DNA from: Candidatus Eiseniibacteriota bacterium
GTDB taxonomy: Bacteria > Orphanbacterota > Orphanbacteria > Orphanbacterales > Orphanbacteraceae
Assembly (NCBI GenBank): GCA_024276995.1
Contig: JAJRWB010000043.1
Coordinates: forward strand, 1 to 64,000
Direction of reading: 5' to 3'
Length of the DNA stretch: 64,000 nt
Part shown: positions 1 to 64,000 of the stretch, piece by piece
Layout of the letters: the number at the start of each line of letters is the position of its first letter
Position numbering within the stretch: position 1 is the stretch's first letter
Notes under the pieces: model-generated
The model's input: only the letters and a program-made list of their open reading frames with translations
Told to the model about the DNA's origin: nothing
Database searches by the model: none
Translations under genes and position numbers: made by a program

Positions 1-335
1 AGGAGAAAAGCGACGATCAGACAGGTAAGTGGGGGAGAGAGAAACCGCATCACGACCTCCTCTTTGTTCGAGCTTCCGGCAACGGCGCGGCCGGCCGGGA
101 GGACCTTCGATGCGGGTTCGATCCGGCGCGCCTGGGATTTCCATTATACCGGGAATGTGGTTTCCCCGTCAATTACATTTCCGGGTTGAAGATCAGACCT
201 TCGTGGTGGAACAGACTTTCTGCGAAGATTTCCGTCTGTCGATATTTAATAGAAAAACATGTCTATCTTGCTCTTGACCTTTGCCCCGCCGGAACGGTCA
301 TGGCGGCACCTGTTTGCTCCCCTCCTCAAGAAGAG
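1..335. other. Upstream non-coding stretch
   Basis: No gene is supported here. Short open frames are arginine-rich or lack ribosome sites, and none shows a recognisable domain. The promoter of the FadR-type regulator begins right after this stretch. A preceding gene, if any, ends before the window starts. Confidence 0.5.
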
Positions 336-364
336 TTGACATCGGGCCGATCCTGGGACATATT
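336..364 (+). promoter_or_regulatory. Sigma-70-type promoter of the fad operon
   Basis: TTGACA (336-341), a 17-nt spacer, then CATATT (359-364). The -35 box is perfect and the -10 box matches four of six consensus bases. Transcription would start near 371, just before the palindromic operator, so a bound repressor would block initiation or early elongation. Confidence 0.6.
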
Positions 365-375
365 GGGTGTATCGA

Positions 376-395
376 CTGAATGAACGTTCATTCAG
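376..395. promoter_or_regulatory. FadR-type palindromic operator
   Basis: CTGAATGAACGTTCATTCAG is a perfect 20-bp palindrome. Its arms TGAATGA/TCATTCA, four bases apart, match the known box of the TetR-family FadR (YsiA) of Bacillus subtilis. It lies a few bases downstream of the predicted transcription start and upstream of a TetR-family gene and beta-oxidation genes, so autoregulation of the whole operon is the natural reading. I saw no second full copy in the window. Confidence 0.75.
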
Positions 396-447
396 GGTAC
401 TCCCTCATGAGTTCCGGGTCTTCGAACCGGTCGCGCCGGAGGGGATG

Positions 448-1074
448 ATGGCTTCCAAGCCGGGCAATGACAAGGAATTACGGATTCTGCGGGCGGCGAT
501 CTCCGTGTTCGCCCGCCACGGCTACCACGGGAGCAGCATTTCGACGATCGCCGAAGAAGCCGGCATCGCCACCGGCACGATTTACCTGTATTTCCGGAAA
601 AAGGAAGAGCTGATCATCGCCCTCTTCCAGCGTTTTCTCGGCGACTATATCCGTGAGGCGAAGGAGGAAGTGCTCGCCGTTCACGGCGCGCCGGCGCGAC
701 TCGGGAAGCTGATCGAGCGGCATCTTCGTTTCTTCGAGGCCGACCACGAGGTGGCCGCGGTCTTCCAGATCCATCTTCGCGAAGTGAATCCCCAGATCCG
801 CGACGGCATCCTTCCGGTGCTGCTCGACTATTTCGACCTGATCGACACGATCCTGATCGAGGGGAAGGAGGCGGGCGAGATCGCCCCCGACATCGATGTG
901 CGGCTCGCCCGGAAACTGATTTTCGGCGGACTCGATGAAATCGTAACGTCCTGGGTCCTCTCGCGACACAAGTATGAGCTGATGTCGATGCGGGACGGTT
1001 TTCACCAGATGATTACGCGCGCGGTGGGGGCACGCTGGAGCGGCTTCCGGGCGCGCGCGTCAGGGGGGGATTGA
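448..1074 (+). CDS. fadR: TetR-family regulator, FadR-like
   Basis: Probable acyl-CoA-responsive repressor of the downstream beta-oxidation genes. About 208 residues. The N-terminal TetR helix-turn-helix is clear (roughly residues 10-55, ending TIYLYFRKKEELI), followed by an all-helical ligand-binding domain. The start at 448 is chosen because GGAGG lies five bases upstream; an ATG at 445 is also possible, and a frame open from 367 would run through the operator. The gene ends three bases before the next start. The FadR assignment rests on the operator type and the gene neighbourhood; TetR membership itself is certain. The effector is inferred from B. subtilis FadR, not seen. Confidence 0.85.
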   Translation: MASKPGNDKELRILRAAISVFARHGYHGSSISTIAEEAGIATGTIYLYFRKKEELIIALFQRFLGDYIREAKEEVLAVHGAPARLGKLIERHLRFFEADHEVAAVFQIHLREVNPQIRDGILPVLLDYFDLIDTILIEGKEAGEIAPDIDVRLARKLIFGGLDEIVTSWVLSRHKYELMSMRDGFHQMITRAVGARWSGFRARASGGD

Positions 1075-1077
1075 TTC

Positions 1078-3492
1078 ATGTCGGAAGATATCCGCATCCG
1101 GAAGGCGGCCGTCATCGGGGCGGGCGTGATGGGGAGCGCCATCGCCGCCCATTTCGCCAACGCCGGCATCAAGTGCCTGCTTCTCGATATCAGGCCGGAC
1201 AAGGCGACGGACGAGGAGAAGAAGCTCGGCCTCGGCCCGGATGACCCGATCGTGGCGAACCGCTTCGCCCGGAAAGGCCTCGAAAGAGCGCTCAAGAGCC
1301 GTCCCGCGTCGTTTTATGTGAGAAAGAACGCGAAGCGGATCACCGTGGGGAATCTCGACGACGATCTCGAGAAGCTCACCGACGCCGACTGGGTCGTGGA
1401 AGTGGTTGTGGAAAACCTGGAGATCAAGAAGCAGCTCTTCGAGAAGATCACGCCGCACCTGAAGGAGGGGGCGGTGCTCACCACCAACACGTCCGGACTT
1501 TCGGTCGGCGTTCTCTCGAAGAGTCTCCCCCCCGAAAGACGCGGCCGCTTCCTGGTGACCCATTTCTTCAATCCGCCGCGCTATCTCAAGCTTCTCGAGA
1601 TCGTCCCTGCGCCCGAGACCGATCCGGCGGTGACCGCGGCGATGGCGCGCATCGGCGAGGACGTGCTCGGCAAGGGGATCGTCCTGGCGAAGGACAGCCC
1701 GAACTTCGTGGCGAACCGGATCGGCGCGTACGCCATGTTCCACGCGGTGAACCTGATGCGGGAGAAGAAATACAACATCGTCGAGGTGGACAAGCTCACC
1801 GGCAAGGCGATCGGCCGCCCGAAGAGCGCCACCTTCCGCACCGCCGATCTCGTCGGCCTCGACACGCTCATCCACGTGGCGCGAAACATGCACGAGAACC
1901 TTCCGGGCGACCCGGAGCGCGAGCTTTTCGCCCCGCCCGATTTCGTGTCCGCCATGATCGAGAAGGGGTGGCTCGGATCGAAAAGCGGCCAGGGTTTCTA
2001 TAAGAAGGTCGTCATCGACGGGAAGAAGGAAATCCACGTTCTCGATCCCGACACGATGAAATATGTGCCGCAGCCGAAGGCGGCGTTCCCCTCGCTCGAG
2101 ATGGCGAAGACGATCGATGATGCCGGCGAGAGGATCCGCACCCTCGTTTCGGCGAACGACCGGGCGGGCGAATTCCTCCGGGAGAACCTTCTCGCCACGC
2201 TACGCTATGCCGCCAACGCGCTTCCCGAGATCTGCGACGACATCGTGAGCGTCGACAACGCGCTCCGCTGGGGATTCGGCTGGGAACTCGGCCCGTTCCA
2301 GATCTGGGACGCCCTCGGCGTTCGGAAGACGTGCGAGATGATGGAAGCGTCGGGCGCGGCGATTCCGCCGGTGGCGAAGGCGCTTCTCGATTCCGGGGGC
2401 GAGTCGTTCTACCGGAAGGAAGAGGGCGCGAAACTCTTCTTCGACCCGGCCGCCGGGAAGCACGAGCCGGTGCCGGTGAACCCGAGGATTCTCATCCTCG
2501 CCGACATGAAGGAACGGCAAAAGACGGTGATCGACGATCCCGATGCGTCGCTCATCGACATCGGCGACGACGTGGCGTGCCTCGAGTTCCGCACGAAGAT
2601 GAACACCATCGGTCCCGGGATCATCGAGATGATCGACAGGAGTCTCGACGAGGTGGAGAAGAACTGGCGGGGCCTGGTGATCGGCAACAACGCCGACAAC
2701 TTCAGCGTCGGGGCGAATCTCCTCCTGGTGCTCAACGAAATCGACGACGACAACTTCGACGAGGTGGAGTGGATGGCAGACCGGTTCCAGAAGGTGAACC
2801 AGCGCATCCGTTACAGCGAGCGGCCTGTGGTGACGGCGCCCCACGGTCTCACCCTCGGCGGCGGCTGCGAGGTGACCCTCGCGGCGAACCGCGTGTGCGC
2901 CGCGGCGGAAACGTACATCGGGCTCGTCGAGGTGGGCGCCGGCGTCATCCCTGCGGGCGGGGGATGCAAGGAGCTGATCCGGCGAATCGACGAGAGCGTT
3001 CCCGAAGACGCGGCGGTCGATCTCTTCCCGCTCGTGCGGAGGATCTTCGAGACCGTCGGCATGGCGAAGGTCGCCACCAGCGGCGACGAGGCGAAGGAGT
3101 TCGGCTTCCTCGCCGCCGAAGACCGCACGGTGATCAACGGCGACTACCTGATCGACGAGGCGAAAAGAACGGTGCTCGCCCTCGATCTCGCCGGCTTCAC
3201 GCCGGGCCGCCCGCGTGACGACATCCGCGTGATCGGCGCCCCCGGCCTCGCCGCGATCCGCACCGGCCTTTTCAACATGGCCGAAGCGGGTTTCATCACC
3301 GAGTACGACGGCGTCGTGGGCGACAAGCTCGCCGTGATCCTCTGCGGCGGCGAACTGAGCGGCGCGCGCCGCGTGAGCGAGCAATACCTTCTCGACCTCG
3401 AGCGCGAGGCGTTCATGAGCCTGTGCGGCGATCCGCGGACACAGGCCCGGATGGAACACATTCTCAAGACAGGCAAGCCGCTGCGGAATTGA
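1078..3492 (+). CDS. fadN: 3-hydroxyacyl-CoA dehydrogenase/enoyl-CoA hydratase (FadN type)
   Basis: Bifunctional beta-oxidation enzyme that hydrates enoyl-CoA and oxidises 3-hydroxyacyl-CoA with NAD. It has 804 residues. The dehydrogenase comes first: the dinucleotide motif [11 protein letters not shown] is near residues 14-24 and the catalytic-His motif [16 protein letters not shown] near 160-175. The crotonase/hydratase domain is C-terminal (about 490-720), with [13 protein letters not shown] and a second Glu in [16 protein letters not shown]. This order is the reverse of E. coli FadB and matches B. subtilis FadN (YusL) in order and size. The ATG follows a G-rich ribosome site and is three bases after the regulator. 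Confidence 0.93.
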
Positions 3493-3505
3493 CGAGGGAG
3501 GAATC

Positions 3506-4699
3506 ATGAGCGACAGGAACGAACCGGTCATCGTGAGCGCCGTCCGCACCGCCGTGGGGAAGGCGCCGCGGGGGACGCTGAAGGAAACGCGCGCCGACGA
3601 CATGGCGGTGGCGGCGATGGAAGAGGCGCTTCGCCGCGCCGGCGATCTCGACCCGGCCGATCTCGACGACGTGATCATCGGCTGCGCCTTTCCCGAGGGG
3701 ACCCAGGGGATGAACATGGCGCGCACCGCCGCGCTTCGCGCGGGGATTCCGTACACCGTGCCCGCCATGACGATCAACCGCTTCTGCTCAAGCGGTCTCC
3801 AGTCGACGGCGCTCGCGGCGGACAGGATCGCCCTCGGCGACGCGTCGGCCATTCTCGCCGGCGGCGCGGAATCGATGAGTCTCGTCCCGATGGGAGGGGA
3901 TCGTTTTTTGCCGAACCCCGACTTGGTGCGTGAAATGCCGGCCGCCTACCTCAACATGGGGTTGACGGCGGAGAAGGTGGCGGATCAGTTCGGCATCAGC
4001 CGCGAGGATCAGGATCGCTTCGCCCATCAGAGCAACATGAGGGCGGTCGACGCCGTCGAAAGCGGCCGCTTCCGCGATGAGATCGTGCCGCTCACCGTGC
4101 GGGTCGGCTCCCCCGGGAAGAACGGCGAGATGGTAGTCGCCGAGAAGGTCTTCGACACCGACGAGGGCCCCCGCGCCGATTCGACGCTCGAGAAACTCGC
4201 GTCGCTGAAGCCGGTGTTCAAGGTGAAAGGGACGGTGACGGCGGGGAACAGCTCGCAGATGAGCGACGGCGCCGGCGCCGTGCTCGTGACGAGCCGTGCG
4301 AAGGCGGCAAAAATCGGCGTCGAGCCCCTGGCGCGCTTCGCTGGCTACGCCGTGGCGGGCGTGCCGCCCGACCTGATGGGCATCGGCCCGGTGGAGGCGA
4401 TCCCGAAACTCCTGGCGAAGAAGAATCTGAAAATCGACGACATCGACCTTTTCGAGATCAACGAGGCGTTCGCGTCGCAATCGCTTTATATCATTCGAGA
4501 ACTCGGTATCCCCGAGGAGAAGGTGAACGTCAACGGCGGCGCCATCGCCCTCGGTCATCCCCTCGGCGCCACGGGCGCCAAGCTGACCGCCACGCTTCTT
4601 CACGAGATGAAGCGCCGGGGAAGCCGTTACGGAATCGTGAGCATGTGCATCGGCGGAGGCATGGGCGCCGCCGGGCTCTTCGAAAGGGCGGGAGGTTGA
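3506..4699 (+). CDS. fadA: Acetyl-CoA acyltransferase (3-ketoacyl-CoA thiolase)
   Basis: Thiolase performing the last step of beta-oxidation, cleaving 3-ketoacyl-CoA with CoA. The 397 residues are the usual length. The nucleophilic Cys sits in [12 protein letters not shown] (about residue 93), followed by NEAFASQ, the His motif [16 protein letters not shown], and the second Cys in [13 protein letters not shown] near the C-terminus. A GAGGGAGGA-like ribosome site precedes the ATG. It lies 13 bp after fadN and 4 bp before the acyl-CoA dehydrogenase gene, as in the B. subtilis fadNAE operon. Confidence 0.95.
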
Positions 4700-4703
4700 A
4701 CCT

Positions 4704-6497
4704 GTGAGTGATCCGTCGGAAAAGAAAGTGTGCAGCGGGTCGTTCCTCGTGGAGGAACTCGATCCGTCGAGTGTGTTCGTGCCGGAACATTTCGATCAGG
4801 AAGACGAGATGATCGGCGACACGGTGGAAAAGTTCGTCGTCGAAAAGGTTCAGCCCCGCATGGAGGAGATCAACGCTCAGAAAGAAGGGCTTCTCAAGGG
4901 GCTGCTGGGCGAGCTGGGCGAGCTGGGCATCTTCATGGCCGACGTTCCGGAGGAGATGGACGGCCTCGGCGTGAGCAAGAAGGTGACCATGCGGATCGCC
5001 GAGCGGCTCGGTCTCGGCGGCTCGTTCACGCCGGCCGCGCTTGTGCAGGCGGGGATCGGCGGTCTGCCGATCATCTACTTTGGAACCGACGCGCAGCGCG
5101 AAAAGTATCTCGAAGGGATCATGACGGGCGGGACGATCACCGCGTACGCCCTCACCGAACCGGAGAGCGGCACCGACGCGCTGAGTGCGAAGTCGACGGC
5201 GAAGTGGAACGAGGAGAGGAAGGTCTACGTGCTCGACGGCACGAAGCAGTTCATCACCAACGCCGGCTTCGCCGATTTGTTCATCGTCTTCGCCAAAGTG
5301 GACGGCGAGAAATTCACCTGCTTTATCCTCGAGCGGGACATGGCGGGGCTTTCGACCGGGCCCGAAGAGGAGAAGATGGGTCTCAAGGGATCGTCGACGT
5401 GCCAGGTGATCATGGAAGGGGTCGAGGTACCGGCGGAAAACGTGCTCGGCGAAGTGGGGAAGGGGCATAAGATCGCGTTCAACGTGCTCAACATCGGTCG
5501 GCTCAAGCTGAGCCCCGCCGTGCTCGGCGGGATGAAGCGGGTCATCGCCGACGGCGTCCGTTACGCGAAGGAGCGCCACCAGTTCGGCAAACCGATCGCC
5601 GACTTCGGGCTCATCCGCCAAAAGATCGCCGGTGCGGCGATGCGGATCTACTGCACCGAGTCAATGGTCTACCGCACCGCCGACCTGATCGACCGCCACA
5701 TCGCCGCGTCGAAAGAGGCGGGCGAGACCGATACGGCGAAAGCGACGGTGGGTGCCCTCCAGGAGATGGCCGTCGAGTGTTCGGTGAACAAGATCTACGG
5801 GAGCGAGGCGCTCGAGTGGATCGTCGATGAAATGCTCCAGGTCCACGGCGGCTACGGCTACGTTCATGAGTATCCCGTCGAGGGGGCGTACCGCGACTCG
5901 AGGATCAACCGGATCTGGGAAGGGACGAACGAGATCAACCGGATGATCGTCACCGGCACGCTTCTCAAGCGCGCCATGGACGGCGACCTCCCCCTCATGC
6001 CGGAGATCAAGAAGATCACCGACGAGCTGATGTCGAGGCGGGTTTCGCGAGAGACGCCCGAAGGCCTCCTCGGAGACGAGCGGGCGGTGATCGACAACGC
6101 GAGGAAGATCACGTTGTTCACCGCCGGCGTGGCGGCGCAGAAGTATCTCGCCACGCTCCAGGACCAGCAGGAGATTCTCGCGTGGATCGCCGACATGGTG
6201 ATCCGGACATTCGCCATGCAGTCGGTCTATCTCCGGACGCTCCGGCTCGAAGGGGAACGAAGCGCCGAGGAGATCGCCGCGCGCGCCGCCGCCGTCAGGA
6301 TCGCCGTCGCCGAGGGGATCGAGGTGGTGGAGAGCCGCGCGCGGCTCGTGCTGGCCGCCACCGCATCGGGCGAGGAGCTTCGGAGCATGATGTCGATGAT
6401 CCGCAAGCTGATGCGCCGCCAGCCGGTGAACCTCGTGGAAGCGGGGCGCACCCTCGCCGGCTTCGTGATCGAGCAGGAGGCGTACCCCTTCCGATGA
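4704..6497 (+). CDS. fadE: Acyl-CoA dehydrogenase (FadE/VLCAD-like)
   Basis: FAD-dependent enzyme that makes the first double bond in fatty acyl-CoA. It has 597 residues, longer than short- and medium-chain enzymes because of a C-terminal helical extension, like B. subtilis FadE and the very-long-chain family. Visible motifs are YALTEPESGTDA (flavin/substrate loop), MLQVHGGYGYVHEYPVEG, and IWEGTNEINRMIV with the catalytic-base Glu position. The GTG start at 4704 follows GGGAGG. Its stop overlaps the next gene's ATG (ATGA at 6494), suggesting translational coupling. Confidence 0.93.
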   Translation: MSDPSEKKVCSGSFLVEELDPSSVFVPEHFDQEDEMIGDTVEKFVVEKVQPRMEEINAQKEGLLKGLLGELGELGIFMADVPEEMDGLGVSKKVTMRIAERLGLGGSFTPAALVQAGIGGLPIIYFGTDAQREKYLEGIMTGGTITAYALTEPESGTDALSAKSTAKWNEERKVYVLDGTKQFITNAGFADLFIVFAKVDGEKFTCFILERDMAGLSTGPEEEKMGLKGSSTCQVIMEGVEVPAENVLGEVGKGHKIAFNVLNIGRLKLSPAVLGGMKRVIADGVRYAKERHQFGKPIADFGLIRQKIAGAAMRIYCTESMVYRTADLIDRHIAASKEAGETDTAKATVGALQEMAVECSVNKIYGSEALEWIVDEMLQVHGGYGYVHEYPVEGAYRDSRINRIWEGTNEINRMIVTGTLLKRAMDGDLPLMPEIKKITDELMSRRVSRETPEGLLGDERAVIDNARKITLFTAGVAAQKYLATLQDQQEILAWIADMVIRTFAMQSVYLRTLRLEGERSAEEIAARAAAVRIAVAEGIEVVESRARLVLAATASGEELRSMMSMIRKLMRRQPVNLVEAGRTLAGFVIEQEAYPFR

Positions 6498-7381
6498 GCG
6501 ATCCGTCGCCCGCCGTCACGGTCGACCTCGCCGGGAAGGTCGCCATCGTCACCGGCGCGAGTCGCGGCATCGGCAAGGACGTGGCGCTCGCCCTCGCCCG
6601 GTCGGGCGCCGCCGTCTGTTGCGCCGCCCGGAGCGAGAAAGCGCGCGCCGGTCTTCCCGGCTCGATCCACGAAACGCGCGAGGCGATCGAGGCGATCGGC
6701 GGCACGGCGATCGCCGTGAAAACCGACGTCCGCTCGGAAGAGGCGATCCGCGCGGCGGTGAGCGCCGCCGCGGAAAGACTCGGCGGCGTCGACATCCTCG
6801 TTCACAACGCCGGCGCGCTCTTCTGGAAGGGCGTGGCGGAAACCCCGACGAAGCGATTCGATCTGGTGATGGACGTCAACGCCCGCGCCGCGTTCATCGC
6901 CGCCCGGGAATGTCTTCCCCTTATGAAAGTCCGCGGAGGGGGGCATATCGTCTTCTTCTCTCCGCCGGTGGATCTTCGTTTTCTTTCGGGCAAGGTGGCG
7001 TACTTCCTGTCGAAGTTCTCCATGACGATGATCGCCCACGGTCTCGCGGGTGAGGTGAAGGACGACCGGATCGCGGTGAACGCTTTGTGGCCCGCGACGC
7101 TCATCGAGTCGCAGGCGACGATCAACCATCGGCTCGGCGCGCCCGCGCTTTGGCGGAAGCCGCAGATCGTCACCGACGCTCTTCTCGCCCTTCTCGCCCG
7201 CGACGCCGAATCGTGTACCGGCAAGGCCCTCCTCGACGAGGAGGTTCTTCGAGAGGCGGGCATCACCGATTTCGAACGGTACAACTGCGTGATCGGCGGG
7301 AACCCGGCGCCGATCACCGGCGACGGGGGGCTCGCGCTCTGGCGGCGGGCGACCCATCGGTTGAACGAAGAAGAAGCGTAG
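6494..7381 (+). CDS. Short-chain dehydrogenase/reductase, HSDL2-like
   Basis: NAD(P)-dependent oxidoreductase of the SDR family, 295 residues. The Rossmann motif TGASRGIGKDVALALA is near residues 20-35, followed by NAG (HNAGALFW), a Ser in HIVFFSPP and the catalytic YFLSK (YxxxK). The middle of the protein resembles the HSDL2 group, which is associated with fatty-acid metabolism. The substrate is unknown, but coupling to fadE points to a hydroxyacyl or 3-ketoacyl compound. The start is the ATG at 6494 inside ATGA; open sequence upstream lies inside fadE in another frame. Confidence 0.88.
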   Translation: MSDPSPAVTVDLAGKVAIVTGASRGIGKDVALALARSGAAVCCAARSEKARAGLPGSIHETREAIEAIGGTAIAVKTDVRSEEAIRAAVSAAAERLGGVDILVHNAGALFWKGVAETPTKRFDLVMDVNARAAFIAARECLPLMKVRGGGHIVFFSPPVDLRFLSGKVAYFLSKFSMTMIAHGLAGEVKDDRIAVNALWPATLIESQATINHRLGAPALWRKPQIVTDALLALLARDAESCTGKALLDEEVLREAGITDFERYNCVIGGNPAPITGDGGLALWRRATHRLNEEEA

Positions 7382-7448
7382 CGCCGCCGGGCGTCTCGTC
7401 CCGCCCTCCCTTCCCGCGTGTCTTGCAACGCCCGGAATCCCCGGAACG

Positions 7449-7467
7449 AAGCGTGTAATATACGCTT
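7449..7467. promoter_or_regulatory. Inverted repeat, possible operator
   Basis: AAGCGT and ACGCTT arms flank a 7-bp AT-rich centre (GTAATAT) about 70 bp upstream of the secreted chalcone-isomerase-like gene. It could be a regulator site or part of a promoter. It does not match the FadR box. No protein can be assigned. Confidence 0.3.
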
Positions 7468-7537
7468 TACAAATGTCCCCCGTATGACCATCATAGGGCC
7501 TGCAATCGGGGAACCATGTTTCGTACAGGAGGGCCTC

Positions 7538-8245
7538 ATGAATCCGCTGCCCGCACGGAGCCGCCGCAAGGCCGCGCTTCCGCAATTCGTCCCCCCAACA
7601 CTTTTACTGTCGATCTTTCTCCTTTCACTTCTCGCTTTCGCCGGTTCACCCTCCGCCACGTTCGCCGGAACGCTTGTTTTCGAGCCGGGCGAGGAGACAT
7701 TCGAGGGAAAGGTGTCCGAACTTCATTTCCCGACAACCCTTACCATCCGGGACGGCGAGAAGACGTGGAGTCTGAACGCCCTCGGTTCGGGTCTCAGGAC
7801 GAAGTTCAGGATCAAAGTGTACGAAGGCGTTCTCTACGCCGATGAAAACGCCTCTCTCGATGGAGAGTCGAAGGAACTCGCTTCGCAGACCGAGTACGCG
7901 GCGCACATCGAGCTCCATTTCCGGCGCGGCGTGGGTGGAGACAAGATCATCGACGCGTTCCGCGACGATCTCAAGAAGACGATTCCCGACGATCGGAAGG
8001 AGAGCCTGAAGGAGGACGAGGAGAAGTTCCTCGCCCTTTTCGAAAGGAAGTGCGAAAAGGGAGACGTGGTGACCCTCACTTGGCTTCCGGCGACCGGTCT
8101 GGTGATCCGGTTCAACGGCGAGGAGGCCGGGGTGATCAACAACCCGGAGCTTTCCACCGCGCTCTTCCTGATCTGGATCGGCGATCATCCGATCAACGAT
8201 GGAATGAAAAGAGATCTTTTCCGGCTCGTCTCCCGGAAGGACTGA
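7538..8245 (+). CDS. Secreted chalcone-isomerase-like protein
   Basis: 235 residues with an N-terminal signal segment (hydrophobic about residues 20-38) and then a domain that I read as the bacterial chalcone-isomerase-like family (for example NALGSGLRTKFRIKVYEGVLY and RIRF-type strands near VTLTWLPATGLVIRFNG). Bacterial members are mostly not chalcone isomerases, and the plant relatives FAP1-3 bind fatty acids. Position between beta-oxidation enzymes and a FadL-type channel suggests a periplasmic acyl-chain binder; that is inference. The start at 7538 follows CAGGAGGGCCTC, a strong ribosome site. Confidence 0.75.
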   Translation: MNPLPARSRRKAALPQFVPPTLLLSIFLLSLLAFAGSPSATFAGTLVFEPGEETFEGKVSELHFPTTLTIRDGEKTWSLNALGSGLRTKFRIKVYEGVLYADENASLDGESKELASQTEYAAHIELHFRRGVGGDKIIDAFRDDLKKTIPDDRKESLKEDEEKFLALFERKCEKGDVVTLTWLPATGLVIRFNGEEAGVINNPELSTALFLIWIGDHPINDGMKRDLFRLVSRKD

Positions 8246-8326
8246 GTCGATCTGATGAACAACCAGAGGATGCCCGGCGCGAACATCGATTCGGTAGAAG
8301 CGCGGGGCGAAGAAAGGGAGGTTCAC

Positions 8327-9646
8327 TTGAGGCGGCTGAGAGGCTTGATCGTATCGGCACTCCTCCTCGCGACGCCCCTGGTCGCGATGGCGGGGGGATT
8401 CAACATTTACGAAATGGGTGGGCGGGCCACGGCGCTCGGCGGCGCGTTCACCGCCACCGCGGACGACCCGTCGGCGATTTTCTACAACCCGGCGGGCACA
8501 GCCTTCCTCCATCGCGGATGGGAAGTGTCGCTCAACGTATCGCCCACTTTCCCGAACAACAAGTTCGCCCGGGCGAGCGGCGTGACGGAGAGGCTCTATC
8601 CCGGCGACGCGACGGGGGAGACGAAAGACAATATCTTCTTCCCTTCCGGCGCGTACATCACTTACCGGCGCGACGAACACTGGTCGGGAGGATTCGGCTT
8701 CTTCACCCCCTTCGGTCTCGGTGTGGAGTGGCAGAACCAAGATACGTTCTCCGGCCGGTCGGTGGCGACGAACTCCCAGATCCAAGGACTCTACTTCAGC
8801 CCTGTGATCACCTATTCTCCGGAACCGTCGTTCGCCATGTCGGTGGGAGCGAACTTCGTCAAGACAAGTTTAACCCTCGAGAATATCGCCACCCAGCCGT
8901 TCGGGACGAATAACGACGCTCTCAATATCATGAATGTGAAGCTCGACGGCTCGGCGAACTGGGCGGCGAGCGCCTCGGCGGCGATTCTCTGGAAGCCGAC
9001 CGAGAAAATGAATTTCGGCATCAACTACAAGGGAGGCGTGACAAACGAGTTCGAGAACGAGGGTGCGAGCTTCACCCAGATCATGACGGGCGTCAGCTCG
9101 ATCGACGATGCGGTGGCGCCCCTCGTTGCGGCGTACGACAGGATGGACGTTTCGGGAAAACTGAACTTCCCGGCGATCGTTTCGACGGGTGCGCGGATCC
9201 AGGCGACGGAGAATCTGGCGCTCATGGCGGACTTCGTCTGGTTCGACTGGAGCAGTTTTCGCAATGTGAATCTCGAACTCGCGTCGGACACCGACACGTT
9301 GAGCGAACAGCTTCGTGAGGACTACACCGACGGGCAGGCGTGGCGATTCGGCGGAGAGTACCAGATCACGCCTTCGCTGCGCGGCATGGCCGGTCTTGTC
9401 ATCGACAACTCGCCCCAGCCGGTGGGAAGCGTGAGTCCGATCCTTCCCGATGCGGATAGGATCGACTACAGCTTCGGTTTCACCTACACGGCGGAACACT
9501 TCGAGTTGACGGCGGCGTACATGCTGGTCAATTTCGACGAGCGCTCCACCGTGGTGGACGGTGTGGGACACAGCTACGACGGTTTCGATGGTTCGTACGA
9601 CTCGGTGGCCCACATCCCGAGCGTCGGCGCGACATACCACTTCTAG
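8327..9646 (+). CDS. fadL: FadL/OmpP1-family outer-membrane channel
   Basis: Outer-membrane beta-barrel of the long-chain fatty-acid transporter family, 439 residues plus stop. A TTG start at 8327 is preferred: GGGAGG lies six bases upstream and it gives a clean signal peptide (RRLRGLIVSALLLATPLVAMA). The mature protein begins with GGFNIYEMGGRATALGGAF, the typical N-terminal hatch/NPA region (IFYNPAGTAFL), and ends in a barrel-type aromatic (YHF). An ATG at 8255 is also in frame but would add 24 hydrophilic residues before the signal peptide. The context supports uptake of fatty acids for the upstream pathway. Confidence 0.85.
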   Translation: MRRLRGLIVSALLLATPLVAMAGGFNIYEMGGRATALGGAFTATADDPSAIFYNPAGTAFLHRGWEVSLNVSPTFPNNKFARASGVTERLYPGDATGETKDNIFFPSGAYITYRRDEHWSGGFGFFTPFGLGVEWQNQDTFSGRSVATNSQIQGLYFSPVITYSPEPSFAMSVGANFVKTSLTLENIATQPFGTNNDALNIMNVKLDGSANWAASASAAILWKPTEKMNFGINYKGGVTNEFENEGASFTQIMTGVSSIDDAVAPLVAAYDRMDVSGKLNFPAIVSTGARIQATENLALMADFVWFDWSSFRNVNLELASDTDTLSEQLREDYTDGQAWRFGGEYQITPSLRGMAGLVIDNSPQPVGSVSPILPDADRIDYSFGFTYTAEHFELTAAYMLVNFDERSTVVDGVGHSYDGFDGSYDSVAHIPSVGATYHF

Positions 9647-9661
9647 GAAGGAGGAAGAGCC

Positions 9662-11035
9662 ATGCGTTCATTTCATAAGCGGATCGCGCTCGGTCTCCTG
9701 ATCGCGGCGCTTACCCTGGCGGGATGCTCCGCCGATGACCCGTCCGCGCCCACGGCGACGGGCAATGTGTTTCCCGTTCATTTCGCCGCTCTCGGGAACA
9801 GCTTGACGGCGGGCTTCATGAACGGCGGGCTGATCGAGGGAGGCCAGAACGCCAGCTTCGCAAGGCTGATCGTGAAGCAGGCGGGGTGGGCCGACGTGGC
9901 GCAGCCGACGATTTCGTCGCCCGGCATCGGCCCGAGCGGGAGCGCTCTTTACGTCGATGAAACAGGGGCGGTCACGGTGGACACGGTGGCGAACCCTCTC
10001 GCGCTGCTCGCCAACTCGACCTATCCGGTGCCGTACGACAACATGGGCGTTCCCGGGGCGACCACATGGGATGTGCTGAACGCCACGAGTGCGGAGACGA
10101 GCCAGGGGGCGGCGGCGGGACAGCCGAACGGTTTCTTCGACATGATCTTGAGGAACGGCGGTCTTCCGCCGGGAGGAACGACGCAGTTCGACCAGGTGAA
10201 GTCGCTTCACCCCGAGGTGATGACCCTCTGGATCGGTTCGAACGATATTCTCGGCGGCGCCACGGGCGGCGACCCGGTGGTGGGCCAGAACATCACGCCG
10301 TCGGCGACCTGGGAAGCGCTCGTCGATGCGGTCTTCGATTCGGTGGAGACGATCGGCGCCCGCGAGGTGGCGGTGGCGAACATCCCCGGCATCCCGACGA
10401 CGCCCTACTTCACCACCGTTCCCCTCGGCCAGGTGATCGATACCATGGGGACGACCATTCCGTGGGAGACCGACGAAGAGGATGTGGCGTATATCCTTCT
10501 TCCCGCCGGTTCGATTCTCGACGCGACGTATCTTCCCGCGCCATACGGCCTGGGGACGGCGTCGCTTCCGAGCACGATGACGCTCACCACGGCGGAGGCG
10601 GCGGCGGTGACCGATGTGATCGACGCCTACAATTCGCACATCGCTTCGGAGGCGGCGGCCCGGGGGTGGGCGCTCGCCGACATGGCCGGGGCGCTCGCAT
10701 CGCTCGGTACCGACCCGGCGGAGTTGAACCGGCTCTTCGCCTGGAGCGAGGCGGGACAGAACGTGAACAGCGCGTTCGGTCTCGACGGGATCCATCCGAG
10801 CGAGAAGGGCTACGCCAAGGTGGCGAATGTCTTCATCGAGGCGCTCAACTCGACGTACGGCGAGACGATTCCCACGGTGGACATCTCGTCGGTGTCGAAC
10901 GTCACCGGCTTCGAACAGGCGCCGGGCCTCGGTTTCGTGCCGCCCCACGGGAAGCGAAGCGCAATACCGCGCTTCACCAAGAGCGGTCTCGCGGCGCTCG
11001 ACGCGCTTCCCGCCTTCCTGGGAACGGGCCGGTAG
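9662..11035 (+). CDS. SGNH/GDSL hydrolase lipoprotein
   Basis: Probable esterase or lipase anchored to a membrane by lipid. 457 residues. A lipoprotein signal (IAALTLAGC, Cys near residue 21) is followed by SGNH blocks: LGNSLTAGF (block I, the nucleophile Ser), IGSNDILGG (block III with G/N-D) and DGIHPSEKGY (block V Asp-His). The block I sequence is GNSL rather than GDSL, which is common in the superfamily. GGAAGGAGGAAGAGCC precedes the ATG, 15 bp after the FadL-like gene, so both are likely cotranscribed. It may release acyl chains for import. Confidence 0.85.
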   Translation: MRSFHKRIALGLLIAALTLAGCSADDPSAPTATGNVFPVHFAALGNSLTAGFMNGGLIEGGQNASFARLIVKQAGWADVAQPTISSPGIGPSGSALYVDETGAVTVDTVANPLALLANSTYPVPYDNMGVPGATTWDVLNATSAETSQGAAAGQPNGFFDMILRNGGLPPGGTTQFDQVKSLHPEVMTLWIGSNDILGGATGGDPVVGQNITPSATWEALVDAVFDSVETIGAREVAVANIPGIPTTPYFTTVPLGQVIDTMGTTIPWETDEEDVAYILLPAGSILDATYLPAPYGLGTASLPSTMTLTTAEAAAVTDVIDAYNSHIASEAAARGWALADMAGALASLGTDPAELNRLFAWSEAGQNVNSAFGLDGIHPSEKGYAKVANVFIEALNSTYGETIPTVDISSVSNVTGFEQAPGLGFVPPHGKRSAIPRFTKSGLAALDALPAFLGTGR

Positions 11036-11103
11036 AAGAGGTCGGCCTCGTCGCCGGCCGACCGGCCGGCGCGGCGCGGGAAAAAGTCGAATAGCATGAC
11101 GAT

Positions 11104-11129
11104 GGGGTCGCCGATATTTCGGCGGCCCC
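11104..11129. terminator. Hairpin between converging genes
   Basis: GGGGTCGCCGA, loop TATT, TCGGCGGCCCC: an 11-bp stem with one G-U pair, followed by TTT on the plus strand. It lies between the ends of the lipase gene (11035) and the TPR gene (11209), so it could terminate both. A second GC-rich hairpin (CGCCGGCC/GGCCGGCG) lies about 50 bp earlier. Confidence 0.5.
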
Positions 11130-11208
11130 TTTCGTCGACCCTTCTATCTACTCCGTTTCTTCCGGCGCTTCTCCTTTCCTTTCGGCTGCGAACCGTCGCG
11201 GCGACGGT

Positions 11209-12303
11209 TCAGTTCGTCGTGCTCGCCACTTCCGCTTCGACGTGCTTCGCGCGCCATGAAGCGGCGATCGCTTCGAGATCGACCGGCGCGTTGCCGGCGT
11301 CTTCCGCGGCGAACGGCTCCACCCTCGCGAGGTTCACCGCCGCCTTTTCGTAGGCTCCGTCGAGTGCGACGGCCCGTGCGAACGCCTCGGCCGCCTGGCC
11401 CGGGTGACCGGTCCGCTCGAGGGCGATGCCGAGGTTGTTCCGGAAGAGGGCGGCGGAGTCGTCGAGGGAGACCGCGCGCGCCAGCGGTCCGAGAGCTTCC
11501 TCGAATCGGCCGCTTTCGATCAGCACGAGACCGAGATTGTTGAGCGACCAAGTGTCGTCGTCGTCGTGTGAGAGCGCCTCGGTGTACGCGTCGATCGCTT
11601 CCTCGGCGTACCCGAGGGTATGCGCCGTCCTTCCGAGAACACGCCACGCCTGGACGTTTTCGCCGTCGAGTTCGATCGCCCGTCGCACCGGCGCGAGCGC
11701 CTCTTCGGCGCGGCCGAGTTCGATCAGCGTGCGTGCGTAGTTGATCAGCGCTTTCACGTGGTTCGAGTCGACGTCGATCGCCTTCTCGAAGGCGATGGCG
11801 GCGCCGTCGTAGTCATCGAGACGCGACTGCGCCAGGCCGAGCATGTAGAACCCCCACGGGCTCGAGGGGTGATCTTCGGCGTAGCGCGTGAAGAGATCGG
11901 CCGCCCGGGAGTACTCTTCATCGTGGAACGCTTCCTTTGCCTCGTCCCACGAGACGGGGGCGGTCACTGCCGGCGAGATCGGCTTCTCTTCACTCGACGA
12001 CGACGCCCCCTTGTCGGCGGTGATCTCGGCCGACTCACCCGGAGCGGCCGGGGCGGGGGGGCCCTCTTCTGCGATCGCTTCTTCATCGCCGCGCATCGTC
12101 TTCACCGGTGCCGGGCGCGCGGCGTCGACATGCCGCCCGGCGGGTTCGGCGATGGTGACGATCTTCTTTTCATCGTTCGATCCGCCCGACGCGATCGTAA
12201 GGCCGATCACGATCAACGCGCCGAGAAAGACGACGCTCAGGAATGTCGCCCCCAGGAACCCGAGCCGGTTACCCCGATTCTCCTGCCATTGTGTTCCGGT
12301 CAT
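11209..12303 (-). CDS. Membrane-anchored TPR protein
   Basis: 364 residues. There is one transmembrane helix near residues 15-38 (FLGATFLSVVFLGALIVIGL), a Pro/Ala/Glu-rich linker, then about five or six tetratricopeptide repeats (about 145-340; for example WGFYMLGLAQSRLDDYDGAA and SLNNLGLVLIESGRFEEAL). TPRs mediate protein contacts; no enzyme motif is visible. The start at 12303 is chosen because GGAAGGAGAAAACG precedes it; a longer frame upstream has no ribosome site. It follows the sigma-54 response-regulator gene on the same strand after a 275-bp gap, so it may have its own promoter. Confidence 0.8.
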   Translation of the reverse strand: MTGTQWQENRGNRLGFLGATFLSVVFLGALIVIGLTIASGGSNDEKKIVTIAEPAGRHVDAARPAPVKTMRGDEEAIAEEGPPAPAAPGESAEITADKGASSSSEEKPISPAVTAPVSWDEAKEAFHDEEYSRAADLFTRYAEDHPSSPWGFYMLGLAQSRLDDYDGAAIAFEKAIDVDSNHVKALINYARTLIELGRAEEALAPVRRAIELDGENVQAWRVLGRTAHTLGYAEEAIDAYTEALSHDDDDTWSLNNLGLVLIESGRFEEALGPLARAVSLDDSAALFRNNLGIALERTGHPGQAAEAFARAVALDGAYEKAAVNLARVEPFAAEDAGNAPVDLEAIAASWRAKHVEAEVASTTN

Positions 12304-12578
12304 CGTTTTCTCCTTCCGTAAAGGGGTCGTGATGCCCGAAGGAAAGGCAAGAGACGGGCCGGAAGCGCCGGGTGCTTCATAACGCATTGCTCAAGAAACG
12401 GTTACGATCGGATGGTCGCTTGCACTATTCGCTGAATGAAGAGTGAATCGTGTCCGGTGCTACACGTTCGGATAGTCTGCGGAAACACGAGGGGAGAGAA
12501 GCGTGGGCCGGCGTTATCGGGAGAGGTCAAGAGGTTGTTCCGCTGAAGCGCACCGATGGAGACGCACCCGCGAAAGTC

Positions 12579-13946
12579 TTATGAGGACCTCCTGCGGTTC
12601 CGGATGCCGTGACGTTTCATGATCTTGTGAAGGCTTGAATGGTCGGCGAGTCCGAGCGCCTGTGCGGTGCGGGTGATGTGCCACTGGTTCTGCTCGAGCG
12701 CCTCTTCGATGATCTGTTTCTCGGCGTTCTTCTTTCTCTCCAGGAACGATCCTTCCGCCGTCAGTGCGCGCTTTTTCGCCCCCGCGGCGAAGGTGTCGGG
12801 AATATCGCGCCGTTCGATCCGGTCACCGTCGCTCGCGATGACGAGCCGCTCCACCATGTTTCTCAACTCGCGCACATTGTTCTTCTCCCACCGGCAGCGC
12901 GCGAGGTCGGCGGTCACTTCGGGGGCGATCTCTTTCCGCCGCATGTGGAACCGCTCGCACGTGACGGTGAGGAAGTGTTCCACCAGCTCGGGCACGTCGT
13001 CGAGATGCTCTCGGAGCGGTGGCACGCGGATCTGGTGGACATTGAGGCGATAAAGGAGATCACGACGGAATTGTTTCGCATCCACTTCCGCATCGAGATC
13101 GCGGTTCGTGGCGGCCACCACCCGGGTCTCCACGCTGATCGGTCGGTTCGATCCGACCCGTGTGACGGTGCTCTCCTCGAGCACGCGAAGGAGTTTCGCC
13201 TGCGCCGCCGCCGGCAGTTCCCCCACTTCGTCGAGGAAGAGCGTCCCCCCCGACGCCGCTTCGAAGGCGCCCTTCCGCAGGCGGTCGGCGCCGGTGAACG
13301 CTCCGCGCTCGTGGCCGAACAGCTCGCTTTCCACCAGGTTGTCGGGAAGCGCCGCCGAGTTCACCGCGAGAAACGGCCCGTCACCGTTGCGGCCGAGGCG
13401 GTGCACCTCCCGCGCCACCAGCTCCTTGCCGCTCCCACTCTCGCCGACGATGAGGAGCGCGCTCGGCACGGGAGCGACACGGGCGATCTTTTCGCGCAGC
13501 GTGTTCATGACCGGACTCGACCCGAGAAGGGGCGTCTCCCCGCCGAGACGGTTCCGGAGGGAGGAGACTTCCCGCCGGAGACGCGTCCTTTCGAGGGCGT
13601 TCTCCACTTCGCGTACAACCCTTTCGATCGGCTCCGCCTTGTCGATGAAGCTGAAAGCGCCGAGTTTCACGGCGCGCACGCACCGGTCGTAGTTTCCCGT
13701 GCCGGTATAGACGATCACGGGGACGTCGATCCGGTCGGATTGGAGCGTTTTCAGCACTTCGAAGCCGTCGACGCCGGGCAGCTCGAGATCGAGGATGATA
13801 CAGTCGAACCGCTCCTCCTCCACCTTGCGGAGCGCCTCGCCTCCCGTGGCGGCGGTGACCGTTTCGTAACCGCCGAGCCGGTTCAGGTCGTACGAGTACT
13901 GCTCGTGCAGCGCGGGAACGTCTTCGACGATCAGAATGCGGTTCAT
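12579..13946 (-). CDS. NtrC-family sigma-54 response regulator
   Basis: 455 residues. The receiver domain (about 1-120) has the phospho-acceptor Asp in IILDLELPG and the Lys in FSFIDKAE. The AAA+ domain (about 140-375) has Walker A GESGSGKE, the sigma-54 contact loop GAFTGA and Walker B GTLFLDEVGE. A Fis-type helix-turn-helix is at the C-terminus (ITRTAQALGLADHSSLHKIMKRHGI). All motifs needed for sigma-54 activation are intact. Its ATG overlaps the kinase stop (ATGA), so it is the kinase's partner. Targets are unknown; I found no convincing sigma-54 promoter in the window. Confidence 0.93.
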   Translation of the reverse strand: MNRILIVEDVPALHEQYSYDLNRLGGYETVTAATGGEALRKVEEERFDCIILDLELPGVDGFEVLKTLQSDRIDVPVIVYTGTGNYDRCVRAVKLGAFSFIDKAEPIERVVREVENALERTRLRREVSSLRNRLGGETPLLGSSPVMNTLREKIARVAPVPSALLIVGESGSGKELVAREVHRLGRNGDGPFLAVNSAALPDNLVESELFGHERGAFTGADRLRKGAFEAASGGTLFLDEVGELPAAAQAKLLRVLEESTVTRVGSNRPISVETRVVAATNRDLDAEVDAKQFRRDLLYRLNVHQIRVPPLREHLDDVPELVEHFLTVTCERFHMRRKEIAPEVTADLARCRWEKNNVRELRNMVERLVIASDGDRIERRDIPDTFAAGAKKRALTAEGSFLERKKNAEKQIIEEALEQNQWHITRTAQALGLADHSSLHKIMKRHGIRNRRRSS

Positions 13947-15814
13947 CGCTCCCCTTCCTCCGCCGGCCTCGATGCGGCCGGGAATGTCACCGTGAAGAGC
14001 GTACCTTTTCCCGGGGCGCTCTTCACATCAATTGTGCCTTCGAAATCGGTGACGAGACGCCGGACGATGGAAAGTCCCAAACCGGTGCCCCCTTCCTTGT
14101 AGGTGAAGAAATGATCGAAGATCCTTTCTTGCTTTTCAGCGTCCATGCCGCATCCATTATCTTTCACGCTCAACGTGACGAACGGTTCTCCCTCTTCCGC
14201 TCCGCCGCTCTCCGTTCGGATCAGGATCGACCCTTCGCCGGAAGGGAGGCTCTCCATCCCGTTGCGCACCAGGTTCTCCACGATGCGGCGAAGGCCGGTG
14301 ACGTCCGCTCTCACGCCGGGGAGATCGCCGTCGAGTTCGCAGATGAACTGCACTTCGCCGCCCGAAAGCGCCCCCACCAGGTCGCGGATCACGTCGTTCA
14401 GGTCGCACGGCGATCTCCCTCCCTTCGTGGAGAGGCGCGAATAGCTCTTGGACAGATCTTCGAGATAATTCAAACCTGAATCGATCGTGCCCCGGCGCTC
14501 GTCCAGAATGGCGGGGAGGGAAGCGGGATCGTCGCGGGCCACTTCGACGAGATGGCGGAAGACATTACGAATCGGCGTCAGGCCGTTTCGAAGATCGTGG
14601 TTCACCTGGCGGGCGATCTCGCCGAGGGTGGCGCGCCGCTCGGTGTCGCGTAAGCGGACGGTGCTCGCGCGGAGGCGACCGGTCATCTCGCCGAGAAGGC
14701 GGCTCAGCGCGCCCACTTCGTCGCGGCGGCGGCTTTCGAAATGGGCGTCGAGACGGTCGAGATCGATGGTGGCCGCTTTCTCCGCGAGCCGGCGGATCGG
14801 GCGGCTCACGCGTGCCGACATCCACAGCGCGAGCAGGAAGGCGCACGCCGCGGAAAGGCCGACGGCGATGCGCAGCAATCGCCCGAGCCGGTGAAGCATG
14901 GCGTCGAGTTGGCGGCGGTCGTGGGCCACCACGAGGCGCACCTCGTTCACCTTTTTCCCGTCGGCGCTGATCATCGGTATGGTGATCTCCCGCGTGAAGG
15001 CGATCGGGGCGGTGAGGGTGTCGGAACCGCTTGCGGCGGGGCTATCTCCGGCGGCGATCGAGTCGGCGTCGGTGGAATCCGGGGAATCGCTCGCCGTCGA
15101 GTTGGCCGTCGATCGGCTCTTTCCGCGCGCCCGCGCGTTCTTGCCGGGCGGCGTCCGTGCCGTTTCGGGAATCAGCTCTTCGCAGTTCGGTCCCGAAAGG
15201 ACCGGGCGGCCCGGCACGAGGAGCGCGGCGGCCATGTCGGCGTCGGGAACGAGACTCCCGAGAAAGGCGCCGTCCACGCGAAAACCGCCGACAAGAAAAA
15301 GCCTGCTGCTTCCGAGCCGGACGCGCTCCGCGGCGGCGAGGGCGAGAAACGATCCGCTCGGTTTGCGTCCCGTGACGAGCGCCGAGCCGCCGCTTACCTT
15401 CGACAGCGTGACCGGCAGCGAACGCTCGATGCGGTCAAACTCGTTCCGGTAGTGCCCCGAGCTGACGATCCGCCCCGATTCGTCCTGGATCTGGAGGAGA
15501 TCGAAACCCATCAGCTCCTTCGCCCGTGAAGCGTAGTCGAGGAGGTACGCCCGCTCGCTCTCGTCGCCCGCCATGGCGAGACGGAAACGGTTGTCGTCGC
15601 GGATCGCCCCCTTGAGCGCCGCCAGTCGTGATGCGATGCTTGCCGTTCTCGAGGCGAAATCGTCCTCGATCACGGTGAGGAGCGCCTCGACTTTCTCTTC
15701 GTACTGCTCCTCGGCGCGCGTGGTCATTTCACCCCGGAAGACCCAGGCGAGAAAGCCGATCGGGATGAGCACCACGAGAAGGGAAGAAATGAAGATCTGG
15801 AGGCGGATGCTCAC
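13943..15814 (-). CDS. NtrY-like sensor histidine kinase
   Basis: 623 residues. A transmembrane helix at about 5-25, a long extracytoplasmic sensor, a second transmembrane helix near 330-350, then HAMP, a His box (VNHDLRNGLTPIRN) and an ATPase domain with N (ENLVRNGMES), DNGCGMD and GTGLGLS boxes. The His box resembles NtrY kinases. The sensor carries a Ser/Asp/Ala-rich low-complexity stretch of about 40 residues near 225-265. The GTG start at 15814 overlaps the stop of the solute-binding lipoprotein gene (GTGA), and its stop overlaps the response-regulator start. The three genes therefore form one translationally coupled unit. Confidence 0.92.
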   Translation of the reverse strand: MSIRLQIFISSLLVVLIPIGFLAWVFRGEMTTRAEEQYEEKVEALLTVIEDDFASRTASIASRLAALKGAIRDDNRFRLAMAGDESERAYLLDYASRAKELMGFDLLQIQDESGRIVSSGHYRNEFDRIERSLPVTLSKVSGGSALVTGRKPSGSFLALAAAERVRLGSSRLFLVGGFRVDGAFLGSLVPDADMAAALLVPGRPVLSGPNCEELIPETARTPPGKNARARGKSRSTANSTASDSPDSTDADSIAAGDSPAASGSDTLTAPIAFTREITIPMISADGKKVNEVRLVVAHDRRQLDAMLHRLGRLLRIAVGLSAACAFLLALWMSARVSRPIRRLAEKAATIDLDRLDAHFESRRRDEVGALSRLLGEMTGRLRASTVRLRDTERRATLGEIARQVNHDLRNGLTPIRNVFRHLVEVARDDPASLPAILDERRGTIDSGLNYLEDLSKSYSRLSTKGGRSPCDLNDVIRDLVGALSGGEVQFICELDGDLPGVRADVTGLRRIVENLVRNGMESLPSGEGSILIRTESGGAEEGEPFVTLSVKDNGCGMDAEKQERIFDHFFTYKEGGTGLGLSIVRRLVTDFEGTIDVKSAPGKGTLFTVTFPAASRPAEEGER

Positions 15815-17292
15815 GGCAGCGCCGCTTCCGCCCGCCACCCCGCCTTCGCGAGAAGAATCGTTCCTCTGTAATCGACGGAGATGCCCGCTAATCCTTTGCG
15901 GGCAAAGAGATGGGCACGGCTCTCGACGAGGGGAAGGACCGCTGGGGATCGGCCGCTTTCCGGCCTTTCCTCGACGATCCAGGGGACTCTTCGACTCAGC
16001 GAAGCGCGGGCCGAACAGCCGTCCCTCAGGGGCGCATCCACCGGAAGGACCGCCGCCAGGGCGGTGCCTTCGGGGGAGCGCCGGAGCCGCCCGGCCGATG
16101 CGCCGGCGGCGGTGACGCCGACCAAGCTGCACACGGGGGAGCGGGCGATCGCCGCCACGCGCGAAGCGATGCTCGATGCCCCTGTGCTCCCCTTCGGATA
16201 CAAGACGTACGCGGTCCCGTTCTCCAAAGGGGGATCGGCGGCGGGACCGTTCTTCTCGGCAGGGCACGCAATACGCTCGAACTTCTCCGCCTCTTCCGGT
16301 TCGATCGGTCTCGCGTCCGCCTCGGCGACGTCCCGCGCGACGCTTTCGCGGAACGGGTAGCCGGCGAACGCCTTTTCAAGGCGCGCGAGGTATTTCGAAT
16401 CGGCGAGAAGAAGAAAGACCGTCCGATTCCACGGGAGCGCGGTATCGGTGAACCAGGGGAGGGTGGCGGCGTAATCCACGGCACCGCCGTCGCGCATCAC
16501 CACGAGATCGAGCTGATCGAAGGGAAGATCGCGAAGGTCCGAGCCGGGGCGGCGCACGTCGAAGAGAAGAGTGTCCGCGCCGGCCGGATCGACGCGGCTA
16601 TAAGGATTCCGGACGCAAGGGATCAGCGATTTCCCCCGCTTCGCCCCTTCGGCGATCCTCCACGGGCCGGTTCCCTCGGGAAGCGCCCCTTTCACCGGCG
16701 GCCCGGTGACGGCGAAGGCGGGGTGGGAGAGGATCACGGGAAGGTCGATACCGTCGATACCCGGATCGATGACGAGCGTCGAATCATCGACGGCGCGGAT
16801 TCCCCCCTCGCCGGCGGGAAACCAGTCCCACGGACTCGCCACGCCGGCGGTGGAAAGACGCTTCGCCGTGCCCTCCCACGACTTCGCCACATCGACGGCG
16901 CGAACCACTTCGCCGCTCCAGAAACGGGTGTCGCCGTCGATCGTCACGGTCCATGCGCCCGACGAGTCGGGGCCGCTCCAGTGCCGCGCGATCGCAGGCA
17001 TCACCTTCCCCTCGCATGTCCTTTCGGTGAGCGTTTCGTAGAGATTCCTGCAGAAGAGGCGCGCCCCCTCGCCGGGGGGAAAGGGGATGGCGGTGCGATC
17101 GATCCCGCCGGGAAGGGCGATCCGGATCGTGCCGCCGCGGCGAACCGCCTCTTCGGGCGTCACGGCGCACATGGAGGGAGAGTCGGTCGTCGGCTCCTCC
17201 ACCTTCCCTCCGCCGCCGCGCGAACAGCTCCATGCCAAGAGCAGTGCGACGAGGAGCGACGCCCGTATTCCGATGAGGGCGTACTGCTTCAT
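15811..17292 (-). CDS. Family-5 solute-binding lipoprotein
   Basis: 493 residues with a lipoprotein signal (ASLLVALLLAWSC, Cys about residue 23). The N-terminal half matches the oligopeptide/nickel-binding family 5 (DppA/OppA-like): GGTIRIALPGGIDRT, LCRNLYETLTE-type and ARHWSGPDSSGAWTVTIDGDTRFWSGEVVRAVDVAKSWE. The C-terminal half is more divergent. No ABC permease genes are nearby. The gene overlaps a histidine-kinase gene by four bases, so it may feed ligand information to that kinase rather than to a transporter; that is inference. The start at 17292 has no ribosome site and may be leaderless. Confidence 0.75.
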   Translation of the reverse strand: MKQYALIGIRASLLVALLLAWSCSRGGGGKVEEPTTDSPSMCAVTPEEAVRRGGTIRIALPGGIDRTAIPFPPGEGARLFCRNLYETLTERTCEGKVMPAIARHWSGPDSSGAWTVTIDGDTRFWSGEVVRAVDVAKSWEGTAKRLSTAGVASPWDWFPAGEGGIRAVDDSTLVIDPGIDGIDLPVILSHPAFAVTGPPVKGALPEGTGPWRIAEGAKRGKSLIPCVRNPYSRVDPAGADTLLFDVRRPGSDLRDLPFDQLDLVVMRDGGAVDYAATLPWFTDTALPWNRTVFLLLADSKYLARLEKAFAGYPFRESVARDVAEADARPIEPEEAEKFERIACPAEKNGPAADPPLENGTAYVLYPKGSTGASSIASRVAAIARSPVCSLVGVTAAGASAGRLRRSPEGTALAAVLPVDAPLRDGCSARASLSRRVPWIVEERPESGRSPAVLPLVESRAHLFARKGLAGISVDYRGTILLAKAGWRAEAALP

Positions 17293-17298
17293 AATCAG

Positions 17299-17327
17299 AC
17301 AGTAGCGCGGGTGCGCTCCCCGGTCAA
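17299..17327 (-). promoter_or_regulatory. Promoter for a possibly leaderless transcript
   Basis: On the minus strand, TTGACC (17322-17327), a 17-nt spacer and TACTGT (17299-17304). The ATG of the solute-binding lipoprotein begins seven bases after the -10 box, so transcription would start at or next to the A of ATG. No ribosome site is present. The -10 box is weak (three of six consensus bases). Confidence 0.4.
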
Positions 17328-17450
17328 TCGAAGGGGGGAAGAGGCGCCACGAGGGGAGGGAAAGGCCTATTCCGTGCATGACGGAGGGGCTATTCTGGGG
17401 GCGAGGCCGATGTCTTGCCTGACGCGGCGTACAAGGGGAGGCGATTGGAA

Positions 17451-17495
17451 ATGAAACGATATTCCACGACCCGCCGGCAAGCGCGACGCCGATGA
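17451..17495 (+). CDS. Possible 14-residue leader peptide
   Basis: A short frame (MKRYSTTRRQARRR) starts with ATG behind GGGGAGG and ends in a TGA that overlaps the methyltransferase ATG (ATGA at 17492-17495). The methyltransferase itself has no ribosome site, so it could be translated by coupling to this leader. The peptide is Arg-rich and resembles nothing I know. It may only be a device for initiation. Confidence 0.35.
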   Translation: MKRYSTTRRQARRR

Positions 17496-18091
17496 AAGCG
17501 GATCGTGCGGAGCGCTATTTCGATTCCCAGGCGTGGGTGTACGACTTTTCGCGACGTCACTTTCTTCGTGACCGGAAGAGTGCGGTCCGCCATCTCGACG
17601 TGGGAAAGGGGAAGTCGGTCGTCGAGTTCGGGTGCGGCACCGGTCTCAATTTCGAGCATCTCTATCACGCGGGGTGCGGTTCGATCACCGGGATCGACGC
17701 GTCGGGCGGCATGCTTGCGAAGGCGCGTCGGCGCTACCCGGAAGCGACGCTGATCCACGGTGATTTCGTGGAAACCGTCTTCGGCCTGAAGGCGAACAGA
17801 GTGCTGTGCGCCTACGCCCTCTCCCTCGTCGATCGATGGGAGGAGGCGCTTCTCAACATGAAGGATTCTCTCACACCGGACGGGACGCTCGTGGTTCTCG
17901 ACTTTCATCCGATGAAGAACGCTCTTCGCTTCGCCGATCCGCTTTTTCGCTGGTGGATCGGCGTGCACGGTGCCGATCCGACGCGACCTGTGGCCCGGTT
18001 CCTGGAGAATCACTTCACGAAAGTGGAGCGGTATATTCCCCGTCACGGCTTCGATCAGATCGTGAAGGCGTCGGGGCCGAAGGGGGGATGA
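17492..18091 (+). CDS. Class I SAM-dependent methyltransferase
   Basis: 199 residues with the UbiE/Methyltransf_11 fold. Motif I is VVEFGCGTGLNFEHL (about residues 44-58), followed by the acidic end of strand 2 (ITGIDASGGML) and a post-I aspartate region (LIHGDFVET). The C-terminal part (VVLDFHPMKNALRF, WWIGVHGADPTRP) is typical of quinone or lipid methyltransferases, but the substrate cannot be told. Its last 77 bases overlap the convergent glycosyltransferase gene on the other strand. Confidence 0.85.
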   Translation: MKADRAERYFDSQAWVYDFSRRHFLRDRKSAVRHLDVGKGKSVVEFGCGTGLNFEHLYHAGCGSITGIDASGGMLAKARRRYPEATLIHGDFVETVFGLKANRVLCAYALSLVDRWEEALLNMKDSLTPDGTLVVLDFHPMKNALRFADPLFRWWIGVHGADPTRPVARFLENHFTKVERYIPRHGFDQIVKASGPKGG

Positions 18092-19292
18092 TCTCGCCGG
18101 GAGGTGCTCCGGAACGGTCGGATGTCCCGCCCGACACGAATCGATGGGCTTCGAGGAGCTTATTGCAGAACGAATCATTTCTGTAATACCGAAGAGCAAA
18201 CTCTTTTCCTGATTCGGAGAGCGAAGAGCGCAGATCGAGATCGACGAGGAGGCGGAAGATGCCGTCGCCGAGGGCGGTGGGGTCGATGGGAGGAACGACG
18301 AGTCCCGTGACACCGTGTTCCACACGTTCCGGAAGTCCCCCCGTACCGGAGACGATCACCGCCGCCCCTCCGAGCATCGCTTCACCGGCGGTGAGCCCGA
18401 TCGGGTCGATGCGCGAAGGTACGGCGACGATATCCGCCGCCGCGAAGAGCGTTTCCCTGTCGACATCGGCGCCGGGGAAATGCACTTGCGCTCCCACACC
18501 GAGTTCCTCGGCGAGAACGGCGAGGGACTCGCAATACTCCGCCGCGCGTCGTGATGGGCCGCACGAGATCCACACCGGCGGGTGGAGGCCCCGCTGCGCG
18601 ATCACGGCGGTCGCCTCGAGAAGGAGGTCGCACCCGGCGCCTGGGTTCGGTTCTCCCGCCATGGCAACCACCACGTCGTCCCGTGTGGCAGCGAACTTCT
18701 TCCGGAGCACTTCGGCGCGGCCGGCGACGCCGTCGCTCGGCATGGGAAGGGAGGGGGGAACGAAGGCGACACGCCGCACGGTGCTCGTCTTCTTACCGCG
18801 GAGGTAACGGGTGATCCACTCCTTCGCGATCTTCGTGGAGGGCATGAGAAGATCGGTGAACCGGCAAAGGCTCCTGTCGATCCGGGCGTCGGAGGTGACG
18901 GCATGTATTCCGGCGACGACGGGGATCTTCAGCATTCTGGCGGCGGGGAGCACCGACGGCACCGGAAGGGGGGTCGTGCAGTGGACGAGCTGAATCCGGT
19001 TGCCCCAGAATACACCGCACGCGCCTCCGATCCGCGTGATCGATTCCCACGGCAACGTGCTGTCGGGAGGGGCGCACGAAAGGGGGACGACGGCGAGCCG
19101 TTCGTCCCGGGCGGCGCGCTCGAAGGCGCGTCCCTTCGGGACGACGACCGTGACGTGTCGCCCCGCGTCGGCCAGGACGCGCGCCGCGGTGAGCGCCATC
19201 CGGTCACCTTCGACCGAATGGTCCGCCTCGCCGTGGACGAGAGCCACCCTTCGGGTGAGGTCATCGCTGTTTCCGTTCCGGCGGCGGTTCAT
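18015..19292 (-). CDS. Family 4 glycosyltransferase
   Basis: 425 residues, GT-B fold. The N-terminal half has VALVHGEADHSVEGDRMALTA-type loops, and the C-terminal donor domain has AMAGEPNPGAGCDLLLEA, FPGADVDRETLFAAADIVAVPS and the E-x7-E-like region GLTAGEAMLGGAAVIVSGTGGLPE. It probably transfers a sugar from a nucleotide donor. The last 35 or so residues are Ser/Pro/Arg-rich, unlike the family, and lie antisense to the methyltransferase end, which suggests stop-codon loss and extension. It is transcribed away from the two-component pair at 19385. Confidence 0.85.
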   Translation of the reverse strand: MNRRRNGNSDDLTRRVALVHGEADHSVEGDRMALTAARVLADAGRHVTVVVPKGRAFERAARDERLAVVPLSCAPPDSTLPWESITRIGGACGVFWGNRIQLVHCTTPLPVPSVLPAARMLKIPVVAGIHAVTSDARIDRSLCRFTDLLMPSTKIAKEWITRYLRGKKTSTVRRVAFVPPSLPMPSDGVAGRAEVLRKKFAATRDDVVVAMAGEPNPGAGCDLLLEATAVIAQRGLHPPVWISCGPSRRAAEYCESLAVLAEELGVGAQVHFPGADVDRETLFAAADIVAVPSRIDPIGLTAGEAMLGGAAVIVSGTGGLPERVEHGVTGLVVPPIDPTALGDGIFRLLVDLDLRSSLSESGKEFALRYYRNDSFCNKLLEAHRFVSGGTSDRSGAPPGEIIPPSAPTPSRSDRSRDGEYTAPLS

Positions 19293-19384
19293 ACCCCTAG
19301 GATCGGCAGAAAGACGCCGGACAAAAGCGCTCTTTCCGGTATGATTCGTACCATGTTTCCCTCCCCTGACCGGACGGACCGTCG

Positions 19385-20065
19385 ATGAGAATCCTCGTGG
19401 TGGAAGACGAGCCGGCTTTACGCTCCGCGCTGGAGGATCTCGTCCGGGGGGAAGGGCACGACGTCGAATCGGTCGCCGACGCCGACTCGGCGACCGAGGC
19501 GGGCTGTTCGGACCGCTTCGACCTCATTCTTCTCGACGTGATGCTTCCCGGCGGCAGCGGAATCGATGTCTGCCGCTCGATCCGCGCGGCGCGGCCCGAT
19601 CTGTTCATCGTGATGCTCACCGCGCGCGGGTCGGAAGACAACAAGGTGAAGGGTCTCGGCGCCGGGGCGGACGACTACGTGACGAAACCCTTCGGTGCGC
19701 GCGAGCTGCTCGCGCGGATCGCGTCGGCGGAAAGACGTCTCACCTCCGCGGCGGGCGACGCCGAGGAACTGGAGATCGACGGTTGCCGCCTCGACCTCGG
19801 ACGGTGCGTCGCCCGTCGGGACGACGACGAGCGCCCGCTCACCGCGAGGGAGGCGGCGATCCTACGGCTTCTTCATCGCCACAGGAAAAGGGGGGTCACC
19901 CGCTCCGAGCTTCTTGAACAGGTCTGGCGGGCACCGGGAGATCTCCCGACGAGGACGGTGGACATGACGATCGCGAATCTCCGTTCGAAGATCGAGCAAG
20001 ATCCGTCGTCGCCGCGCATCGTGGTCACCGTGAAAGGCATCGGTTACGCGTGGGGCGAGCCGTGA
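19385..20065 (+). CDS. OmpR-family response regulator
   Basis: 226 residues. The receiver domain (1-115) has the acidic pair VVEDEP, the phospho-acceptor Asp in LILLDVMLPGG, Thr in MLTARG and Lys in YVTKPFG. The winged-helix DNA-binding domain (130-225) has LTAREAAILRLLHRH and RTVDMTIANLRSKIEQ. It is the partner of the overlapping kinase gene. The start codon is ATG at 19385, with little ribosome site (GGACGGACCGTCG). Confidence 0.93.
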   Translation: MRILVVEDEPALRSALEDLVRGEGHDVESVADADSATEAGCSDRFDLILLDVMLPGGSGIDVCRSIRAARPDLFIVMLTARGSEDNKVKGLGAGADDYVTKPFGARELLARIASAERRLTSAAGDAEELEIDGCRLDLGRCVARRDDDERPLTAREAAILRLLHRHRKRGVTRSELLEQVWRAPGDLPTRTVDMTIANLRSKIEQDPSSPRIVVTVKGIGYAWGEP

Positions 20066-21744
20066 GAATCCGCCCGGGGGTCACCGCTCTCGCCGTGATG
20101 CTCACCGCGGTGGCGATCACCGTGCCGTGCGCGGCGTGGTATTTCGCCGGTTCACGTTCGGCGCGTCTCGAGGCGGAACAGTCGGTGCGACTCACGCGAT
20201 TCAAGGCGATGCAGACCGCCACCAGTCTCGCCGAACGGATCGCCGGGCGGCTCGATGTCATTCTCGACGTGGAGTCGCGCCGCCCGGTGTACCAATACCA
20301 CCACGCCTACCACGACCCGAACAGCAGGTGCGAATGTCAATCGTTGACCCTTTCTCCGCTCGCCGTCGGTCCGGAGGAGGAGATGGTGGAGGCCCATTTC
20401 CAGATCGATCCGGCCGGGACGCTCACCATGCCGACACTCGCCGGCGCGCGGAACGGCGATGCACATCACGGCGACGAATGGCTCGAACGGCAAGGCGCGA
20501 TCCGGGAGCGACTCGAGCAGTCGATCGGGGCGATCCGGCGATCGGTGGAGCGAATCCGCGCCGCCGAGGCGTCCGACCCGAGTTGCGCGCGGCCGTCGGC
20601 GACACAGAAGGTTTCCGCACGGGCGCAGGCGGGGAGCGGAGGTGGGACGATGCTCGTCGATGTCGAGGTTCCGCGGTTCACCTGGCACGTCGTCGAGATC
20701 GACGGCGATCCTTCACTCGTCGCCCTTCGTGAGATGGAGACCCCCGCCGGCTTGGTGATCCAAGGGTTCATCGTCTCCGCCGCCGGGGTGACGAAATCGA
20801 TGGAGGGCGCGTATCTTCCCGCCGAGTTCCTTCCCGGATCGGCGCGGGGAGACCTTCCGCCCGATGATGTCATCGCGGGCGTGCCTCTCGACGGCGTGAA
20901 CTGGATCGTCCATGTGAACGCCACTGACGCAGTGAAGCGCGCCGCCGGCGAGGGAAACGCCCTGGTACGACGTTTCCGGATCCTCTTCACATGGACCACG
21001 GGAGCGGCCGTGCTCGCGGGGCTTTTCGTGATCCTCCTCGTCCGCCAGACGGTGCGTCTCTCGATGGAGCGCTCCCAGTTCGCCGCCGCCGCCGCCCACG
21101 AGTTGAGAACCCCTCTCGCCGGGATGCAGCTGTACAGCGATATGCTTTCCCAGGGGCTCGGCGACGACGCAAAGCGCGGGGAGTACGCGGCGCATATCGC
21201 GTCCGAGGCGAGGCGTCTCGGACGGGTGGTGGCGAATGTGCTCGATTACTCCCGTCTCGAACGGGGAGGGTTCTCGCTCAACGTGGAGCGCGGCGATCCC
21301 GGCGAGGCGCTCGACGAGTGTGTCGCCGTACTCCGCCCGGCGCTCGAGTCACAGGGCGCGTCGGTGCGCCTGAACATCGAGCCCGGTTTGCCGCCCGTCC
21401 GGTTCGATCGGGACGCCTTCTTCCATATCGTGCAGAACCTCCTCGACAACGCCGGGAAGTTCACCCGCCGGAGCGCGAATCGCGCGGTCGAAATCGATCT
21501 TGTCCGGACGGCGGCCGGCGCCGAGCTTCGTGTTGTCGACCACGGGTCCGGTGTTTCCGACGCGATGAAGCCACGCCTCTTCCGGTCGTTCGAAAGGGTG
21601 GAGGGTGGAGGGGGACGCGCCCGGTCGGGACTCGGTCTCGGTCTCGTTCTCGTGCGTCGTCTCGCCGAAGCGCAGGGAGGCGGCGTGCGCTACGAGGAGA
21701 CGGAAGGGGGAGGGGCGACTTTCGTGGTGACCTTCGCTACGTAG
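20062..21744 (+). CDS. Sensor histidine kinase, OmpR-type partner
   Basis: 560 residues. Transmembrane helices are at about 8-28 and 318-340. The sensor between them contains an unusual His/Cys-rich loop (PVYQYHHAYHDP, then SRCECQ). The kinase core follows: His box FAAAAAHELRTPLAGM, N box IVQNLLDNAGKFT, G1 VVDHGSGVSD, G2 GLGLGLVLVRR. The GTG start at 20062 overlaps the regulator stop (GTGA), which fixes both the start and the partnership. The ligand is unknown. Confidence 0.92.
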   Translation: MRIRPGVTALAVMLTAVAITVPCAAWYFAGSRSARLEAEQSVRLTRFKAMQTATSLAERIAGRLDVILDVESRRPVYQYHHAYHDPNSRCECQSLTLSPLAVGPEEEMVEAHFQIDPAGTLTMPTLAGARNGDAHHGDEWLERQGAIRERLEQSIGAIRRSVERIRAAEASDPSCARPSATQKVSARAQAGSGGGTMLVDVEVPRFTWHVVEIDGDPSLVALREMETPAGLVIQGFIVSAAGVTKSMEGAYLPAEFLPGSARGDLPPDDVIAGVPLDGVNWIVHVNATDAVKRAAGEGNALVRRFRILFTWTTGAAVLAGLFVILLVRQTVRLSMERSQFAAAAAHELRTPLAGMQLYSDMLSQGLGDDAKRGEYAAHIASEARRLGRVVANVLDYSRLERGGFSLNVERGDPGEALDECVAVLRPALESQGASVRLNIEPGLPPVRFDRDAFFHIVQNLLDNAGKFTRRSANRAVEIDLVRTAAGAELRVVDHGSGVSDAMKPRLFRSFERVEGGGGRARSGLGLGLVLVRRLAEAQGGGVRYEETEGGGATFVVTFAT

Positions 21745-21750
21745 GGGCGC

Positions 21751-21770
21751 CACGGGCGGTTCACCCCGTG
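21751..21770 (+). terminator. Possible terminator hairpin
   Basis: CACGGG, an 8-nt loop, CCCGTG, extended by flanking GGGG and CCCC, starts seven bases after the kinase stop. There is no long T-run. It separates the two-component pair from the propeller gene. Confidence 0.35.
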
Positions 21771-21796
21771 TTCCCCTTCCCCGCGTCGTCGTCGGG

Positions 21797-21826
21797 TTGC
21801 AACGCCGCCGGCCGATCTGTTATAAT
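21797..21826 (+). promoter_or_regulatory. Promoter with extended -10
   Basis: TTGCAA (21797-21802), an 18-nt spacer and a perfect TATAAT (21821-21826) preceded by TGT, an extended -10. It lies 47 bp before the propeller gene start. The TGTTATAAT string recurs at two other secreted-protein operons in this window. Confidence 0.7.
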
Positions 21827-21872
21827 GAAATCGATCTTCTATTGCTGAAAGCGCTCCCGCCAGGAGAATCTG

Positions 21873-24533
21873 ATGAACCCCATGGAACGGTGTCTCCGGA
21901 TACCGGCCCTCGTCGGGGCCGGCCTTCTTCTGCTCTTCGGCGGTGCGGCGCTTCTCGCGCTTTTCGCCCCCGATTCCTCCCGCGCCACGTCTGGATTCGC
22001 TCCGCCGAAAGGTCCCGCCGCGCCGAACGACTGGTTCTTCATGCAGCGCGCCTGGCCCACGGGAAGGATCAGCCCGGCCGCGCGGCTCGCGGCAGTGGAG
22101 GATGCGCGTCGTCTCCGTGCGGAAGCGGCCCTCGCGCCGGGAAAGACCGCCGCCACCGACTGGGCGGCCCTCGGACCGGAGAACATCGGCGGGCGGATCA
22201 CCGACGTGGCGGCCGACCCGCTCGACGCGAACACGATCTACGCGGCGTCGGCGTCGGGCGGCGTCTGGAAGAGCACCGACGGTGGGACGAACTGGTCGTC
22301 GATCTTCGACGGCTACGGTTCTCCTTCCATCGGCGCGCTCGCCCTCGATCCGACCGATGCGAATACCGTCTATGTCGGTACGGGCGAGGCGAACCCGGGC
22401 GGCGGGAGTGTGGCGTACGGCGGCGACGGCGTGTGGAAGACGACCGACGGCGGAGCGACGTGGACGAACGTCGGACTTGGCGCATCCCGCTATATCGGGC
22501 GGATCGTCGTCGACCCGTTGAATGCGTCGAACGTATTCGTCGCCGCGGCGGGTAATCTCTTTTCGAAGAACTCCGAACGGGGCGTCTATCGCTCGACCGA
22601 CGCGGGCGCCACATGGACGAAAGTGCTTTATGTGTCGGATTCAACCGGTTGTATCGACCTCGCCATCGATCCGGCGAACCCGAGCCGCATCTTCGCCGCC
22701 ATGTGGGAGAGGATCCGAAAGCCCGACACGCGCGTGTACGGCGGCGTGACGAGCGGCCTCTACCGCTCCGTCGACGGCGGTGCGACCTGGACGAAACTGA
22801 CATCCGGACTTCCGGGAGGCGCGACGCCTCTCGGAAGGATCGGAGTGGCGGTCTCGCCGTCGAACCCGGCGACGGTGTATGCGATTTTCGCCGATGAGAT
22901 CGGTTATTTCCTCGGCCTCTACCGCTCGACCGACGGCGGCGACCACTGGTCGACACGCTCGGCGGGCGGTCTCGGTTCGTTCTACTCCTCGTATGGTTGG
23001 TGGTTCGGGCGGATCTATGTGGCGCCCACCGACCCGGCGGATCTATGGGCCGACGGCATCTACCTGTATCGTTCCACCGACGGCGGCAACAACTTCTTCG
23101 ACACCGGGGGGATCATGCACGCCGACCACCACGCGCAGTGGTTCTCCCCTTCGAACCCGAACCTGATTCTCAAGGGAAACGACGGCGGGCTTTACCGGAG
23201 CGCCGACGGCGGCGGCGTTTGGGACTTCATCGGGAACATGCCGATCACCCAGTTTTACACGATCGATGTGGATGGCGCCGAGCCGTGGAAAGTGTACGGC
23301 GGGACACAGGACAACGGCACCAATCGGACACCTGTCGGGCTTCCGGCGGGATGGGAAACACTCTTCGGCGGCGACGGCCACTATGTGAACATCGATCCGA
23401 ACGATGCGAACACGATCTACCTGGAGTACCAGTATGGGAATCTCTACAAGTCGGTCGACAACGGCGTATCGTTCTCGTACGCCATGAGCGGAATCTCCGG
23501 TTCCGACCGGAAGAACTGGTCCACCCCGGTGGTGATCGACCCGTCGAGCGCCGGGAAGGCTCAGACGACGCTCTACTACGGCGCGAACCGCCTCTATCGT
23601 TCGACGAACTCCGCCTCGTCGTGGACGGCGATCAGCGGTGACCTCACGAACGGCAACCCCGGGACGAACGGCGTCACCTTCGGCACGATCACCACCATCG
23701 CCGTGGCGCCCTCCGATTCGGCGACGGTTTATATCGGAACGGACGACGGCAATGTATGGGTCACCACCGACCACGGCGGAACATACACGCCGATCTCCTC
23801 CGGCCTTCCCGTCCGCTGGATCAGCCGTGTGGCGGTCGACCGGTCGAACGGGGCGATCGCGTACGTCACCCTCTCGGGACTGCGCGACGACGATCCCCTC
23901 GCCCACGTCTTCCGCACGACGAATCACGGCGGTACGTGGAGCGACATTTCCGGCAATCTCCCCGACGCGCCGGTGAACGACCTCGTCGTTGATCCCGCCG
24001 ACCCATCGGTGCTTTATGTCGCCACCGATGTCGGTGTCTACGTCACCGCCGATCTCGGCGCCTCGTGGTCCGCCCTCGGCACCGCGATTCCCGTCGGCGA
24101 AGTGGTGACCGACCTCGACATCGCCGACAACGGGAGCGGCCCGGTGCTCTACGCCGCCACATACGGCCGCTCCACGTGGTCGTACGATCTTTCAGCCGCC
24201 ACGGGCGTGACGGCTGCGGCGGTCGGCTCGGGCACGTCGTCGCCCTCCGCCCGGCTTTCCCTCACCCTCGGCGCGAACGCACCGAACCCGGCACGCGGCG
24301 AAACGAGGATTCTCTTTTCCCTGGGCGCGCCCGGGAGGGCCGTTCTCGATGTGATCGATGTGGCGGGCCGGCGGGTGAAGACGCTCGTCGATCGATCGCT
24401 TTCCCCCGGTGAGCACGAGGTGGTGTGGGACGGCAGGGACGAAGCCGGCCGGCGGGCACCAAACGGCGTCTACTTCTATCGCCTCGTGTCTTCGGGGGAG
24501 CGGCTTTCGCGGAAGATGACCCTTCTTCGATGA
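21873..24533 (+). CDS. Secreted Asp-box beta-propeller with FlgD-like tail
   Basis: 886 residues, exported (signal segment about 10-30). It carries about a dozen BNR/Asp-box motifs of the type S-T-D-G-G-x-x-W (KSTDGGTNWSS, KTTDGGATWTN, RSTDAGATWTK, RSVDGGATWTK, RSTDGGDHWST and more), like sortilin/VPS10 and xyloglucanase propellers. The C-terminal 85 residues form a FlgD-like Ig/sorting domain (NPARGETRILFSLG, VWDGRDEAGRRAPNGVYFYR, ending KMTLLR). It may be a glycan-binding or glycan-cleaving surface protein; catalytic residues are not assignable. The ATG follows CAGGAGAATCTG. Confidence 0.85.
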   Translation: MNPMERCLRIPALVGAGLLLLFGGAALLALFAPDSSRATSGFAPPKGPAAPNDWFFMQRAWPTGRISPAARLAAVEDARRLRAEAALAPGKTAATDWAALGPENIGGRITDVAADPLDANTIYAASASGGVWKSTDGGTNWSSIFDGYGSPSIGALALDPTDANTVYVGTGEANPGGGSVAYGGDGVWKTTDGGATWTNVGLGASRYIGRIVVDPLNASNVFVAAAGNLFSKNSERGVYRSTDAGATWTKVLYVSDSTGCIDLAIDPANPSRIFAAMWERIRKPDTRVYGGVTSGLYRSVDGGATWTKLTSGLPGGATPLGRIGVAVSPSNPATVYAIFADEIGYFLGLYRSTDGGDHWSTRSAGGLGSFYSSYGWWFGRIYVAPTDPADLWADGIYLYRSTDGGNNFFDTGGIMHADHHAQWFSPSNPNLILKGNDGGLYRSADGGGVWDFIGNMPITQFYTIDVDGAEPWKVYGGTQDNGTNRTPVGLPAGWETLFGGDGHYVNIDPNDANTIYLEYQYGNLYKSVDNGVSFSYAMSGISGSDRKNWSTPVVIDPSSAGKAQTTLYYGANRLYRSTNSASSWTAISGDLTNGNPGTNGVTFGTITTIAVAPSDSATVYIGTDDGNVWVTTDHGGTYTPISSGLPVRWISRVAVDRSNGAIAYVTLSGLRDDDPLAHVFRTTNHGGTWSDISGNLPDAPVNDLVVDPADPSVLYVATDVGVYVTADLGASWSALGTAIPVGEVVTDLDIADNGSGPVLYAATYGRSTWSYDLSAATGVTAAAVGSGTSSPSARLSLTLGANAPNPARGETRILFSLGAPGRAVLDVIDVAGRRVKTLVDRSLSPGEHEVVWDGRDEAGRRAPNGVYFYRLVSSGERLSRKMTLLR

Positions 24534-24538
24534 TCGGC

Positions 24539-24573
24539 GAAGCGCCGGACACTCGATCGCCGCCCGGCGCTTC
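24539..24573. terminator. Bidirectional terminator hairpin
   Basis: GAAGCGCCGG and CCGGCGCTTC form a perfect 10-bp stem with a 15-nt loop, between the converging propeller (ends 24533) and phosphatase (ends 24603) genes. No clear T-run. Confidence 0.55.
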
Positions 24574-24602
24574 CGACGTCGCGGTTCGACTCCCCTTCGC
24601 TT

Positions 24603-26726
24603 CTACCGCACGAAGGTGATCTTTCGGCTTCTCATTTCGCCGTCGAAGCGGAGCACGCTGAAGTACGTTCCAGGCGCGACACCGCGCCCGTTCGAGTTTC
24701 GCCCGTCCCACGTGACGATGTGCTCGCCGGCGTCGAGCTGCTCGTCCACCAGTTCGCGCACGAGTCGTCCGGAAACGTCGTGGATCGACACGCTCGCTCT
24801 TCCCGCCGCGGGGATGAGGAAGGCGATGGGCGACCCTTCGGCCACCGGGTTTCGCGAGTGGGGATCGAAACCGAAGAAGGCGCGTGTCGGCATCGCTTCA
24901 CCGGTCGCCACGCCCGTGGTGATCCCCTTGATGATGGTGAACTCGTCGAGTACGGCGCCGAGATCGTCGATGAAATGGGCGTCGAGCCGGTCGGCGTCGA
25001 CGTCGAGCACGAGGGAACCGAGCTTGTTGAGCGACGTGATCATCACCGGGTGGTTGAGCGAGCCGCCCCCGATCTTCGACGAGCTTCCCGCCACGGCGTA
25101 AACGACGCCTTCGTGCGGTCCCGCCCCGAGGGTCGGTTTCACATACGGTCCGCCGCTTCCCACCTTGCCGTCCCCGGCATCGATCTTGTTGGTGTCCTGC
25201 AATGAGCTGGAAAAGCCGTAATGGCCTTCGAGGAGGAACGATCGTTCGTACGCGTGGCTGTGTCCCCCCAGAACGAGATCGCACCCGGCATCGTCAAGCA
25301 CCCTCAGCGCATTATTTCGCATCTGATACATTCTACCGCCGCTGTCGAACGTGTTGTCGGAGTCGTGGGATCCTTTCGTGTACGGCGGATGATGCCAGAA
25401 CGCGATAGTCCAGTCCTGCGTCGTGGCGGCGAGATCGGCGGTGAGCCAGTTCATCATCGCCCCGCCGATCACCGGGTTCGAACCTTGAGAATCGAGACAG
25501 ATGAAATGAATGTTTCCGTAGTCAAACGAGTAGTACGCTTCGTCGCCCGACGCGAGCCCTCCCGCCTCCCCCGCCGTGGGAAGGGTGAAGATATCGTAGT
25601 AGTCGTTGTTCGCTCCCGTGTAAAGCTGGTCGTGATTTCCCCGCGTCGGCCACACAACGAACTTCTTCAGAAGATCGGGGTACATGTCGAACACGCCCGC
25701 CTGGTATTCCGCGTCGGTTCCGGCGTTGTAGGCGTTGTCGCCGAGCATGAGCCAAACATCGGTGTTCGCCGAGCCCGGATAGTTCTTATAGGCGTTTCGG
25801 ACGTTCGTCGCGTTCCCGTTCGCCGACCCCGAATCGCCGATGATCCAGATTCGGATCGGCGTCTGCGTGCCGGGCGGAGGGGATGTCTTGAAGTGGTGGT
25901 TCGCGTCGTCCCCCGCGAGGTCGTACGATGTCGTTCCATACGCATAGTAATACGTGGTTGCGGGGGTGAGGCCGCTGATCGTCAGCTCATGTTCCGTCGT
26001 CGCCGTGGCGTCGGTCACGCTGTTCACCAGGCTTCCGGGCGCGGATCCGTAGCGCACGCGGCTGTCGGTGGCCACATCGGTGCGCCATCTCACAGTCATG
26101 CTCGTCGGTGTTCCCACTTGGAGATACGGCCCGCGTGTCGGAATGGCGGGGTCGGCGGAGTATCTCAGTTCGGCGTCCCAAACGAGGTCGCTGCTCGATC
26201 CGTTCACCTGATGCGCTTCCACGGCGAGAATGTTCGTGCCGTTCTTGAGAAGGGGAATGGACGCCGAGAGATCGACCGCCTCGTATGCGCCCCCCTCGTG
26301 GGAGAGCGCCCAGGTGGAGTACGTCACGGCGCCGCTCGGCATCGACTGACGCGTCACTTCGACGCCGTTGATATAGGCCACATATCCATCATCGAAATTG
26401 GCGTGGAGCCAAAGGCTCTGAACGGTGGCGGGATTCACCGAAACGTCGAAGGGGATCCTGAAATAGGTGGTGACGTTCTTGTTGGCCGGGTCGCCTCCGA
26501 ACGAGACGGTTGTGTTGATGTAGTACTCGATATATCCGAGCGGTCCCGGCCCCGCCGCCCAGCCGCTGTCGTCGAAGAGGGTGTCTCTCCACGCGGTGCC
26601 GAGATCGGCGCCGGTGTCGTCATATTTCCACGACGACTCTCTCGGCACGGCGACGGTCATCGCCGCCTCCACGGCGGCGGCGGACAGCATGAGAACGAGT
26701 CCGGCGGCTAGAATTCGCTTATACAT
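24603..26726 (-). CDS. Secreted purple-acid-phosphatase-like enzyme with FlgD-like tail
   Basis: 707 residues. Signal peptide (KRILAAGLVLMLSAAAVEA), a galactose-binding-like N-terminal domain (about 25-200), a fibronectin-like domain typical of purple acid phosphatases (GPYLQVGTPTSMTVRWRT), then metallophosphoesterase motifs in order: GDSGSANGN, MLGDNAYNAG, TRGNHDQLY, AFWHHPPYT and GGHSHAYERS. The C-terminal 80 residues are a FlgD-like sorting domain (VTWDGRNSNGRGVAPGTYF, ending KITFVR). It probably releases phosphate outside the inner membrane. The start at 26726 overlaps the end of the upstream TPR gene by 19 bases; a longer frame has no signal peptide. Confidence 0.88.
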   Translation of the reverse strand: MYKRILAAGLVLMLSAAAVEAAMTVAVPRESSWKYDDTGADLGTAWRDTLFDDSGWAAGPGPLGYIEYYINTTVSFGGDPANKNVTTYFRIPFDVSVNPATVQSLWLHANFDDGYVAYINGVEVTRQSMPSGAVTYSTWALSHEGGAYEAVDLSASIPLLKNGTNILAVEAHQVNGSSSDLVWDAELRYSADPAIPTRGPYLQVGTPTSMTVRWRTDVATDSRVRYGSAPGSLVNSVTDATATTEHELTISGLTPATTYYYAYGTTSYDLAGDDANHHFKTSPPPGTQTPIRIWIIGDSGSANGNATNVRNAYKNYPGSANTDVWLMLGDNAYNAGTDAEYQAGVFDMYPDLLKKFVVWPTRGNHDQLYTGANNDYYDIFTLPTAGEAGGLASGDEAYYSFDYGNIHFICLDSQGSNPVIGGAMMNWLTADLAATTQDWTIAFWHHPPYTKGSHDSDNTFDSGGRMYQMRNNALRVLDDAGCDLVLGGHSHAYERSFLLEGHYGFSSSLQDTNKIDAGDGKVGSGGPYVKPTLGAGPHEGVVYAVAGSSSKIGGGSLNHPVMITSLNKLGSLVLDVDADRLDAHFIDDLGAVLDEFTIIKGITTGVATGEAMPTRAFFGFDPHSRNPVAEGSPIAFLIPAAGRASVSIHDVSGRLVRELVDEQLDAGEHIVTWDGRNSNGRGVAPGTYFSVLRFDGEMRSRKITFVR

Positions 26727-27580
26727 TGGGCGATTCGTCCTTTCCCCTCGGGAGCGCGGTCGATTCTTTCGAGCTCCCTCAGGATGCGCCTTTCGGCTTT
26801 CATCGACTTGGGAGCGGATCTTTTCGCGAGGGGGAGCGATGCGATCGAGGCGAGCGCCTCGCTGTATGCGGAAGCGGCCTCCATCCGCCGCCCGGCGAGG
26901 GCGAGAATGGCGCCGCGCTTCTCGTCGATATCGGCCTTCAGAATATACTGGCTGTCCATGGCATCGAGCCTTTCGAGCGCTTCGTCGTAGCGGCCCGCCG
27001 CCAATTCGAGGTCGATCGCCGGCGTCTCGAGGGTGACCACCGGGCCGAAGCGGCGGATCCCCTCGTCGAGTCCCCGGAGCGCCTCGTCGCGATGTCCCGG
27101 TCCGAGGGACAGCTCGAGCTCGGCGCGTTCGATGTAATGGGTGGGCACGGGGCGCGACAGCGTGGCGAGCGCCCGGTCGTACGCTTCGATCGCCTCCGAC
27201 GATCGCCCGAGCGATCGGAGCGCCCTCGCGCGCACGAGCCACGCATCGCCCCGTTTATCGTCCCGCTCGATGTACCGATCCGCCTCGACAAGCGCTTCGG
27301 AGGCGCGATTCTCTTTCAGGTAAAGCTCGCCCAGGGCGAGATGACACTCGTACAAGTCGGAATCGAGGGCGAGGGCATGCCGGTAGTCCTTCTCGGCGGC
27401 GTCCTCCTCGAGATGATACGAGTAGAGCGCCCCCCGCCTCAGGTAGAGACGCGCGTTTTCCGGCGATCGACCGATATCGTCCGAAATCTTCGCAATTTGT
27501 TCACTGAGGGCGCCGTGGGCCGATATCAGAACAGGCCACACCAGCAGTGCGGCCAGCGCCACGGGAATTCGAATTCTCAT
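26708..27580 (-). CDS. Secreted TPR protein
   Basis: 290 residues with a signal peptide (RIPVALAALLVWPVLISAHG) and tetratricopeptide repeats through about residues 35-260 (ARLYLRRGALYSYHLEEDAA, ALRSLGRSSEAIEAYDRAL, AAGRYDEALERLDAM). No catalytic motif is seen. It overlaps the phosphatase gene and is probably cotranscribed with it from the extended -10 promoter at 27590-27598. It might help display or assemble the phosphatase; that is a guess from position. Confidence 0.8.
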   Translation of the reverse strand: MRIRIPVALAALLVWPVLISAHGALSEQIAKISDDIGRSPENARLYLRRGALYSYHLEEDAAEKDYRHALALDSDLYECHLALGELYLKENRASEALVEADRYIERDDKRGDAWLVRARALRSLGRSSEAIEAYDRALATLSRPVPTHYIERAELELSLGPGHRDEALRGLDEGIRRFGPVVTLETPAIDLELAAGRYDEALERLDAMDSQYILKADIDEKRGAILALAGRRMEAASAYSEALASIASLPLAKRSAPKSMKAERRILRELERIDRAPEGKGRIAQCISEF

Positions 27581-27589
27581 GATAGTGCG

Positions 27590-27598
27590 ATTATAACA
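27590..27598 (-). promoter_or_regulatory. Extended -10 promoter element
   Basis: TGTTATAAT on the minus strand, ten bases upstream of the TPR gene start. The -35 region is poor, as expected for an extended -10 promoter. The short distance leaves almost no leader. Confidence 0.55.
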
Positions 27599-27625
27599 CG
27601 ATCGGGCGCGTAAGTACAGGGCGGA

Positions 27626-28582
27626 TCACGTCTTCCGGACCGTGGCCCGATTCCTTCTCCACGGGAAACAAGGTGCCTGGTTACGGATTCCGAATCGTGG
27701 TGCCGCGTTTCTTTTCCCCGCGAGGATTCCCGCGACGATGAGCGAGAGGCCGGCGACGGAAGAGGGGAGGATCTTCTCCCCCACGACGAAGTGGATCGGA
27801 ATGAGCGAAAGGAAGGGCGCGAGAAAAACGAGGTTGCTCACCACCGCGGGTCGCCGGGCGAGGCCGATCGCCTTCATCCAGACGAAGAAGGTGAATCCCA
27901 TCTCGAAGATACCGATCCAGGCGCAGCCGGCGAGTGCGGCGGCGGTGAACGGAGGCCGGCATCCCCGCAAGGCGAGATAAATAGATACATAAAGAAATCC
28001 GAAGAAGAAGTTGAGCGCCAGCTTCGGCGCGATCTCCCTTTGGTCTTTCATATTCCGCAGCCAGTAGAACGCCCAGATCACCGAGCTGCCGAGGGCGAGC
28101 AGGGCGCCCGGCAGGTTCGTGACGCGTACCGCGGAGAAGTCGCCGCGACCGGCGATGACGAGGACGCCGGCGAAGCTGATCGCCGAGGAGGCGATGTCGC
28201 GCACGCGGAGGCGATGGCCGAGCATCGGCGCCGAAAGAAGGAGGAGCACGATCGGCCATGTATAGTTGAGGGGCTGCGCTTCTTGTGCCGGGAGGAGGGA
28301 ATACGCTTTGAACAGGACGAGATAGTAGAGAAACGGATTGAGGAAACCGTTGAGCGCCGACGGCAGGACGGCGCTGCGAAAATCACGTACCGGGTGAATC
28401 GCCACGCGGTTTCTCCGTGCCCCGTCGATAGCGAAGAGGAGAATCGTCGAAAATAGGGAGGAGTAAAAGAGCGTTGCCGCCGGATCGGTCACGCGAAGGG
28501 TGAGCTTGAAGGCGGTGGCGACGGTGGACCAGCCAAGGACCGCGGCAAGGGCGTAGAGGACGGCGCGCTTATCGTGTGTCAT
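27626..28582 (-). CDS. EamA/DMT-family transporter
   Basis: 318 residues with about ten transmembrane helices in two EamA repeats (first repeat about 8-150, second about 160-295). Typical features are the opening LAAVLGWSTVATAFKLTL, NGFLNPFLYYLVLFKAYSLLPAQEAQPLNYTWP and FVVGEKILPSSVAGLSLIVAGI. Members export amino acids, nucleobases or other small molecules; the substrate cannot be read. The C-terminal tail of about 25 residues is basic and cytoplasmic. Confidence 0.88.
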   Translation of the reverse strand: MTHDKRAVLYALAAVLGWSTVATAFKLTLRVTDPAATLFYSSLFSTILLFAIDGARRNRVAIHPVRDFRSAVLPSALNGFLNPFLYYLVLFKAYSLLPAQEAQPLNYTWPIVLLLLSAPMLGHRLRVRDIASSAISFAGVLVIAGRGDFSAVRVTNLPGALLALGSSVIWAFYWLRNMKDQREIAPKLALNFFFGFLYVSIYLALRGCRPPFTAAALAGCAWIGIFEMGFTFFVWMKAIGLARRPAVVSNLVFLAPFLSLIPIHFVVGEKILPSSVAGLSLIVAGILAGKRNAAPRFGIRNQAPCFPWRRNRATVRKT

Positions 28583-28781
28583 GGCGGGATGTTACCTGTG
28601 ATCCGGTGGAAAATCCCGGCCAAAACCGCGATCGCTCCGCGCGCGTCGGCCTCCACTTCAGGATCGCCCGGCCGGGTCGATAAGCGGAACGCGGGGTGAA
28701 GTATCCCGACATGCGGACGCTCACCGCCCACCGGCGGCGGCTCCTCGAACGCACGGAAACGGCTCGGGAGGAGAAAACGCG

Positions 28782-29183
28782 ATGAAGATCCTGATCGCTG
28801 AAGACGACCTGGTCAGTCGGAAGATGATGTTGAAGATGCTCTCCCGGTACGGAGACTGTCACCTCGCCGAAGACGGCGCCGAGGCGCTCGAACAGTTCCG
28901 CGCCGCCCTCGGCGACGGCGAACCGTACGACCTGGTGTTTCTCGATATGATGATGCCCAATATGGGCGGACAGGAAGTGCTCGACGGGATTCGCGAGGCG
29001 GAAGAAGCCTCCGGTTTCGGCGAGGATGACGCGGCCCGCGTGGTGATGACCACTGCCCTCGATGACTCCCGGCACGTGGTGGATGCGTTCAACAGCCGCT
29101 GCGACGGCTACCTCGTCAAACCGGTCGATCCCGCCAGGATGAACGACCAGCTCTCCAGCCTCGGAATCCTCTCGGAAAGCTGA
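28782..29183 (+). CDS. Single-domain response regulator (CheY-like)
   Basis: 133 residues made only of a receiver domain: acidic pair AEDDLVS, phospho-acceptor Asp in LVFLDMMMPNMGG, Thr in MTTALDD and Lys in YLVKPVDP. There is no output domain, so it acts by protein contact or phosphotransfer. GGGAGGAGAAAACGCG precedes the ATG. No kinase is adjacent on this strand; the cognate kinase is unknown. Confidence 0.9.
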   Translation: MKILIAEDDLVSRKMMLKMLSRYGDCHLAEDGAEALEQFRAALGDGEPYDLVFLDMMMPNMGGQEVLDGIREAEEASGFGEDDAARVVMTTALDDSRHVVDAFNSRCDGYLVKPVDPARMNDQLSSLGILSES

Positions 29184-29250
29184 TTCGCGCCGCGCACGGT
29201 TCCGCGTGGAACGGCGCAGGACGCGCCCTCTTTCACCCGATCTTTCCCGC

Positions 29251-29625
29251 TCAGAACCAGGCCGCGTTCGTATCGGGCCGTTTCTTTTCGTCACCGGCCG
29301 GCGGCGACGCGCCGAACGGCCGAATCGCCCCGCCGGACACGGAGTCGTTGTAAAGGGGGCAGGCGCTGAACTCGCGCTCAGCGAGACAACGATTCCGAAG
29401 TTCTCCCAGCGTGGGCAGGAAGGGGTGGCGGAGGCACGACGGGGATTCGCATGTGCGGACCCTCGCCGCGTACGACGACCGCTTCGCCTCGTGCAGGTAA
29501 GGACAGGCCACCGAACTTTCCCCAAGGGGTGATCCGCTCCCGCCTGAACCGACCCCCGATCCACCCCGCGCTCCACCGGTACACGGCGGGCTCATCGCTC
29601 CGCATTGAATATAGCTCGGTTTCAT
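29251..29625 (-). CDS. Small Cys-rich protein, unrecognised family
   Basis: 124 residues. A Gly/Ser linker follows the N-terminus (IQCGAMSPPC, then GSGVGSGGSGS), and then a Cys module: ACPYLHEAK, RTCESPSC, NRCLAE and SACPLYND. The spacing looks like a metal- or cluster-binding site. The start at 29625 has a GAAGTGA-like ribosome site seven bases upstream and lies 28 bp after the lipoprotein gene on the same strand, so they may form an operon. The pattern C-P-Y-L ... C ... C-P-L-Y recalls small uncharacterised bacterial Cys-rich proteins, but I cannot name the family. It could still be a chance frame. Confidence 0.45.
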   Translation of the reverse strand: MKPSYIQCGAMSPPCTGGARGGSGVGSGGSGSPLGESSVACPYLHEAKRSSYAARVRTCESPSCLRHPFLPTLGELRNRCLAEREFSACPLYNDSVSGGAIRPFGASPPAGDEKKRPDTNAAWF

Positions 29626-29653
29626 TGGAATGTCACTTCGGGCCGGCATTCCT

Positions 29654-30136
29654 TCATCGGCGTGTTTCGTCGATGATCCTATCGACGAGCATGGCGAGCT
29701 CAGTTCCCTCTTCCGGGATCGCGTAGAGGCCGATCTCCTCTTCCTCCACGCGGTATGCCGTGGCCTGCACTTCCGCATCCATGAAGAGCGGCGTGATGTA
29801 GGCGGGAGGGAAGACGATGAGCCACCAGTGTTTCTTGCACCGGGGGCGCGGGCCGCTCCCGTCGCGCCACTGGATGTCGCCGATGGCGTTCGCGTTGATT
29901 TCCTTCGCCGCGTTGATCATCCGCCACACGGCGGGCCTCGTGGCGTATTCGCACCCCTCCCAGATCGGGCCCCGGTGTTCTCCCTTCACGACGCCGACCT
30001 TCACGGCGTCGATCGATCCGGTGCGAACGTCGAAGTCGGAGAACTCCTCGTAGTTGAGCGACGAGTAGTGGGTCGAGCAGCCACCGAGAAGCAGCGCGGC
30101 GGCGGTGACGAGGAGAATGTGCGGATATCGCGGCAT
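29654..30136 (-). CDS. Lipoprotein of unknown function
   Basis: 160 residues with a clear lipobox (TAAALLLGGC, Cys at about 20). The mature part is soluble and contains a conserved-looking stretch with several Trp and one Cys (KEINANAIGDIQWRDG, KKHWWLIVFPPAYITP). I do not recognise the domain, though the INANAIGDI pattern resembles small heavy-metal-binding/YbjQ-like or lipoprotein folds. GGAGGTAGGGCC precedes the ATG. Confidence 0.7.
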   Translation of the reverse strand: MPRYPHILLVTAAALLLGGCSTHYSSLNYEEFSDFDVRTGSIDAVKVGVVKGEHRGPIWEGCEYATRPAVWRMINAAKEINANAIGDIQWRDGSGPRPRCKKHWWLIVFPPAYITPLFMDAEVQATAYRVEEEEIGLYAIPEEGTELAMLVDRIIDETRR

Positions 30137-30345
30137 GGCCCTACCTCCGTGACAAAGCGAATACGCCAGGGTTTTCCTTCTTTCTGTCTATCGGCGGGAA
30201 GGGACGAAAATTGGAGTGGATTCGATCGATCGGGCCCGGCCGGAGACCCCGGGCGTGCCGCGCGCCGTAAAATGTTGAAAAAAAGAGCGTTACGGATTTA
30301 GGGTGCTCGGCGATTCCGTAATAACTGCCTATTTGCACCGCGGTA

Positions 30346-30354
30346 TGTTATAAT
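30346..30354 (+). promoter_or_regulatory. Extended -10 promoter element
   Basis: TGTTATAAT, 57 bp upstream of the EEP-family gene start. The -35 region is weak (TGCCTA at 17 nt). It is the same nine-base string as at 21818 and 27598. Confidence 0.6.
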
Positions 30355-30411
30355 GAATGCGTATTATGTTCTTTACATCTTGACCCGACATTGCCGAAAG
30401 GGAGCTGCACC

Positions 30412-31650
30412 ATGCGTAAATCGATCGCGGGATTTCTCCTTGTCCTGTTCTTTTGCGGAGCGGGAATCGCCGAAGATATCACCCTGGTGGATTGGAACAT
30501 CCTCAACTATCCGGGAAGCACCGGCGCCGCACGGGATCCCGAATTCCGGACGGTGCTCACCGACATCGGGCCCGATATGCTGCTCGTCCAGGAGATACTG
30601 AGCCAGGCGGGGGTGAACAGCTATCTCGCGAATGTGCTGAATACGATCGAGCCGGGCCAATGGAGTGCCGCGGCATTCGTCGACGGTCCCGACACCGACA
30701 ACGCGCTCTTCTATCGCACCGCCTCGTTCACCGAGGTGTCGAGCGGAATCCTACCGACGGCGCTTCGGAATATCGGCTGGTGGCAGATGCGCTTCAATTC
30801 GACCGGTGATGAGTTCCGCATCTACTCGGTTCACCTGAAAGCGAGCACCGGAAGCACGAACGAGGCGAAGCGCCTTGCGGAATGCCAGATTCTGCGGGCC
30901 GATCTCGATGCTCTTCCCGCGGGGACGTCCTTCATTTTGGGCGGCGATCTGAATATCTATACGAATACCGAATCGGCGTATCAGCTTCTCCTGTCGGCCG
31001 GCGCCGGGCAGCTGAACGATCCGATCAACCAGTCGGGAAACTGGCACAACAACGCGGCGTACGCCCTTTATCACACGCAAAGCCCGAGGGTCACTCAGTT
31101 CGGCGGAGGTGCGAACGGCGGGATGGACGATCGATTCGACCAGGTATTGGCGAGCGGCGACCTTCTCGACGGCACCTGGCTCGATCTCCTGCCGGCGACG
31201 TATGTCGCGTACGGCAACGACGGTGCGCATTTCAACCAGGCGATCAACGCGGGGACGAACGGCGTCGTATCGCAGGCGGTGGCCGACGCGATCCACAACT
31301 CTTCCGACCACATCCCGGTGGTGGTCACCCTCTCGTCGCCGGCGGCTACCACGGTGGCGCAGATCGTTCCGGTACTGCCGTCGGCGCTCACCGTGGCGCC
31401 GAACCCGTTCAACCCGACCACGTCGATCCGATACAGCGTGAACGCTCCGGGCCGCGTCTTCCTCGGCGTCTACGACCCCACAGGGCGGCTCATCACCACG
31501 CTGACCGACGCCGTCCGGCCGGAAGGGGAATTCTCCACCACCTGGGACGGCCGGAACGACCAGGGACGTTCGGTGGCGGGCGGCGTCTACTTCGCCCACC
31601 TCCGCGCGGGGGGCGACGTGACCACCACGAAGATGGTGCTTATTCGTTAG
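30412..31650 (+). CDS. Secreted endonuclease/exonuclease/phosphatase-family protein with FlgD-like tail
   Basis: 412 residues. Signal peptide (RKSIAGFLLVLFFCGAGIAE), then an EEP-fold catalytic domain (about 20-300): opening LVDWNILNYPG (metal-site Asn), LLVQEIL (Glu), IYSVHLKAS, GGDLNIYTNTE (Asp/Asn) and SSDHIPVVVTL (catalytic Asp-His pair). All core residues are visible. The C-terminal 80 residues form a FlgD-like sorting domain (NPFNPTTSIRYSVNAPG, TTWDGRNDQGRSVAGGVYFA, ending KMVLIR). Substrate could be DNA, a phosphodiester or a phospholipid. The start at 30412 follows AAAGGGAGCTGCACC. Confidence 0.87.
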   Translation: MRKSIAGFLLVLFFCGAGIAEDITLVDWNILNYPGSTGAARDPEFRTVLTDIGPDMLLVQEILSQAGVNSYLANVLNTIEPGQWSAAAFVDGPDTDNALFYRTASFTEVSSGILPTALRNIGWWQMRFNSTGDEFRIYSVHLKASTGSTNEAKRLAECQILRADLDALPAGTSFILGGDLNIYTNTESAYQLLLSAGAGQLNDPINQSGNWHNNAAYALYHTQSPRVTQFGGGANGGMDDRFDQVLASGDLLDGTWLDLLPATYVAYGNDGAHFNQAINAGTNGVVSQAVADAIHNSSDHIPVVVTLSSPAATTVAQIVPVLPSALTVAPNPFNPTTSIRYSVNAPGRVFLGVYDPTGRLITTLTDAVRPEGEFSTTWDGRNDQGRSVAGGVYFAHLRAGGDVTTTKMVLIR

Positions 31651-31682
31651 CGCGGACCGACCGATTCGACGATCGTATTCCG

Positions 31683-31710
31683 AGGCCCCGGACTTTCGAG
31701 TCCGGGGCCT
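31683..31710 (+). terminator. Strong hairpin with UUCG tetraloop
   Basis: AGGCCCCGGACT, TTCG, AGTCCGGGGCCT: a perfect 12-bp stem closed by a UUCG tetraloop, 32 bp after the EEP gene stop. Very stable, with only a short T stretch next to it. Likely the transcript end of that gene. Confidence 0.8.
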
Positions 31711-31869
31711 TGCGCCATTCCCGATCGATTCGTAACCTATGTAGGTAATGGAATCGAGGGACGGCCCGATCGGATCGGTCGTGATCGCGGAGCGCCGCGG
31801 GCCGGTCGGGAGAGGTGGGTCCGAACGCCCCGGCGAGGTGCGTCCGGATCTTTTCTTTGTGGGGCAGAC

Positions 31870-32619
31870 GTGGAGAGCGGAACTTTCATTTCACCGCTGG
31901 AGCAGACGAGGGATCATCTCCGTGCGATCATCGGCGGCGAAACGACGCTCCTCGACTCGCCGGTGGAGATCTCCTCGCGTCCCCACGACTGTTTCTCGCT
32001 CGCCCCAGGAGAGGTGGATGTGGTGGAGGAGTGGCTCGTCGAGGCGGCGCTCTCCTCGTCGCGCGGCGAGTCAGTCTGTTCCTTCCCCTGCTCGTTTCGC
32101 GGCAACGTGGGCGACGTGATCGCCCTTCCTCTGGACGACGGGCGGAACCGCGCTCTTTTCGTCGCGTGCGTCAACGCTCTCGCGAGGGAAGTGAAGCTCG
32201 TCGAGCACACTCTTCACTGCGGCGATGAAGAGCGGGCGCAGTGCGGCGCCGATCTCGCGAAGACACTCCTTAGGCGTTTCGGATGGATTCGTGTCGGCAT
32301 GATCGGGTTGAATCCGCTCCTTTCCGAACGGCTCGTCGAGACGTTCGGCGCCGAGCGCGTCCGGATCGCGGCCGCCGTCTCTTCCCAAGCGGGGAGGATG
32401 CACGCGGGTGTCGACGTGTGGGATCGGTCGCGCACCGCCGAGTTGATCCACCGTTCCGACTTGGTACTCTTCACCGGCGCCACGCTGGTGAACGGCACGT
32501 TCGACTCGATCTGGCGGCAGATCCAGGAGGAAGGGAAGGATTACGTCGCCTACGGCAACACGTTCACCGGCATCGGCAGGTTGATGGGTGTCGAAGGGAT
32601 CTGTCCCTTCGCCCGGTAG
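31870..32619 (+). CDS. DUF364-like (putative heavy-metal chelation) protein
   Basis: 249 residues, GTG start. The C-terminal half has features of the DUF364 family: a Rossmann-like entry RVGMIGLNPLLSERLVETF and DLVLFTGATLVNGTFDSIW, close to that family's TG-x-x-LVNGT motif. The N-terminal part would correspond to DUF4213. The biological role of the family is not settled; a metal-chelating or metal-sensing role has been proposed from structures. It stands alone after the strong terminator at 31683, so it likely has its own promoter, which I could not define. Confidence 0.65.
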   Translation: MESGTFISPLEQTRDHLRAIIGGETTLLDSPVEISSRPHDCFSLAPGEVDVVEEWLVEAALSSSRGESVCSFPCSFRGNVGDVIALPLDDGRNRALFVACVNALAREVKLVEHTLHCGDEERAQCGADLAKTLLRRFGWIRVGMIGLNPLLSERLVETFGAERVRIAAAVSSQAGRMHAGVDVWDRSRTAELIHRSDLVLFTGATLVNGTFDSIWRQIQEEGKDYVAYGNTFTGIGRLMGVEGICPFAR

Positions 32620-32678
32620 CGCCCGGAGATCGGCCGCCCGCGTGCCGGCCGCGAGGCGCCCCCCTTCCCCGCGAAGTG

Positions 32679-34826
32679 CTATTCCATCCCGAGAGCCTTC
32701 TCGAAGAACGCCAGGCGGTCGGTCGCGTCGGCGATGCGAAGGCTCGTCGGTTTGCCCGCGCCGTGGCCCGCTTTTTTCGTGATCCGGATGAGCACCGGCG
32801 CCTCCCCCGCCTGGGCCGCCTGCAGCGCGGCGGCGAATTTGAACGAGTGGCACGGCACCACGCGGTCGTCGTGGTCCGCGGTGGCGATCATCACCGGCGG
32901 ATACGCGACGCCCGGCTTCACGTTGTGGAGCGGTGAGTACGCGTAGAGATACTTGAACTGTTCCGGGTCGTCCGAACTTCCGTAATCCGATGTCCACGCC
33001 CAGCCGATGGTGAACTTCTGGAAGCGGAGCATGTCGAGGACGCCCACGCCGACATAGACCGCGCCGAAGAGATCGGGCCGCTGCACGAGGCACGCGCCCG
33101 CCAGAAGACCGCCGTTGCTCGCGCCGCCGATGGCGAGCTTCGGCGTCGACGTGTATCCTCGATCGATCAGGTATTCGGCGGCGGCGATGAAATCGTCGAA
33201 TACATTCTGCTTGTTTGCGAGCATCCCCGCTTCGTGCCATTTCGCGCCGTATTCGCCGCCCCCTCTCAGCGCCGGAACGGCGTAAATTCCGCCCCGGTCG
33301 ATCCACTCGAGGTTGGTGATGGAGAATCCCGGATCGAGGATCACGTTGAAGCCGCCGTAGCCGTAGAGGTAGGTCGGGTTCGATCCGTCCATCGGAATCC
33401 CCTTCCGGTGCACGATAAACATCGGGATCCGCGTGCCGTCGCGACTTTCGTAGAACTCCTGTTTCGTGACGTACACTTCCGGATCGACGCCGATCTCCGA
33501 AGCCTTCAGGACGCTGAGTTCATTCGTTTCGATATCAAATCGATAAAGTGTCGACGGCCGCGTGAAGGAGACGAAGCCGAAGAGGCAGTCGCCCCCCGCG
33601 CTTTCGCCCGTGAGCCTCCTGACGCTTCCGGTTTCGGGCAAAGGAACCTCGCGGACGAACGTCCCATCGAGGCGGTGCACGGTGACGCGTCCCTTCACGT
33701 CGACGAGGGAACTGATCACGAAGCGGTCGCCGGCGACGACCGCCTCCTTGATGACACCTTCCCCCTCCGGTACGAGTTCACGCCATCGTTCCCTCTGGGG
33801 ATGTTCGATGTCGACGGCGATGATCCTCTTGTTCGGCGCATCGAGATCGGTGAGAAAGTAGAACACCGTTCCCGTGTTGCCGACGTACTTATACGCCGCG
33901 TCGAAATCGTCGAGCAGGCGGATCACCTTCATCGGTTCTTTTTCCAGATCGATGTAGTGAATTCGCGTCCGCTCGTCCGAACCCTGCCAGACGGAGATGA
34001 CGAGAAAGCGGCCGTCATCGGAAACTTGGGGCTCGAAGCCGAGTTCGGGCGCGTCGGGCCGCTCGTGGATGAGCACGTCGGCGGACTGCTCCGTACCGAG
34101 CGCATGGTAGTAGATTTTCGGAAAGCGGTTCGTCTCTTCGTACGTGGCGCCCTCGGAGGGAGCGTCGTAGCGGCAGTAGTAGAAGCCTTCGCCGTCGGCC
34201 GCCCACGTGGCGGGGACGAACTTGATCCATTCGAGACGGTCGGGAAGATCCTCACAGGTGGAAAGATCGCGCACGTGAATCGTCTCCCAGTCGGAGCCGC
34301 TCGCCGCCCGGCCGTAGGCGATGTAACGACCGTCGTGGCTGACCGAAAGGTAGCTGAGCGCCACCGTGCCGTCTTCGGAAAAGAGGTTCGGGTCGATGGC
34401 GACCTTCGCCTCACCGCCGGGGGTGTCCTGGACGTACATGACGGATTGGTTCTGAAGCCCGTCGTTCTTCCGAAAAAAGTACCGCCCACCCGCGCGAAGA
34501 GGAGCGCCGTAGCGGACGTAGTTCCACCTTTTCGTCAGCGATTCGCGGACCTCCTCCCTCGCCGGGATTTTCGCGAGATACTCCTCTGTGAGCCGGCTCT
34601 CCTCGTCGACCCACCGGCGCGTCTCGTCGCTGTCGAGATCCTCGAGCCAGCGGTACGGATCGGCCACCATAGTGCCGTGGTAGTCATCGGTTACGTCGCC
34701 TCTTCTCGCCTCGGGATAATGGAAAGTTCCCGCCTCGACCGAAGAGACCGGCTGCACGAGGGAAAGAGGGAGAAAGAGAAGGAGGGGGAGGGCGAAGAGA
34801 ATCGAACGCTGCGGATTTCGTTTCAT
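32679..34826 (-). CDS. Prolyl oligopeptidase, exported
   Basis: 715 residues, the family's usual length, with an N-terminal signal segment (SILFALPLLLFLPLSLV). A seven-bladed propeller (about 95-440) precedes the alpha/beta-hydrolase domain. The catalytic triad is visible: Ser in GGASNGG (about 570), Asp in ATADHDDRVVP (about 649) and His in KKAGHGAGK (about 688). It cleaves short peptides after proline, probably in the periplasm. The hallmark opening VTDDYHGTMVADPYRWLED is present. A TGGTATAAT promoter element lies upstream. Confidence 0.95.
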   Translation of the reverse strand: MKRNPQRSILFALPLLLFLPLSLVQPVSSVEAGTFHYPEARRGDVTDDYHGTMVADPYRWLEDLDSDETRRWVDEESRLTEEYLAKIPAREEVRESLTKRWNYVRYGAPLRAGGRYFFRKNDGLQNQSVMYVQDTPGGEAKVAIDPNLFSEDGTVALSYLSVSHDGRYIAYGRAASGSDWETIHVRDLSTCEDLPDRLEWIKFVPATWAADGEGFYYCRYDAPSEGATYEETNRFPKIYYHALGTEQSADVLIHERPDAPELGFEPQVSDDGRFLVISVWQGSDERTRIHYIDLEKEPMKVIRLLDDFDAAYKYVGNTGTVFYFLTDLDAPNKRIIAVDIEHPQRERWRELVPEGEGVIKEAVVAGDRFVISSLVDVKGRVTVHRLDGTFVREVPLPETGSVRRLTGESAGGDCLFGFVSFTRPSTLYRFDIETNELSVLKASEIGVDPEVYVTKQEFYESRDGTRIPMFIVHRKGIPMDGSNPTYLYGYGGFNVILDPGFSITNLEWIDRGGIYAVPALRGGGEYGAKWHEAGMLANKQNVFDDFIAAAEYLIDRGYTSTPKLAIGGASNGGLLAGACLVQRPDLFGAVYVGVGVLDMLRFQKFTIGWAWTSDYGSSDDPEQFKYLYAYSPLHNVKPGVAYPPVMIATADHDDRVVPCHSFKFAAALQAAQAGEAPVLIRITKKAGHGAGKPTSLRIADATDRLAFFEKALGME

Positions 34827-34880
34827 CAGAAAACTCCATTATTTCAAGAAGGGGCCCGTGGCACACGACCGGTGGGCCGG

Positions 34881-34889
34881 ATTATACCA
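34881..34889 (-). promoter_or_regulatory. Extended -10 promoter element
   Basis: TGGTATAAT on the minus strand, 54 bp upstream of the prolyl oligopeptidase start and just beyond the pyruvate kinase stop. Perfect TATAAT with TG one base upstream. Confidence 0.55.
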
Positions 34890-34913
34890 CGTTGATCGCG
34901 CCGGTCGTCACCG

Positions 34914-36332
34914 TCACGAACCGGCGGTGGATACCTTGATCAAGTTCGTCCTCCCCTGTTCGCTCAAGGGAAGGCCGGCGGTGATCACGACGTGGTCTCC
35001 CGGCTTCACCATGCCGGTGCGGAGGGAGAGCTTCGTAGCGTGCTTCTCGATCGCTTCGAGAGAAAGGCCGCTCTCCATGGAGAGGGGGAGGCACCCCCAC
35101 ACGAGGGCGAGCCGGCGGCGCGTTCCTTCCTCCGGCGTGAGCGCGATGATCGGCCGGCCGGGACGGTACTTCGCCACGAGACGGGTGGTGCTTCCCGACT
35201 GGGTGCACGTGAGGATCGCCGCCGCGCCGATCCGTTTCGCCATGTCGCATGCCGAGTACGCCACAGCTTCATCGGTGCCGAGCGCCGTGGAGGCGCTGTA
35301 GTGACTCGCCCATGCGTCGAAGGGGAAGATCCGCTCCGTCTCGGCGGCGATACGCGCCATCGTTTCCACCGTCTCCACAGGGTAGCGGCCCACCGTCGTT
35401 TCCTCGGAAAGCATGACCGCGTCGGTGCCGTCGAGAATCGCATTCGCCACGTCGGTCGCTTCGGCGCGTGTCGGCCTGGGGCTGTCCACCATCGACTTGA
35501 GCATCTGTGTCGCCGTGATCACCGGCTTTCCGGCGCGGTTCGTCATTTCGATGATCCGTTTCTGTACGCGGGGGACTTCCTCCAGGGGGATCTCCACGCC
35601 GAGGTCTCCCCGGGCGACCATGATTACATCCGCCTCTTCGATGATTGCATCGAGATTGTCGAGGGCTTCGAATTTCTCGATCTTCGCGATGATCGGCGCC
35701 ACGCCGCGCGCACCGGTCATGAATCTCCTGGCGTTGCGGATCTCGTCGGCGCTCAGCACGAAGGAGAGCGCCACATAATCGACATTCTCTTCGAGTCCGA
35801 ACCGGAGGTCGTCTTCATCCTTCTTCGTCAGGTTCGGTGCACTGATCGTCCTGCCCGGGAGGTTGATCCCCTTGTGGGAGGAGAGCGATCCGCCGACGAT
35901 CACTTTGCACCGGATGTCGGCGCCGTCGATTTCAATCACTTCGAGACGAAGAGAGCCGTCGGCGAGGTAGATCGCGTCGCCCGGAGCGACATCGCCGGGA
36001 AGATCTTTATAGGTGACGGAAACTTCCCGTTCATTCCCATCCACCGGCCTCGTAGTGAGGGTGAATTCGCTCCCTTCGAGGAGGCGAACCGAGCCGGCCG
36101 CCATCGACCCGGTGCGGATCTTCGGTCCCGCGAGGTCCTGCAGAACGGCAACCGACGTGTCAAGACGGCGGGCGATCTCCCTCACGTCGCGGATCACGTT
36201 GCCGTGTTCGTCGTGGGTGCCGTGCGAGAAGTTGAGGCGCGCCACGTTCATGCCGGCGCGGATGAGCCGCTCGAGTATTTCGGGAGGACGCGATGCCGGC
36301 CCGATGGTGCAGACGATCTTCGTCCGGATCAT
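34914..36332 (-). CDS. pyk: Pyruvate kinase
   Basis: 472 residues, the classic bacterial length. It makes pyruvate and ATP from phosphoenolpyruvate and ADP. Visible motifs: TKIVCTIGPAS at the N-terminus, RLNFSHGTHDEH, DLAGPKIRTG, the active-site signature IIAKIEKFEALDNLD with its Lys and Glu, MVARGDLGVEIPLEEVP, and ITATQMLKSM. The start at 36332 has AAAGGGG upstream and overlaps the epimerase stop (ATGA). The C-terminal regulatory domain is complete. Confidence 0.97.
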   Translation of the reverse strand: MIRTKIVCTIGPASRPPEILERLIRAGMNVARLNFSHGTHDEHGNVIRDVREIARRLDTSVAVLQDLAGPKIRTGSMAAGSVRLLEGSEFTLTTRPVDGNEREVSVTYKDLPGDVAPGDAIYLADGSLRLEVIEIDGADIRCKVIVGGSLSSHKGINLPGRTISAPNLTKKDEDDLRFGLEENVDYVALSFVLSADEIRNARRFMTGARGVAPIIAKIEKFEALDNLDAIIEEADVIMVARGDLGVEIPLEEVPRVQKRIIEMTNRAGKPVITATQMLKSMVDSPRPTRAEATDVANAILDGTDAVMLSEETTVGRYPVETVETMARIAAETERIFPFDAWASHYSASTALGTDEAVAYSACDMAKRIGAAAILTCTQSGSTTRLVAKYRPGRPIIALTPEEGTRRRLALVWGCLPLSMESGLSLEAIEKHATKLSLRTGMVKPGDHVVITAGLPLSEQGRTNLIKVSTAGS

Positions 36333-37339
36333 TTCGTTTCCCCTTTCTCGAGGTGCCACGCTTCGAGCAGCCCCCGTTCCCGTGCCGCGTCGATTCCCGC
36401 GCGCCACGGTGTGCCGGCCGGCCGGCGACCGATCCAGTCGAGCGTGGCGCGCACCGTCTCCTCCACGGGCCGGAACGTGAGTCCCTTCGCGCGAGCCCTG
36501 TCGTTGGTGATCGCGTAGAACCCGCCGTTCTCCCGCTTCGATTCGTCCACATAAAGAGGCATGTCGGACCACTCGGCGATGCCCCGCGAGGCGAGGAACT
36601 CCCATGGGACCCAGGTGATTTTCGGGTCGGAGCCGCTCACGCGCGCCGACAGGCGGAGGAGTTCTTCCATGGTGGGACGCTCGGCGGGGCCGGCGGCGTT
36701 GAATGTTCCCGTGGCGCCCTCTTCGATCAGCCGGACGGTCCATTCGGCGAGATCGCGCACATCGATGAATTGGAGCCGCCGGTTCGGCGTGCCCGGCGCG
36801 AGCACTTCGCCGCCGCGCGACACGCGCCACGGCCAGTAGGTGAAACGATCGGTCGGATCGTTCGGGCCGACGATCAGCCCGGGTCGGATGATGAGCGCCC
36901 TTCCATCCATCGTTTCGACCGCCGCCTTCTCGCAGAGCGCCTTGAGCGGACCGTACGTTTCCCCGGTGATCTCCTCGATCGTCTCGTCTTCGATCGTGCC
37001 CGTCGAGGCGCTTTCATCCACACCGTCGCGACTCACGTCGTCGTACACCGAAATCGAGGAGATGAAGGTGTATTGTTGAACGGCGCCGGCGAGGGCGGCC
37101 GTCGAGAGGCGGACGATTCGGGGAAGGTAAGCGCACGTGTCGACGGCGGCGTCCCAGACGCGCCCTTCGAGAAGGGAAAGATCGGTTTCACGGTTTCCGA
37201 GGATCCGGTTCGCGCCGGGGAAAAGATCCGCGCCCGTCTCGCCCCTGTGGAAAAGCGTGACGTCGTGATCCCGGGCGTGAGCCGCCTCCACTATGGCGCG
37301 GCCGAGGAAACGGGTACCGCCGAGGATCAGGATGCGCAT
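36329..37339 (-). CDS. NAD-dependent epimerase/dehydratase family protein
   Basis: 336 residues of the extended SDR family. The NAD site is LILGGTRFLGRAIVEAA (residues 3-19). Ser of the active site is in FISSISVY, and the Tyr-Lys pair is in TYGPLKALCE (YxxxK). The later motif RLQFIDVRDLAEWTVRLIEE is typical of the isoflavone-reductase/RNA-binding-like SDR subgroup with GGTRFLG openings. It is likely a sugar-nucleotide or reductase enzyme; the substrate is unknown. It is translationally coupled to pyruvate kinase. Confidence 0.85.
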   Translation of the reverse strand: MRILILGGTRFLGRAIVEAAHARDHDVTLFHRGETGADLFPGANRILGNRETDLSLLEGRVWDAAVDTCAYLPRIVRLSTAALAGAVQQYTFISSISVYDDVSRDGVDESASTGTIEDETIEEITGETYGPLKALCEKAAVETMDGRALIIRPGLIVGPNDPTDRFTYWPWRVSRGGEVLAPGTPNRRLQFIDVRDLAEWTVRLIEEGATGTFNAAGPAERPTMEELLRLSARVSGSDPKITWVPWEFLASRGIAEWSDMPLYVDESKRENGGFYAITNDRARAKGLTFRPVEETVRATLDWIGRRPAGTPWRAGIDAARERGLLEAWHLEKGETK

Positions 37340-37566
37340 GAACGGGAACTCCCTGGATCGTGTCGGGAAGCGGCGCCCCTCGGAGTGGAGCAGAGCCGTT
37401 TCCGCGATGAAGCGTGAAAGTACAACGGCCAGTATGGATCGGGCGATCCGGGATTACAAGGGAGAGAAGCGTTCCTGCCCCGGCTTGACATGCGCCCGCG
37501 ACCGACCGACACTGGAATCCGGCTGTTCCGCCGTCGTGAGAGCGCGGCCTGTCCGGGGAGATCAAC

Positions 37567-40134
37567 TTGAAGCGTATATTGATATTCGTGCTTCTCGGCG
37601 TGATCTTCGCGGTGGCGCTCCTCTATGGGACGCTGAAGATCGTGGCCACGCCGGAGCGGGTGCGCTCTTTTTTCGCCGGCGAGGCGGGGAATGCGCTCGG
37701 TGTGGAAGTGTCGGTCGGCGGCGTCTCCCCTTCGATCTTCCCCCCCGGAATCCGCGTGACCGGTCTGGAATTCCGCGACCCGTCGATCCTGCCCGATGCA
37801 CCGATCGCTTCCCTCGCCGAGGGGCGTTTCTCCCTCAGGATCGCGCCGCTCCTTTCGAAGCGGATCGAGATGTCGGGCGCGGCGCTGATCTCCCCGGAGA
37901 TCACGATCGTTCGCGATGAAGATGGGAAGCTCCTTCTCCCCGGCGCGCGAACCGGGCGCAGCGAGGGAGAAAGCACCGGCGCCGCCGGTCGCACCGCGCC
38001 GCCCCGGAAGAAGAAAGGTGCCGGCGATTTCGCATTTCTTCTTTCCGCCGGAACGATCCGGGATGGTTCGATCCATATCATCGATCGGAGGGGCGCGGAA
38101 GAGATCGGAGTCGAGAAGATCGACATGGAAAGCTCTCTTCGCGTCACGGGGGGCGGCACTCTCGTCGAGGCGAAAGGGGAGATCGATATCGGTGTCGTCC
38201 GTTCCGCGGCGCTCGCTCGCGCCGGCGGTCCCGGCGAGGTGAAGGATGTCCGGATCGTTCACGAATTGACCGTCCACCCGGAAGAGGAGCGGATCAGCAT
38301 CGAGTCGATCCGCGTCGCCCTCGGCGGCGTGGAGCTTCCTCTTCGGGGGGAACTCACCGGTTTCGAGGGGCCGCCCCGGTTTCGATTCGCGCTCGACCTC
38401 GGCGGCATCGATGTGAAGAGCGCCGGCTTTCCCGAGACGATTCGAACTCTTCGCGGCGCGGTGGAGGCGACCGAAAAGGGCGTGACGCTGCGGGAGGTGT
38501 CGGCCGAGATCGGTGGGGAGACGCTCCGTGTCGACGGGGAACTTCGCGACTACGCGGCGCCCGATGTGGAAGGCGCTTTTCGCGGCGCGATCGATCTGGC
38601 GGCGGTGACCCGTACCGGGCTGCTGCCCGAGGGGATCGATCTCGGCGGGCGTGTCGATATCGACGTCCGCGCGGCGGGACCACTCGCGTCGCCCGATGAC
38701 ATCGAACTGGGGGGAAGGGTAACGGTCACCGGCGGGAGCGGGACGTTTCCCGGTATGGCGGTGCCGGTGAGCGCCTTCTCGGCGGTGGCGCGACTCGACG
38801 GAAAGCGGATCGACGTCGATTCGATCCGGTTATCGGCGGGGCGCTCGACGATCCGGGGCATGCTGCGTTTCAACCATCCCTTCCAAATGCGCGGGTATTT
38901 CAACCTCTTCGTGAGCGCCTCCTTCCTCGATCTCGACGAACTCTTCCCGCCCGCCGACACGGCCGCCACCTCCGGGCCCGGAACCCCAGTTGCCACAACT
39001 GCAGCGGGCAACGCCACCGCCTCTTCCACCGCCCCCCCGGTGCCGATCATCCCCCCGATCCCCGGCTTCGGAGGTCGCGGCACGATCAAGGCGGACACCC
39101 TCCTCACCGGCGGGAACCGGCTCGAGGGGGTGACCGTCGACTTCAACGCCGACGGCGAACTTGTGCGGATGACTCTCACCATAAAGCGCGGGCTCTTCGG
39201 TGAAGTGATCATTCGTGATGCCGCATCGGATCTCGATGTCAGGGAAGAGGGAATCGATGGGAAGATCTCCGCGGCCACCGCGGACTCCGGGCCGCTCCAC
39301 CTCACCGGCGTGAAGGGCGACCTCCGGGTCACCCCGGGCGGCGTGGTTCGCCTGAGCGATGTCGAGGCGGAGGCATACGGCGGCACCGTCACCGGCGACG
39401 TGACCGTCGATCTCACCGATCGGCGCGAGTCGCTCTTCCGGTTCGATGTGGATGCTTCGGGTCTCGACGCGAACCGTTTCCTTTCGAGCATCACCCCGGT
39501 GAAGAACGTGCTCTACGGGACGCTCGACATGAAATCGAAATGGGAAGGAAGGGGCCTTGAGCCGGAGGCGTTTCTGAAGAACCTGACCGGGTCGGGGAAT
39601 GCCGTCACCACGGGCGGCGAGTTGAAGAACCTGGAGGCGATCAACGGCGTCGCCGATCTTCTCGGCATCGGGGAACTGAAGGAGCAGAAGTTCCGCTCCC
39701 TCCACTCCGGTTTCCGCGTCGAGAACGGGCGTTTCTCCACCGATGAGGTCACCATGAAGAGCAGCGCCGCCGAATGGCTCGCGTCGGGCTCGGTCGGCTT
39801 CGACGGTTCTCTCGACTACGCGATCACCGCCACCCTTTCGCCCGGTGCGTCGGAGCGGCTGAAGGAAAAGACATCGTCCCTTTCCTCTCTATTCGCCGAT
39901 GAAAAAGGGCGCGTCGTGCTCGACCTTCTCATCAAGGGGAACACGAAGAAGCCGGAAGTCTCTTATGATATGAAGAAAACCGCGTCACGCGCCGGCCTCG
40001 GCTCGATCCTCGACGCCATCGGCGGGGGCGGTTCGATCCAGGGGGCGCTCGACATGCTCTTCGGCGGAGGAAAGAAGAAGGACAAGCCGGCCGGGGAGAG
40101 CGATCCGAAGACGACTCCGCCCGACGGAAAGTGA
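37567..40134 (+). CDS. AsmA-family envelope protein
   Basis: 855 residues. The TTG start follows GGGGAGATCAAC. One N-terminal transmembrane helix (ILIFVLLGVIFAVALLYGTL), an AsmA N-terminal region (GVEVSVGGVSPSIFPPGIRVTGLEFRDPSI), a Thr/Ala/Pro-rich linker near 460-495, then the AsmA-like C-terminal domain (VTTGGELKNLEAINGVADLLGI, followed by GSVGFDGSLDYAITATLSP). The family bridges the periplasm and is linked to phospholipid transport and outer-membrane assembly. The C-terminal tail is rich in Gly, Lys and Pro. Confidence 0.88.
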   Translation: MKRILIFVLLGVIFAVALLYGTLKIVATPERVRSFFAGEAGNALGVEVSVGGVSPSIFPPGIRVTGLEFRDPSILPDAPIASLAEGRFSLRIAPLLSKRIEMSGAALISPEITIVRDEDGKLLLPGARTGRSEGESTGAAGRTAPPRKKKGAGDFAFLLSAGTIRDGSIHIIDRRGAEEIGVEKIDMESSLRVTGGGTLVEAKGEIDIGVVRSAALARAGGPGEVKDVRIVHELTVHPEEERISIESIRVALGGVELPLRGELTGFEGPPRFRFALDLGGIDVKSAGFPETIRTLRGAVEATEKGVTLREVSAEIGGETLRVDGELRDYAAPDVEGAFRGAIDLAAVTRTGLLPEGIDLGGRVDIDVRAAGPLASPDDIELGGRVTVTGGSGTFPGMAVPVSAFSAVARLDGKRIDVDSIRLSAGRSTIRGMLRFNHPFQMRGYFNLFVSASFLDLDELFPPADTAATSGPGTPVATTAAGNATASSTAPPVPIIPPIPGFGGRGTIKADTLLTGGNRLEGVTVDFNADGELVRMTLTIKRGLFGEVIIRDAASDLDVREEGIDGKISAATADSGPLHLTGVKGDLRVTPGGVVRLSDVEAEAYGGTVTGDVTVDLTDRRESLFRFDVDASGLDANRFLSSITPVKNVLYGTLDMKSKWEGRGLEPEAFLKNLTGSGNAVTTGGELKNLEAINGVADLLGIGELKEQKFRSLHSGFRVENGRFSTDEVTMKSSAAEWLASGSVGFDGSLDYAITATLSPGASERLKEKTSSLSSLFADEKGRVVLDLLIKGNTKKPEVSYDMKKTASRAGLGSILDAIGGGGSIQGALDMLFGGGKKKDKPAGESDPKTTPPDGK

Positions 40135-40138
40135 AGCG

Positions 40139-40216
40139 ATGAAACGGGAAAACGCGATCATCGACGGCGCCGGACCGGTCGGTCTCGCGTGCGCCCCTTC
40201 GGCGAAGGGGAGCGGT
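40139..40216 (+). pseudogene. N-terminal remnant of an FAD-dependent oxidoreductase (YpdA-like)
   Basis: Directly after the AsmA gene, an ATG behind GGAAAGTGAAGCG opens KRENAIIDGAGPVGLACA. This is the dinucleotide-binding start (GxGPxGLACA) of YpdA/thioredoxin-reductase-like flavoproteins, with Asp in place of a Gly or Val in the first strand. The similarity stops after about 26 residues at a hairpin, and the rest of the frame runs antisense into the molybdopterin oxidoreductase gene. It is a truncated relic, not a working gene. A chance match is possible but unlikely, given the motif, spacing and ribosome site. Confidence 0.5.
40194..40210. terminator. Hairpin between converging genes
   Basis: CCCCTTC, GGC, GAAGGGG: a perfect 7-bp stem between the ends of the AsmA gene (40134) and the molybdopterin oxidoreductase gene (40216), inside the flavoprotein remnant. 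It could terminate both transcripts. Confidence 0.45.
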
Positions 40217-42261
40217 CACCCTCCCGGCCGGTCGGCATCGAACGGTTCCACTTCCACGCGGGCGTCGTTGAATGTGGCCGCGCCCGTCACGGTGGTAACG
40301 TCGCCGGGCGCGAGGACGTTGGCGGTGAAACCGTTCATCGTCGACCGCCGCCAGAGTCCCTTGTGAATCGCCACGACGCCGGGCCTTATATCGCCGGAGA
40401 GCTTCGCGAGAAGCACCACCGATCCTCTCCGGTTATGGACCCGCACGATGTCTCCCTGCGCGATCTTCCGCGCGGCGGCGTCTTCGGGGTGGATCGTCAC
40501 CGCGGCGATCCCCTTTTCCCGCTCCCCGAAGGTCGACGAGATCGTCCGCGGGCTCGACGGGGAGATGAGCGCCAGGGGGAAGTTCTCGTCGTCAAGAGCG
40601 ATGTAGTCGTAGAGGCGCTCGCCGAGCGAAGCGGGGAAGAGATCGATCTTCCCGTCCGGGGTGCCGGGAAAAACGGTGCGAAACGGCACCGGGTGTTCGC
40701 CCGGGAAGTCGAAGACGAGGCGATTTCCCGCGGGTGACGAGGCATCCGCGCCCGCCGTGTCGATTTTGCCGCGCACCGGGTCGCCGACGGCGCCGGTCAC
40801 ACGGCGCACCCGTTCCTCTTCGCTGAGGGAAAAAATCTCGTCGTCGAAACCGAAGGCGCGTCCGAGAAGGGCGAACAGCTCGCCGTTCGATTTCGCCTCC
40901 CCCGAGCGGTCGATCGCCGCGCCGGCGTACGTGTAGCCGTACCACCCGTAGCTTCGCTTCAGCTCGCCGTGCTCGAGAAACGTCGTCGCCGGGAGGACGA
41001 TGTCGGCGAACCGGGCGGTGTCGGTCATCACCTGGTCGGACACCATCGTGAAGAGATCCTCTCGGAGGAGACCGTCGATCACTTTTCCCTGGTCGGGCAT
41101 GGTGGCGGCGGGATTGCAGTTGTAGACGAACAGCGCGCGGACCGGCGGGTCGGCCGGCACGGGGGGATCGCCGAGGATGGCGCCCAGGCGGCACATGTTG
41201 AGCCGCCGCGTCTTCGCCGCCGGCACGCCGATCGCCTTCTCGCCGTCGTACCGGTAACCCCGGCTCGTCGAGAGGATGTAGCCGTCCCCTCGCCGGCCGA
41301 AGCGCCCCGTCACCGCCGGAATCGCCAGGATGGCGGCGATCGCCGACTCACCGTTCCGGTTCCTCTCGACGCCCCATCCGCACCGGATGATCGCCCTTCG
41401 CGCGGCGGCATACTCCTCCGCCGTCTCCCGGATCGTCCCGGCGTTCACCCCAGTGACGGCGGCAGCTTTTTCCGGCGGATACTTTCGTGCCTTCGCGAGC
41501 AGCTCTTCGAAACCGGCGGCGTTCGCCTCCAGGAACTTCATATCCAAAGAGCCACGCTCTTCGAGACAGGCGATCATCGACAGGGCGAGCACCACGTCGG
41601 TGCCGGGGAAGACGGCGATGTGCCTGTCGACCAGGCTGTCGGAAAGCGTCTTCCTCGGATCGATGAGAGTGATTTTCGCCCCTTTCCCCTTCGCTTCCTT
41701 CAAGAAGGGGATGATGTGAATGTTGCTCGCCCGCGGGTTGCCGCCCCAGATGATGATCCGATCGGCGAAGGCGACGTCGGTGATATCGGCGCACGGCATG
41801 TCGCCGTAGAGCGCCGTCGCGGCGGCCGTTGTCGGCGCGGCGCATACGGTGCGATCGAGCCGCGATGCGCCGAGGCGGCGGAAGAACGCCGCGTCGGTGA
41901 GCCGGTCGGTAAGCAGACCGTTCGAGCCGCCGTACGAGAAGGGAAGAATCGCCTCCCCCCCCGACTCGGAGCGCACCCGTTCAAGCCGCCGGGCGATCGT
42001 CGCGATCGCCTCGTCCCACGTGATCTCTTCGAAGCGGCCGCTTCCTTTCGCACCGGTGCGCTTCATCGGATGGAGAAGGCGCTCGGCGCCGTAGAGGCGG
42101 CGGGCGAAGTCGCGCACCTTCGAGCAGATGAAGCCGCCCGTCACGGGGTGGAGTGCGCCGGCGTCGATCTTCACTGCGCGGCCGTCGCGGACGGTGACGT
42201 CGAGAGAGCATGTGTCGGGGCAATCGAGAGGACATACGGCATGGCGACGTTCGTGATCCAT
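40216..42261 (-). CDS. Molybdopterin-dependent oxidoreductase, catalytic subunit
   Basis: 681 residues of the DMSO-reductase family. An N-terminal [4Fe-4S] motif (VCPLDCPDTC, with the fourth Cys in GGFICSK), a probable Mo-ligand Cys in RTVCAAP, the molybdopterin domains (WGGNPRASNIHIIPFL, PDQGKVIDGLL, ATTFLEHGELKRSYGWYGY), and the C-terminal dinucleotide-binding domain (ISPSSPRTISSTFG, then GDIVRVHNRRGSV). No twin-Arg signal is seen, so it is likely cytoplasmic. No electron-transfer subunit is adjacent, so partners and substrate are unknown. It may be leaderless. Confidence 0.9.
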   Translation of the reverse strand: MDHERRHAVCPLDCPDTCSLDVTVRDGRAVKIDAGALHPVTGGFICSKVRDFARRLYGAERLLHPMKRTGAKGSGRFEEITWDEAIATIARRLERVRSESGGEAILPFSYGGSNGLLTDRLTDAAFFRRLGASRLDRTVCAAPTTAAATALYGDMPCADITDVAFADRIIIWGGNPRASNIHIIPFLKEAKGKGAKITLIDPRKTLSDSLVDRHIAVFPGTDVVLALSMIACLEERGSLDMKFLEANAAGFEELLAKARKYPPEKAAAVTGVNAGTIRETAEEYAAARRAIIRCGWGVERNRNGESAIAAILAIPAVTGRFGRRGDGYILSTSRGYRYDGEKAIGVPAAKTRRLNMCRLGAILGDPPVPADPPVRALFVYNCNPAATMPDQGKVIDGLLREDLFTMVSDQVMTDTARFADIVLPATTFLEHGELKRSYGWYGYTYAGAAIDRSGEAKSNGELFALLGRAFGFDDEIFSLSEEERVRRVTGAVGDPVRGKIDTAGADASSPAGNRLVFDFPGEHPVPFRTVFPGTPDGKIDLFPASLGERLYDYIALDDENFPLALISPSSPRTISSTFGEREKGIAAVTIHPEDAAARKIAQGDIVRVHNRRGSVVLLAKLSGDIRPGVVAIHKGLWRRSTMNGFTANVLAPGDVTTVTGAATFNDARVEVEPFDADRPGG

Positions 42262-42268
42262 AGATTCG

Positions 42269-42298
42269 AATATGCCCCGGCGTGCCCGGCGCCGTCAA
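42269..42298 (-). promoter_or_regulatory. Promoter for a possibly leaderless transcript
   Basis: On the minus strand, TTGACG (42293-42298), an 18-nt spacer and CATATT (42269-42274), with the ATG of the oxidoreductase gene eight bases after the -10 box. No ribosome site lies upstream of that ATG. CATATT is also the -10 box of the fad operon promoter. Confidence 0.5.
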
Positions 42299-42343
42299 TC
42301 GAGGCGCTCGTTTCCCTCCGTTTCGTGGTGTATGATCCGCTCG

Positions 42344-44986
42344 ATGAGCGACCCTCTCTTCATAATCTCCGGAGTGCTCTTCCTATCGATGGCGGTGCTC
42401 GCCGCAGGGCGGGCGCGCGAGCAGCCGGATCGCCCCGGAAGATACGCCGCGGGTCTTCTCCTCTTCGCGCTCATCCAGTTCGTGCCCGTTTTCTTCATCA
42501 ATACCCTCGTCGGCGCCGTCGCCGGAGACGAGCAGCGCGCCGCCGGGGCGATCGATGCCGCCATACTCATCAACCTGGCGAACAATATCCTTCGACTATC
42601 ACTCCTCTTCCTGCTCCTTCACAGGTGGAGTCGCCTGATCACGAAAACGATCGATCGCGCCCTCCTCCCCGTGAGCTTCGCCTGCCTCTTTCTCGGCATC
42701 GCCGGGGTGGCCGGTCTCTCGTTCGCCGGGATCGCAATCGCCTTTTTCGTGGCGGTACGTTCCGACTGGTGCGACCGTATCGGCGGCGGCCGCCGCTTCG
42801 TCGCCTTCCTCGGTTCGTTCGCCGCCGCTCTCTTCCTCCTTCCTATCTACCAGGCGCCGATCGCCCTCGAGCCGGCCGTCGCCGGCAACGTGAACGGCCT
42901 GTTCGCCATTTCGACGTTCATCGATATCCTCGACGGCGCGTCGCCTTTCGCTCTTCGGATCGCCCGGCTCACCTGCGCCGCACTCGTCGCGATCCTCGCC
43001 GTCGGGACGATCCTGTGGACCATGGCGATCGTGACGCTCTACAAGCTGATGGTGCCGAGGCTCCGGCTGCGCGCCCTCCGGTTGAAGCGCCGATTCACGG
43101 TAACCTATTCGCTGATCATCCTGCTGCCCGGAATCTTCTCCCTCGCGGCGGCGCTCGTGGCGATCTACATGGGCGTGGGCGCACACAAATCGTCGCTCGC
43201 GCGACGGTGGATCGACGAGACGATCGAGCGGGATATCGATGCCGCGGGCATACTCGCGAAGCAGGTCCTCGGGGAGGAGATCTCCGGTGCGGACAGGGTC
43301 GCGCCGCCGCCTGGAACCACCCCATCTTTTTCGGAGGATCGTCGATTCGTGATTCGCGAAACCGATCCCGGTGGTGCCGTTGCCGTGTCGCTCCCCGAGG
43401 ATTCGCTCCCCGATACGATTGTGGCGAACGCTCTTTTCAGGAGCACCCGCAACGACACGGCGGCGGGCATGCTCCTGGCGGATGGTCGGCTGTATCTTGC
43501 ATGCGAGGTGTCCGTCGAAGGGACGGACGAGGTGCCGCGTCGCGTCACGGTGGAGACATACCGCGTCATCGATGAGCCGTTTCTCACCGCGTGGGAGGAA
43601 GATGTATGGTGCGGCATCGAACTTCGCACCCTCCCGGAAACGGTGATCCGGGGATCGGGAATCACCCGTGGTTCCTCGTTGCAGTGGACGTCATCGCCCG
43701 TGGTCGTGTCCGGTTCTCCGCCGGCCGGTTCATCCGGCGACACCTTTCTCGATAAGGCGCGTGAGATCTCGAGGAGCTTCTTCCCCCACGGCGAATGGCT
43801 CCACTATGACGGCGAAGAGGAGCGCGGCGCCATACTGCTCACCTTGTCCACGTCTCTTCGATCTATCTTAGGTGAATCGTTCAGGCAGGAAGCGTTCGTG
43901 TTCATGCAGGGCCCCGCTCTCGGTGTGCTGCTGGTGGTGCTCTTCCTTTTCGGCACCGCCATGCGGATCGTCGTGGGAACGGGGCGGGGAATCGTGAGCG
44001 GCCTGATCGAAGATCTCGACGACCTATACGCCGGTGCCGAGCGCCTGGGGAGCGGCGACCTCGACCACAAGGTGCCGGTGCGTGGAAAAGACGAAGTGGC
44101 GGGGCTATCGGCGGCGTTCAACGAGATGGGAGAGAACCTGAAGCGTCACCAGCGCGACCTGATCGAGAAGGAGCGCCTCGAGGCCGATCTCGTCATGGCG
44201 CGACAGATTCAGCAGAGGCTCCTTCCGCAGTCGCCTCCCCATCCCGAAAGGCTCGACGTGGCGGGAGTGTCGATTCCGAGCAGGGAAGTGGGGGGCGACC
44301 TCTTCTACTTTCTCGATCTGCCGGGCGGTCTTTTCGGCGTGGCCATCGGCGATGTTTCGGGGAAGAGCGTCCCGGCGGCGCTGCTCATGTCGAATGTGCT
44401 CGCCGCGCTGAAAATGGAGGCGCTCCACGAGTCGCGCGCCGCGAAGAGCCTCGCCCACATGAACGATCTCGTGGCGGACCAGGTGGAGCCGGGACGGTTC
44501 GTCACATTCTTCTACGGTGTCATCGATCCGCTGTCGGGCCTGATGCGCTACGCATGCGCCGGGCACAATCCGACGCTCGTGGTCGGCGCCGGAGGATCGG
44601 AGCGATGGCTGACCGAGGCGGGGCTCCCTCTCGGCGTGCTGCCCGGGAGCGATTACGCGCAGGCGGAGGAGCGGCTCGACCCGGGCGATGTGCTCGTGCT
44701 CTACTCCGACGGCGTCACCGAGGCGGAGCGTGCGCCGGCGGAGCGCGCGGGCGTGACCGCCGGCTCGGAGGAGGAAGAAGACCCGGTCTTCTTCGACGAA
44801 GAAGGTCTCCTCGAGGCGGTGCGCTCGAGCCGTGCCGGGACCGCCGCGGAAATCCTCGAATCGGTGCTCGAAGCGGTGCGCCGGTTCACCGGCGGAGCGC
44901 CGGCATCGGACGACCTGACCCTCGTCGTCGTGAAAGTCGCAGACGATCCGGTTTCAAGCGGCTCCGGCGGGCCGCCTCCGCCGTAA
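42344..44986 (+). CDS. Membrane-bound PP2C/RsbU-type phosphatase
   Basis: 880 residues from this ATG (an ATG at 42332 is also in frame). About eight transmembrane helices in the first 280 residues, a large extracytoplasmic segment, a further transmembrane helix near 525-545 (ALGVLLVVLFLFGTAMRI), HAMP (DDLYAGAERLGSGDLDHKVPV), a short coiled coil, then a SpoIIE-type phosphatase domain: ARQIQQRLLPQ, VGGDLFYFLDL, VAIGDVSGKSVPAALLM, YACAGHNPTLVV and LYSDGVTEAE. It probably dephosphorylates an anti-sigma-factor antagonist; no such partner genes are nearby. Confidence 0.88.
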   Translation: MSDPLFIISGVLFLSMAVLAAGRAREQPDRPGRYAAGLLLFALIQFVPVFFINTLVGAVAGDEQRAAGAIDAAILINLANNILRLSLLFLLLHRWSRLITKTIDRALLPVSFACLFLGIAGVAGLSFAGIAIAFFVAVRSDWCDRIGGGRRFVAFLGSFAAALFLLPIYQAPIALEPAVAGNVNGLFAISTFIDILDGASPFALRIARLTCAALVAILAVGTILWTMAIVTLYKLMVPRLRLRALRLKRRFTVTYSLIILLPGIFSLAAALVAIYMGVGAHKSSLARRWIDETIERDIDAAGILAKQVLGEEISGADRVAPPPGTTPSFSEDRRFVIRETDPGGAVAVSLPEDSLPDTIVANALFRSTRNDTAAGMLLADGRLYLACEVSVEGTDEVPRRVTVETYRVIDEPFLTAWEEDVWCGIELRTLPETVIRGSGITRGSSLQWTSSPVVVSGSPPAGSSGDTFLDKAREISRSFFPHGEWLHYDGEEERGAILLTLSTSLRSILGESFRQEAFVFMQGPALGVLLVVLFLFGTAMRIVVGTGRGIVSGLIEDLDDLYAGAERLGSGDLDHKVPVRGKDEVAGLSAAFNEMGENLKRHQRDLIEKERLEADLVMARQIQQRLLPQSPPHPERLDVAGVSIPSREVGGDLFYFLDLPGGLFGVAIGDVSGKSVPAALLMSNVLAALKMEALHESRAAKSLAHMNDLVADQVEPGRFVTFFYGVIDPLSGLMRYACAGHNPTLVVGAGGSERWLTEAGLPLGVLPGSDYAQAEERLDPGDVLVLYSDGVTEAERAPAERAGVTAGSEEEEDPVFFDEEGLLEAVRSSRAGTAAEILESVLEAVRRFTGGAPASDDLTLVVVKVADDPVSSGSGGPPPP

Positions 44987-45155
44987 GATCCCTCCCATCC
45001 CCGCCACTCACTTCCGGAAGCAGTGGATTCGCATATACCCCGACCTCCCCCGGCAGGTGAGAAGTTGCGGCCGGCTCTCCCGCTCCCGATCTGCGCGTCA
45101 TTCGTCATGCCGGACGCCCTTCCGGCCCTGGCCGGCGCATGGCCGCAGCGGGCGC

Positions 45156-45296
45156 GCGATAGATGGAAAGACGCTCACCCTCGCCGCGAGCGGATCGACG
45201 TACGATTTCACCTTCATCCTTTACGAGCACCGGACCGAGAACCTCTGGTATCATCTTTCCGGGACGACGGGACTCACCTGCGTCAGCGGTTTCTAC
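45156..45296 (+). pseudogene. DUF3179 domain remnant
   Basis: In one frame this stretch reads AIDGKTLTLAASGSTYDF, then ILYEHRTENLWYHLSG, close to the DUF3179 core (xDGRxLTFxxSGxLYxxDxxMYDxxTxSLWxQLxG). The expected CPLCG part upstream and the rest of the domain downstream are lost. It sits in the 380-bp gap between the phosphatase and porin genes. The 5' part of the gap holds nothing else I can identify. Confidence 0.55.
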
Positions 45297-45367
45297 CGGG
45301 AGCGGGAGGCGCGATGGGCGCGCGCGCCGCCCGGCGGGTCGTCCCCGGACGGTCGATGGAGGAACGA

Positions 45368-46267
45368 ATGAGAATACGCACAAGCGCGGCCGCGGGGGCG
45401 ATCGCCTTGATCGCACTTTCGTTGCACGCCGCACCGGCGCGTGCCGGCGCCTGGACGCAACCGAAAGATGGATATTACTTCAAGCTCTACGGCAGCTATC
45501 TCGCCACCACAACGGAATTCGACGTGGACGGCAATGAAACGGCGCTCTTCTCGAGGAGCGAAAACCTGACCGACGGCCGCTTTATCGACACGGGTGTGTC
45601 GGCGTACCTCGAGTACGGCCTTTTCAGCAGACTCACACTCGTCGGTACGCTGCCGGTGAAATTCCTCCGCTCGAAGAGGACGGAGGAGTTGATCGACGGC
45701 GGCACGAAGAAGTTCAACGAGACCACCGTCGGGCCCGCCGATCTCACCGTGGGGATTCGCTACGCCCATCTCGTCCGGCCGCTCGCGGTTTCGGTGCAGG
45801 GAAACATCAAAGTTCCCACCGGCTACGACACGACGCCGGGTAACGGCGCCCCCCCTCTCGGCGACGGTGAAGTCGATGCCGACCTGCGGCTCATGGCGGG
45901 AAAATCGCTCTACCCGCTGCCGTTCTATATCACGGGAAGCTGGGGATTCCGTCGGCGCGGCGGCATCTATAACGACGAGTTCTTCTACGAAGCGGAATTC
46001 GGATTCTCCACGCCGGAGTGGCTCGCCAAGGTGGCGCTCGACGTGGTGCAGAACCGGAGCAACCGGATCAACGAAACGACAGGCGGGAGCGGAATCGACG
46101 ATCCTCTCGTGGGGGAACAAGACTTCACGAAGCTGATCATCGGCGTGGAACGCGCTCTCGATGCGACGGCGAAGTTCACCGTCGACGTGATCAGCGTGAT
46201 CGATGGGAAGAACACGATCGCCGGGACGCAGCTGGCGGTGGGGATCTCGTATTCCGGGCGGGAGTGA
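45368..46267 (+). CDS. Outer-membrane porin-like protein
   Basis: 299 residues. Signal peptide (RIRTSAAAGAIALIALSLHAAPARA), then alternating-residue strands of a beta barrel (DGYYFKLYGSYLATTTEFD, SAYLEYGLFSRLTLVGTLPV, LAVSVQGNIKVPTGYDT, PFYITGSWGFRRRGG). It resembles the MetA-phenol-pathway/transporter-like barrel group, but the cargo is unknown. GGAGGAACGA lies upstream of the ATG at 45368. A longer in-frame start at 45023 would span the DUF3179 remnant in another frame and is rejected. The IS relic follows 60 bp downstream. Confidence 0.75.
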   Translation: MRIRTSAAAGAIALIALSLHAAPARAGAWTQPKDGYYFKLYGSYLATTTEFDVDGNETALFSRSENLTDGRFIDTGVSAYLEYGLFSRLTLVGTLPVKFLRSKRTEELIDGGTKKFNETTVGPADLTVGIRYAHLVRPLAVSVQGNIKVPTGYDTTPGNGAPPLGDGEVDADLRLMAGKSLYPLPFYITGSWGFRRRGGIYNDEFFYEAEFGFSTPEWLAKVALDVVQNRSNRINETTGGSGIDDPLVGEQDFTKLIIGVERALDATAKFTVDVISVIDGKNTIAGTQLAVGISYSGRE

Positions 46268-46329
46268 TGGCGCACAGCGGAGCCCCCGTCCCTTGGACGT
46301 CGCTTGACACCCACTCGAATCCGAATGAT

Positions 46330-46354
46330 TGATCTTCCGCCGGAATTGAGGACA
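46330..46354 (+). repeat. IS end-like sequence, copy 1
   Basis: TGATCTTCCGCCGGAATTGA followed by GGACA. Lies just beyond the C-terminal codons of the IS3-family transposase relic, where the element's end is expected. A related 25-bp copy lies at 46825-46849 in the same orientation. Confidence 0.5.
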
Positions 46355-46900
46355 CCTGCTTGCGCCACCTTCCTGCCGGGCTGCATATTCTCGAACTGCA
46401 CTGGGCCGACATAGCCGAGCGACGAATGAATCCGAATCGTGTTGTAGAAGCACGCGATGTAGTCAGAAAGGTCCGCTCGTGCTTCCTCCCGCGTCCTGTA
46501 TCGCGTCTGATAGGCGGCCTCGCCATTCAAGGTCCGGAAGAAGCTCTCCATCACCGCGTTATCCCAGCAGTTTCCCCTACGGCTCATGCTACAGCGAATC
46601 CGGTAGTGCTTCAGGAGTTTCCGGTAATCGTCGCCGGCAAATCGGCAGCCTCGATCCGAATGATGCATCAGCTCCGGACCCGATCTTCGGCTGCCGAGGG
46701 CCGTCCGAAGGGCATCGACTACGATTTTCTTCTTCAGCCGCCGGCTCATCGACCAGCCGACCATGTGGCGCTAATACAGATCGAGAACACACGCCAGGCA
46801 CAGCCAGCCCTCGCCGGTCTGCAGTGATTCTCCCCCGAATTGGTGGACACCGCCTGATCGGCCTCGATGTTCGGTGTCAGTGGTTTCCCGCGAGGATGGC
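46335..46900 (-). pseudogene. IS3-family transposase remnant
   Basis: C-terminal integrase part of an IS3-type OrfB. Reading down the minus strand: TGEGWLCLACVLDLY, an in-frame TAG (46771-46773), RHMVGWSMSRRLKKKIVV, then HHSDRGCRFAGDDYRKLL (second catalytic Asp), NCWDNAVMESFFRTLNGE (catalytic Glu) and CFYNTIRIHSSLGYVGPVQFE. The stop probably replaced a Ser codon (TCG to TAG). The 5' half with OrfA, the helix-turn-helix and the first catalytic Asp is missing. The relic cannot transpose. Confidence 0.8.
46825..46849 (+). repeat. IS end-like sequence, copy 2
   Basis: TGATTCTCCCCCGAATTGGT followed by GGACA. Matches the sequence at 46330-46354 at about 20 of 25 positions if a one-base shift is allowed, and in direct, not inverted, orientation. 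It lies inside the transposase relic just upstream of TGEGWL, pointing to a second, deleted IS copy. Confidence 0.4.
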
Positions 46901-47444
46901 GACGTGTCGATTTTCGTGCAACATCCAACGAAGCTGCCGCATCGCCCGCTTGGAATCGTCATGGCCATCACGATGGCATCGGCCAGTGTCGGATTGTCGA
47001 GGTACTGATCTGCCCGTGTACAGGCGAGCAACAATTCGCCGTAGTGGCCGTCTCCCCGGGCGGTCGTTCCCCTAATGTCTCTGGGGCTCAATAATTGAGC
47101 GAGAGGTGATTGATAGCAGCACGAAATGATAAAGGCTATCCATCGAAGAGTCTCCATAGTTCCTTGAGATATGATCGAGACGATGTAATTCGAGCTGTAG
47201 CCGACCCCCTGGGGATCGATCGAGCCTGCGGATGTGAAAGTGCCGTATTCGGGTCTGCAAATGTACCTGAGGGAGTGGAAGCGAAATACTCTGTGGAATC
47301 GGAAGCGAGGGGTGATCGCGCACTCTCCATAGGATGGCAGGGGGAGGCCTTTCCCCCCTTTCGGTCCCGTGGACTCTGGCGCTGCACATATGATATCGAT
47401 AAGCCCCAGATGGGATTTCCTTGAGGGACAGCCACTGTGGGCAA
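46901..47444. other. Accessory stretch without a supported gene
   Basis: Lower-GC DNA between the IS3 relic and the membrane-protein gene. Open frames on both strands have no ribosome sites and no recognisable domains. It contains a short palindrome, GCTCAATAATTGAGC (47086-47100). It may be the ruined 5' part of the IS element or other imported DNA. Confidence 0.5.
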
Positions 47445-48449
47445 TCAGTGAGCGTGGCGAGGTGGAGGAGGGCCGGTGTGAGCCGCGCGTTCCTGCCTTA
47501 TAAACCGTATGATCTGCAAAGCGTCGAGCGCCCGCCTCATATTCTCGGTCAGCGGGGGGAGTTGGGCTATCCGTTCTCCATAGGGAATACCATAGTTGAA
47601 ATAAATCGCCAGATACTCTTCCTGCCGATCCGGGTCGATTTGGGCATCTCCCCACGATTGGAGGACCTTGATGAATGCCCTCTCTTTGGGGGCGCCCAGG
47701 GGAACCGACACAGCGGAGGAATCGCTCCAGTGCTGTGCGCCCAAGTAGAGCAACCGTGGACGTGCATCCTCAACAAGACGCAGTCCGTTGCCCCAGGAAA
47801 ACTCGAGATATGTACCTTGAGCACCGCGAATTCTCCCCCCCCTGGTTCCGCCGTCTTCGTAGGCGTCGATGTTCTCTACCTTCCACGGATGTTCTAGGCC
47901 CAGGTTTCTTTCGACCAGAAGTATAGTTTTCGCATCCAGGGGAACGGATGGATAATTTCGGCTTTCCCCGATCGAATAGAGCGCAATCTCGTACCCGACC
48001 CAGCATATCCCGGTCAGGAGAACAACCACGGCGGTGATGTTCTGAAGCGTTGCACTCCGATAGATCCGGAAAAAATCTCCAAGTCCCAACACGATGAGTA
48101 CAGCGAGAACAGCAATTCCCAGATACGCGAAGAAAGTGAGGCCCGCGAGGTTTTCAAACGCATCAGGGAAACCAACTGTCCACGCACCAAGAAGTAGCGA
48201 ACCGATAATGAATAGCGAATGTGGAAGCAGGAAAAGGGAGCCGGGCCCCCTTCGCCAATCCGCAATGATCCCAACGATGCACAGAAAAGGAATCGGCATA
48301 AGGGTCAAGCGAAGAGGCCACGGTGCGATTGGGGATAGCACTAACTGCCATGCCGCACCGGCGATTCCATTCGTGGCATAAAGGGGGAGGAAAAAGCAGA
48401 CCAGGAGGATCAACAGGCAGGCGATCGAAAGGCGTCGTTGCAATATCAT
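47445..48449 (-). CDS. Membrane protein of unknown function in a low-GC island
   Basis: 334 residues. Five or so transmembrane helices occupy the first half (RRLSIACLLILLVCFFLPLY, RLTLMPIPFLCIVGII, LFIIGSLLLGAWTVGF, FFAYLGIAVLAVLIVLGLG, ITAVVVLLTGICWVGYEIAL), and a soluble C-terminal domain follows (about 170-334, with HPWKVENIDAYEDGGTRGG and YLAIYFNYGIPYGERIAQLPP). I do not recognise the family. The start at 48449 has GGTGGAGAGTC upstream. Codon and base use are visibly less GC-rich than the rest of the window, and IS relics flank it, so it was probably acquired by transfer. Confidence 0.7.
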   Translation of the reverse strand: MILQRRLSIACLLILLVCFFLPLYATNGIAGAAWQLVLSPIAPWPLRLTLMPIPFLCIVGIIADWRRGPGSLFLLPHSLFIIGSLLLGAWTVGFPDAFENLAGLTFFAYLGIAVLAVLIVLGLGDFFRIYRSATLQNITAVVVLLTGICWVGYEIALYSIGESRNYPSVPLDAKTILLVERNLGLEHPWKVENIDAYEDGGTRGGRIRGAQGTYLEFSWGNGLRLVEDARPRLLYLGAQHWSDSSAVSVPLGAPKERAFIKVLQSWGDAQIDPDRQEEYLAIYFNYGIPYGERIAQLPPLTENMRRALDALQIIRFIRQERAAHTGPPPPRHAH

Positions 48450-48529
48450 GACTCTCCACCATACGACCGGCCGGCACCCGCGACAACGGTGTCGCTCCAA
48501 ATAGCCCCGTCCGCGCTGTTCCGTATGAG

Positions 48530-48890
48530 ATTGCGCGGTCTGCTGCGCTCGATATGGCTCGATTTTTTTAGGGATGGAGTCGCCTGTAGCGGTCCAGGCG
48601 AACGGTCGTGATCAGGGATTGTAGTTGCCGACGAATCGCTCGACGTTGACGATGAGATCGGCCACGCCACGGAAGGTCCCATGTCGGATAGCTTCTTTCG
48701 TGATGATGTTGAACCAGATCTCTACTTGGTTCATCCACGAAGCATAAGTCGGAGTGTAGTGGGTGTGGTGGCGCGGCCGTGCCGCGATCCAGCGGCGAAC
48801 AAGGTGTGGTCCCGTGACGGACATAGACGTGAGTAACACCTTCCACATTACCAAGGCCTGTCGGGAGCATCGGTTCCGTATCTCTGTGGC
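48530..48890 (-). pseudogene. IS630-family transposase remnant
   Basis: Two pieces of an IS630 transposase abut. DTEPMLPTGLG, EGVTHVYVRHGTT (48876-48805) is followed, in another frame, by HLVRRWIAARPRHHTHYTPT, YASWMNQVEIWFNII (from 48809). The middle of the protein, with one or more catalytic Asp residues, is deleted exactly at that junction. Further on, an in-frame TGA (48612-48614) splits GNYNP from SRPFAWTATGDSIPKKIEPY. Both defects make it inactive. The remaining DNA of the gap up to 48992 holds no gene. Confidence 0.8.
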
Positions 48891-48992
48891 CCCGAATCCA
48901 GAACCAGACAAGACCGCAACATCTTACCCTCCTCTCCGGTCGGTGAAAGGAGGACCGGCCCGCTGCCGAGTTCCCCCTCCGGTCGATCACGG

Positions 48993-50879
48993 CTAGATCA
49001 TTCTCTTCGTGACCACTTTCACCGTTCGCTCGCGGCCGTTCCGTTCGACGCTGATCTCCACTTTTGCGCCGTCCTTCTTCATCGTCTCTCTGCATCGTTC
49101 GAGGTCATCGGCGCCCACCGCCTCTCCGTCGATCGCCCGCACCTTGTCGCCAGCGAGCAGTCCCGCCTTCGCCGCCGGTGATCCGTCGAGAACGGAACGG
49201 ACCACGATCCCTTCCGGGTCGCCGCCGTCGAGCACGAAGAGTGCGCCGAGCATGTCCTGTTCGAACGGTTCGCCGAAGGCGCCGTTCTTCTCCAGGATCA
49301 ACCGTCTCCCCTCGTAGTCGATCACCATGTCGAAGCGCCTGAGGATCTCCGTGCCGATCACGCCGGCGAAGGAGAACGTTCCCAGGGCGCCCCCCCTGTC
49401 GGTGGAGAAACCGGCCACCGGCCGATGAAGCACGAATCTTCCCATGCGAAAACTCGGGATCCTCCCGAGAGCGCCGCGCGTCTCCCCGCCGGCGCCGAAT
49501 CCGAGAGGCGCCTCGAGCGTCTCGTCCACCACGGAGAGGATCCGGTTCGACTCGATGAACTTCCTGTTGATGGTGAGCTGGCCGCCGTGGCCCGTGTCGA
49601 CGAGAAACGATCCTTCGAAGCGGCGGAAGTCGGGTGAATCGTGATCGCCCCATTCGAGGGAGCCGTAGATGAGCGGGTGCTGCTGATCGATGGTGATCGA
49701 CAGTTCGTCGCCGGCGCCGCGGTATACGTAGCTCTCCGGGTCGAGGAGGCGCAGCCGCCGGTGCGAGAAATCGATCTCCACTACGAAGCGGCTGATGAAG
49801 TTGTATCCGAGAATGCCGTACCATCGCTCGCCGGTGTATTCGCGGAACGGCGCGAGGGAGAGCGTGGCGAAAAGCTGATCGCCGAGATGCGCGCCGGGCA
49901 GTGTGATCGAGTCGACTTCGGCGAGAGAGAGTCGGAGCGTTTCCTCTCCCGCGCCCATCCCCTGCACGCTCCCGCGCATGTGAAGACCGAGCTTCGCCGC
50001 CCAGTCGGCGTCGAGCACCGACATCTGCGCGCCGGTGTCGAAGACGAACGGCACCGGCTGCGACCCGTTGATCGCCACGTCGAGAAGGATCTGGTTTCCC
50101 ACGAGACGAAACGGGATCAGCGGTGACGAAGCGCCCGAATCGAATCGACCTCGCGTGGCGGTTTCGCGGGGCGTCTCGAAGAGGGTATCGACGATCTCCT
50201 CGTTCATGGAGATCTCCTCCACCGTGGAGGTGGCGTACAGTTCGCCGTCATCGGTCCACTGGGTGGTAACAAAGGGGAAGAGAATCCCGTCCACGCTTCT
50301 CCAGTCGCCGTAACGGATCGTAATCGCCCTCGGGTCGTCGGGCATGATCGAAGAGAGGGGGAGAGCGGTGGCGCGATCGATCCGGAAACGGACCGCCGCT
50401 CCGCCGGTGGGAACGAATTCCACCATTTCCACCTTGCGCGAGCCGGCCGACTCGATGATTCGCGCCATCCCTTCGATCCGGTCGACGAGGAGGTGTGAGA
50501 ACGCGCCGATGTACGTCGCCGTCCGCTCCGATCTTCCCTCGTCTCCCGTGAGATCGGAGCGCTTCCCGTTCGGCCCGACCATGCAGCATCCGTCGGGCGT
50601 GCACACGGTGAGCGTCGTATAGATGCCGAGATCGAGGTCGGTGCGGCGCCGCCCGTCGGCGGTGACCCACTCCTCGATCGTCCCCTCGAGACCGGCGGCG
50701 ACCACGCGGCAGCGCGTGTGGATCATCCGCACGGCGCGAAGCTTCTCCGCGCCGCCGAGCGCTTCCGCCCACCGGCGAACCGTCTCGTCCGCGTTTTTCT
50801 GCTCGGCGTGGAGCGAAGGCGCGCCCGCGATCGCGAGGGCACCGAGAAGGGCGGCGCCGAATGCGGTGCGGCGGATCAT
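48993..50879 (-). CDS. Exported tandem aspartyl-protease protein with PDZ domain
   Basis: 628 residues with a signal peptide. Residues about 28-230 look like a LolA/outer-membrane-lipoprotein-sorting-like domain. Two retropepsin-like units follow: the first has FDTGAQMS (281-283) and ends GILGYNFISRFVVEIDFSHR (355-374); the second has VDTGHGGQ (428-430) and ends GVIGTEILRRFDMVIDYEGR (506-525). A PDZ domain closes the protein (545-625, SPAAKAGLLAGDKVRAIDGE). The two units look like an internal duplication giving both catalytic Asp residues in one chain. The start at 50879 overlaps the glycosylase stop (ATGA). Confidence 0.85.
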   Translation of the reverse strand: MIRRTAFGAALLGALAIAGAPSLHAEQKNADETVRRWAEALGGAEKLRAVRMIHTRCRVVAAGLEGTIEEWVTADGRRRTDLDLGIYTTLTVCTPDGCCMVGPNGKRSDLTGDEGRSERTATYIGAFSHLLVDRIEGMARIIESAGSRKVEMVEFVPTGGAAVRFRIDRATALPLSSIMPDDPRAITIRYGDWRSVDGILFPFVTTQWTDDGELYATSTVEEISMNEEIVDTLFETPRETATRGRFDSGASSPLIPFRLVGNQILLDVAINGSQPVPFVFDTGAQMSVLDADWAAKLGLHMRGSVQGMGAGEETLRLSLAEVDSITLPGAHLGDQLFATLSLAPFREYTGERWYGILGYNFISRFVVEIDFSHRRLRLLDPESYVYRGAGDELSITIDQQHPLIYGSLEWGDHDSPDFRRFEGSFLVDTGHGGQLTINRKFIESNRILSVVDETLEAPLGFGAGGETRGALGRIPSFRMGRFVLHRPVAGFSTDRGGALGTFSFAGVIGTEILRRFDMVIDYEGRRLILEKNGAFGEPFEQDMLGALFVLDGGDPEGIVVRSVLDGSPAAKAGLLAGDKVRAIDGEAVGADDLERCRETMKKDGAKVEISVERNGRERTVKVVTKRMI

Positions 50880-51604
50880 CGTTTCCCGCGCCGGGTGATC
50901 GCCGCCGCCCCGGCGATACGGCGCGCGGCGTCGCGGAACACCGCGCGAAGCATGGGCTGCGTCAAACGTCCGGTGAATGTGTTCTGCTGGCTCGGGTGGT
51001 ACGAGGCCAAGAGGAACGGCGCCCCGGGGGGATCGATCGCGGCGCCGTGGCCGAAGTGGAAGGCACGCGCGGCACCGGCGTCGAGCCACTCCCTCCCCTT
51101 GTAGAACCGTATCGTGGCGTCGAAGGCGAGCTTTCCCAGGGCGACGACCCCTTTCAGCCGGCCGAGCGTGTCGAAGGTGCTCTCGAGATGGCCGGCACAC
51201 CGGCGGAACTCCTCTCCCGTCGGCCTGTTCCCCGGCGGCGCGCAATGGACCGCCGCGGTGATCGCCGCCCCCTCGAGAGAGAGACCGTCATCGGAAGCGG
51301 TCGATGTCGCCGAATCGGAAAAACCGGTCTCGTAGAGCGCCCGGAAGAGGAAATCCCCCGAGCGGTCTCCGGTGAACATCCGCCCCGTCCGGTTCGCGCC
51401 GTGGGCGCCGGGCGCGAGCCCCACGATGAGAAGCCGGGCGCGACGATCACCGAAGTTCGGCACCGGCTTTCCCCAGTACGCCTCGTCCCGGTACGCCGCT
51501 CGCTTCGTGGCGGCCACCTCGGCGCAGTAAGCGACCAGTCTCGGGCAGCGCGCGCACGAGATGATCGCCTCGTTCGCTTCGTTCCATGCCGATCGTCCCG
51601 CCAT
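50876..51604 (-). CDS. udgB: Uracil-DNA glycosylase, family 5 (UDGb)
   Basis: 242 residues. It removes uracil and related deaminated bases from DNA. Motif 1, GLAPGAHGANRTGRMFTG, lacks the usual catalytic Asp or Asn, as is normal in family 5, and motif 2 is SYHPSQQNTFTGRLT. Cys residues typical of the iron-sulfur cluster in this family are at CARCPRLVAYC and further on (CAPPGNR, CAGHL). Start is the ATG at 51604. It overlaps the protease gene by four bases, an odd pairing functionally. Confidence 0.92.
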   Translation of the reverse strand: MAGRSAWNEANEAIISCARCPRLVAYCAEVAATKRAAYRDEAYWGKPVPNFGDRRARLLIVGLAPGAHGANRTGRMFTGDRSGDFLFRALYETGFSDSATSTASDDGLSLEGAAITAAVHCAPPGNRPTGEEFRRCAGHLESTFDTLGRLKGVVALGKLAFDATIRFYKGREWLDAGAARAFHFGHGAAIDPPGAPFLLASYHPSQQNTFTGRLTQPMLRAVFRDAARRIAGAAAITRRGKR

Positions 51605-51672
51605 GTGGTGGAGATTAAACGAGATCGGCCGTATGATGGAACTCCAATCGACGGCCGTCGGGATGAAACGCC

Positions 51673-53043
51673 ATGAGCAACGACAGGAAAAACCTTTTCG
51701 GTACGGTGTTCGCCACGTGGTGGCCCCTGGCGGCGAGCTGGCTGATGATGGGCTTCGAGCTTCCCGCCGTGAGCGCCGTCATGGCGCGCCTCCCTGATCC
51801 GGAGATCAACCTCGCCGCGTACGGCGGTGTCGTCTTCCCGATCGCCCTCCTCATCGAGGGGCCGATCATCATGATCCTCGCCGCGTCGACCGCCCTTTCG
51901 CGGGACCGCATCTCGTATTGCCGCCTGCGCCGTTTCATGCTCCTCACGGTGGCGCTGCTCACCGCGGCGCACCTGCTCCTCGCGGCGACGCCGCTCTACC
52001 ACTTCGTCGTCGGACATCTCATGGGCATCCCGTCCGAGATCCAAGGTCCGGCGCGCATCGGACTTCTCCTCCTCACACCGTGGACGGCGTCGATCGGATA
52101 CAGGCGATTCCAGCAAGGCGTGCTCATCCGCTTCGGTCGTTCGCGGATGGTCGGCGTCGGCACGGCGGTCCGCCTGGTCGCGAACGTGACGGTGCTGTTC
52201 ATCGGCTACCGGTTCACCTCCCTTTCCGGCATCGTGGTCGGTACCCTCGCCGTGTCGGCCGGCGTCGTTTCCGAGGCGGTGTTCGCGGGTATCGCGGTGC
52301 GCCCGGTGCTCCGCGGTCGGCTCGCCCCATCGCCCGCCACCGGGGCCGAGTTGACTTCCCGCGGTCTCCTCGCGTTCTACATTCCCCTCGCCATAACGCC
52401 GGTGATCATTCTCTTCGCCCAGCCTGTAGTCAGTTCGGCCATGAGCCGCATGGCCCGGCCGATCGATTCCCTCGCCGTTTGGCCCGTGCTGATGGGACTC
52501 ATCTTCACCCTCCGCTCCCTCGGGTTCGCCTTCAACGAGGTGGTGGTGGTTCACGCCGAAAACCGCGCCCTCGCCGCCGAGCTGAGACGTTTCGCGCTTC
52601 TCCTCGGCGGCTCGCTGACGTTGATACTCCTTCTCATCGCCGCCACGCCTCTCGCCCGATTCTGGTTCGGCGGCGTGTCGGCGCTTTCCGCCGACCTCGT
52701 CCCCCTCGGCGCGGGGGTGATCTGGGTCGCCCTGCTCATGCCGGCGGCGAGCGTGGCGCAGAGCTACTACCAGGGGCGGCTCGTCCACCTACGCCGCACC
52801 CGGGCGATCACCGAATCGGTGATCCTCTACCTGCTCGCCACCTTCGCCGTTCTCGGCGCGGGCATCCTTTCCGGAAGGGTGACCGGGATCTACGTCGGCC
52901 AGGGGGCGATGCTCGTGGGGAATATGGCGCAGGTGGTCTGGCTCCGTTTCAGGAGCAACCGCATCCTAAGGCTCGAGGAGGCCGGCGGCGGAAAGGCCCT
53001 CCACGGAGAAGAGGACGTCGCCCCCGCCTCCGCCGGCGGCTGA
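51673..53043 (+). CDS. MATE/MOP-superfamily membrane exporter
   Basis: 456 residues with about twelve transmembrane helices. The opening FATWWPLAASWLMMGFELPA and the symmetrical second half (LLAFYIPLAITPVIILFAQP) are like MATE or progressive-ankylosis (ANKH)-like transporters of the MOP superfamily. The cargo is unknown. A ribosome site is weak (CGGGATGAAACGCC). Its last 78 bases overlap the end of the convergent lipoprotein gene. Confidence 0.78.
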   Translation: MSNDRKNLFGTVFATWWPLAASWLMMGFELPAVSAVMARLPDPEINLAAYGGVVFPIALLIEGPIIMILAASTALSRDRISYCRLRRFMLLTVALLTAAHLLLAATPLYHFVVGHLMGIPSEIQGPARIGLLLLTPWTASIGYRRFQQGVLIRFGRSRMVGVGTAVRLVANVTVLFIGYRFTSLSGIVVGTLAVSAGVVSEAVFAGIAVRPVLRGRLAPSPATGAELTSRGLLAFYIPLAITPVIILFAQPVVSSAMSRMARPIDSLAVWPVLMGLIFTLRSLGFAFNEVVVVHAENRALAAELRRFALLLGGSLTLILLLIAATPLARFWFGGVSALSADLVPLGAGVIWVALLMPAASVAQSYYQGRLVHLRRTRAITESVILYLLATFAVLGAGILSGRVTGIYVGQGAMLVGNMAQVVWLRFRSNRILRLEEAGGGKALHGEEDVAPASAGG

Positions 53044-53745
53044 GGTTCTCTTGCCGGCGGGAACGGCGTAGACGTTGAGGAGGACGATCCCCGACCGGTC
53101 GTCCACCTGGTCGCTGAACCGGAGCCACACGTCGTACGGGCCGCTGTAATCGGATCCGAACCGGTAGACGCGGATGCTGGTCCCCTCGAGAAGTCTGTAG
53201 TAGCCGATATAGGTGAGCGGAGCTTTCGGCGGAAGGGGACAGTAGCACTTCTTCTCCCACTGGTTTTCGGGCGGCGCGAGTCCCATGTTGATCCCCGCCA
53301 TCAGCTCGGCCGACGTCGAGTTGCCGAGAAGGATGGCGAAGTACTTCTCGCCGCCCGACACGTTGGTGATCTCGAATCGCGCCACGGCACCCGGCGGTGC
53401 GGGGGGGGAGAAGGCACCCGACACGGTCTCGCCGAGAACGGCGCCGCTTGCGTTTCGCACCGGCTCCATCTCCCAGCCGATCGCCTCGCCGGAGGCGGAG
53501 GAGATCGATACGTCGAGCGAATCGAGGCGAGAGACCGTTCCGAGAGGGCGGCCGCCCTGCGTAAGCTGTACAGGGGAGAAAAGGCGGTTCACGACCTTCA
53601 CCTGCACTTTGCCTCGTCCGCTGCCTTCATCCGTGGAGGGGGCATCCTCTCCGGGGGCGGTGGGGTTGGCCGACCGGCAACCGGCGAGAAGCAGCACAAG
53701 GACTCCTGCGGCACAACTTATTGAAATCAAACGTCGTAGAGACAT
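52966..53745 (-). CDS. Lipoprotein of unknown function
   Basis: 259 residues with a clear lipobox (GVLVLLLAGC, Cys about 22) followed by a Ser/Pro/Glu-rich spacer, then beta-rich sequence (VQVKVVNRLFSPVQLTQGG; YDVWLRFSDQVDDRSGIVLL). Two Cys lie together in KKCYCPLPP. I do not recognise the domain. The C-terminal end is Gly-rich and overlaps the exporter gene on the other strand by 78 bases. A good promoter lies about 80 bp upstream. Confidence 0.75.
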   Translation of the reverse strand: MSLRRLISISCAAGVLVLLLAGCRSANPTAPGEDAPSTDEGSGRGKVQVKVVNRLFSPVQLTQGGRPLGTVSRLDSLDVSISSASGEAIGWEMEPVRNASGAVLGETVSGAFSPPAPPGAVARFEITNVSGGEKYFAILLGNSTSAELMAGINMGLAPPENQWEKKCYCPLPPKAPLTYIGYYRLLEGTSIRVYRFGSDYSGPYDVWLRFSDQVDDRSGIVLLNVYAVPAGKRTSAAGGGGGDVLFSVEGLSAAGLLEP

Positions 53746-53824
53746 TACGCTTCCCGGGGTCTAAAGGGGACGCCGGGGCCGGTCGGGGACCCCGTGGGGG
53801 AGGGGTGTGCGATATAACGAATAT

Positions 53825-53854
53825 ATTATCCCATAATTCATGGTCGGCGGTCAA
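53825..53854 (-). promoter_or_regulatory. Promoter of the lipoprotein gene
   Basis: On the minus strand, TTGACC (53849-53854), an 18-nt spacer and GATAAT (53825-53830), five of six matches in each box. The surrounding 35 bp are the most AT-rich part of the divergent intergenic region. Confidence 0.6.
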
Positions 53855-53907
53855 CACTCTTCCTCGCGGGCCGGCGGGGGCGACTTCTCCGAGGAAGCCT
53901 TTCCGTA

Positions 53908-53936
53908 TGGCGACGGAGCAGGCCTTCCCCTACAAT
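53908..53936 (+). promoter_or_regulatory. Candidate promoter of the glycan cluster
   Basis: TGGCGA (53908-53913), a 17-nt spacer and TACAAT (53931-53936). The -10 box is good and the -35 box is weak. It is the only plausible plus-strand promoter I see between the lipoprotein gene and the first glycosyltransferase; the downstream genes are closely spaced. Confidence 0.45.
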
Positions 53937-54004
53937 AGCCGGGAGCGACGAGGCAGATCCTGCATGAAAGAAACCACCTCTCCAACGGGAGCACAGCGCC
54001 GATC

Positions 54005-55150
54005 ATGAGAATCCTGCTCCTGAACTACGAGTTTCCTCCCATGGGAGGGGGCGCCGGGAACGCGACGAGCAATATCGCCAGGGAACTCGCCGCCATGGGC
54101 CATGGCGTGGACGTGCTCACCTCGCGGCTCGCCGGGCAGCCATCCGAGGAGGATCTCGACGGCTACCGGGTTTATCGCGTGTCGAGCTGGCGGAAGGGGA
54201 TCCACGACTGCGGACTCCGCGGCGCGTTCACCTATGTGCTGAGCGCCCTGCCCGTCCTCCGCGCCCTCGCCCGCGAGTGGCGCTACGACGTGGTGCACTA
54301 CTTCTTCAGCCTCCCCACCGGGCTCCTCTCCCTCGCGCCGGGAGCGCACCGGAAGATTCCTTACATCGTCTCCCTGCGCGGCTCGGATGTGCCACACTAC
54401 GACGACTTCAACAGAGGACTCCAGCTCTTCCACGCCCTTCTCCTACCGGTGACCCGACGGATCTGGCGCCGTTCCGCCCGGGTGGTCGCCCTCAGCGAAG
54501 GGCTCCGGTCGGAGGCACTCCTCACCCTCCCTTCCCAGAGGATCGATGTGATCTCCAACGGCGTGGAAACCGACCTGTTCACCCCGGGAAAGGAGCGCCG
54601 TGAGAAGGACGGTCCGATTCGGATGATCACCGTTTCGAGGCTCATCGAGAGGAAGGGGATCCAGCATGTTCTCGAGGCGATCTCCCGCATGGGAGAACAA
54701 AACATTGAACTGCTTATTGTCGGTACGGGAAGTTACGAGACGCATCTGAAGGAATTGTGCGGGAAGCTCGGGCTCGACGGAAAGGTTACGTTTCACGGGT
54801 TTTGCCTGCGCAGCCGTCTTCCGGAGCTCTATCGTCGGAGCGATCTGTTCATTCTCCCTTCCATGGCGGAGTCGTTCGGCATCGTTTTTGCCGAGGCGAT
54901 GGCGTGCGGCCTGCCGGTGATCGGCGGGAGAACGGGAGGCGTGGTCGATCTGGTGAAGGAGGAGAACGGGATCCTCGTTCCACCGGGCGACGTGGCGGCG
55001 ATCCGCGCCGCCGTGAAGAAGCTGTGCGATTCGCCCGAGATGCGCCGGGCCATGGGACGGGCGAACCGGGAGCGGGCGGTCGACCGTTACGGCTGGCGGC
55101 GCGTGGCGGAAGAGTACGGCAAGATCTACGCCCGGGAGGCGGTGGTGTGA
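54005..55150 (+). CDS. Family 4 glycosyltransferase
   Basis: 381 residues, GT-B fold, retaining. The N-terminal domain opens with ILLLNYEFPPMGGGAGNATS, the usual acceptor-side loop. The donor domain has TVSRLIERKGIQHVLEAI, VTFHGFCLRSRLPELYRRSD and the E-x7-E motif in AESFGIVFAEAMACGLPV. It adds a sugar from a nucleotide donor to a lipid or glycan acceptor at the inner face of the membrane. It opens the cluster and overlaps the next gene by four bases (GTGA at 55147). Confidence 0.93.
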   Translation: MRILLLNYEFPPMGGGAGNATSNIARELAAMGHGVDVLTSRLAGQPSEEDLDGYRVYRVSSWRKGIHDCGLRGAFTYVLSALPVLRALAREWRYDVVHYFFSLPTGLLSLAPGAHRKIPYIVSLRGSDVPHYDDFNRGLQLFHALLLPVTRRIWRRSARVVALSEGLRSEALLTLPSQRIDVISNGVETDLFTPGKERREKDGPIRMITVSRLIERKGIQHVLEAISRMGEQNIELLIVGTGSYETHLKELCGKLGLDGKVTFHGFCLRSRLPELYRRSDLFILPSMAESFGIVFAEAMACGLPVIGGRTGGVVDLVKEENGILVPPGDVAAIRAAVKKLCDSPEMRRAMGRANRERAVDRYGWRRVAEEYGKIYAREAVV

Positions 55151-56094
55151 AGTGGAAAACGGCCCTCAAGGTCGCGCTGAGCGCGCTTCTGATCGCTCTT
55201 CTCGTGTGGAAGGTCGATATGAGAGAGCTCGTTCGCGTGATCGGCGGCGCCGACACGCCGCGCCTCGTGATGATCCTTTTCGCCTTCCTCCTCGGCACCA
55301 TGCTGAAAACGCTCAAGTGGCGTATCCTTCTCGTGGCCCAGTCGATCAGGGATTCGTCGCTTTTCGAGCTGTGGTCCCTCATTTTCAAGGGGCTCTTCTT
55401 CAGCAATTTCCTTCCCACCGAGATCGGCGGCGATTTCTACCGGAGCTACCAGGCGGGCCGGAAAAGCGGCAGGCAGAAGGAGGCGCTTGCGTCGGTAGTG
55501 ATGGATCGGCTGCTCGGCCTGGCGGTGGTGGCGCTTTTCGCCGGTATCGCGCTTGCGTTCAACTGGGAGCTTTCGGGGCGACTCGAGATCCGCCTGCCCG
55601 TTCTCGCCGTGATGATCGCCATGGCGGCCGGTGCCTTTCTCGCTTCTCACAGGGATTTCGCCCGGTGGATCCGCGATGCGATCTCGGTCGGGCCGTTCGT
55701 CAGGGCGGTGAAGAAATTGGAGGAGTTCTACGAGGTCTTCTATCTGTACAAGAAGGAAAAAGCCGTCCTCTCCGTCGCTCTCGTCTACTCGTTCGTTTTC
55801 CAGCTCTTCGCGATCTGGTACACCTGGGCTCTCGCCCTCAGCCTCCACATCGACGTCCGGTTCGGCGAGATCTTCCTCGTGGTGCCGCTGATCACGATAA
55901 TCGGTCTCGTGCCGATTACTATAAACAGCATCGGCTTGCGCGAGGGCGCTTTCGTCTATCTTTTCACCCAGGTAGGTGTCGACGGGGCGGAGTCGTTCGC
56001 CCTCGCCCTTCTCTACAGGGTGGGCATCCTCGCCCCGAGCCTCATCGGCGGGATTCTCTACGCCGCCGGCGCCAGGGCGGGGCGGGAGGATTGA
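55147..56094 (+). CDS. Flippase-like membrane protein (UPF0104/AglD-type)
   Basis: 315 residues with about eight transmembrane helices, family of the lysylphosphatidylglycerol-synthase membrane region. Typical motifs: LKTLKWRILL, FFSNFLPTEIGGDFYRSYQ and the Asp-Arg pair in SVVMDRLLGLAVVALF, and ITINSIGLREGAFVYLF. Many family members lie in glycan clusters and are thought to move lipid-linked sugars or modify lipids; none of this is shown here. A GTG start at 55147 overlaps the glycosyltransferase stop. Confidence 0.88.
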   Translation: MKWKTALKVALSALLIALLVWKVDMRELVRVIGGADTPRLVMILFAFLLGTMLKTLKWRILLVAQSIRDSSLFELWSLIFKGLFFSNFLPTEIGGDFYRSYQAGRKSGRQKEALASVVMDRLLGLAVVALFAGIALAFNWELSGRLEIRLPVLAVMIAMAAGAFLASHRDFARWIRDAISVGPFVRAVKKLEEFYEVFYLYKKEKAVLSVALVYSFVFQLFAIWYTWALALSLHIDVRFGEIFLVVPLITIIGLVPITINSIGLREGAFVYLFTQVGVDGAESFALALLYRVGILAPSLIGGILYAAGARAGRED

Positions 56095-56096
56095 TC

Positions 56097-56843
56097 GTGG
56101 CGGACAAGAGATCGATCCAGGATCTGAACGGAGACCTGCTCGGCGGCGGGATCCGCCTCCCCGCCGATTACGTCCTTATGAAGGACTCGATGAAGAAGCA
56201 GCTCGTCGAAACCTTCCTCGGCGATCTCGGCGAAGGGGCGGTTGTTGTGGATCTGAACGCCGGTCCGGACGGTCTTTACCGTCTCGTCGACCGCCGCTCG
56301 GTCCGCTACGTCGCGCTCGAACAAAATCGGGCGATCCGGGAGAAGCTCGAAGGGGAGGGGGTCGAGGCGCTCGACTGGGAGATCCCGCGCATCCCCCTCG
56401 ACGATTCATCGGCGGACCGCGTCGTGTCGGCGCCGTTCATCGAGCACCTCCCGACGTACGTCGACGCCCTCAATCTGCTGATCGAAATCCGCAGGGTGCT
56501 CAAGCCGGGCGGGAAGATCGTGATCGTCGTGCCCAATTATTCCACTCTCGGGCGGGTCTTTTTCGATGACTACAAACACAGCTGGGTGGCCACGCGCAAG
56601 AGGATGATCGACATGCTCGGCGACTGCCGGCTCGAAGTGGTGGGTACGCGCTACACCATCGGCTGGATCACCATGTCGCGCGGTCCGCTGACCGCCCTGG
56701 CGCGGCTTGCGATCGCGCTGGTCATCGCCTGTCTCCGGTTCCACCCGGTCGACCGCCTGCTCGAGACGCTTCGCCTCGACCGGGTGGCGAACCGTTTCAA
56801 GAAGACATTCTTCGAACTGATCGTCGTGGAGGCGAAGAAGTAG
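56097..56843 (+). CDS. SAM-dependent methyltransferase-like protein
   Basis: 248 residues, Methyltransf_11 fold: LIEIRRVLKPGGKIVIVVPNYSTLGRVFF is clear. Motif I is degenerate (VVVDLNAGPDGLYRL instead of DxGxGxG), so SAM binding may be altered. A C-terminal hydrophobic segment (ALARLAIALVIACLRF) could sit on the membrane. The GTG start follows GGGAGGA seven bases upstream, two bases after the flippase stop. Confidence 0.78.
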   Translation: MADKRSIQDLNGDLLGGGIRLPADYVLMKDSMKKQLVETFLGDLGEGAVVVDLNAGPDGLYRLVDRRSVRYVALEQNRAIREKLEGEGVEALDWEIPRIPLDDSSADRVVSAPFIEHLPTYVDALNLLIEIRRVLKPGGKIVIVVPNYSTLGRVFFDDYKHSWVATRKRMIDMLGDCRLEVVGTRYTIGWITMSRGPLTALARLAIALVIACLRFHPVDRLLETLRLDRVANRFKKTFFELIVVEAKK

Positions 56844-56846
56844 GGA

Positions 56847-57575
56847 GTGCCGGATCGAATGGAACTGACCGCCAGGGAGAGCCCCTTCACCACGTTCTGC
56901 GAGGGACCCGCCAATGTGGAGAAAGGGTACGATCTCTTCCTCCTCTTTCACGAACGCAATTACAGGAGACGCATGCCCGCCGACAGGGACGCGCGGATCC
57001 TGGTCGTCTCGAGCGGCGTCGGCTACTTCCAGAACGCGCTGAAGAAGTGGGGATACGGCCGCGTGGAAGGGGTCGATTCGGATGAACGGAAAGTCGCCGC
57101 CGCCCGGGAGAAGGGGTTTCAGAGCACATGCGCCGACTGCTTCGACTTCCTCGCCGCCGTGGAAGAGGGATACGACCTGATCTTCGCGGAACAGGAGCTG
57201 AACCACCTCACCCGCGACGAGGTGGTCGTTTTTCTCGAGCGGTGCCTCCATGCGCTGAACGAGGGGGGCGCCCTCGTGGTGAACGCGGCGAACTGCGCGA
57301 ATCCGCTCATCGCCACCGAGTACACCGGGAACAACATCGACCACTACACCGCGTTCACCGAGAACAGCGCGCGACAGTATTTTCGCATCGCCGGCTTCGA
57401 AAATGTCGAGGTGTTTCCCCACGATTTCTACGTTTTGAAACACAATCCGCTCAACCATGTCGCCAAGGCCCTGACCGGATGTATTCATTTCACCCTAAAG
57501 ATACTGTTTCGCATGTACGGGAAGTCGAACTCCATTTTCACGAAACGGTTCGGCGTGATGGCGTGGAAACGGTGA
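56847..57575 (+). CDS. SAM-dependent methyltransferase
   Basis: 242 residues from the GTG at 56847; an ATG at 56859, twelve bases later, is an alternative. Rossmann-type motif I is ILVVSSGVGYFQNAL, with the acidic end of strand 2 in VEGVDSDERKV, and YDLIFAEQELNHLTRDEVVVF, CLHALNEGGALVVNAANCANP typical of SAM methyltransferases acting in glycan clusters. Substrate unknown. It lies three bases after the previous gene. Confidence 0.8.
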   Translation: MPDRMELTARESPFTTFCEGPANVEKGYDLFLLFHERNYRRRMPADRDARILVVSSGVGYFQNALKKWGYGRVEGVDSDERKVAAAREKGFQSTCADCFDFLAAVEEGYDLIFAEQELNHLTRDEVVVFLERCLHALNEGGALVVNAANCANPLIATEYTGNNIDHYTAFTENSARQYFRIAGFENVEVFPHDFYVLKHNPLNHVAKALTGCIHFTLKILFRMYGKSNSIFTKRFGVMAWKR

Positions 57576-57623
57576 CGCCCCCGCGCGGGTTTCGCCCCGC
57601 CCGTCCGACGGAGGATTGCCGAA

Positions 57624-58349
57624 TTGGGTGACCGCCTGACGGAAAGGGAGAAGTTCCAGGAAGCCGCATTCGACCGCAAGGCGGGCCGCAAGCGCATCTA
57701 CGCCGTGGGCGGGCGGGACAACCGGAACCACGCGATCAAGATCGACCGGATTCTCGGCTTTCTCGATTTGGGCGCGGACGACCACGTCCTCGAAGTGGGA
57801 CTCGGCGAGGGGGAGCACGCGAGGCTGTGTCTCGAAAGGACGCCGTGCCGCTTCACCGGGATCGATATCTCCCGGGAAACGGTGGATGTGGCCGCCGGAC
57901 GGCTCGCCCCGTTCGCCGGGCGCTTCACCGTGCAACGGGACAATGCGAACCGCCTCTCCTTCGACGACGCCGTGTTCGATGCCGTCTTCTGCGCCGCCAC
58001 GCTCCATCACATGGAAGAGCCGCAGCGAATGGTCTCGGAGATGAGCCGTGTGCTGAAACCGGGCGGACGGATCGCCATTATGGAGCCGAACTGGATCTAT
58101 CCGACGAACATCGTCTTCTCACTCCTTCTCGAAGAGGACCGCAACATGCGCCTCATGCGCCGCGGGAGAATCCACGCATGGCTCGAAAGAGCGGGGATCG
58201 GCGAAATCGCGGTGGAACACCTGATCTACACCCCCCCGGTCCCCACGGCGCTGATCCCCCTGTACGACCGGATCGATCGCATCGCCGGCGCCCTCCCCGT
58301 GGTGAAGAGATGCTCGCTCATGCTCTTCGGCAGGGGGGTGAAAAAGTGA
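57624..58349 (+). CDS. SAM-dependent methyltransferase, UbiE-like
   Basis: 241 residues. Motif I is VLEVGLGEGEHARL (about residues 51-64), followed by FTGIDISRETVDVAA, then DAVFCAATLHHMEEPQRMV and MSRVLKPGGRIAIMEPNW. This is the best-formed methyltransferase of the three in a row. A TTG start at 57624 is ten bases after GGAGG. The Arg/Lys-rich loops suggest an anionic or lipid-linked substrate, but that is speculation. Confidence 0.85.
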   Translation: MGDRLTEREKFQEAAFDRKAGRKRIYAVGGRDNRNHAIKIDRILGFLDLGADDHVLEVGLGEGEHARLCLERTPCRFTGIDISRETVDVAAGRLAPFAGRFTVQRDNANRLSFDDAVFDAVFCAATLHHMEEPQRMVSEMSRVLKPGGRIAIMEPNWIYPTNIVFSLLLEEDRNMRLMRRGRIHAWLERAGIGEIAVEHLIYTPPVPTALIPLYDRIDRIAGALPVVKRCSLMLFGRGVKK

Positions 58350-58410
58350 TCCTCCCGCGACCCTCCACCGCCGTGGATCGCCTATATTTAGGTCCACGTG
58401 GAGGTGGAAC

Positions 58411-59496
58411 TTGAACAAGGCGACGAAATACATCGGCCTCGCCGCGAATCTCTCGCAAAGAGCGCTCACCAAGAGGAGCGGCAGGGTGGCCGGGCTCCCC
58501 GTTCACATCCAGATCGAAATCACCAACGGCTGCAATCTCCAGTGCCTGTCGTGCCACAGGGATCTTCTCTACCCGAAGGCGACGACCATGAGTTTCGAGA
58601 ACTTACGGAAGGTTTTCGACGATATCCGACCGATCAAGATCAATGTGAGCGGTATCGGCGAACCGTTCATGAATAAGGATGCCTTCCGGATGATCCGCTA
58701 CGCGAAGGAACACGGCGCCGCCGTGAACTGCGCCACCAACTTCACTCTCGTCGGGGGGAAGGTGGAGAAGATCGTCGACTCGGGAATCGACCAGCTGAAA
58801 GTCTCGATCGACGCCGCCGACCCTGAGACGTACCACAGAATCAGGAAGAAAGATCTTCACGGTGTGCTCGTCGAGAATCTCCGCGAATTGAGCCGCGTCA
58901 AGAAGGAGCGCGGCGCCGACAAGCCTACGGTTCGCTTCAACTACGCTCTTCAGAAGGAGAATCTCGACGAACTCGTCCCCACGGTGCGCCTGGCTAAGGA
59001 ACTCGACGTGGGTGCCCTCTACGTGCAGTACCTCACCTATGTCGACCGGGAGAATCGCAAGGAGAAGCTCGTGGGGGACATGACCCGCGGGCAACTCGAG
59101 AAGACACTCGGCGAGGCGGAGGCGCTCGCCGGGAGGCTCGGCATCATCACGAATATCAGCATGTGGTGGAGGGAGTTCGAATACTTCTGGAACAACATGC
59201 AACCCCTCCCCGACGTGATTCCGAACAAGAAGCACTGCTACTTCCCCTGGTTCTCGACGTGGATCGACGCCGACGGGACGGTTCGGCCGTGTCCCGTCAT
59301 TCCGTGGCGGAAAGGGGTGGCCCATATGGGCAACGCATTTGAGGAAAACTTCAGCCGGATCTGGAATAATGAGAAATATCAGGAATTCAGGGTGGCCCAC
59401 GCGAAGGGGGAGCGGCCGAATTCGGTGTGCAAGGAGTGCATCCCGGTGAGTCTCGCCACGATCTTTCAGATCAACACGAAGCTCCTTCCGAAATAG
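58411..59496 (+). CDS. Radical SAM/SPASM-domain enzyme
   Basis: 361 residues. The SAM-binding [4Fe-4S] cluster ligands are C41, C45 and C48 (NGCNLQCLSCHR). A (beta/alpha)6 barrel core follows (INVSGIGEPFMNKDAF, LKVSIDAADPETYHRI). The C-terminal SPASM-like region carries Cys in KKHCYFPW, RPCPVIPW and SVCKECIP for an auxiliary cluster. Such enzymes act on peptides or sugars in natural-product and glycan clusters. The TTG start follows GGAGGTGGAAC, a very strong ribosome site. The reaction is unknown. Confidence 0.92.
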   Translation: MNKATKYIGLAANLSQRALTKRSGRVAGLPVHIQIEITNGCNLQCLSCHRDLLYPKATTMSFENLRKVFDDIRPIKINVSGIGEPFMNKDAFRMIRYAKEHGAAVNCATNFTLVGGKVEKIVDSGIDQLKVSIDAADPETYHRIRKKDLHGVLVENLRELSRVKKERGADKPTVRFNYALQKENLDELVPTVRLAKELDVGALYVQYLTYVDRENRKEKLVGDMTRGQLEKTLGEAEALAGRLGIITNISMWWREFEYFWNNMQPLPDVIPNKKHCYFPWFSTWIDADGTVRPCPVIPWRKGVAHMGNAFEENFSRIWNNEKYQEFRVAHAKGERPNSVCKECIPVSLATIFQINTKLLPK

Positions 59497-59577
59497 CTTC
59501 GTCCCCCCGCCGCGCGATGCCGTCTCCGGCCGGCGACGTGCGCGGCGTGCAATGCCGCCGGGCGGGTGGAGAGGTTC

Positions 59578-60939
59578 ATGAACTGGCGGAAATGCGTGAT
59601 CGATCTGCTTCTGCGCGCCACCGGGAACGCCATCCCCCGGTACGTGGAGGAGATCGCCCGCGTCGATGCTCTTACCCCCGCCGAACTCGAGGCGTATCAC
59701 GGCGCGAAACTCGAGAAGCTCCTCTTCCTGGCGCACCGCGATGTGCCGTATTACCGCGACATCCTCGAGGAATCGGGAGTGGTTCGCGGCGGAAAAGTCC
59801 GGCTCGACCGCTTCGAGCATGTTCCGCCCCTGACGCGGGAGACCCTCGGGAGGGAGAGGAAACGGCTCCTCTCCACGCGCCGGGTGGAGAGAAAGTGTTT
59901 CGAGAACAGCTCGGGCGGTTCCACGGGCGAGCCGGTCCGCTTCGTGCAGGACGCGGAGTACCGGCGGTGGAATATGGCGGACAAGATCTACAGGAAGTCG
60001 ATCGGCGGGCAGGAGATAGGCGACGTCGAGCTACGCCTGTGGGGATCGGAGCGCGATCTTCTCGATGGGCGCGAGACGCTCGCCACGCGGTGGAGGAACT
60101 TTCTATACAACCGGAAGGAGTTGAACGCCTTTCGGATGTCGCGGGAGAACATGGGACGGTACGTGGCGTTCTGGAATGCCTACCGGCCCGCGTGGGTCGA
60201 CGCCTATGTCGACGCCATCGACATTCTCGGCGCGTATATCCGGGAGGAGGAGCTGTCGATCCATTCTCCCAGGGGGATCGCCGTCACCGCGGGAACGCTT
60301 TACCCGCGGATCCGCGCGGCTGTGGAGGAAGTATTCCGCTGTACGGTGTACAACCGGTACGGTTCACGGGAGGCGGGCGACATGGCTTACAGCTGCGGCG
60401 CCGACGCGAGACTCCACGTCAGCCCGTGGAATCACCATCTCGAAATCCTCGATGAACGGATGCGGCCCGTCGGTCCGGGGGAATCGGGCCGCGTGCACGT
60501 GACGACGCTGAACAACCACTCGATGCCGCTCATCCGATACGATACGGGAGACATCGCCGTGGCGGCGGTCGATCCGGTCTGTTCGTGCGGCAGGAGCGCT
60601 TCGCTGATCGAGAAGATCGAGGGGCGGGAGATGAGCCTCTTCCGGACGCGCGAAGGGAAGAGGATTCCCGGGGAGTTCTTCATCCACTTCATCGGCGTCG
60701 TGTTCAACGAGGGCGCCATCCGGAAGTACCAGGTGATCCAGGAGGATTACGATCGCGTTCGCATCCGGGTGGTGGTGGCCGACGGCGATGCGTTCGCTTC
60801 GGTGACCGGGAAGATCGAATCGGCGATCCGAAGGGTGATGGGCGACGACTGCCGAGTCGTGTGGGATCACGTGGAGGATATCGAGCCGTCGCCATCGGGG
60901 AAATACATGTACACCATCTGCGAACTCGGCGCGTCGTGA
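59578..60939 (+). CDS. PaaK/CapK-like adenylate-forming ligase
   Basis: 453 residues. The family activates a carboxylic acid with ATP to an acyl-adenylate. The phosphate-binding loop is SSGGSTGEPVRF (about 111-122), then YNRYGSREAGDMAYSC, the motif MPLIRYDTGDIAV and a Cys pair in PVCSCGRSASL, typical of phenylacetate-CoA-ligase and CapK proteins. Here it sits in a glycan-like cluster, so it may acylate a glycan or carrier. The start at 59578 follows GGAGAGG; a GTG at 59566 is in frame. Its stop overlaps the DUF362 gene (GTGA). Confidence 0.9.
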   Translation: MNWRKCVIDLLLRATGNAIPRYVEEIARVDALTPAELEAYHGAKLEKLLFLAHRDVPYYRDILEESGVVRGGKVRLDRFEHVPPLTRETLGRERKRLLSTRRVERKCFENSSGGSTGEPVRFVQDAEYRRWNMADKIYRKSIGGQEIGDVELRLWGSERDLLDGRETLATRWRNFLYNRKELNAFRMSRENMGRYVAFWNAYRPAWVDAYVDAIDILGAYIREEELSIHSPRGIAVTAGTLYPRIRAAVEEVFRCTVYNRYGSREAGDMAYSCGADARLHVSPWNHHLEILDERMRPVGPGESGRVHVTTLNNHSMPLIRYDTGDIAVAAVDPVCSCGRSASLIEKIEGREMSLFRTREGKRIPGEFFIHFIGVVFNEGAIRKYQVIQEDYDRVRIRVVVADGDAFASVTGKIESAIRRVMGDDCRVVWDHVEDIEPSPSGKYMYTICELGAS

Positions 60940-62414
60940 GCGGTGCGCTTTCCAAGGAGACGGTGGTCGCCGCCGTCGATACGGGGACGACATCGTATCC
61001 CGCCGCGCCGTTCGGCCCGTCGGAACGCTACGGCGAGTTCGCCGGATGCGCCGCGTATCTTCCCGATATCGCGGCCGGCGGTTCGAACGAAGTGTATGAA
61101 GGCGTAAGGCGCCTTTTCGCCGATCTCGGCCTCGACCGGGAGAATCTCGGCACGGATCGGTGGAATCCGCTTCGCGATGTCGTCCAGCCCGGCGACAACG
61201 TCGTGATCAAGCCGAACCTCGTCATCGATCGCCATCCTCTCGGCGGCGAGGGGGTGGAGGCGATGCTCACCCATCCGGCGGTCATCCGCCCGATCATCGA
61301 TTATCTCCTTCTCGCCACCGGGGGCGAGTGCGATATCACTATCTGCGATGTTCCCCTCCAGGGCGCGGTATGGGAGAAGCTGGTCGTTGCCAACGGCCTG
61401 GAGGCGATGGTGGAGCACTTCCGTTCGGCGGGACACCCGGTGCGTCTCCTTGATCTTCGCTACGAGGTGGCCCTCGTGAACGGCGAGGGGGTCTACTATC
61501 GTCGCATCCGCAAGGAGCGCGATCCCCTCGGCTACGCCGCCGTCGATCTCGGGGAGAAGAGCCGTCTTCGGGAGATCATCGATGATTCGGCGAAACTCGA
61601 GATCACCGACTACGGGCCGGGTACGGTGGCGCGCCACCACAACCGGGAGAGAAACGAGTACTGCATCTCGAAGACCGTGTTGAACGCCGACCTCTTCATC
61701 AACGTACCAAAGCTGAAGACCCACAGGAAGGCGGGCGTCACTTTATCGATGAAGAACATGGTCGGCATCAACGGCGACAAATCGTGGATCGCCCATCATC
61801 GCCGTGGCGTGGACGAATCTCCTTCGTTCAACCTGAGCCGTTTCGCGCGATGGTACGTTTCCCGCTTCCTGAAAATGTACGCCCCGGCATGGCTCGTCAC
61901 CGCGGCGTACCGTCTTCACAGGATCGTCTTCTTGAAGGGGAAGTCGCTGAAGGAACACGGCATGAAGCACGGAACGATCCTAATGGAAGGGAACTGGCAC
62001 GGCAACGACACGGTGTGGCGCACGGTGATCGACCTGAACAACGTGATCCTCTTCGCCGACAGGGATGGGGTGATGCGCGACGAGCGGCAGCGACGGTACA
62101 TGACCGTCATCGACGGCGTGATCGGTATGGAGCGCGAAGCACCCACCGAGGGGACGCCGAAACCGTGCGGCTGGCTCTTCGGCGGTTTCAACCCGGTGGC
62201 GGTCGACTACGTGGCCGCCCACGCCATGGGTTTCGACTGCGCGAAGATCCCGGTGATCCGCGAGGCGTTCGGCGACGCGAATTTCGACCTCGCCCCTTTC
62301 ACTCCCGACCGGATCGAAGTCCCCGGCCTCCCCTCGTGGCGCGAAACGAATCTCCGGTTCGAACCGAACCGGGGTTGGAAGGGGTACATCGAAAGAGAAA
62401 CGCCGAACCGCTAG
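60936..62414 (+). CDS. DUF362-domain protein
   Basis: 492 residues. DUF362 signatures are NVVIKPNLVIDRHPLG near the N-terminus and FINVPKLKTHRKAGVTLSMK, NMVGINGDKSWI further on. Many family members carry a ferredoxin-type CxxCxxC module, but none is visible here, so it cannot hold such clusters. The function of the family is not established. The GTG start at 60936 overlaps the ligase stop, implying a stoichiometric relationship. It may act on the ligase product. Confidence 0.88.
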   Translation: MSGALSKETVVAAVDTGTTSYPAAPFGPSERYGEFAGCAAYLPDIAAGGSNEVYEGVRRLFADLGLDRENLGTDRWNPLRDVVQPGDNVVIKPNLVIDRHPLGGEGVEAMLTHPAVIRPIIDYLLLATGGECDITICDVPLQGAVWEKLVVANGLEAMVEHFRSAGHPVRLLDLRYEVALVNGEGVYYRRIRKERDPLGYAAVDLGEKSRLREIIDDSAKLEITDYGPGTVARHHNRERNEYCISKTVLNADLFINVPKLKTHRKAGVTLSMKNMVGINGDKSWIAHHRRGVDESPSFNLSRFARWYVSRFLKMYAPAWLVTAAYRLHRIVFLKGKSLKEHGMKHGTILMEGNWHGNDTVWRTVIDLNNVILFADRDGVMRDERQRRYMTVIDGVIGMEREAPTEGTPKPCGWLFGGFNPVAVDYVAAHAMGFDCAKIPVIREAFGDANFDLAPFTPDRIEVPGLPSWRETNLRFEPNRGWKGYIERETPNR

Positions 62415-62429
62415 AGCAAGGAGGATCGT

Positions 62430-62996
62430 TTGGACAGGGAAACGGCATACGGGATCGTCACGGAACATACGAAGAACGAGAACCTAGTGAAGCATATGCT
62501 CGCCGTGGAGGCGGTGATGCGTTCGTACGCTCGAAAGCTCGGCGGTGACGTCGAGACGTGGGGCGTTACGGGGTTGCTCCACGATTTCGATTATGAAAAG
62601 CATCCGAACGACGATCGCCTCCCCGACAGGGAACATCCTTCATGGGGTGTCGCGTTGCTGCGGGAGAGGGGCTGCCCCGAGGAGATCTGCGAGGCGATTC
62701 TCGGCCACGCGTACTACACCGGCGTGGAGAGGAAGAGCGTCGTGGCGAAGGCGCTTTTCGCGTGCGACGAGCTGACGGGACTGATCACGGCGGTGACGCT
62801 CGTGCGGCCGTCGCGGAAGATCGCCGACGTCACGCCGAAGTCGATCCGGAAGAAATGGAAACAGAAGGCGTTCGCCGCGGGCGTGAACCGGGATGAAATC
62901 GTGCAGGGCGCCGCGGAGCTCGGCGTCGACCTCGACGAACACGTGCGCTTCGTACTCGAGGCGATGCAGGAGAACGCCGGCCTCCTCGGCCTGTGA
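62430..62996 (+). CDS. HD-domain phosphohydrolase-like protein
   Basis: 188 residues. The HD metal-binding pair is in GLLHDFDYEKHP (H51-D52), with another His at 22 (VKHMLAVEAV) and H in AILGHAYYTG. It resembles small HDIG-type hydrolases of unknown substrate. The C-terminal half (SIRKKWKQKAFAAGVNRDEI) is basic and typical of this subgroup. The TTG start is behind AAGGAGG, fifteen bases after the DUF362 stop, so it is probably cotranscribed. Confidence 0.85.
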   Translation: MDRETAYGIVTEHTKNENLVKHMLAVEAVMRSYARKLGGDVETWGVTGLLHDFDYEKHPNDDRLPDREHPSWGVALLRERGCPEEICEAILGHAYYTGVERKSVVAKALFACDELTGLITAVTLVRPSRKIADVTPKSIRKKWKQKAFAAGVNRDEIVQGAAELGVDLDEHVRFVLEAMQENAGLLGL

Positions 62997-63038
62997 TTTT
63001 CCGGCGAAGCGGCGCGGTTTCGCCGGGAAAGGGGAGCG

Positions 63039-64000
63039 ATGGCCACGGGAAGAGTGATGAAACCGGGGGCGGCCGTTTTTCTCGCCGCCGCTTTTCCCGT
63101 GGTGCTCCTCGCCGTGGCACCCGTCTTTACCGGGTCATGGCTCTTCGGCCATGAAGGGTCGCATTATCTTTTCCGTGCGGCGGAGTTCCACGCGTTGCAG
63201 CGTGACGGTGTGCTCTATCCAGGATGGTGCCCCGACTTCTACATGGGGTACGGCTATCCCTTCTTTCTCTTCTACCCCCCGGGCGTCTTCTTTCTCGCCT
63301 CGCTCTTCCAATTCTGCGGCGCGTCGATCGTCACGGCCTTCCATATCGGGATCGTCATCGGCACGGTGCTCCTGTTCGGCGGAACGTACCGGTTTTGCAG
63401 GCTCTGGACCGTCCGGTCCGCGCCCGCCCTCGCTGGCGCCGCCCTCGCGACGGCGGGCACGTTCCGTTTCGTGCAGTACTACGTGCGCGGCGATCTCGCC
63501 GAGGCGCTCGCCACCGGCCTCCTTCCCTGGGCGCTCGCCGAGGCGGTAACGGCGTGCAGGGCGCGGGGCGCACCGGCGCCGGCGCGGCTCGCCCTCTTCA
63601 CGGCGTTGATCTTCTACACCCACCTTCTCACCGCAGTGGCGCTGTCGGGCTGTCTCGTGGTGATCGGCCTCGCCGTCGCCTTGAAAGGGAGATGGGGGGG
63701 CGTCCTCCGCCTGGCCGCCGGCTCGCTTCTCGGTCTCCTCGTGTCGGCGGCGTACTGGCTGGTCGCCTTCGTGGAGCGGAGATACGTGCATACCGGGAGA
63801 TTGACCGATGTCTCCCTCGGCGGATTCGCCTGGAGCGATCATTTCGTCCTGTGGTGGCAGCGTTTCTCCCCCGATTTCTTCTTCGGCGGATCGGTGATCG
63901 GTCCGGGCGACGGCATGTCGTTCGCCTCGTCCTATCCATCCTGGATCCTGGTGGTCCTCGCCGCCCTTCTCGCGGTGAGAAACCGTGCGTACGCTTCGAG
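63039..64000 (+). CDS. PTPS-related/GT-C-like membrane protein, partial
   Basis: Open from the ATG at 63039, behind AAAGGGGAGCG, to the end of the window, at least 320 residues with no stop. Multi-spanning. An early periplasmic-side loop reads GSWLFGHEGSHYLFRAAEF, GVLYPGWCPDFYMGYGYPFF, LFYPPGVFFLASLFQF. This is characteristic of the 6-pyruvoyl-tetrahydropterin-synthase-related membrane family, which is like GT-C glycosyltransferases. It probably transfers a lipid-linked sugar outside the membrane. The C-terminus lies outside the window. Confidence 0.8.
   Translation, partial: MATGRVMKPGAAVFLAAAFPVVLLAVAPVFTGSWLFGHEGSHYLFRAAEFHALQRDGVLYPGWCPDFYMGYGYPFFLFYPPGVFFLASLFQFCGASIVTAFHIGIVIGTVLLFGGTYRFCRLWTVRSAPALAGAALATAGTFRFVQYYVRGDLAEALATGLLPWALAEAVTACRARGAPAPARLALFTALIFYTHLLTAVALSGCLVVIGLAVALKGRWGGVLRLAAGSLLGLLVSAAYWLVAFVERRYVHTGRLTDVSLGGFAWSDHFVLWWQRFSPDFFFGGSVIGPGDGMSFASSYPSWILVVLAALLAVRNRAYAS

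Follow-up and report, generated by a model that had tools for sequence, protein, structure and literature searches.

A predicted one-chain, two-unit aspartic protease with PDZ and LolA-like domains from an Eiseniibacteriota bacterium

Could two retropepsin-like units, joined in a single bacterial chain, come together in the way that the two lobes of pepsin do? The question is raised by a gene in the window, the 64,000-nucleotide stretch of contig JAJRWB010000043.1 (Candidatus Eiseniibacteriota bacterium) that was analysed, for which the original prediction was an exported, one-chain aspartyl protease made by tandem duplication. The 628-residue translation is free of internal stops, and the gene and its parts are placed as follows.

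48993..50879, minus strand: whole gene, 628 aa; one-chain, two-unit aspartic protease with PDZ domain, assigned from translation, Pfam and model
50808..50879, minus strand: signal peptide, probably Sec, aa 1-24; read by eye, with a lower-confidence helix at 2-18 in the model
50145..50807, minus strand: LolA/LolB-fold front domain, aa 25-245; from its own model and structure matches
49710..50129, minus strand: protease unit 1, aa 251-390; PF13650 at 267-361, hhalign, model
50037..50039, minus strand: putative catalytic Asp of unit 1, D281 (DTG); conserved in 28/28 of an alignment of 28 proteins
49899..49979, minus strand: glycine-rich hairpin of unit 1, aa 301-327, a candidate flap; model strands 301-308 and 314-327
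49797..49817, minus strand: hydrophobic-hydrophobic-Gly motif of unit 1 (GILGYNF), aa 355-361; G355 28/28, G358 24/28
49278..49709, minus strand: protease unit 2, aa 391-534; second PF13650 stretch, hhalign, model
49596..49598, minus strand: putative catalytic Asp of unit 2, D428 (DTG); 28/28 in the alignment, 61/61 in a set found by HMM
49461..49520, minus strand: glycine-rich hairpin of unit 2, aa 454-473, a candidate flap; model strands 454-462 and 465-473
49341..49364, minus strand: hydrophobic-hydrophobic-Gly motif of unit 2 (GVIGTEIL), aa 506-513; G509 27/28, G506 24/28
49008..49244, minus strand: PDZ domain, aa 546-624; PDZ_2, PF13180, E 2.1e-11 at 549-622

The product is probably exported, the export signal having been judged by eye. 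The PDZ domain that had been predicted was recovered by Pfam, as listed.

The two protease units are similar in organization, each featuring a DTG, a glycine-rich hairpin and a hydrophobic-hydrophobic-Gly motif. The D-T/S-G and hydrophobic-hydrophobic-Gly pattern of PF13650 and clan AA is thus found in each of them. In the alignment of 28 proteins the hairpin glycines are frequently retained, both in unit 1 (G309 21/28, G311 18/28) and in unit 2 (G462 21/28, G464 20/28, G465 24/28). Pfam analysis of the whole protein reports Asp_protease_2 (PF13650) with an E-value of 1.1e-20 and 74.6 bits, the cut-off being 24.3, in two stretches; scored separately, the units reach 56.5 and 25.0 bits, both above the same cut-off, and PF13975, RVP and Asp_protease are also matched at E up to 1. 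Two retropepsin-like units with their own DTG (D281 and D428) are therefore present as predicted, and so are the matching unit endings quoted earlier, GILGYNFISRFVVEIDF and GVIGTEILRRFDMVIDY. Comparison of separate profiles of unit 1 and unit 2, obtained by splitting the 28 proteins, gives an hhalign probability of 99.6 and an E-value of 1.3e-24 over 129 columns at 18% identity, which is far past chance and upholds the proposed tandem duplication; on this profile evidence the two units are a true repeat. Having two units per chain, the protein differs from the homodimeric retropepsins of the A2 or RloA type, which have one.

Another origin for a two-lobed chain would be the acquisition of a pepsin (MEROPS A1) gene from a eukaryote, to which the pepsin-like overall arrangement described below (Z about 18) lends some appeal. 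We regard this as extremely unlikely. No match to the A1 family, by which membership through descent could be claimed, was found by Pfam at E up to 1, the families reported being PF13650, PF13975, RVP and Asp_protease; kin of the protein occur in many bacterial phyla; and its units are still alike in sequence, whereas the pepsin lobes are reported to share only two motifs (PMC2761423).

The AlphaFold2 model of the protein, for which the input comprised only 26 sequences, has a mean pLDDT of 91.2 and a pTM of 0.88. A Foldseek search of the PDB returns 9IY9 as the first match (E 5.4e-12), followed by pepsins. Upon re-alignment to the model with VIA-align, 9IY9 gives a Z-score of 24.3 and an rmsd of 2.9 Å over 268 residues, while pepsins, renins and plasmepsins give Z-scores of 17.4-18.4 and rmsd values of 3.4-4.0 Å over about 250 residues. 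Among PDB sequences, too, the two-unit profile matches 9IY9 best (E 8.2e-22), in an alignment that runs through both units; a search of the PDB with the single sequence retrieved, among the matches listed, PDZ-bearing chains only. The pepsin superposition is a single rigid body spanning both lobes (model residues 248-534), which would bring the DTG loops together as in pepsin. The model thus supports the facing of the DTG loops of units 1 and 2, which had been proposed as a check of the prediction, and it has the arrangement of a one-chain, two-lobed aspartic peptidase, in which the Asp residues would lie together. The likeness to the pepsin design is accordingly carried by a confident model, but the suggestion that this design was reached independently is not supported as it was put, both proteins belonging to clan AA.

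It is also conceivable that pairing is intermolecular, each unit meeting its counterpart in a second chain or joining through a domain swap, to give a multi-chain enzyme. Single-unit relatives such as RloA are indeed homodimers (PMC12239564), and swapping would be compatible with a one-chain model. We nevertheless consider inter-chain pairing very unlikely, given that the confident one-chain model superposes on one-chain pepsins and on 9IY9, and that the divergence of the units to 18% identity, together with the asymmetric DTG threonine of the relatives (see below), suits a fixed pairing of unit 1 with unit 2.

For the front domain, which had been described as LolA-like, Pfam yields nothing above the cut-off in the window protein, and in one relative (L036) LolA_like scores 25.7 bits, below the cut-off of 30. 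The fold is nevertheless of the LolA type. Modelled alone, the domain has a pLDDT of 85.4, and this model matches 3BK5 with a Z-score of 17.1 and an rmsd of 4.0 over 201 residues, in agreement with the original description. The DUF1329 structure 4Z48 follows with a Z-score of 16.3; matches to LolB and LolA mostly have Z-scores of 10-14 (12.5 for LolB 8CM1), and those to RseB/MucB about 7. Placement in the LolA/LolB superfamily is therefore by fold, a curated Pfam match being absent. LolA and RseB have hydrophobic or unfolded ligands.

Relatives were collected in two ways. A scan of a genome collection with two search patterns, both lying within unit 1 and derived from a three-row alignment, yielded 44 loci in many phyla. 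The bacterial loci include Eiseniibacteriota, Zixiibacteriota, Myxococcota, Acidobacteriota, Armatimonadota, Planctomycetota, Bacteroidota, Actinomycetota and Alphaproteobacteria, and archaeal loci were found in Thorarchaeota and Bathyarchaeota. With our own unit model, at least two units are read in one frame at 40 of the 44 loci, the exceptions being L063, where the second unit is partial, L065, which is cut by the contig end, and L067 and L069, with one unit per frame. Both in 26 aligned proteins and in a second, overlapping set of 28, the sole invariant columns are D281, G283, G355, D428 and G430. Since the search patterns were confined to unit 1, the conservation seen in unit 2 is not a product of selection by the search.

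The second collection came from an HMM search, which matched 66 of 290 genomes at E <= 1e-10, single-unit matches included; in one phylum 28 of 47 genomes were matched at E <= 1e-20, a frequency which suggests a common type of envelope protease. Loci from L075 onwards form this HMM-found set; they were obtained by a profile search that contains no DTG pattern, and the window's own gene is among them. There are 65 two-unit frames in the set, and in the 61 for which both motif columns are readable both Asp residues are retained (61/61, by reading of HMM columns). Loss of these residues in homologues, which would have spoken against the prediction, is thus not seen, either here or at D281 and D428 of the alignments. 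Among 70 different frames from L075 onwards, classified with our own HMMs, 32 combine the front domain, two units and PDZ, so that the architecture of the window protein is a common one. Of the other two-unit frames, 18 lack the front domain, four lack the PDZ and 11 lack both; five frames have a single unit. The window protein is a member of a large, scarcely studied class, and no one-off. Two of the pattern-scan loci carry additional frames: at L028 (G022:C31) two adjoining long frames with protease units lie in one genome, and at L055 a second, degenerate two-unit frame begins at about 6022 on the plus strand, downstream of the canonical one, with motifs that read DL- and DTW. The latter is possibly an inactive paralogue.

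The motifs of the two units differ in a systematic manner. In the 61 two-unit frames, unit 1 reads DTG in 43, DSG in 16 and DNG in two; unit 2 reads DTG in 27 and DSG in one, with a hydrophobic residue in place of the threonine in the remaining 33 (DVG 19, DLG 9, DAG 2, DMG 1, DLA 1, DCA 1). Replacement of the DTG threonine by a hydrophobic residue therefore occurs in 33/61 for unit 2 compared with 0/61 for unit 1, with a Fisher's p of 5.6e-13 if kinship is ignored; the DVG form is likely to be one clade. Pattern-scan loci with an altered unit 2 threonine are L034 (DIG) and L046 (DLG). An asymmetry of this kind is one that only a fused chain can carry.

Some of the relatives in which the unit 2 threonine is replaced may be weak or inactive, and the loss of this residue in 33 of 61 relatives would also suit a different role for the whole protein: a protease-shaped binding protein that keeps the fold and both Asp residues and does not cleave; its LolA-like and PDZ parts would then help it to act as a receptor or chaperone of the envelope. 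A precedent can be seen in PE_PGRS16, which has the fold and in which the authors of the structure saw no activity, according to PMC6819658. We judge this reading unlikely, if less so than the two alternatives above. Every aligned relative keeps the Asp and Gly of both motifs, although the remainder has diverged to about 20% identity, and the window protein itself has the canonical DTG twice and both hydrophobic-hydrophobic-Gly motifs.

The reading that we favour is that of an exported, cell-envelope aspartic endopeptidase, probably a one-chain pseudo-dimer with D281 and D428 as its pair. It is proposed that units 1 and 2 of a chain fold together as a covalent pseudo-dimer, so that one catalytic pair, D281 and D428, is formed beneath the glycine-rich hairpins; pepsin and tethered dimers of retroviral protease are arranged in this way. 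The Asp pair would activate a water molecule, as expected from the families to which the units belong, and the hairpins would act as flaps. The LolA/RseB-like front domain is a probable binding site for a hydrophobic ligand, a lipoprotein or an unfolded chain, and would probably serve in localising or gating the enzyme. The PDZ domain probably holds the exposed ends of substrate proteins, as in the DegP or Ctp proteases; such docking of substrate ends is summarised for HtrA, Ctp and RseP in PMC6411480. The likely job of such an enzyme would be the processing or quality control of envelope proteins.

When and how often the units were fused was approached through trees of individual units. In a tree of all 56 units of the 28 proteins, the unit 1/unit 2 label requires 4 changes, compared with a mean of 19.1 upon shuffling; the separation is not clean, and long branches include L055, L074, L046 and L041. 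A second tree, of 40 units, was built from 16 chosen proteins of those 28 together with L057, L058 and L070, leaving out L042, L046, L048, L049, L053, L054, L055, L056, L062, L066, L072 and L074 as long or divergent. In this chosen subset, 14 bacterial proteins representing at least seven named phyla have their unit-2 rows united in one clade (100/100), indicating that the fusion is old; six archaeal units form another (99/98), within which first and second halves can be told apart, and a third (91/88) is made up of six actinobacterial units. The AU test did not reject a single origin with the archaeal units (p 0.265) or with the actinobacterial units (p 0.105). A clade of all unit-2 rows with one origin was considered and dropped; it is not clean in the 56-unit tree.

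In all 28 proteins, each unit scores higher against the same-position unit elsewhere than against its own partner, so the duplication in the window protein is not recent. By the unit phylogeny that had been called for, the duplication is not special to the window protein: it is old and common to many phyla. The plain reading of the 40-unit tree hints at one old bacterial fusion, with separate archaeal and Actinomycetota fusions. The archaeal proteins, from Thorarchaeota and Bathyarchaeota, are bare two-unit chains of about 260-310 aa with no obvious signal peptide, encoded by the following genes.

L050:4959-5774, plus strand: archaeal two-unit gene
L052:1424-2248, plus strand: archaeal two-unit gene
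L070:88-1029, plus strand: archaeal two-unit gene

In Actinomycetes, L058:4875-6632 (plus strand) encodes a 586-aa protein with four units in one chain, whose motifs are DTG, DSG, DTG and DTG. Taken together with the threonine asymmetry, these trees allow a broader proposal, which is tentative and which we hold less probable than its converse: that the proteins form a large, unnamed prokaryotic class of one-chain retropepsins in which fusion took place more than once (in the main bacterial group, in Thor- and Bathyarchaeota, and in an actinobacterial line leading on to four units), repeating the step taken by pepsin; that the fixed chain would have freed the second half to drop a threonine which homodimers must keep; and that the class may record stages of lobe specialisation erased in pepsin.

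The protease gene had also been described as coupled to a gene for a uracil-DNA glycosylase (UDG), which lies directly upstream.

50876..51604, minus strand: uracil-DNA glycosylase superfamily gene; PF03167, E 2.7e-25

The UDG gene overlaps the start of the protease gene by four bases, ATGA. Searching loci L001-L074 by tblastn places a UDG gene directly upstream also in L031, L032 and L035 (of which L002, L003 and L005, respectively, are second copies), at 58-63% identity, and did not find one adjoining the protease at the other loci tested. Judged by the ORF coordinates and the sequence at the junction, L031 and L035 retain the ATGA overlap, and L032 has a similar TTGA. The pair is confined to four genera, all in the family of the window genome, and can be read as a stable operon of one lineage. 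The coupling is real as an arrangement of genes, but it is only weakly indicative of a functional link, the other loci tested lacking the pair. Such a link was dropped from consideration: the pair is limited to one family, and DNA repair in the cytosol would be an unlikely partner in function for a protease that is exported. On the other side, just downstream of the protease gene, an insertion-sequence remnant lies at 48615-48899 (minus strand): a transposase fragment that matches DDE_3 (PF13358, E 2.4e-8) over no more than profile positions 85-145. An integrase-core transposase (rve_2, rve_3, rve) is found at 45985-46764 (minus strand).

Pepsin is the standard example of a dimeric protease that was duplicated and fused, and in the present protein the halves still align from end to end. 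One-, two- and four-unit relatives coexist, and half of one sample shows the asymmetric change in an active-site loop. With halves that can be aligned, relatives of one, two and four units, and this asymmetry, the old problem of the path from homodimer to specialised one-chain enzyme can be put to the test in bacteria.

The closest structural counterpart, 9IY9, is the solved crystal structure of a 'putative endopeptidase' ('Exported protein') from Bacteroides fragilis, released on 2025-08-06. It likewise has two units in one chain with DTG in both, as seen in the printed alignment. It differs in having 18% identity to the window protein, with a front part that is aligned only partially, and the sequence match stops near the end of its 420-residue chain, so that a C-terminal PDZ is not evident. 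In the open-licence PMC literature, no paper mentioning 9IY9 was found, nor any report of activity or functional paper on two-unit relatives, nor a description of the architecture of LolA fold, two units and PDZ, of possible repeated fusions or of the asymmetric loss of the unit 2 threonine. A 2019 survey (PMC6411480) describes a family of PDZ-containing aspartate proteases ('AP'), with 49 proteins from 48 organisms, labelled as uncharacterised. The window protein shares with that family the presence of an aspartyl protease domain and a PDZ in one bacterial chain; two units per chain, a LolA-like domain and a pepsin-like pseudo-dimer are not mentioned in the portion of the survey's text consulted (PMC6411480).

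PecA is a bacterial, one-chain clan AA protease with DTG and DSG which is active on the cell surface, and the C-terminal domain of PecA/PE_PGRS16 (4EHC) resembles the window protein in being exported, in one chain, with an aspartic protease fold and with DTG and DSG at one putative cleft (both from PMC6819658). One aligned relative of the window protein also matches PF20729, a further likeness to PecA/PE_PGRS16. In contrast, the latter are mycobacterial PE proteins of a different Pfam family. We know of no PDZ or LolA-like part in them. The pepsin family A1 (pepsin, renin, cathepsin D, plasmepsin and the bacterial shewasin) has the same two-lobed, one-chain fold with one Asp per lobe, but the window protein is without an A1 Pfam match and its units are shorter; as judged from the model and from conservation, it would also have a glycine-rich hairpin in both units, compared with the one flap of pepsin. 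Single-unit bacterial retropepsin-like proteases (RloA, RimB, APRc) and Ddi1 have the same unit fold with one unit per chain, and APRc and Ddi1 are matched by the two-unit profile. Prior knowledge covers the family to which the units belong, bacterial one-chain proteins of pepsin-like fold (9IY9, PecA/PE_PGRS16 and the shewasins) and the PDZ-aspartate proteases (PMC6411480).
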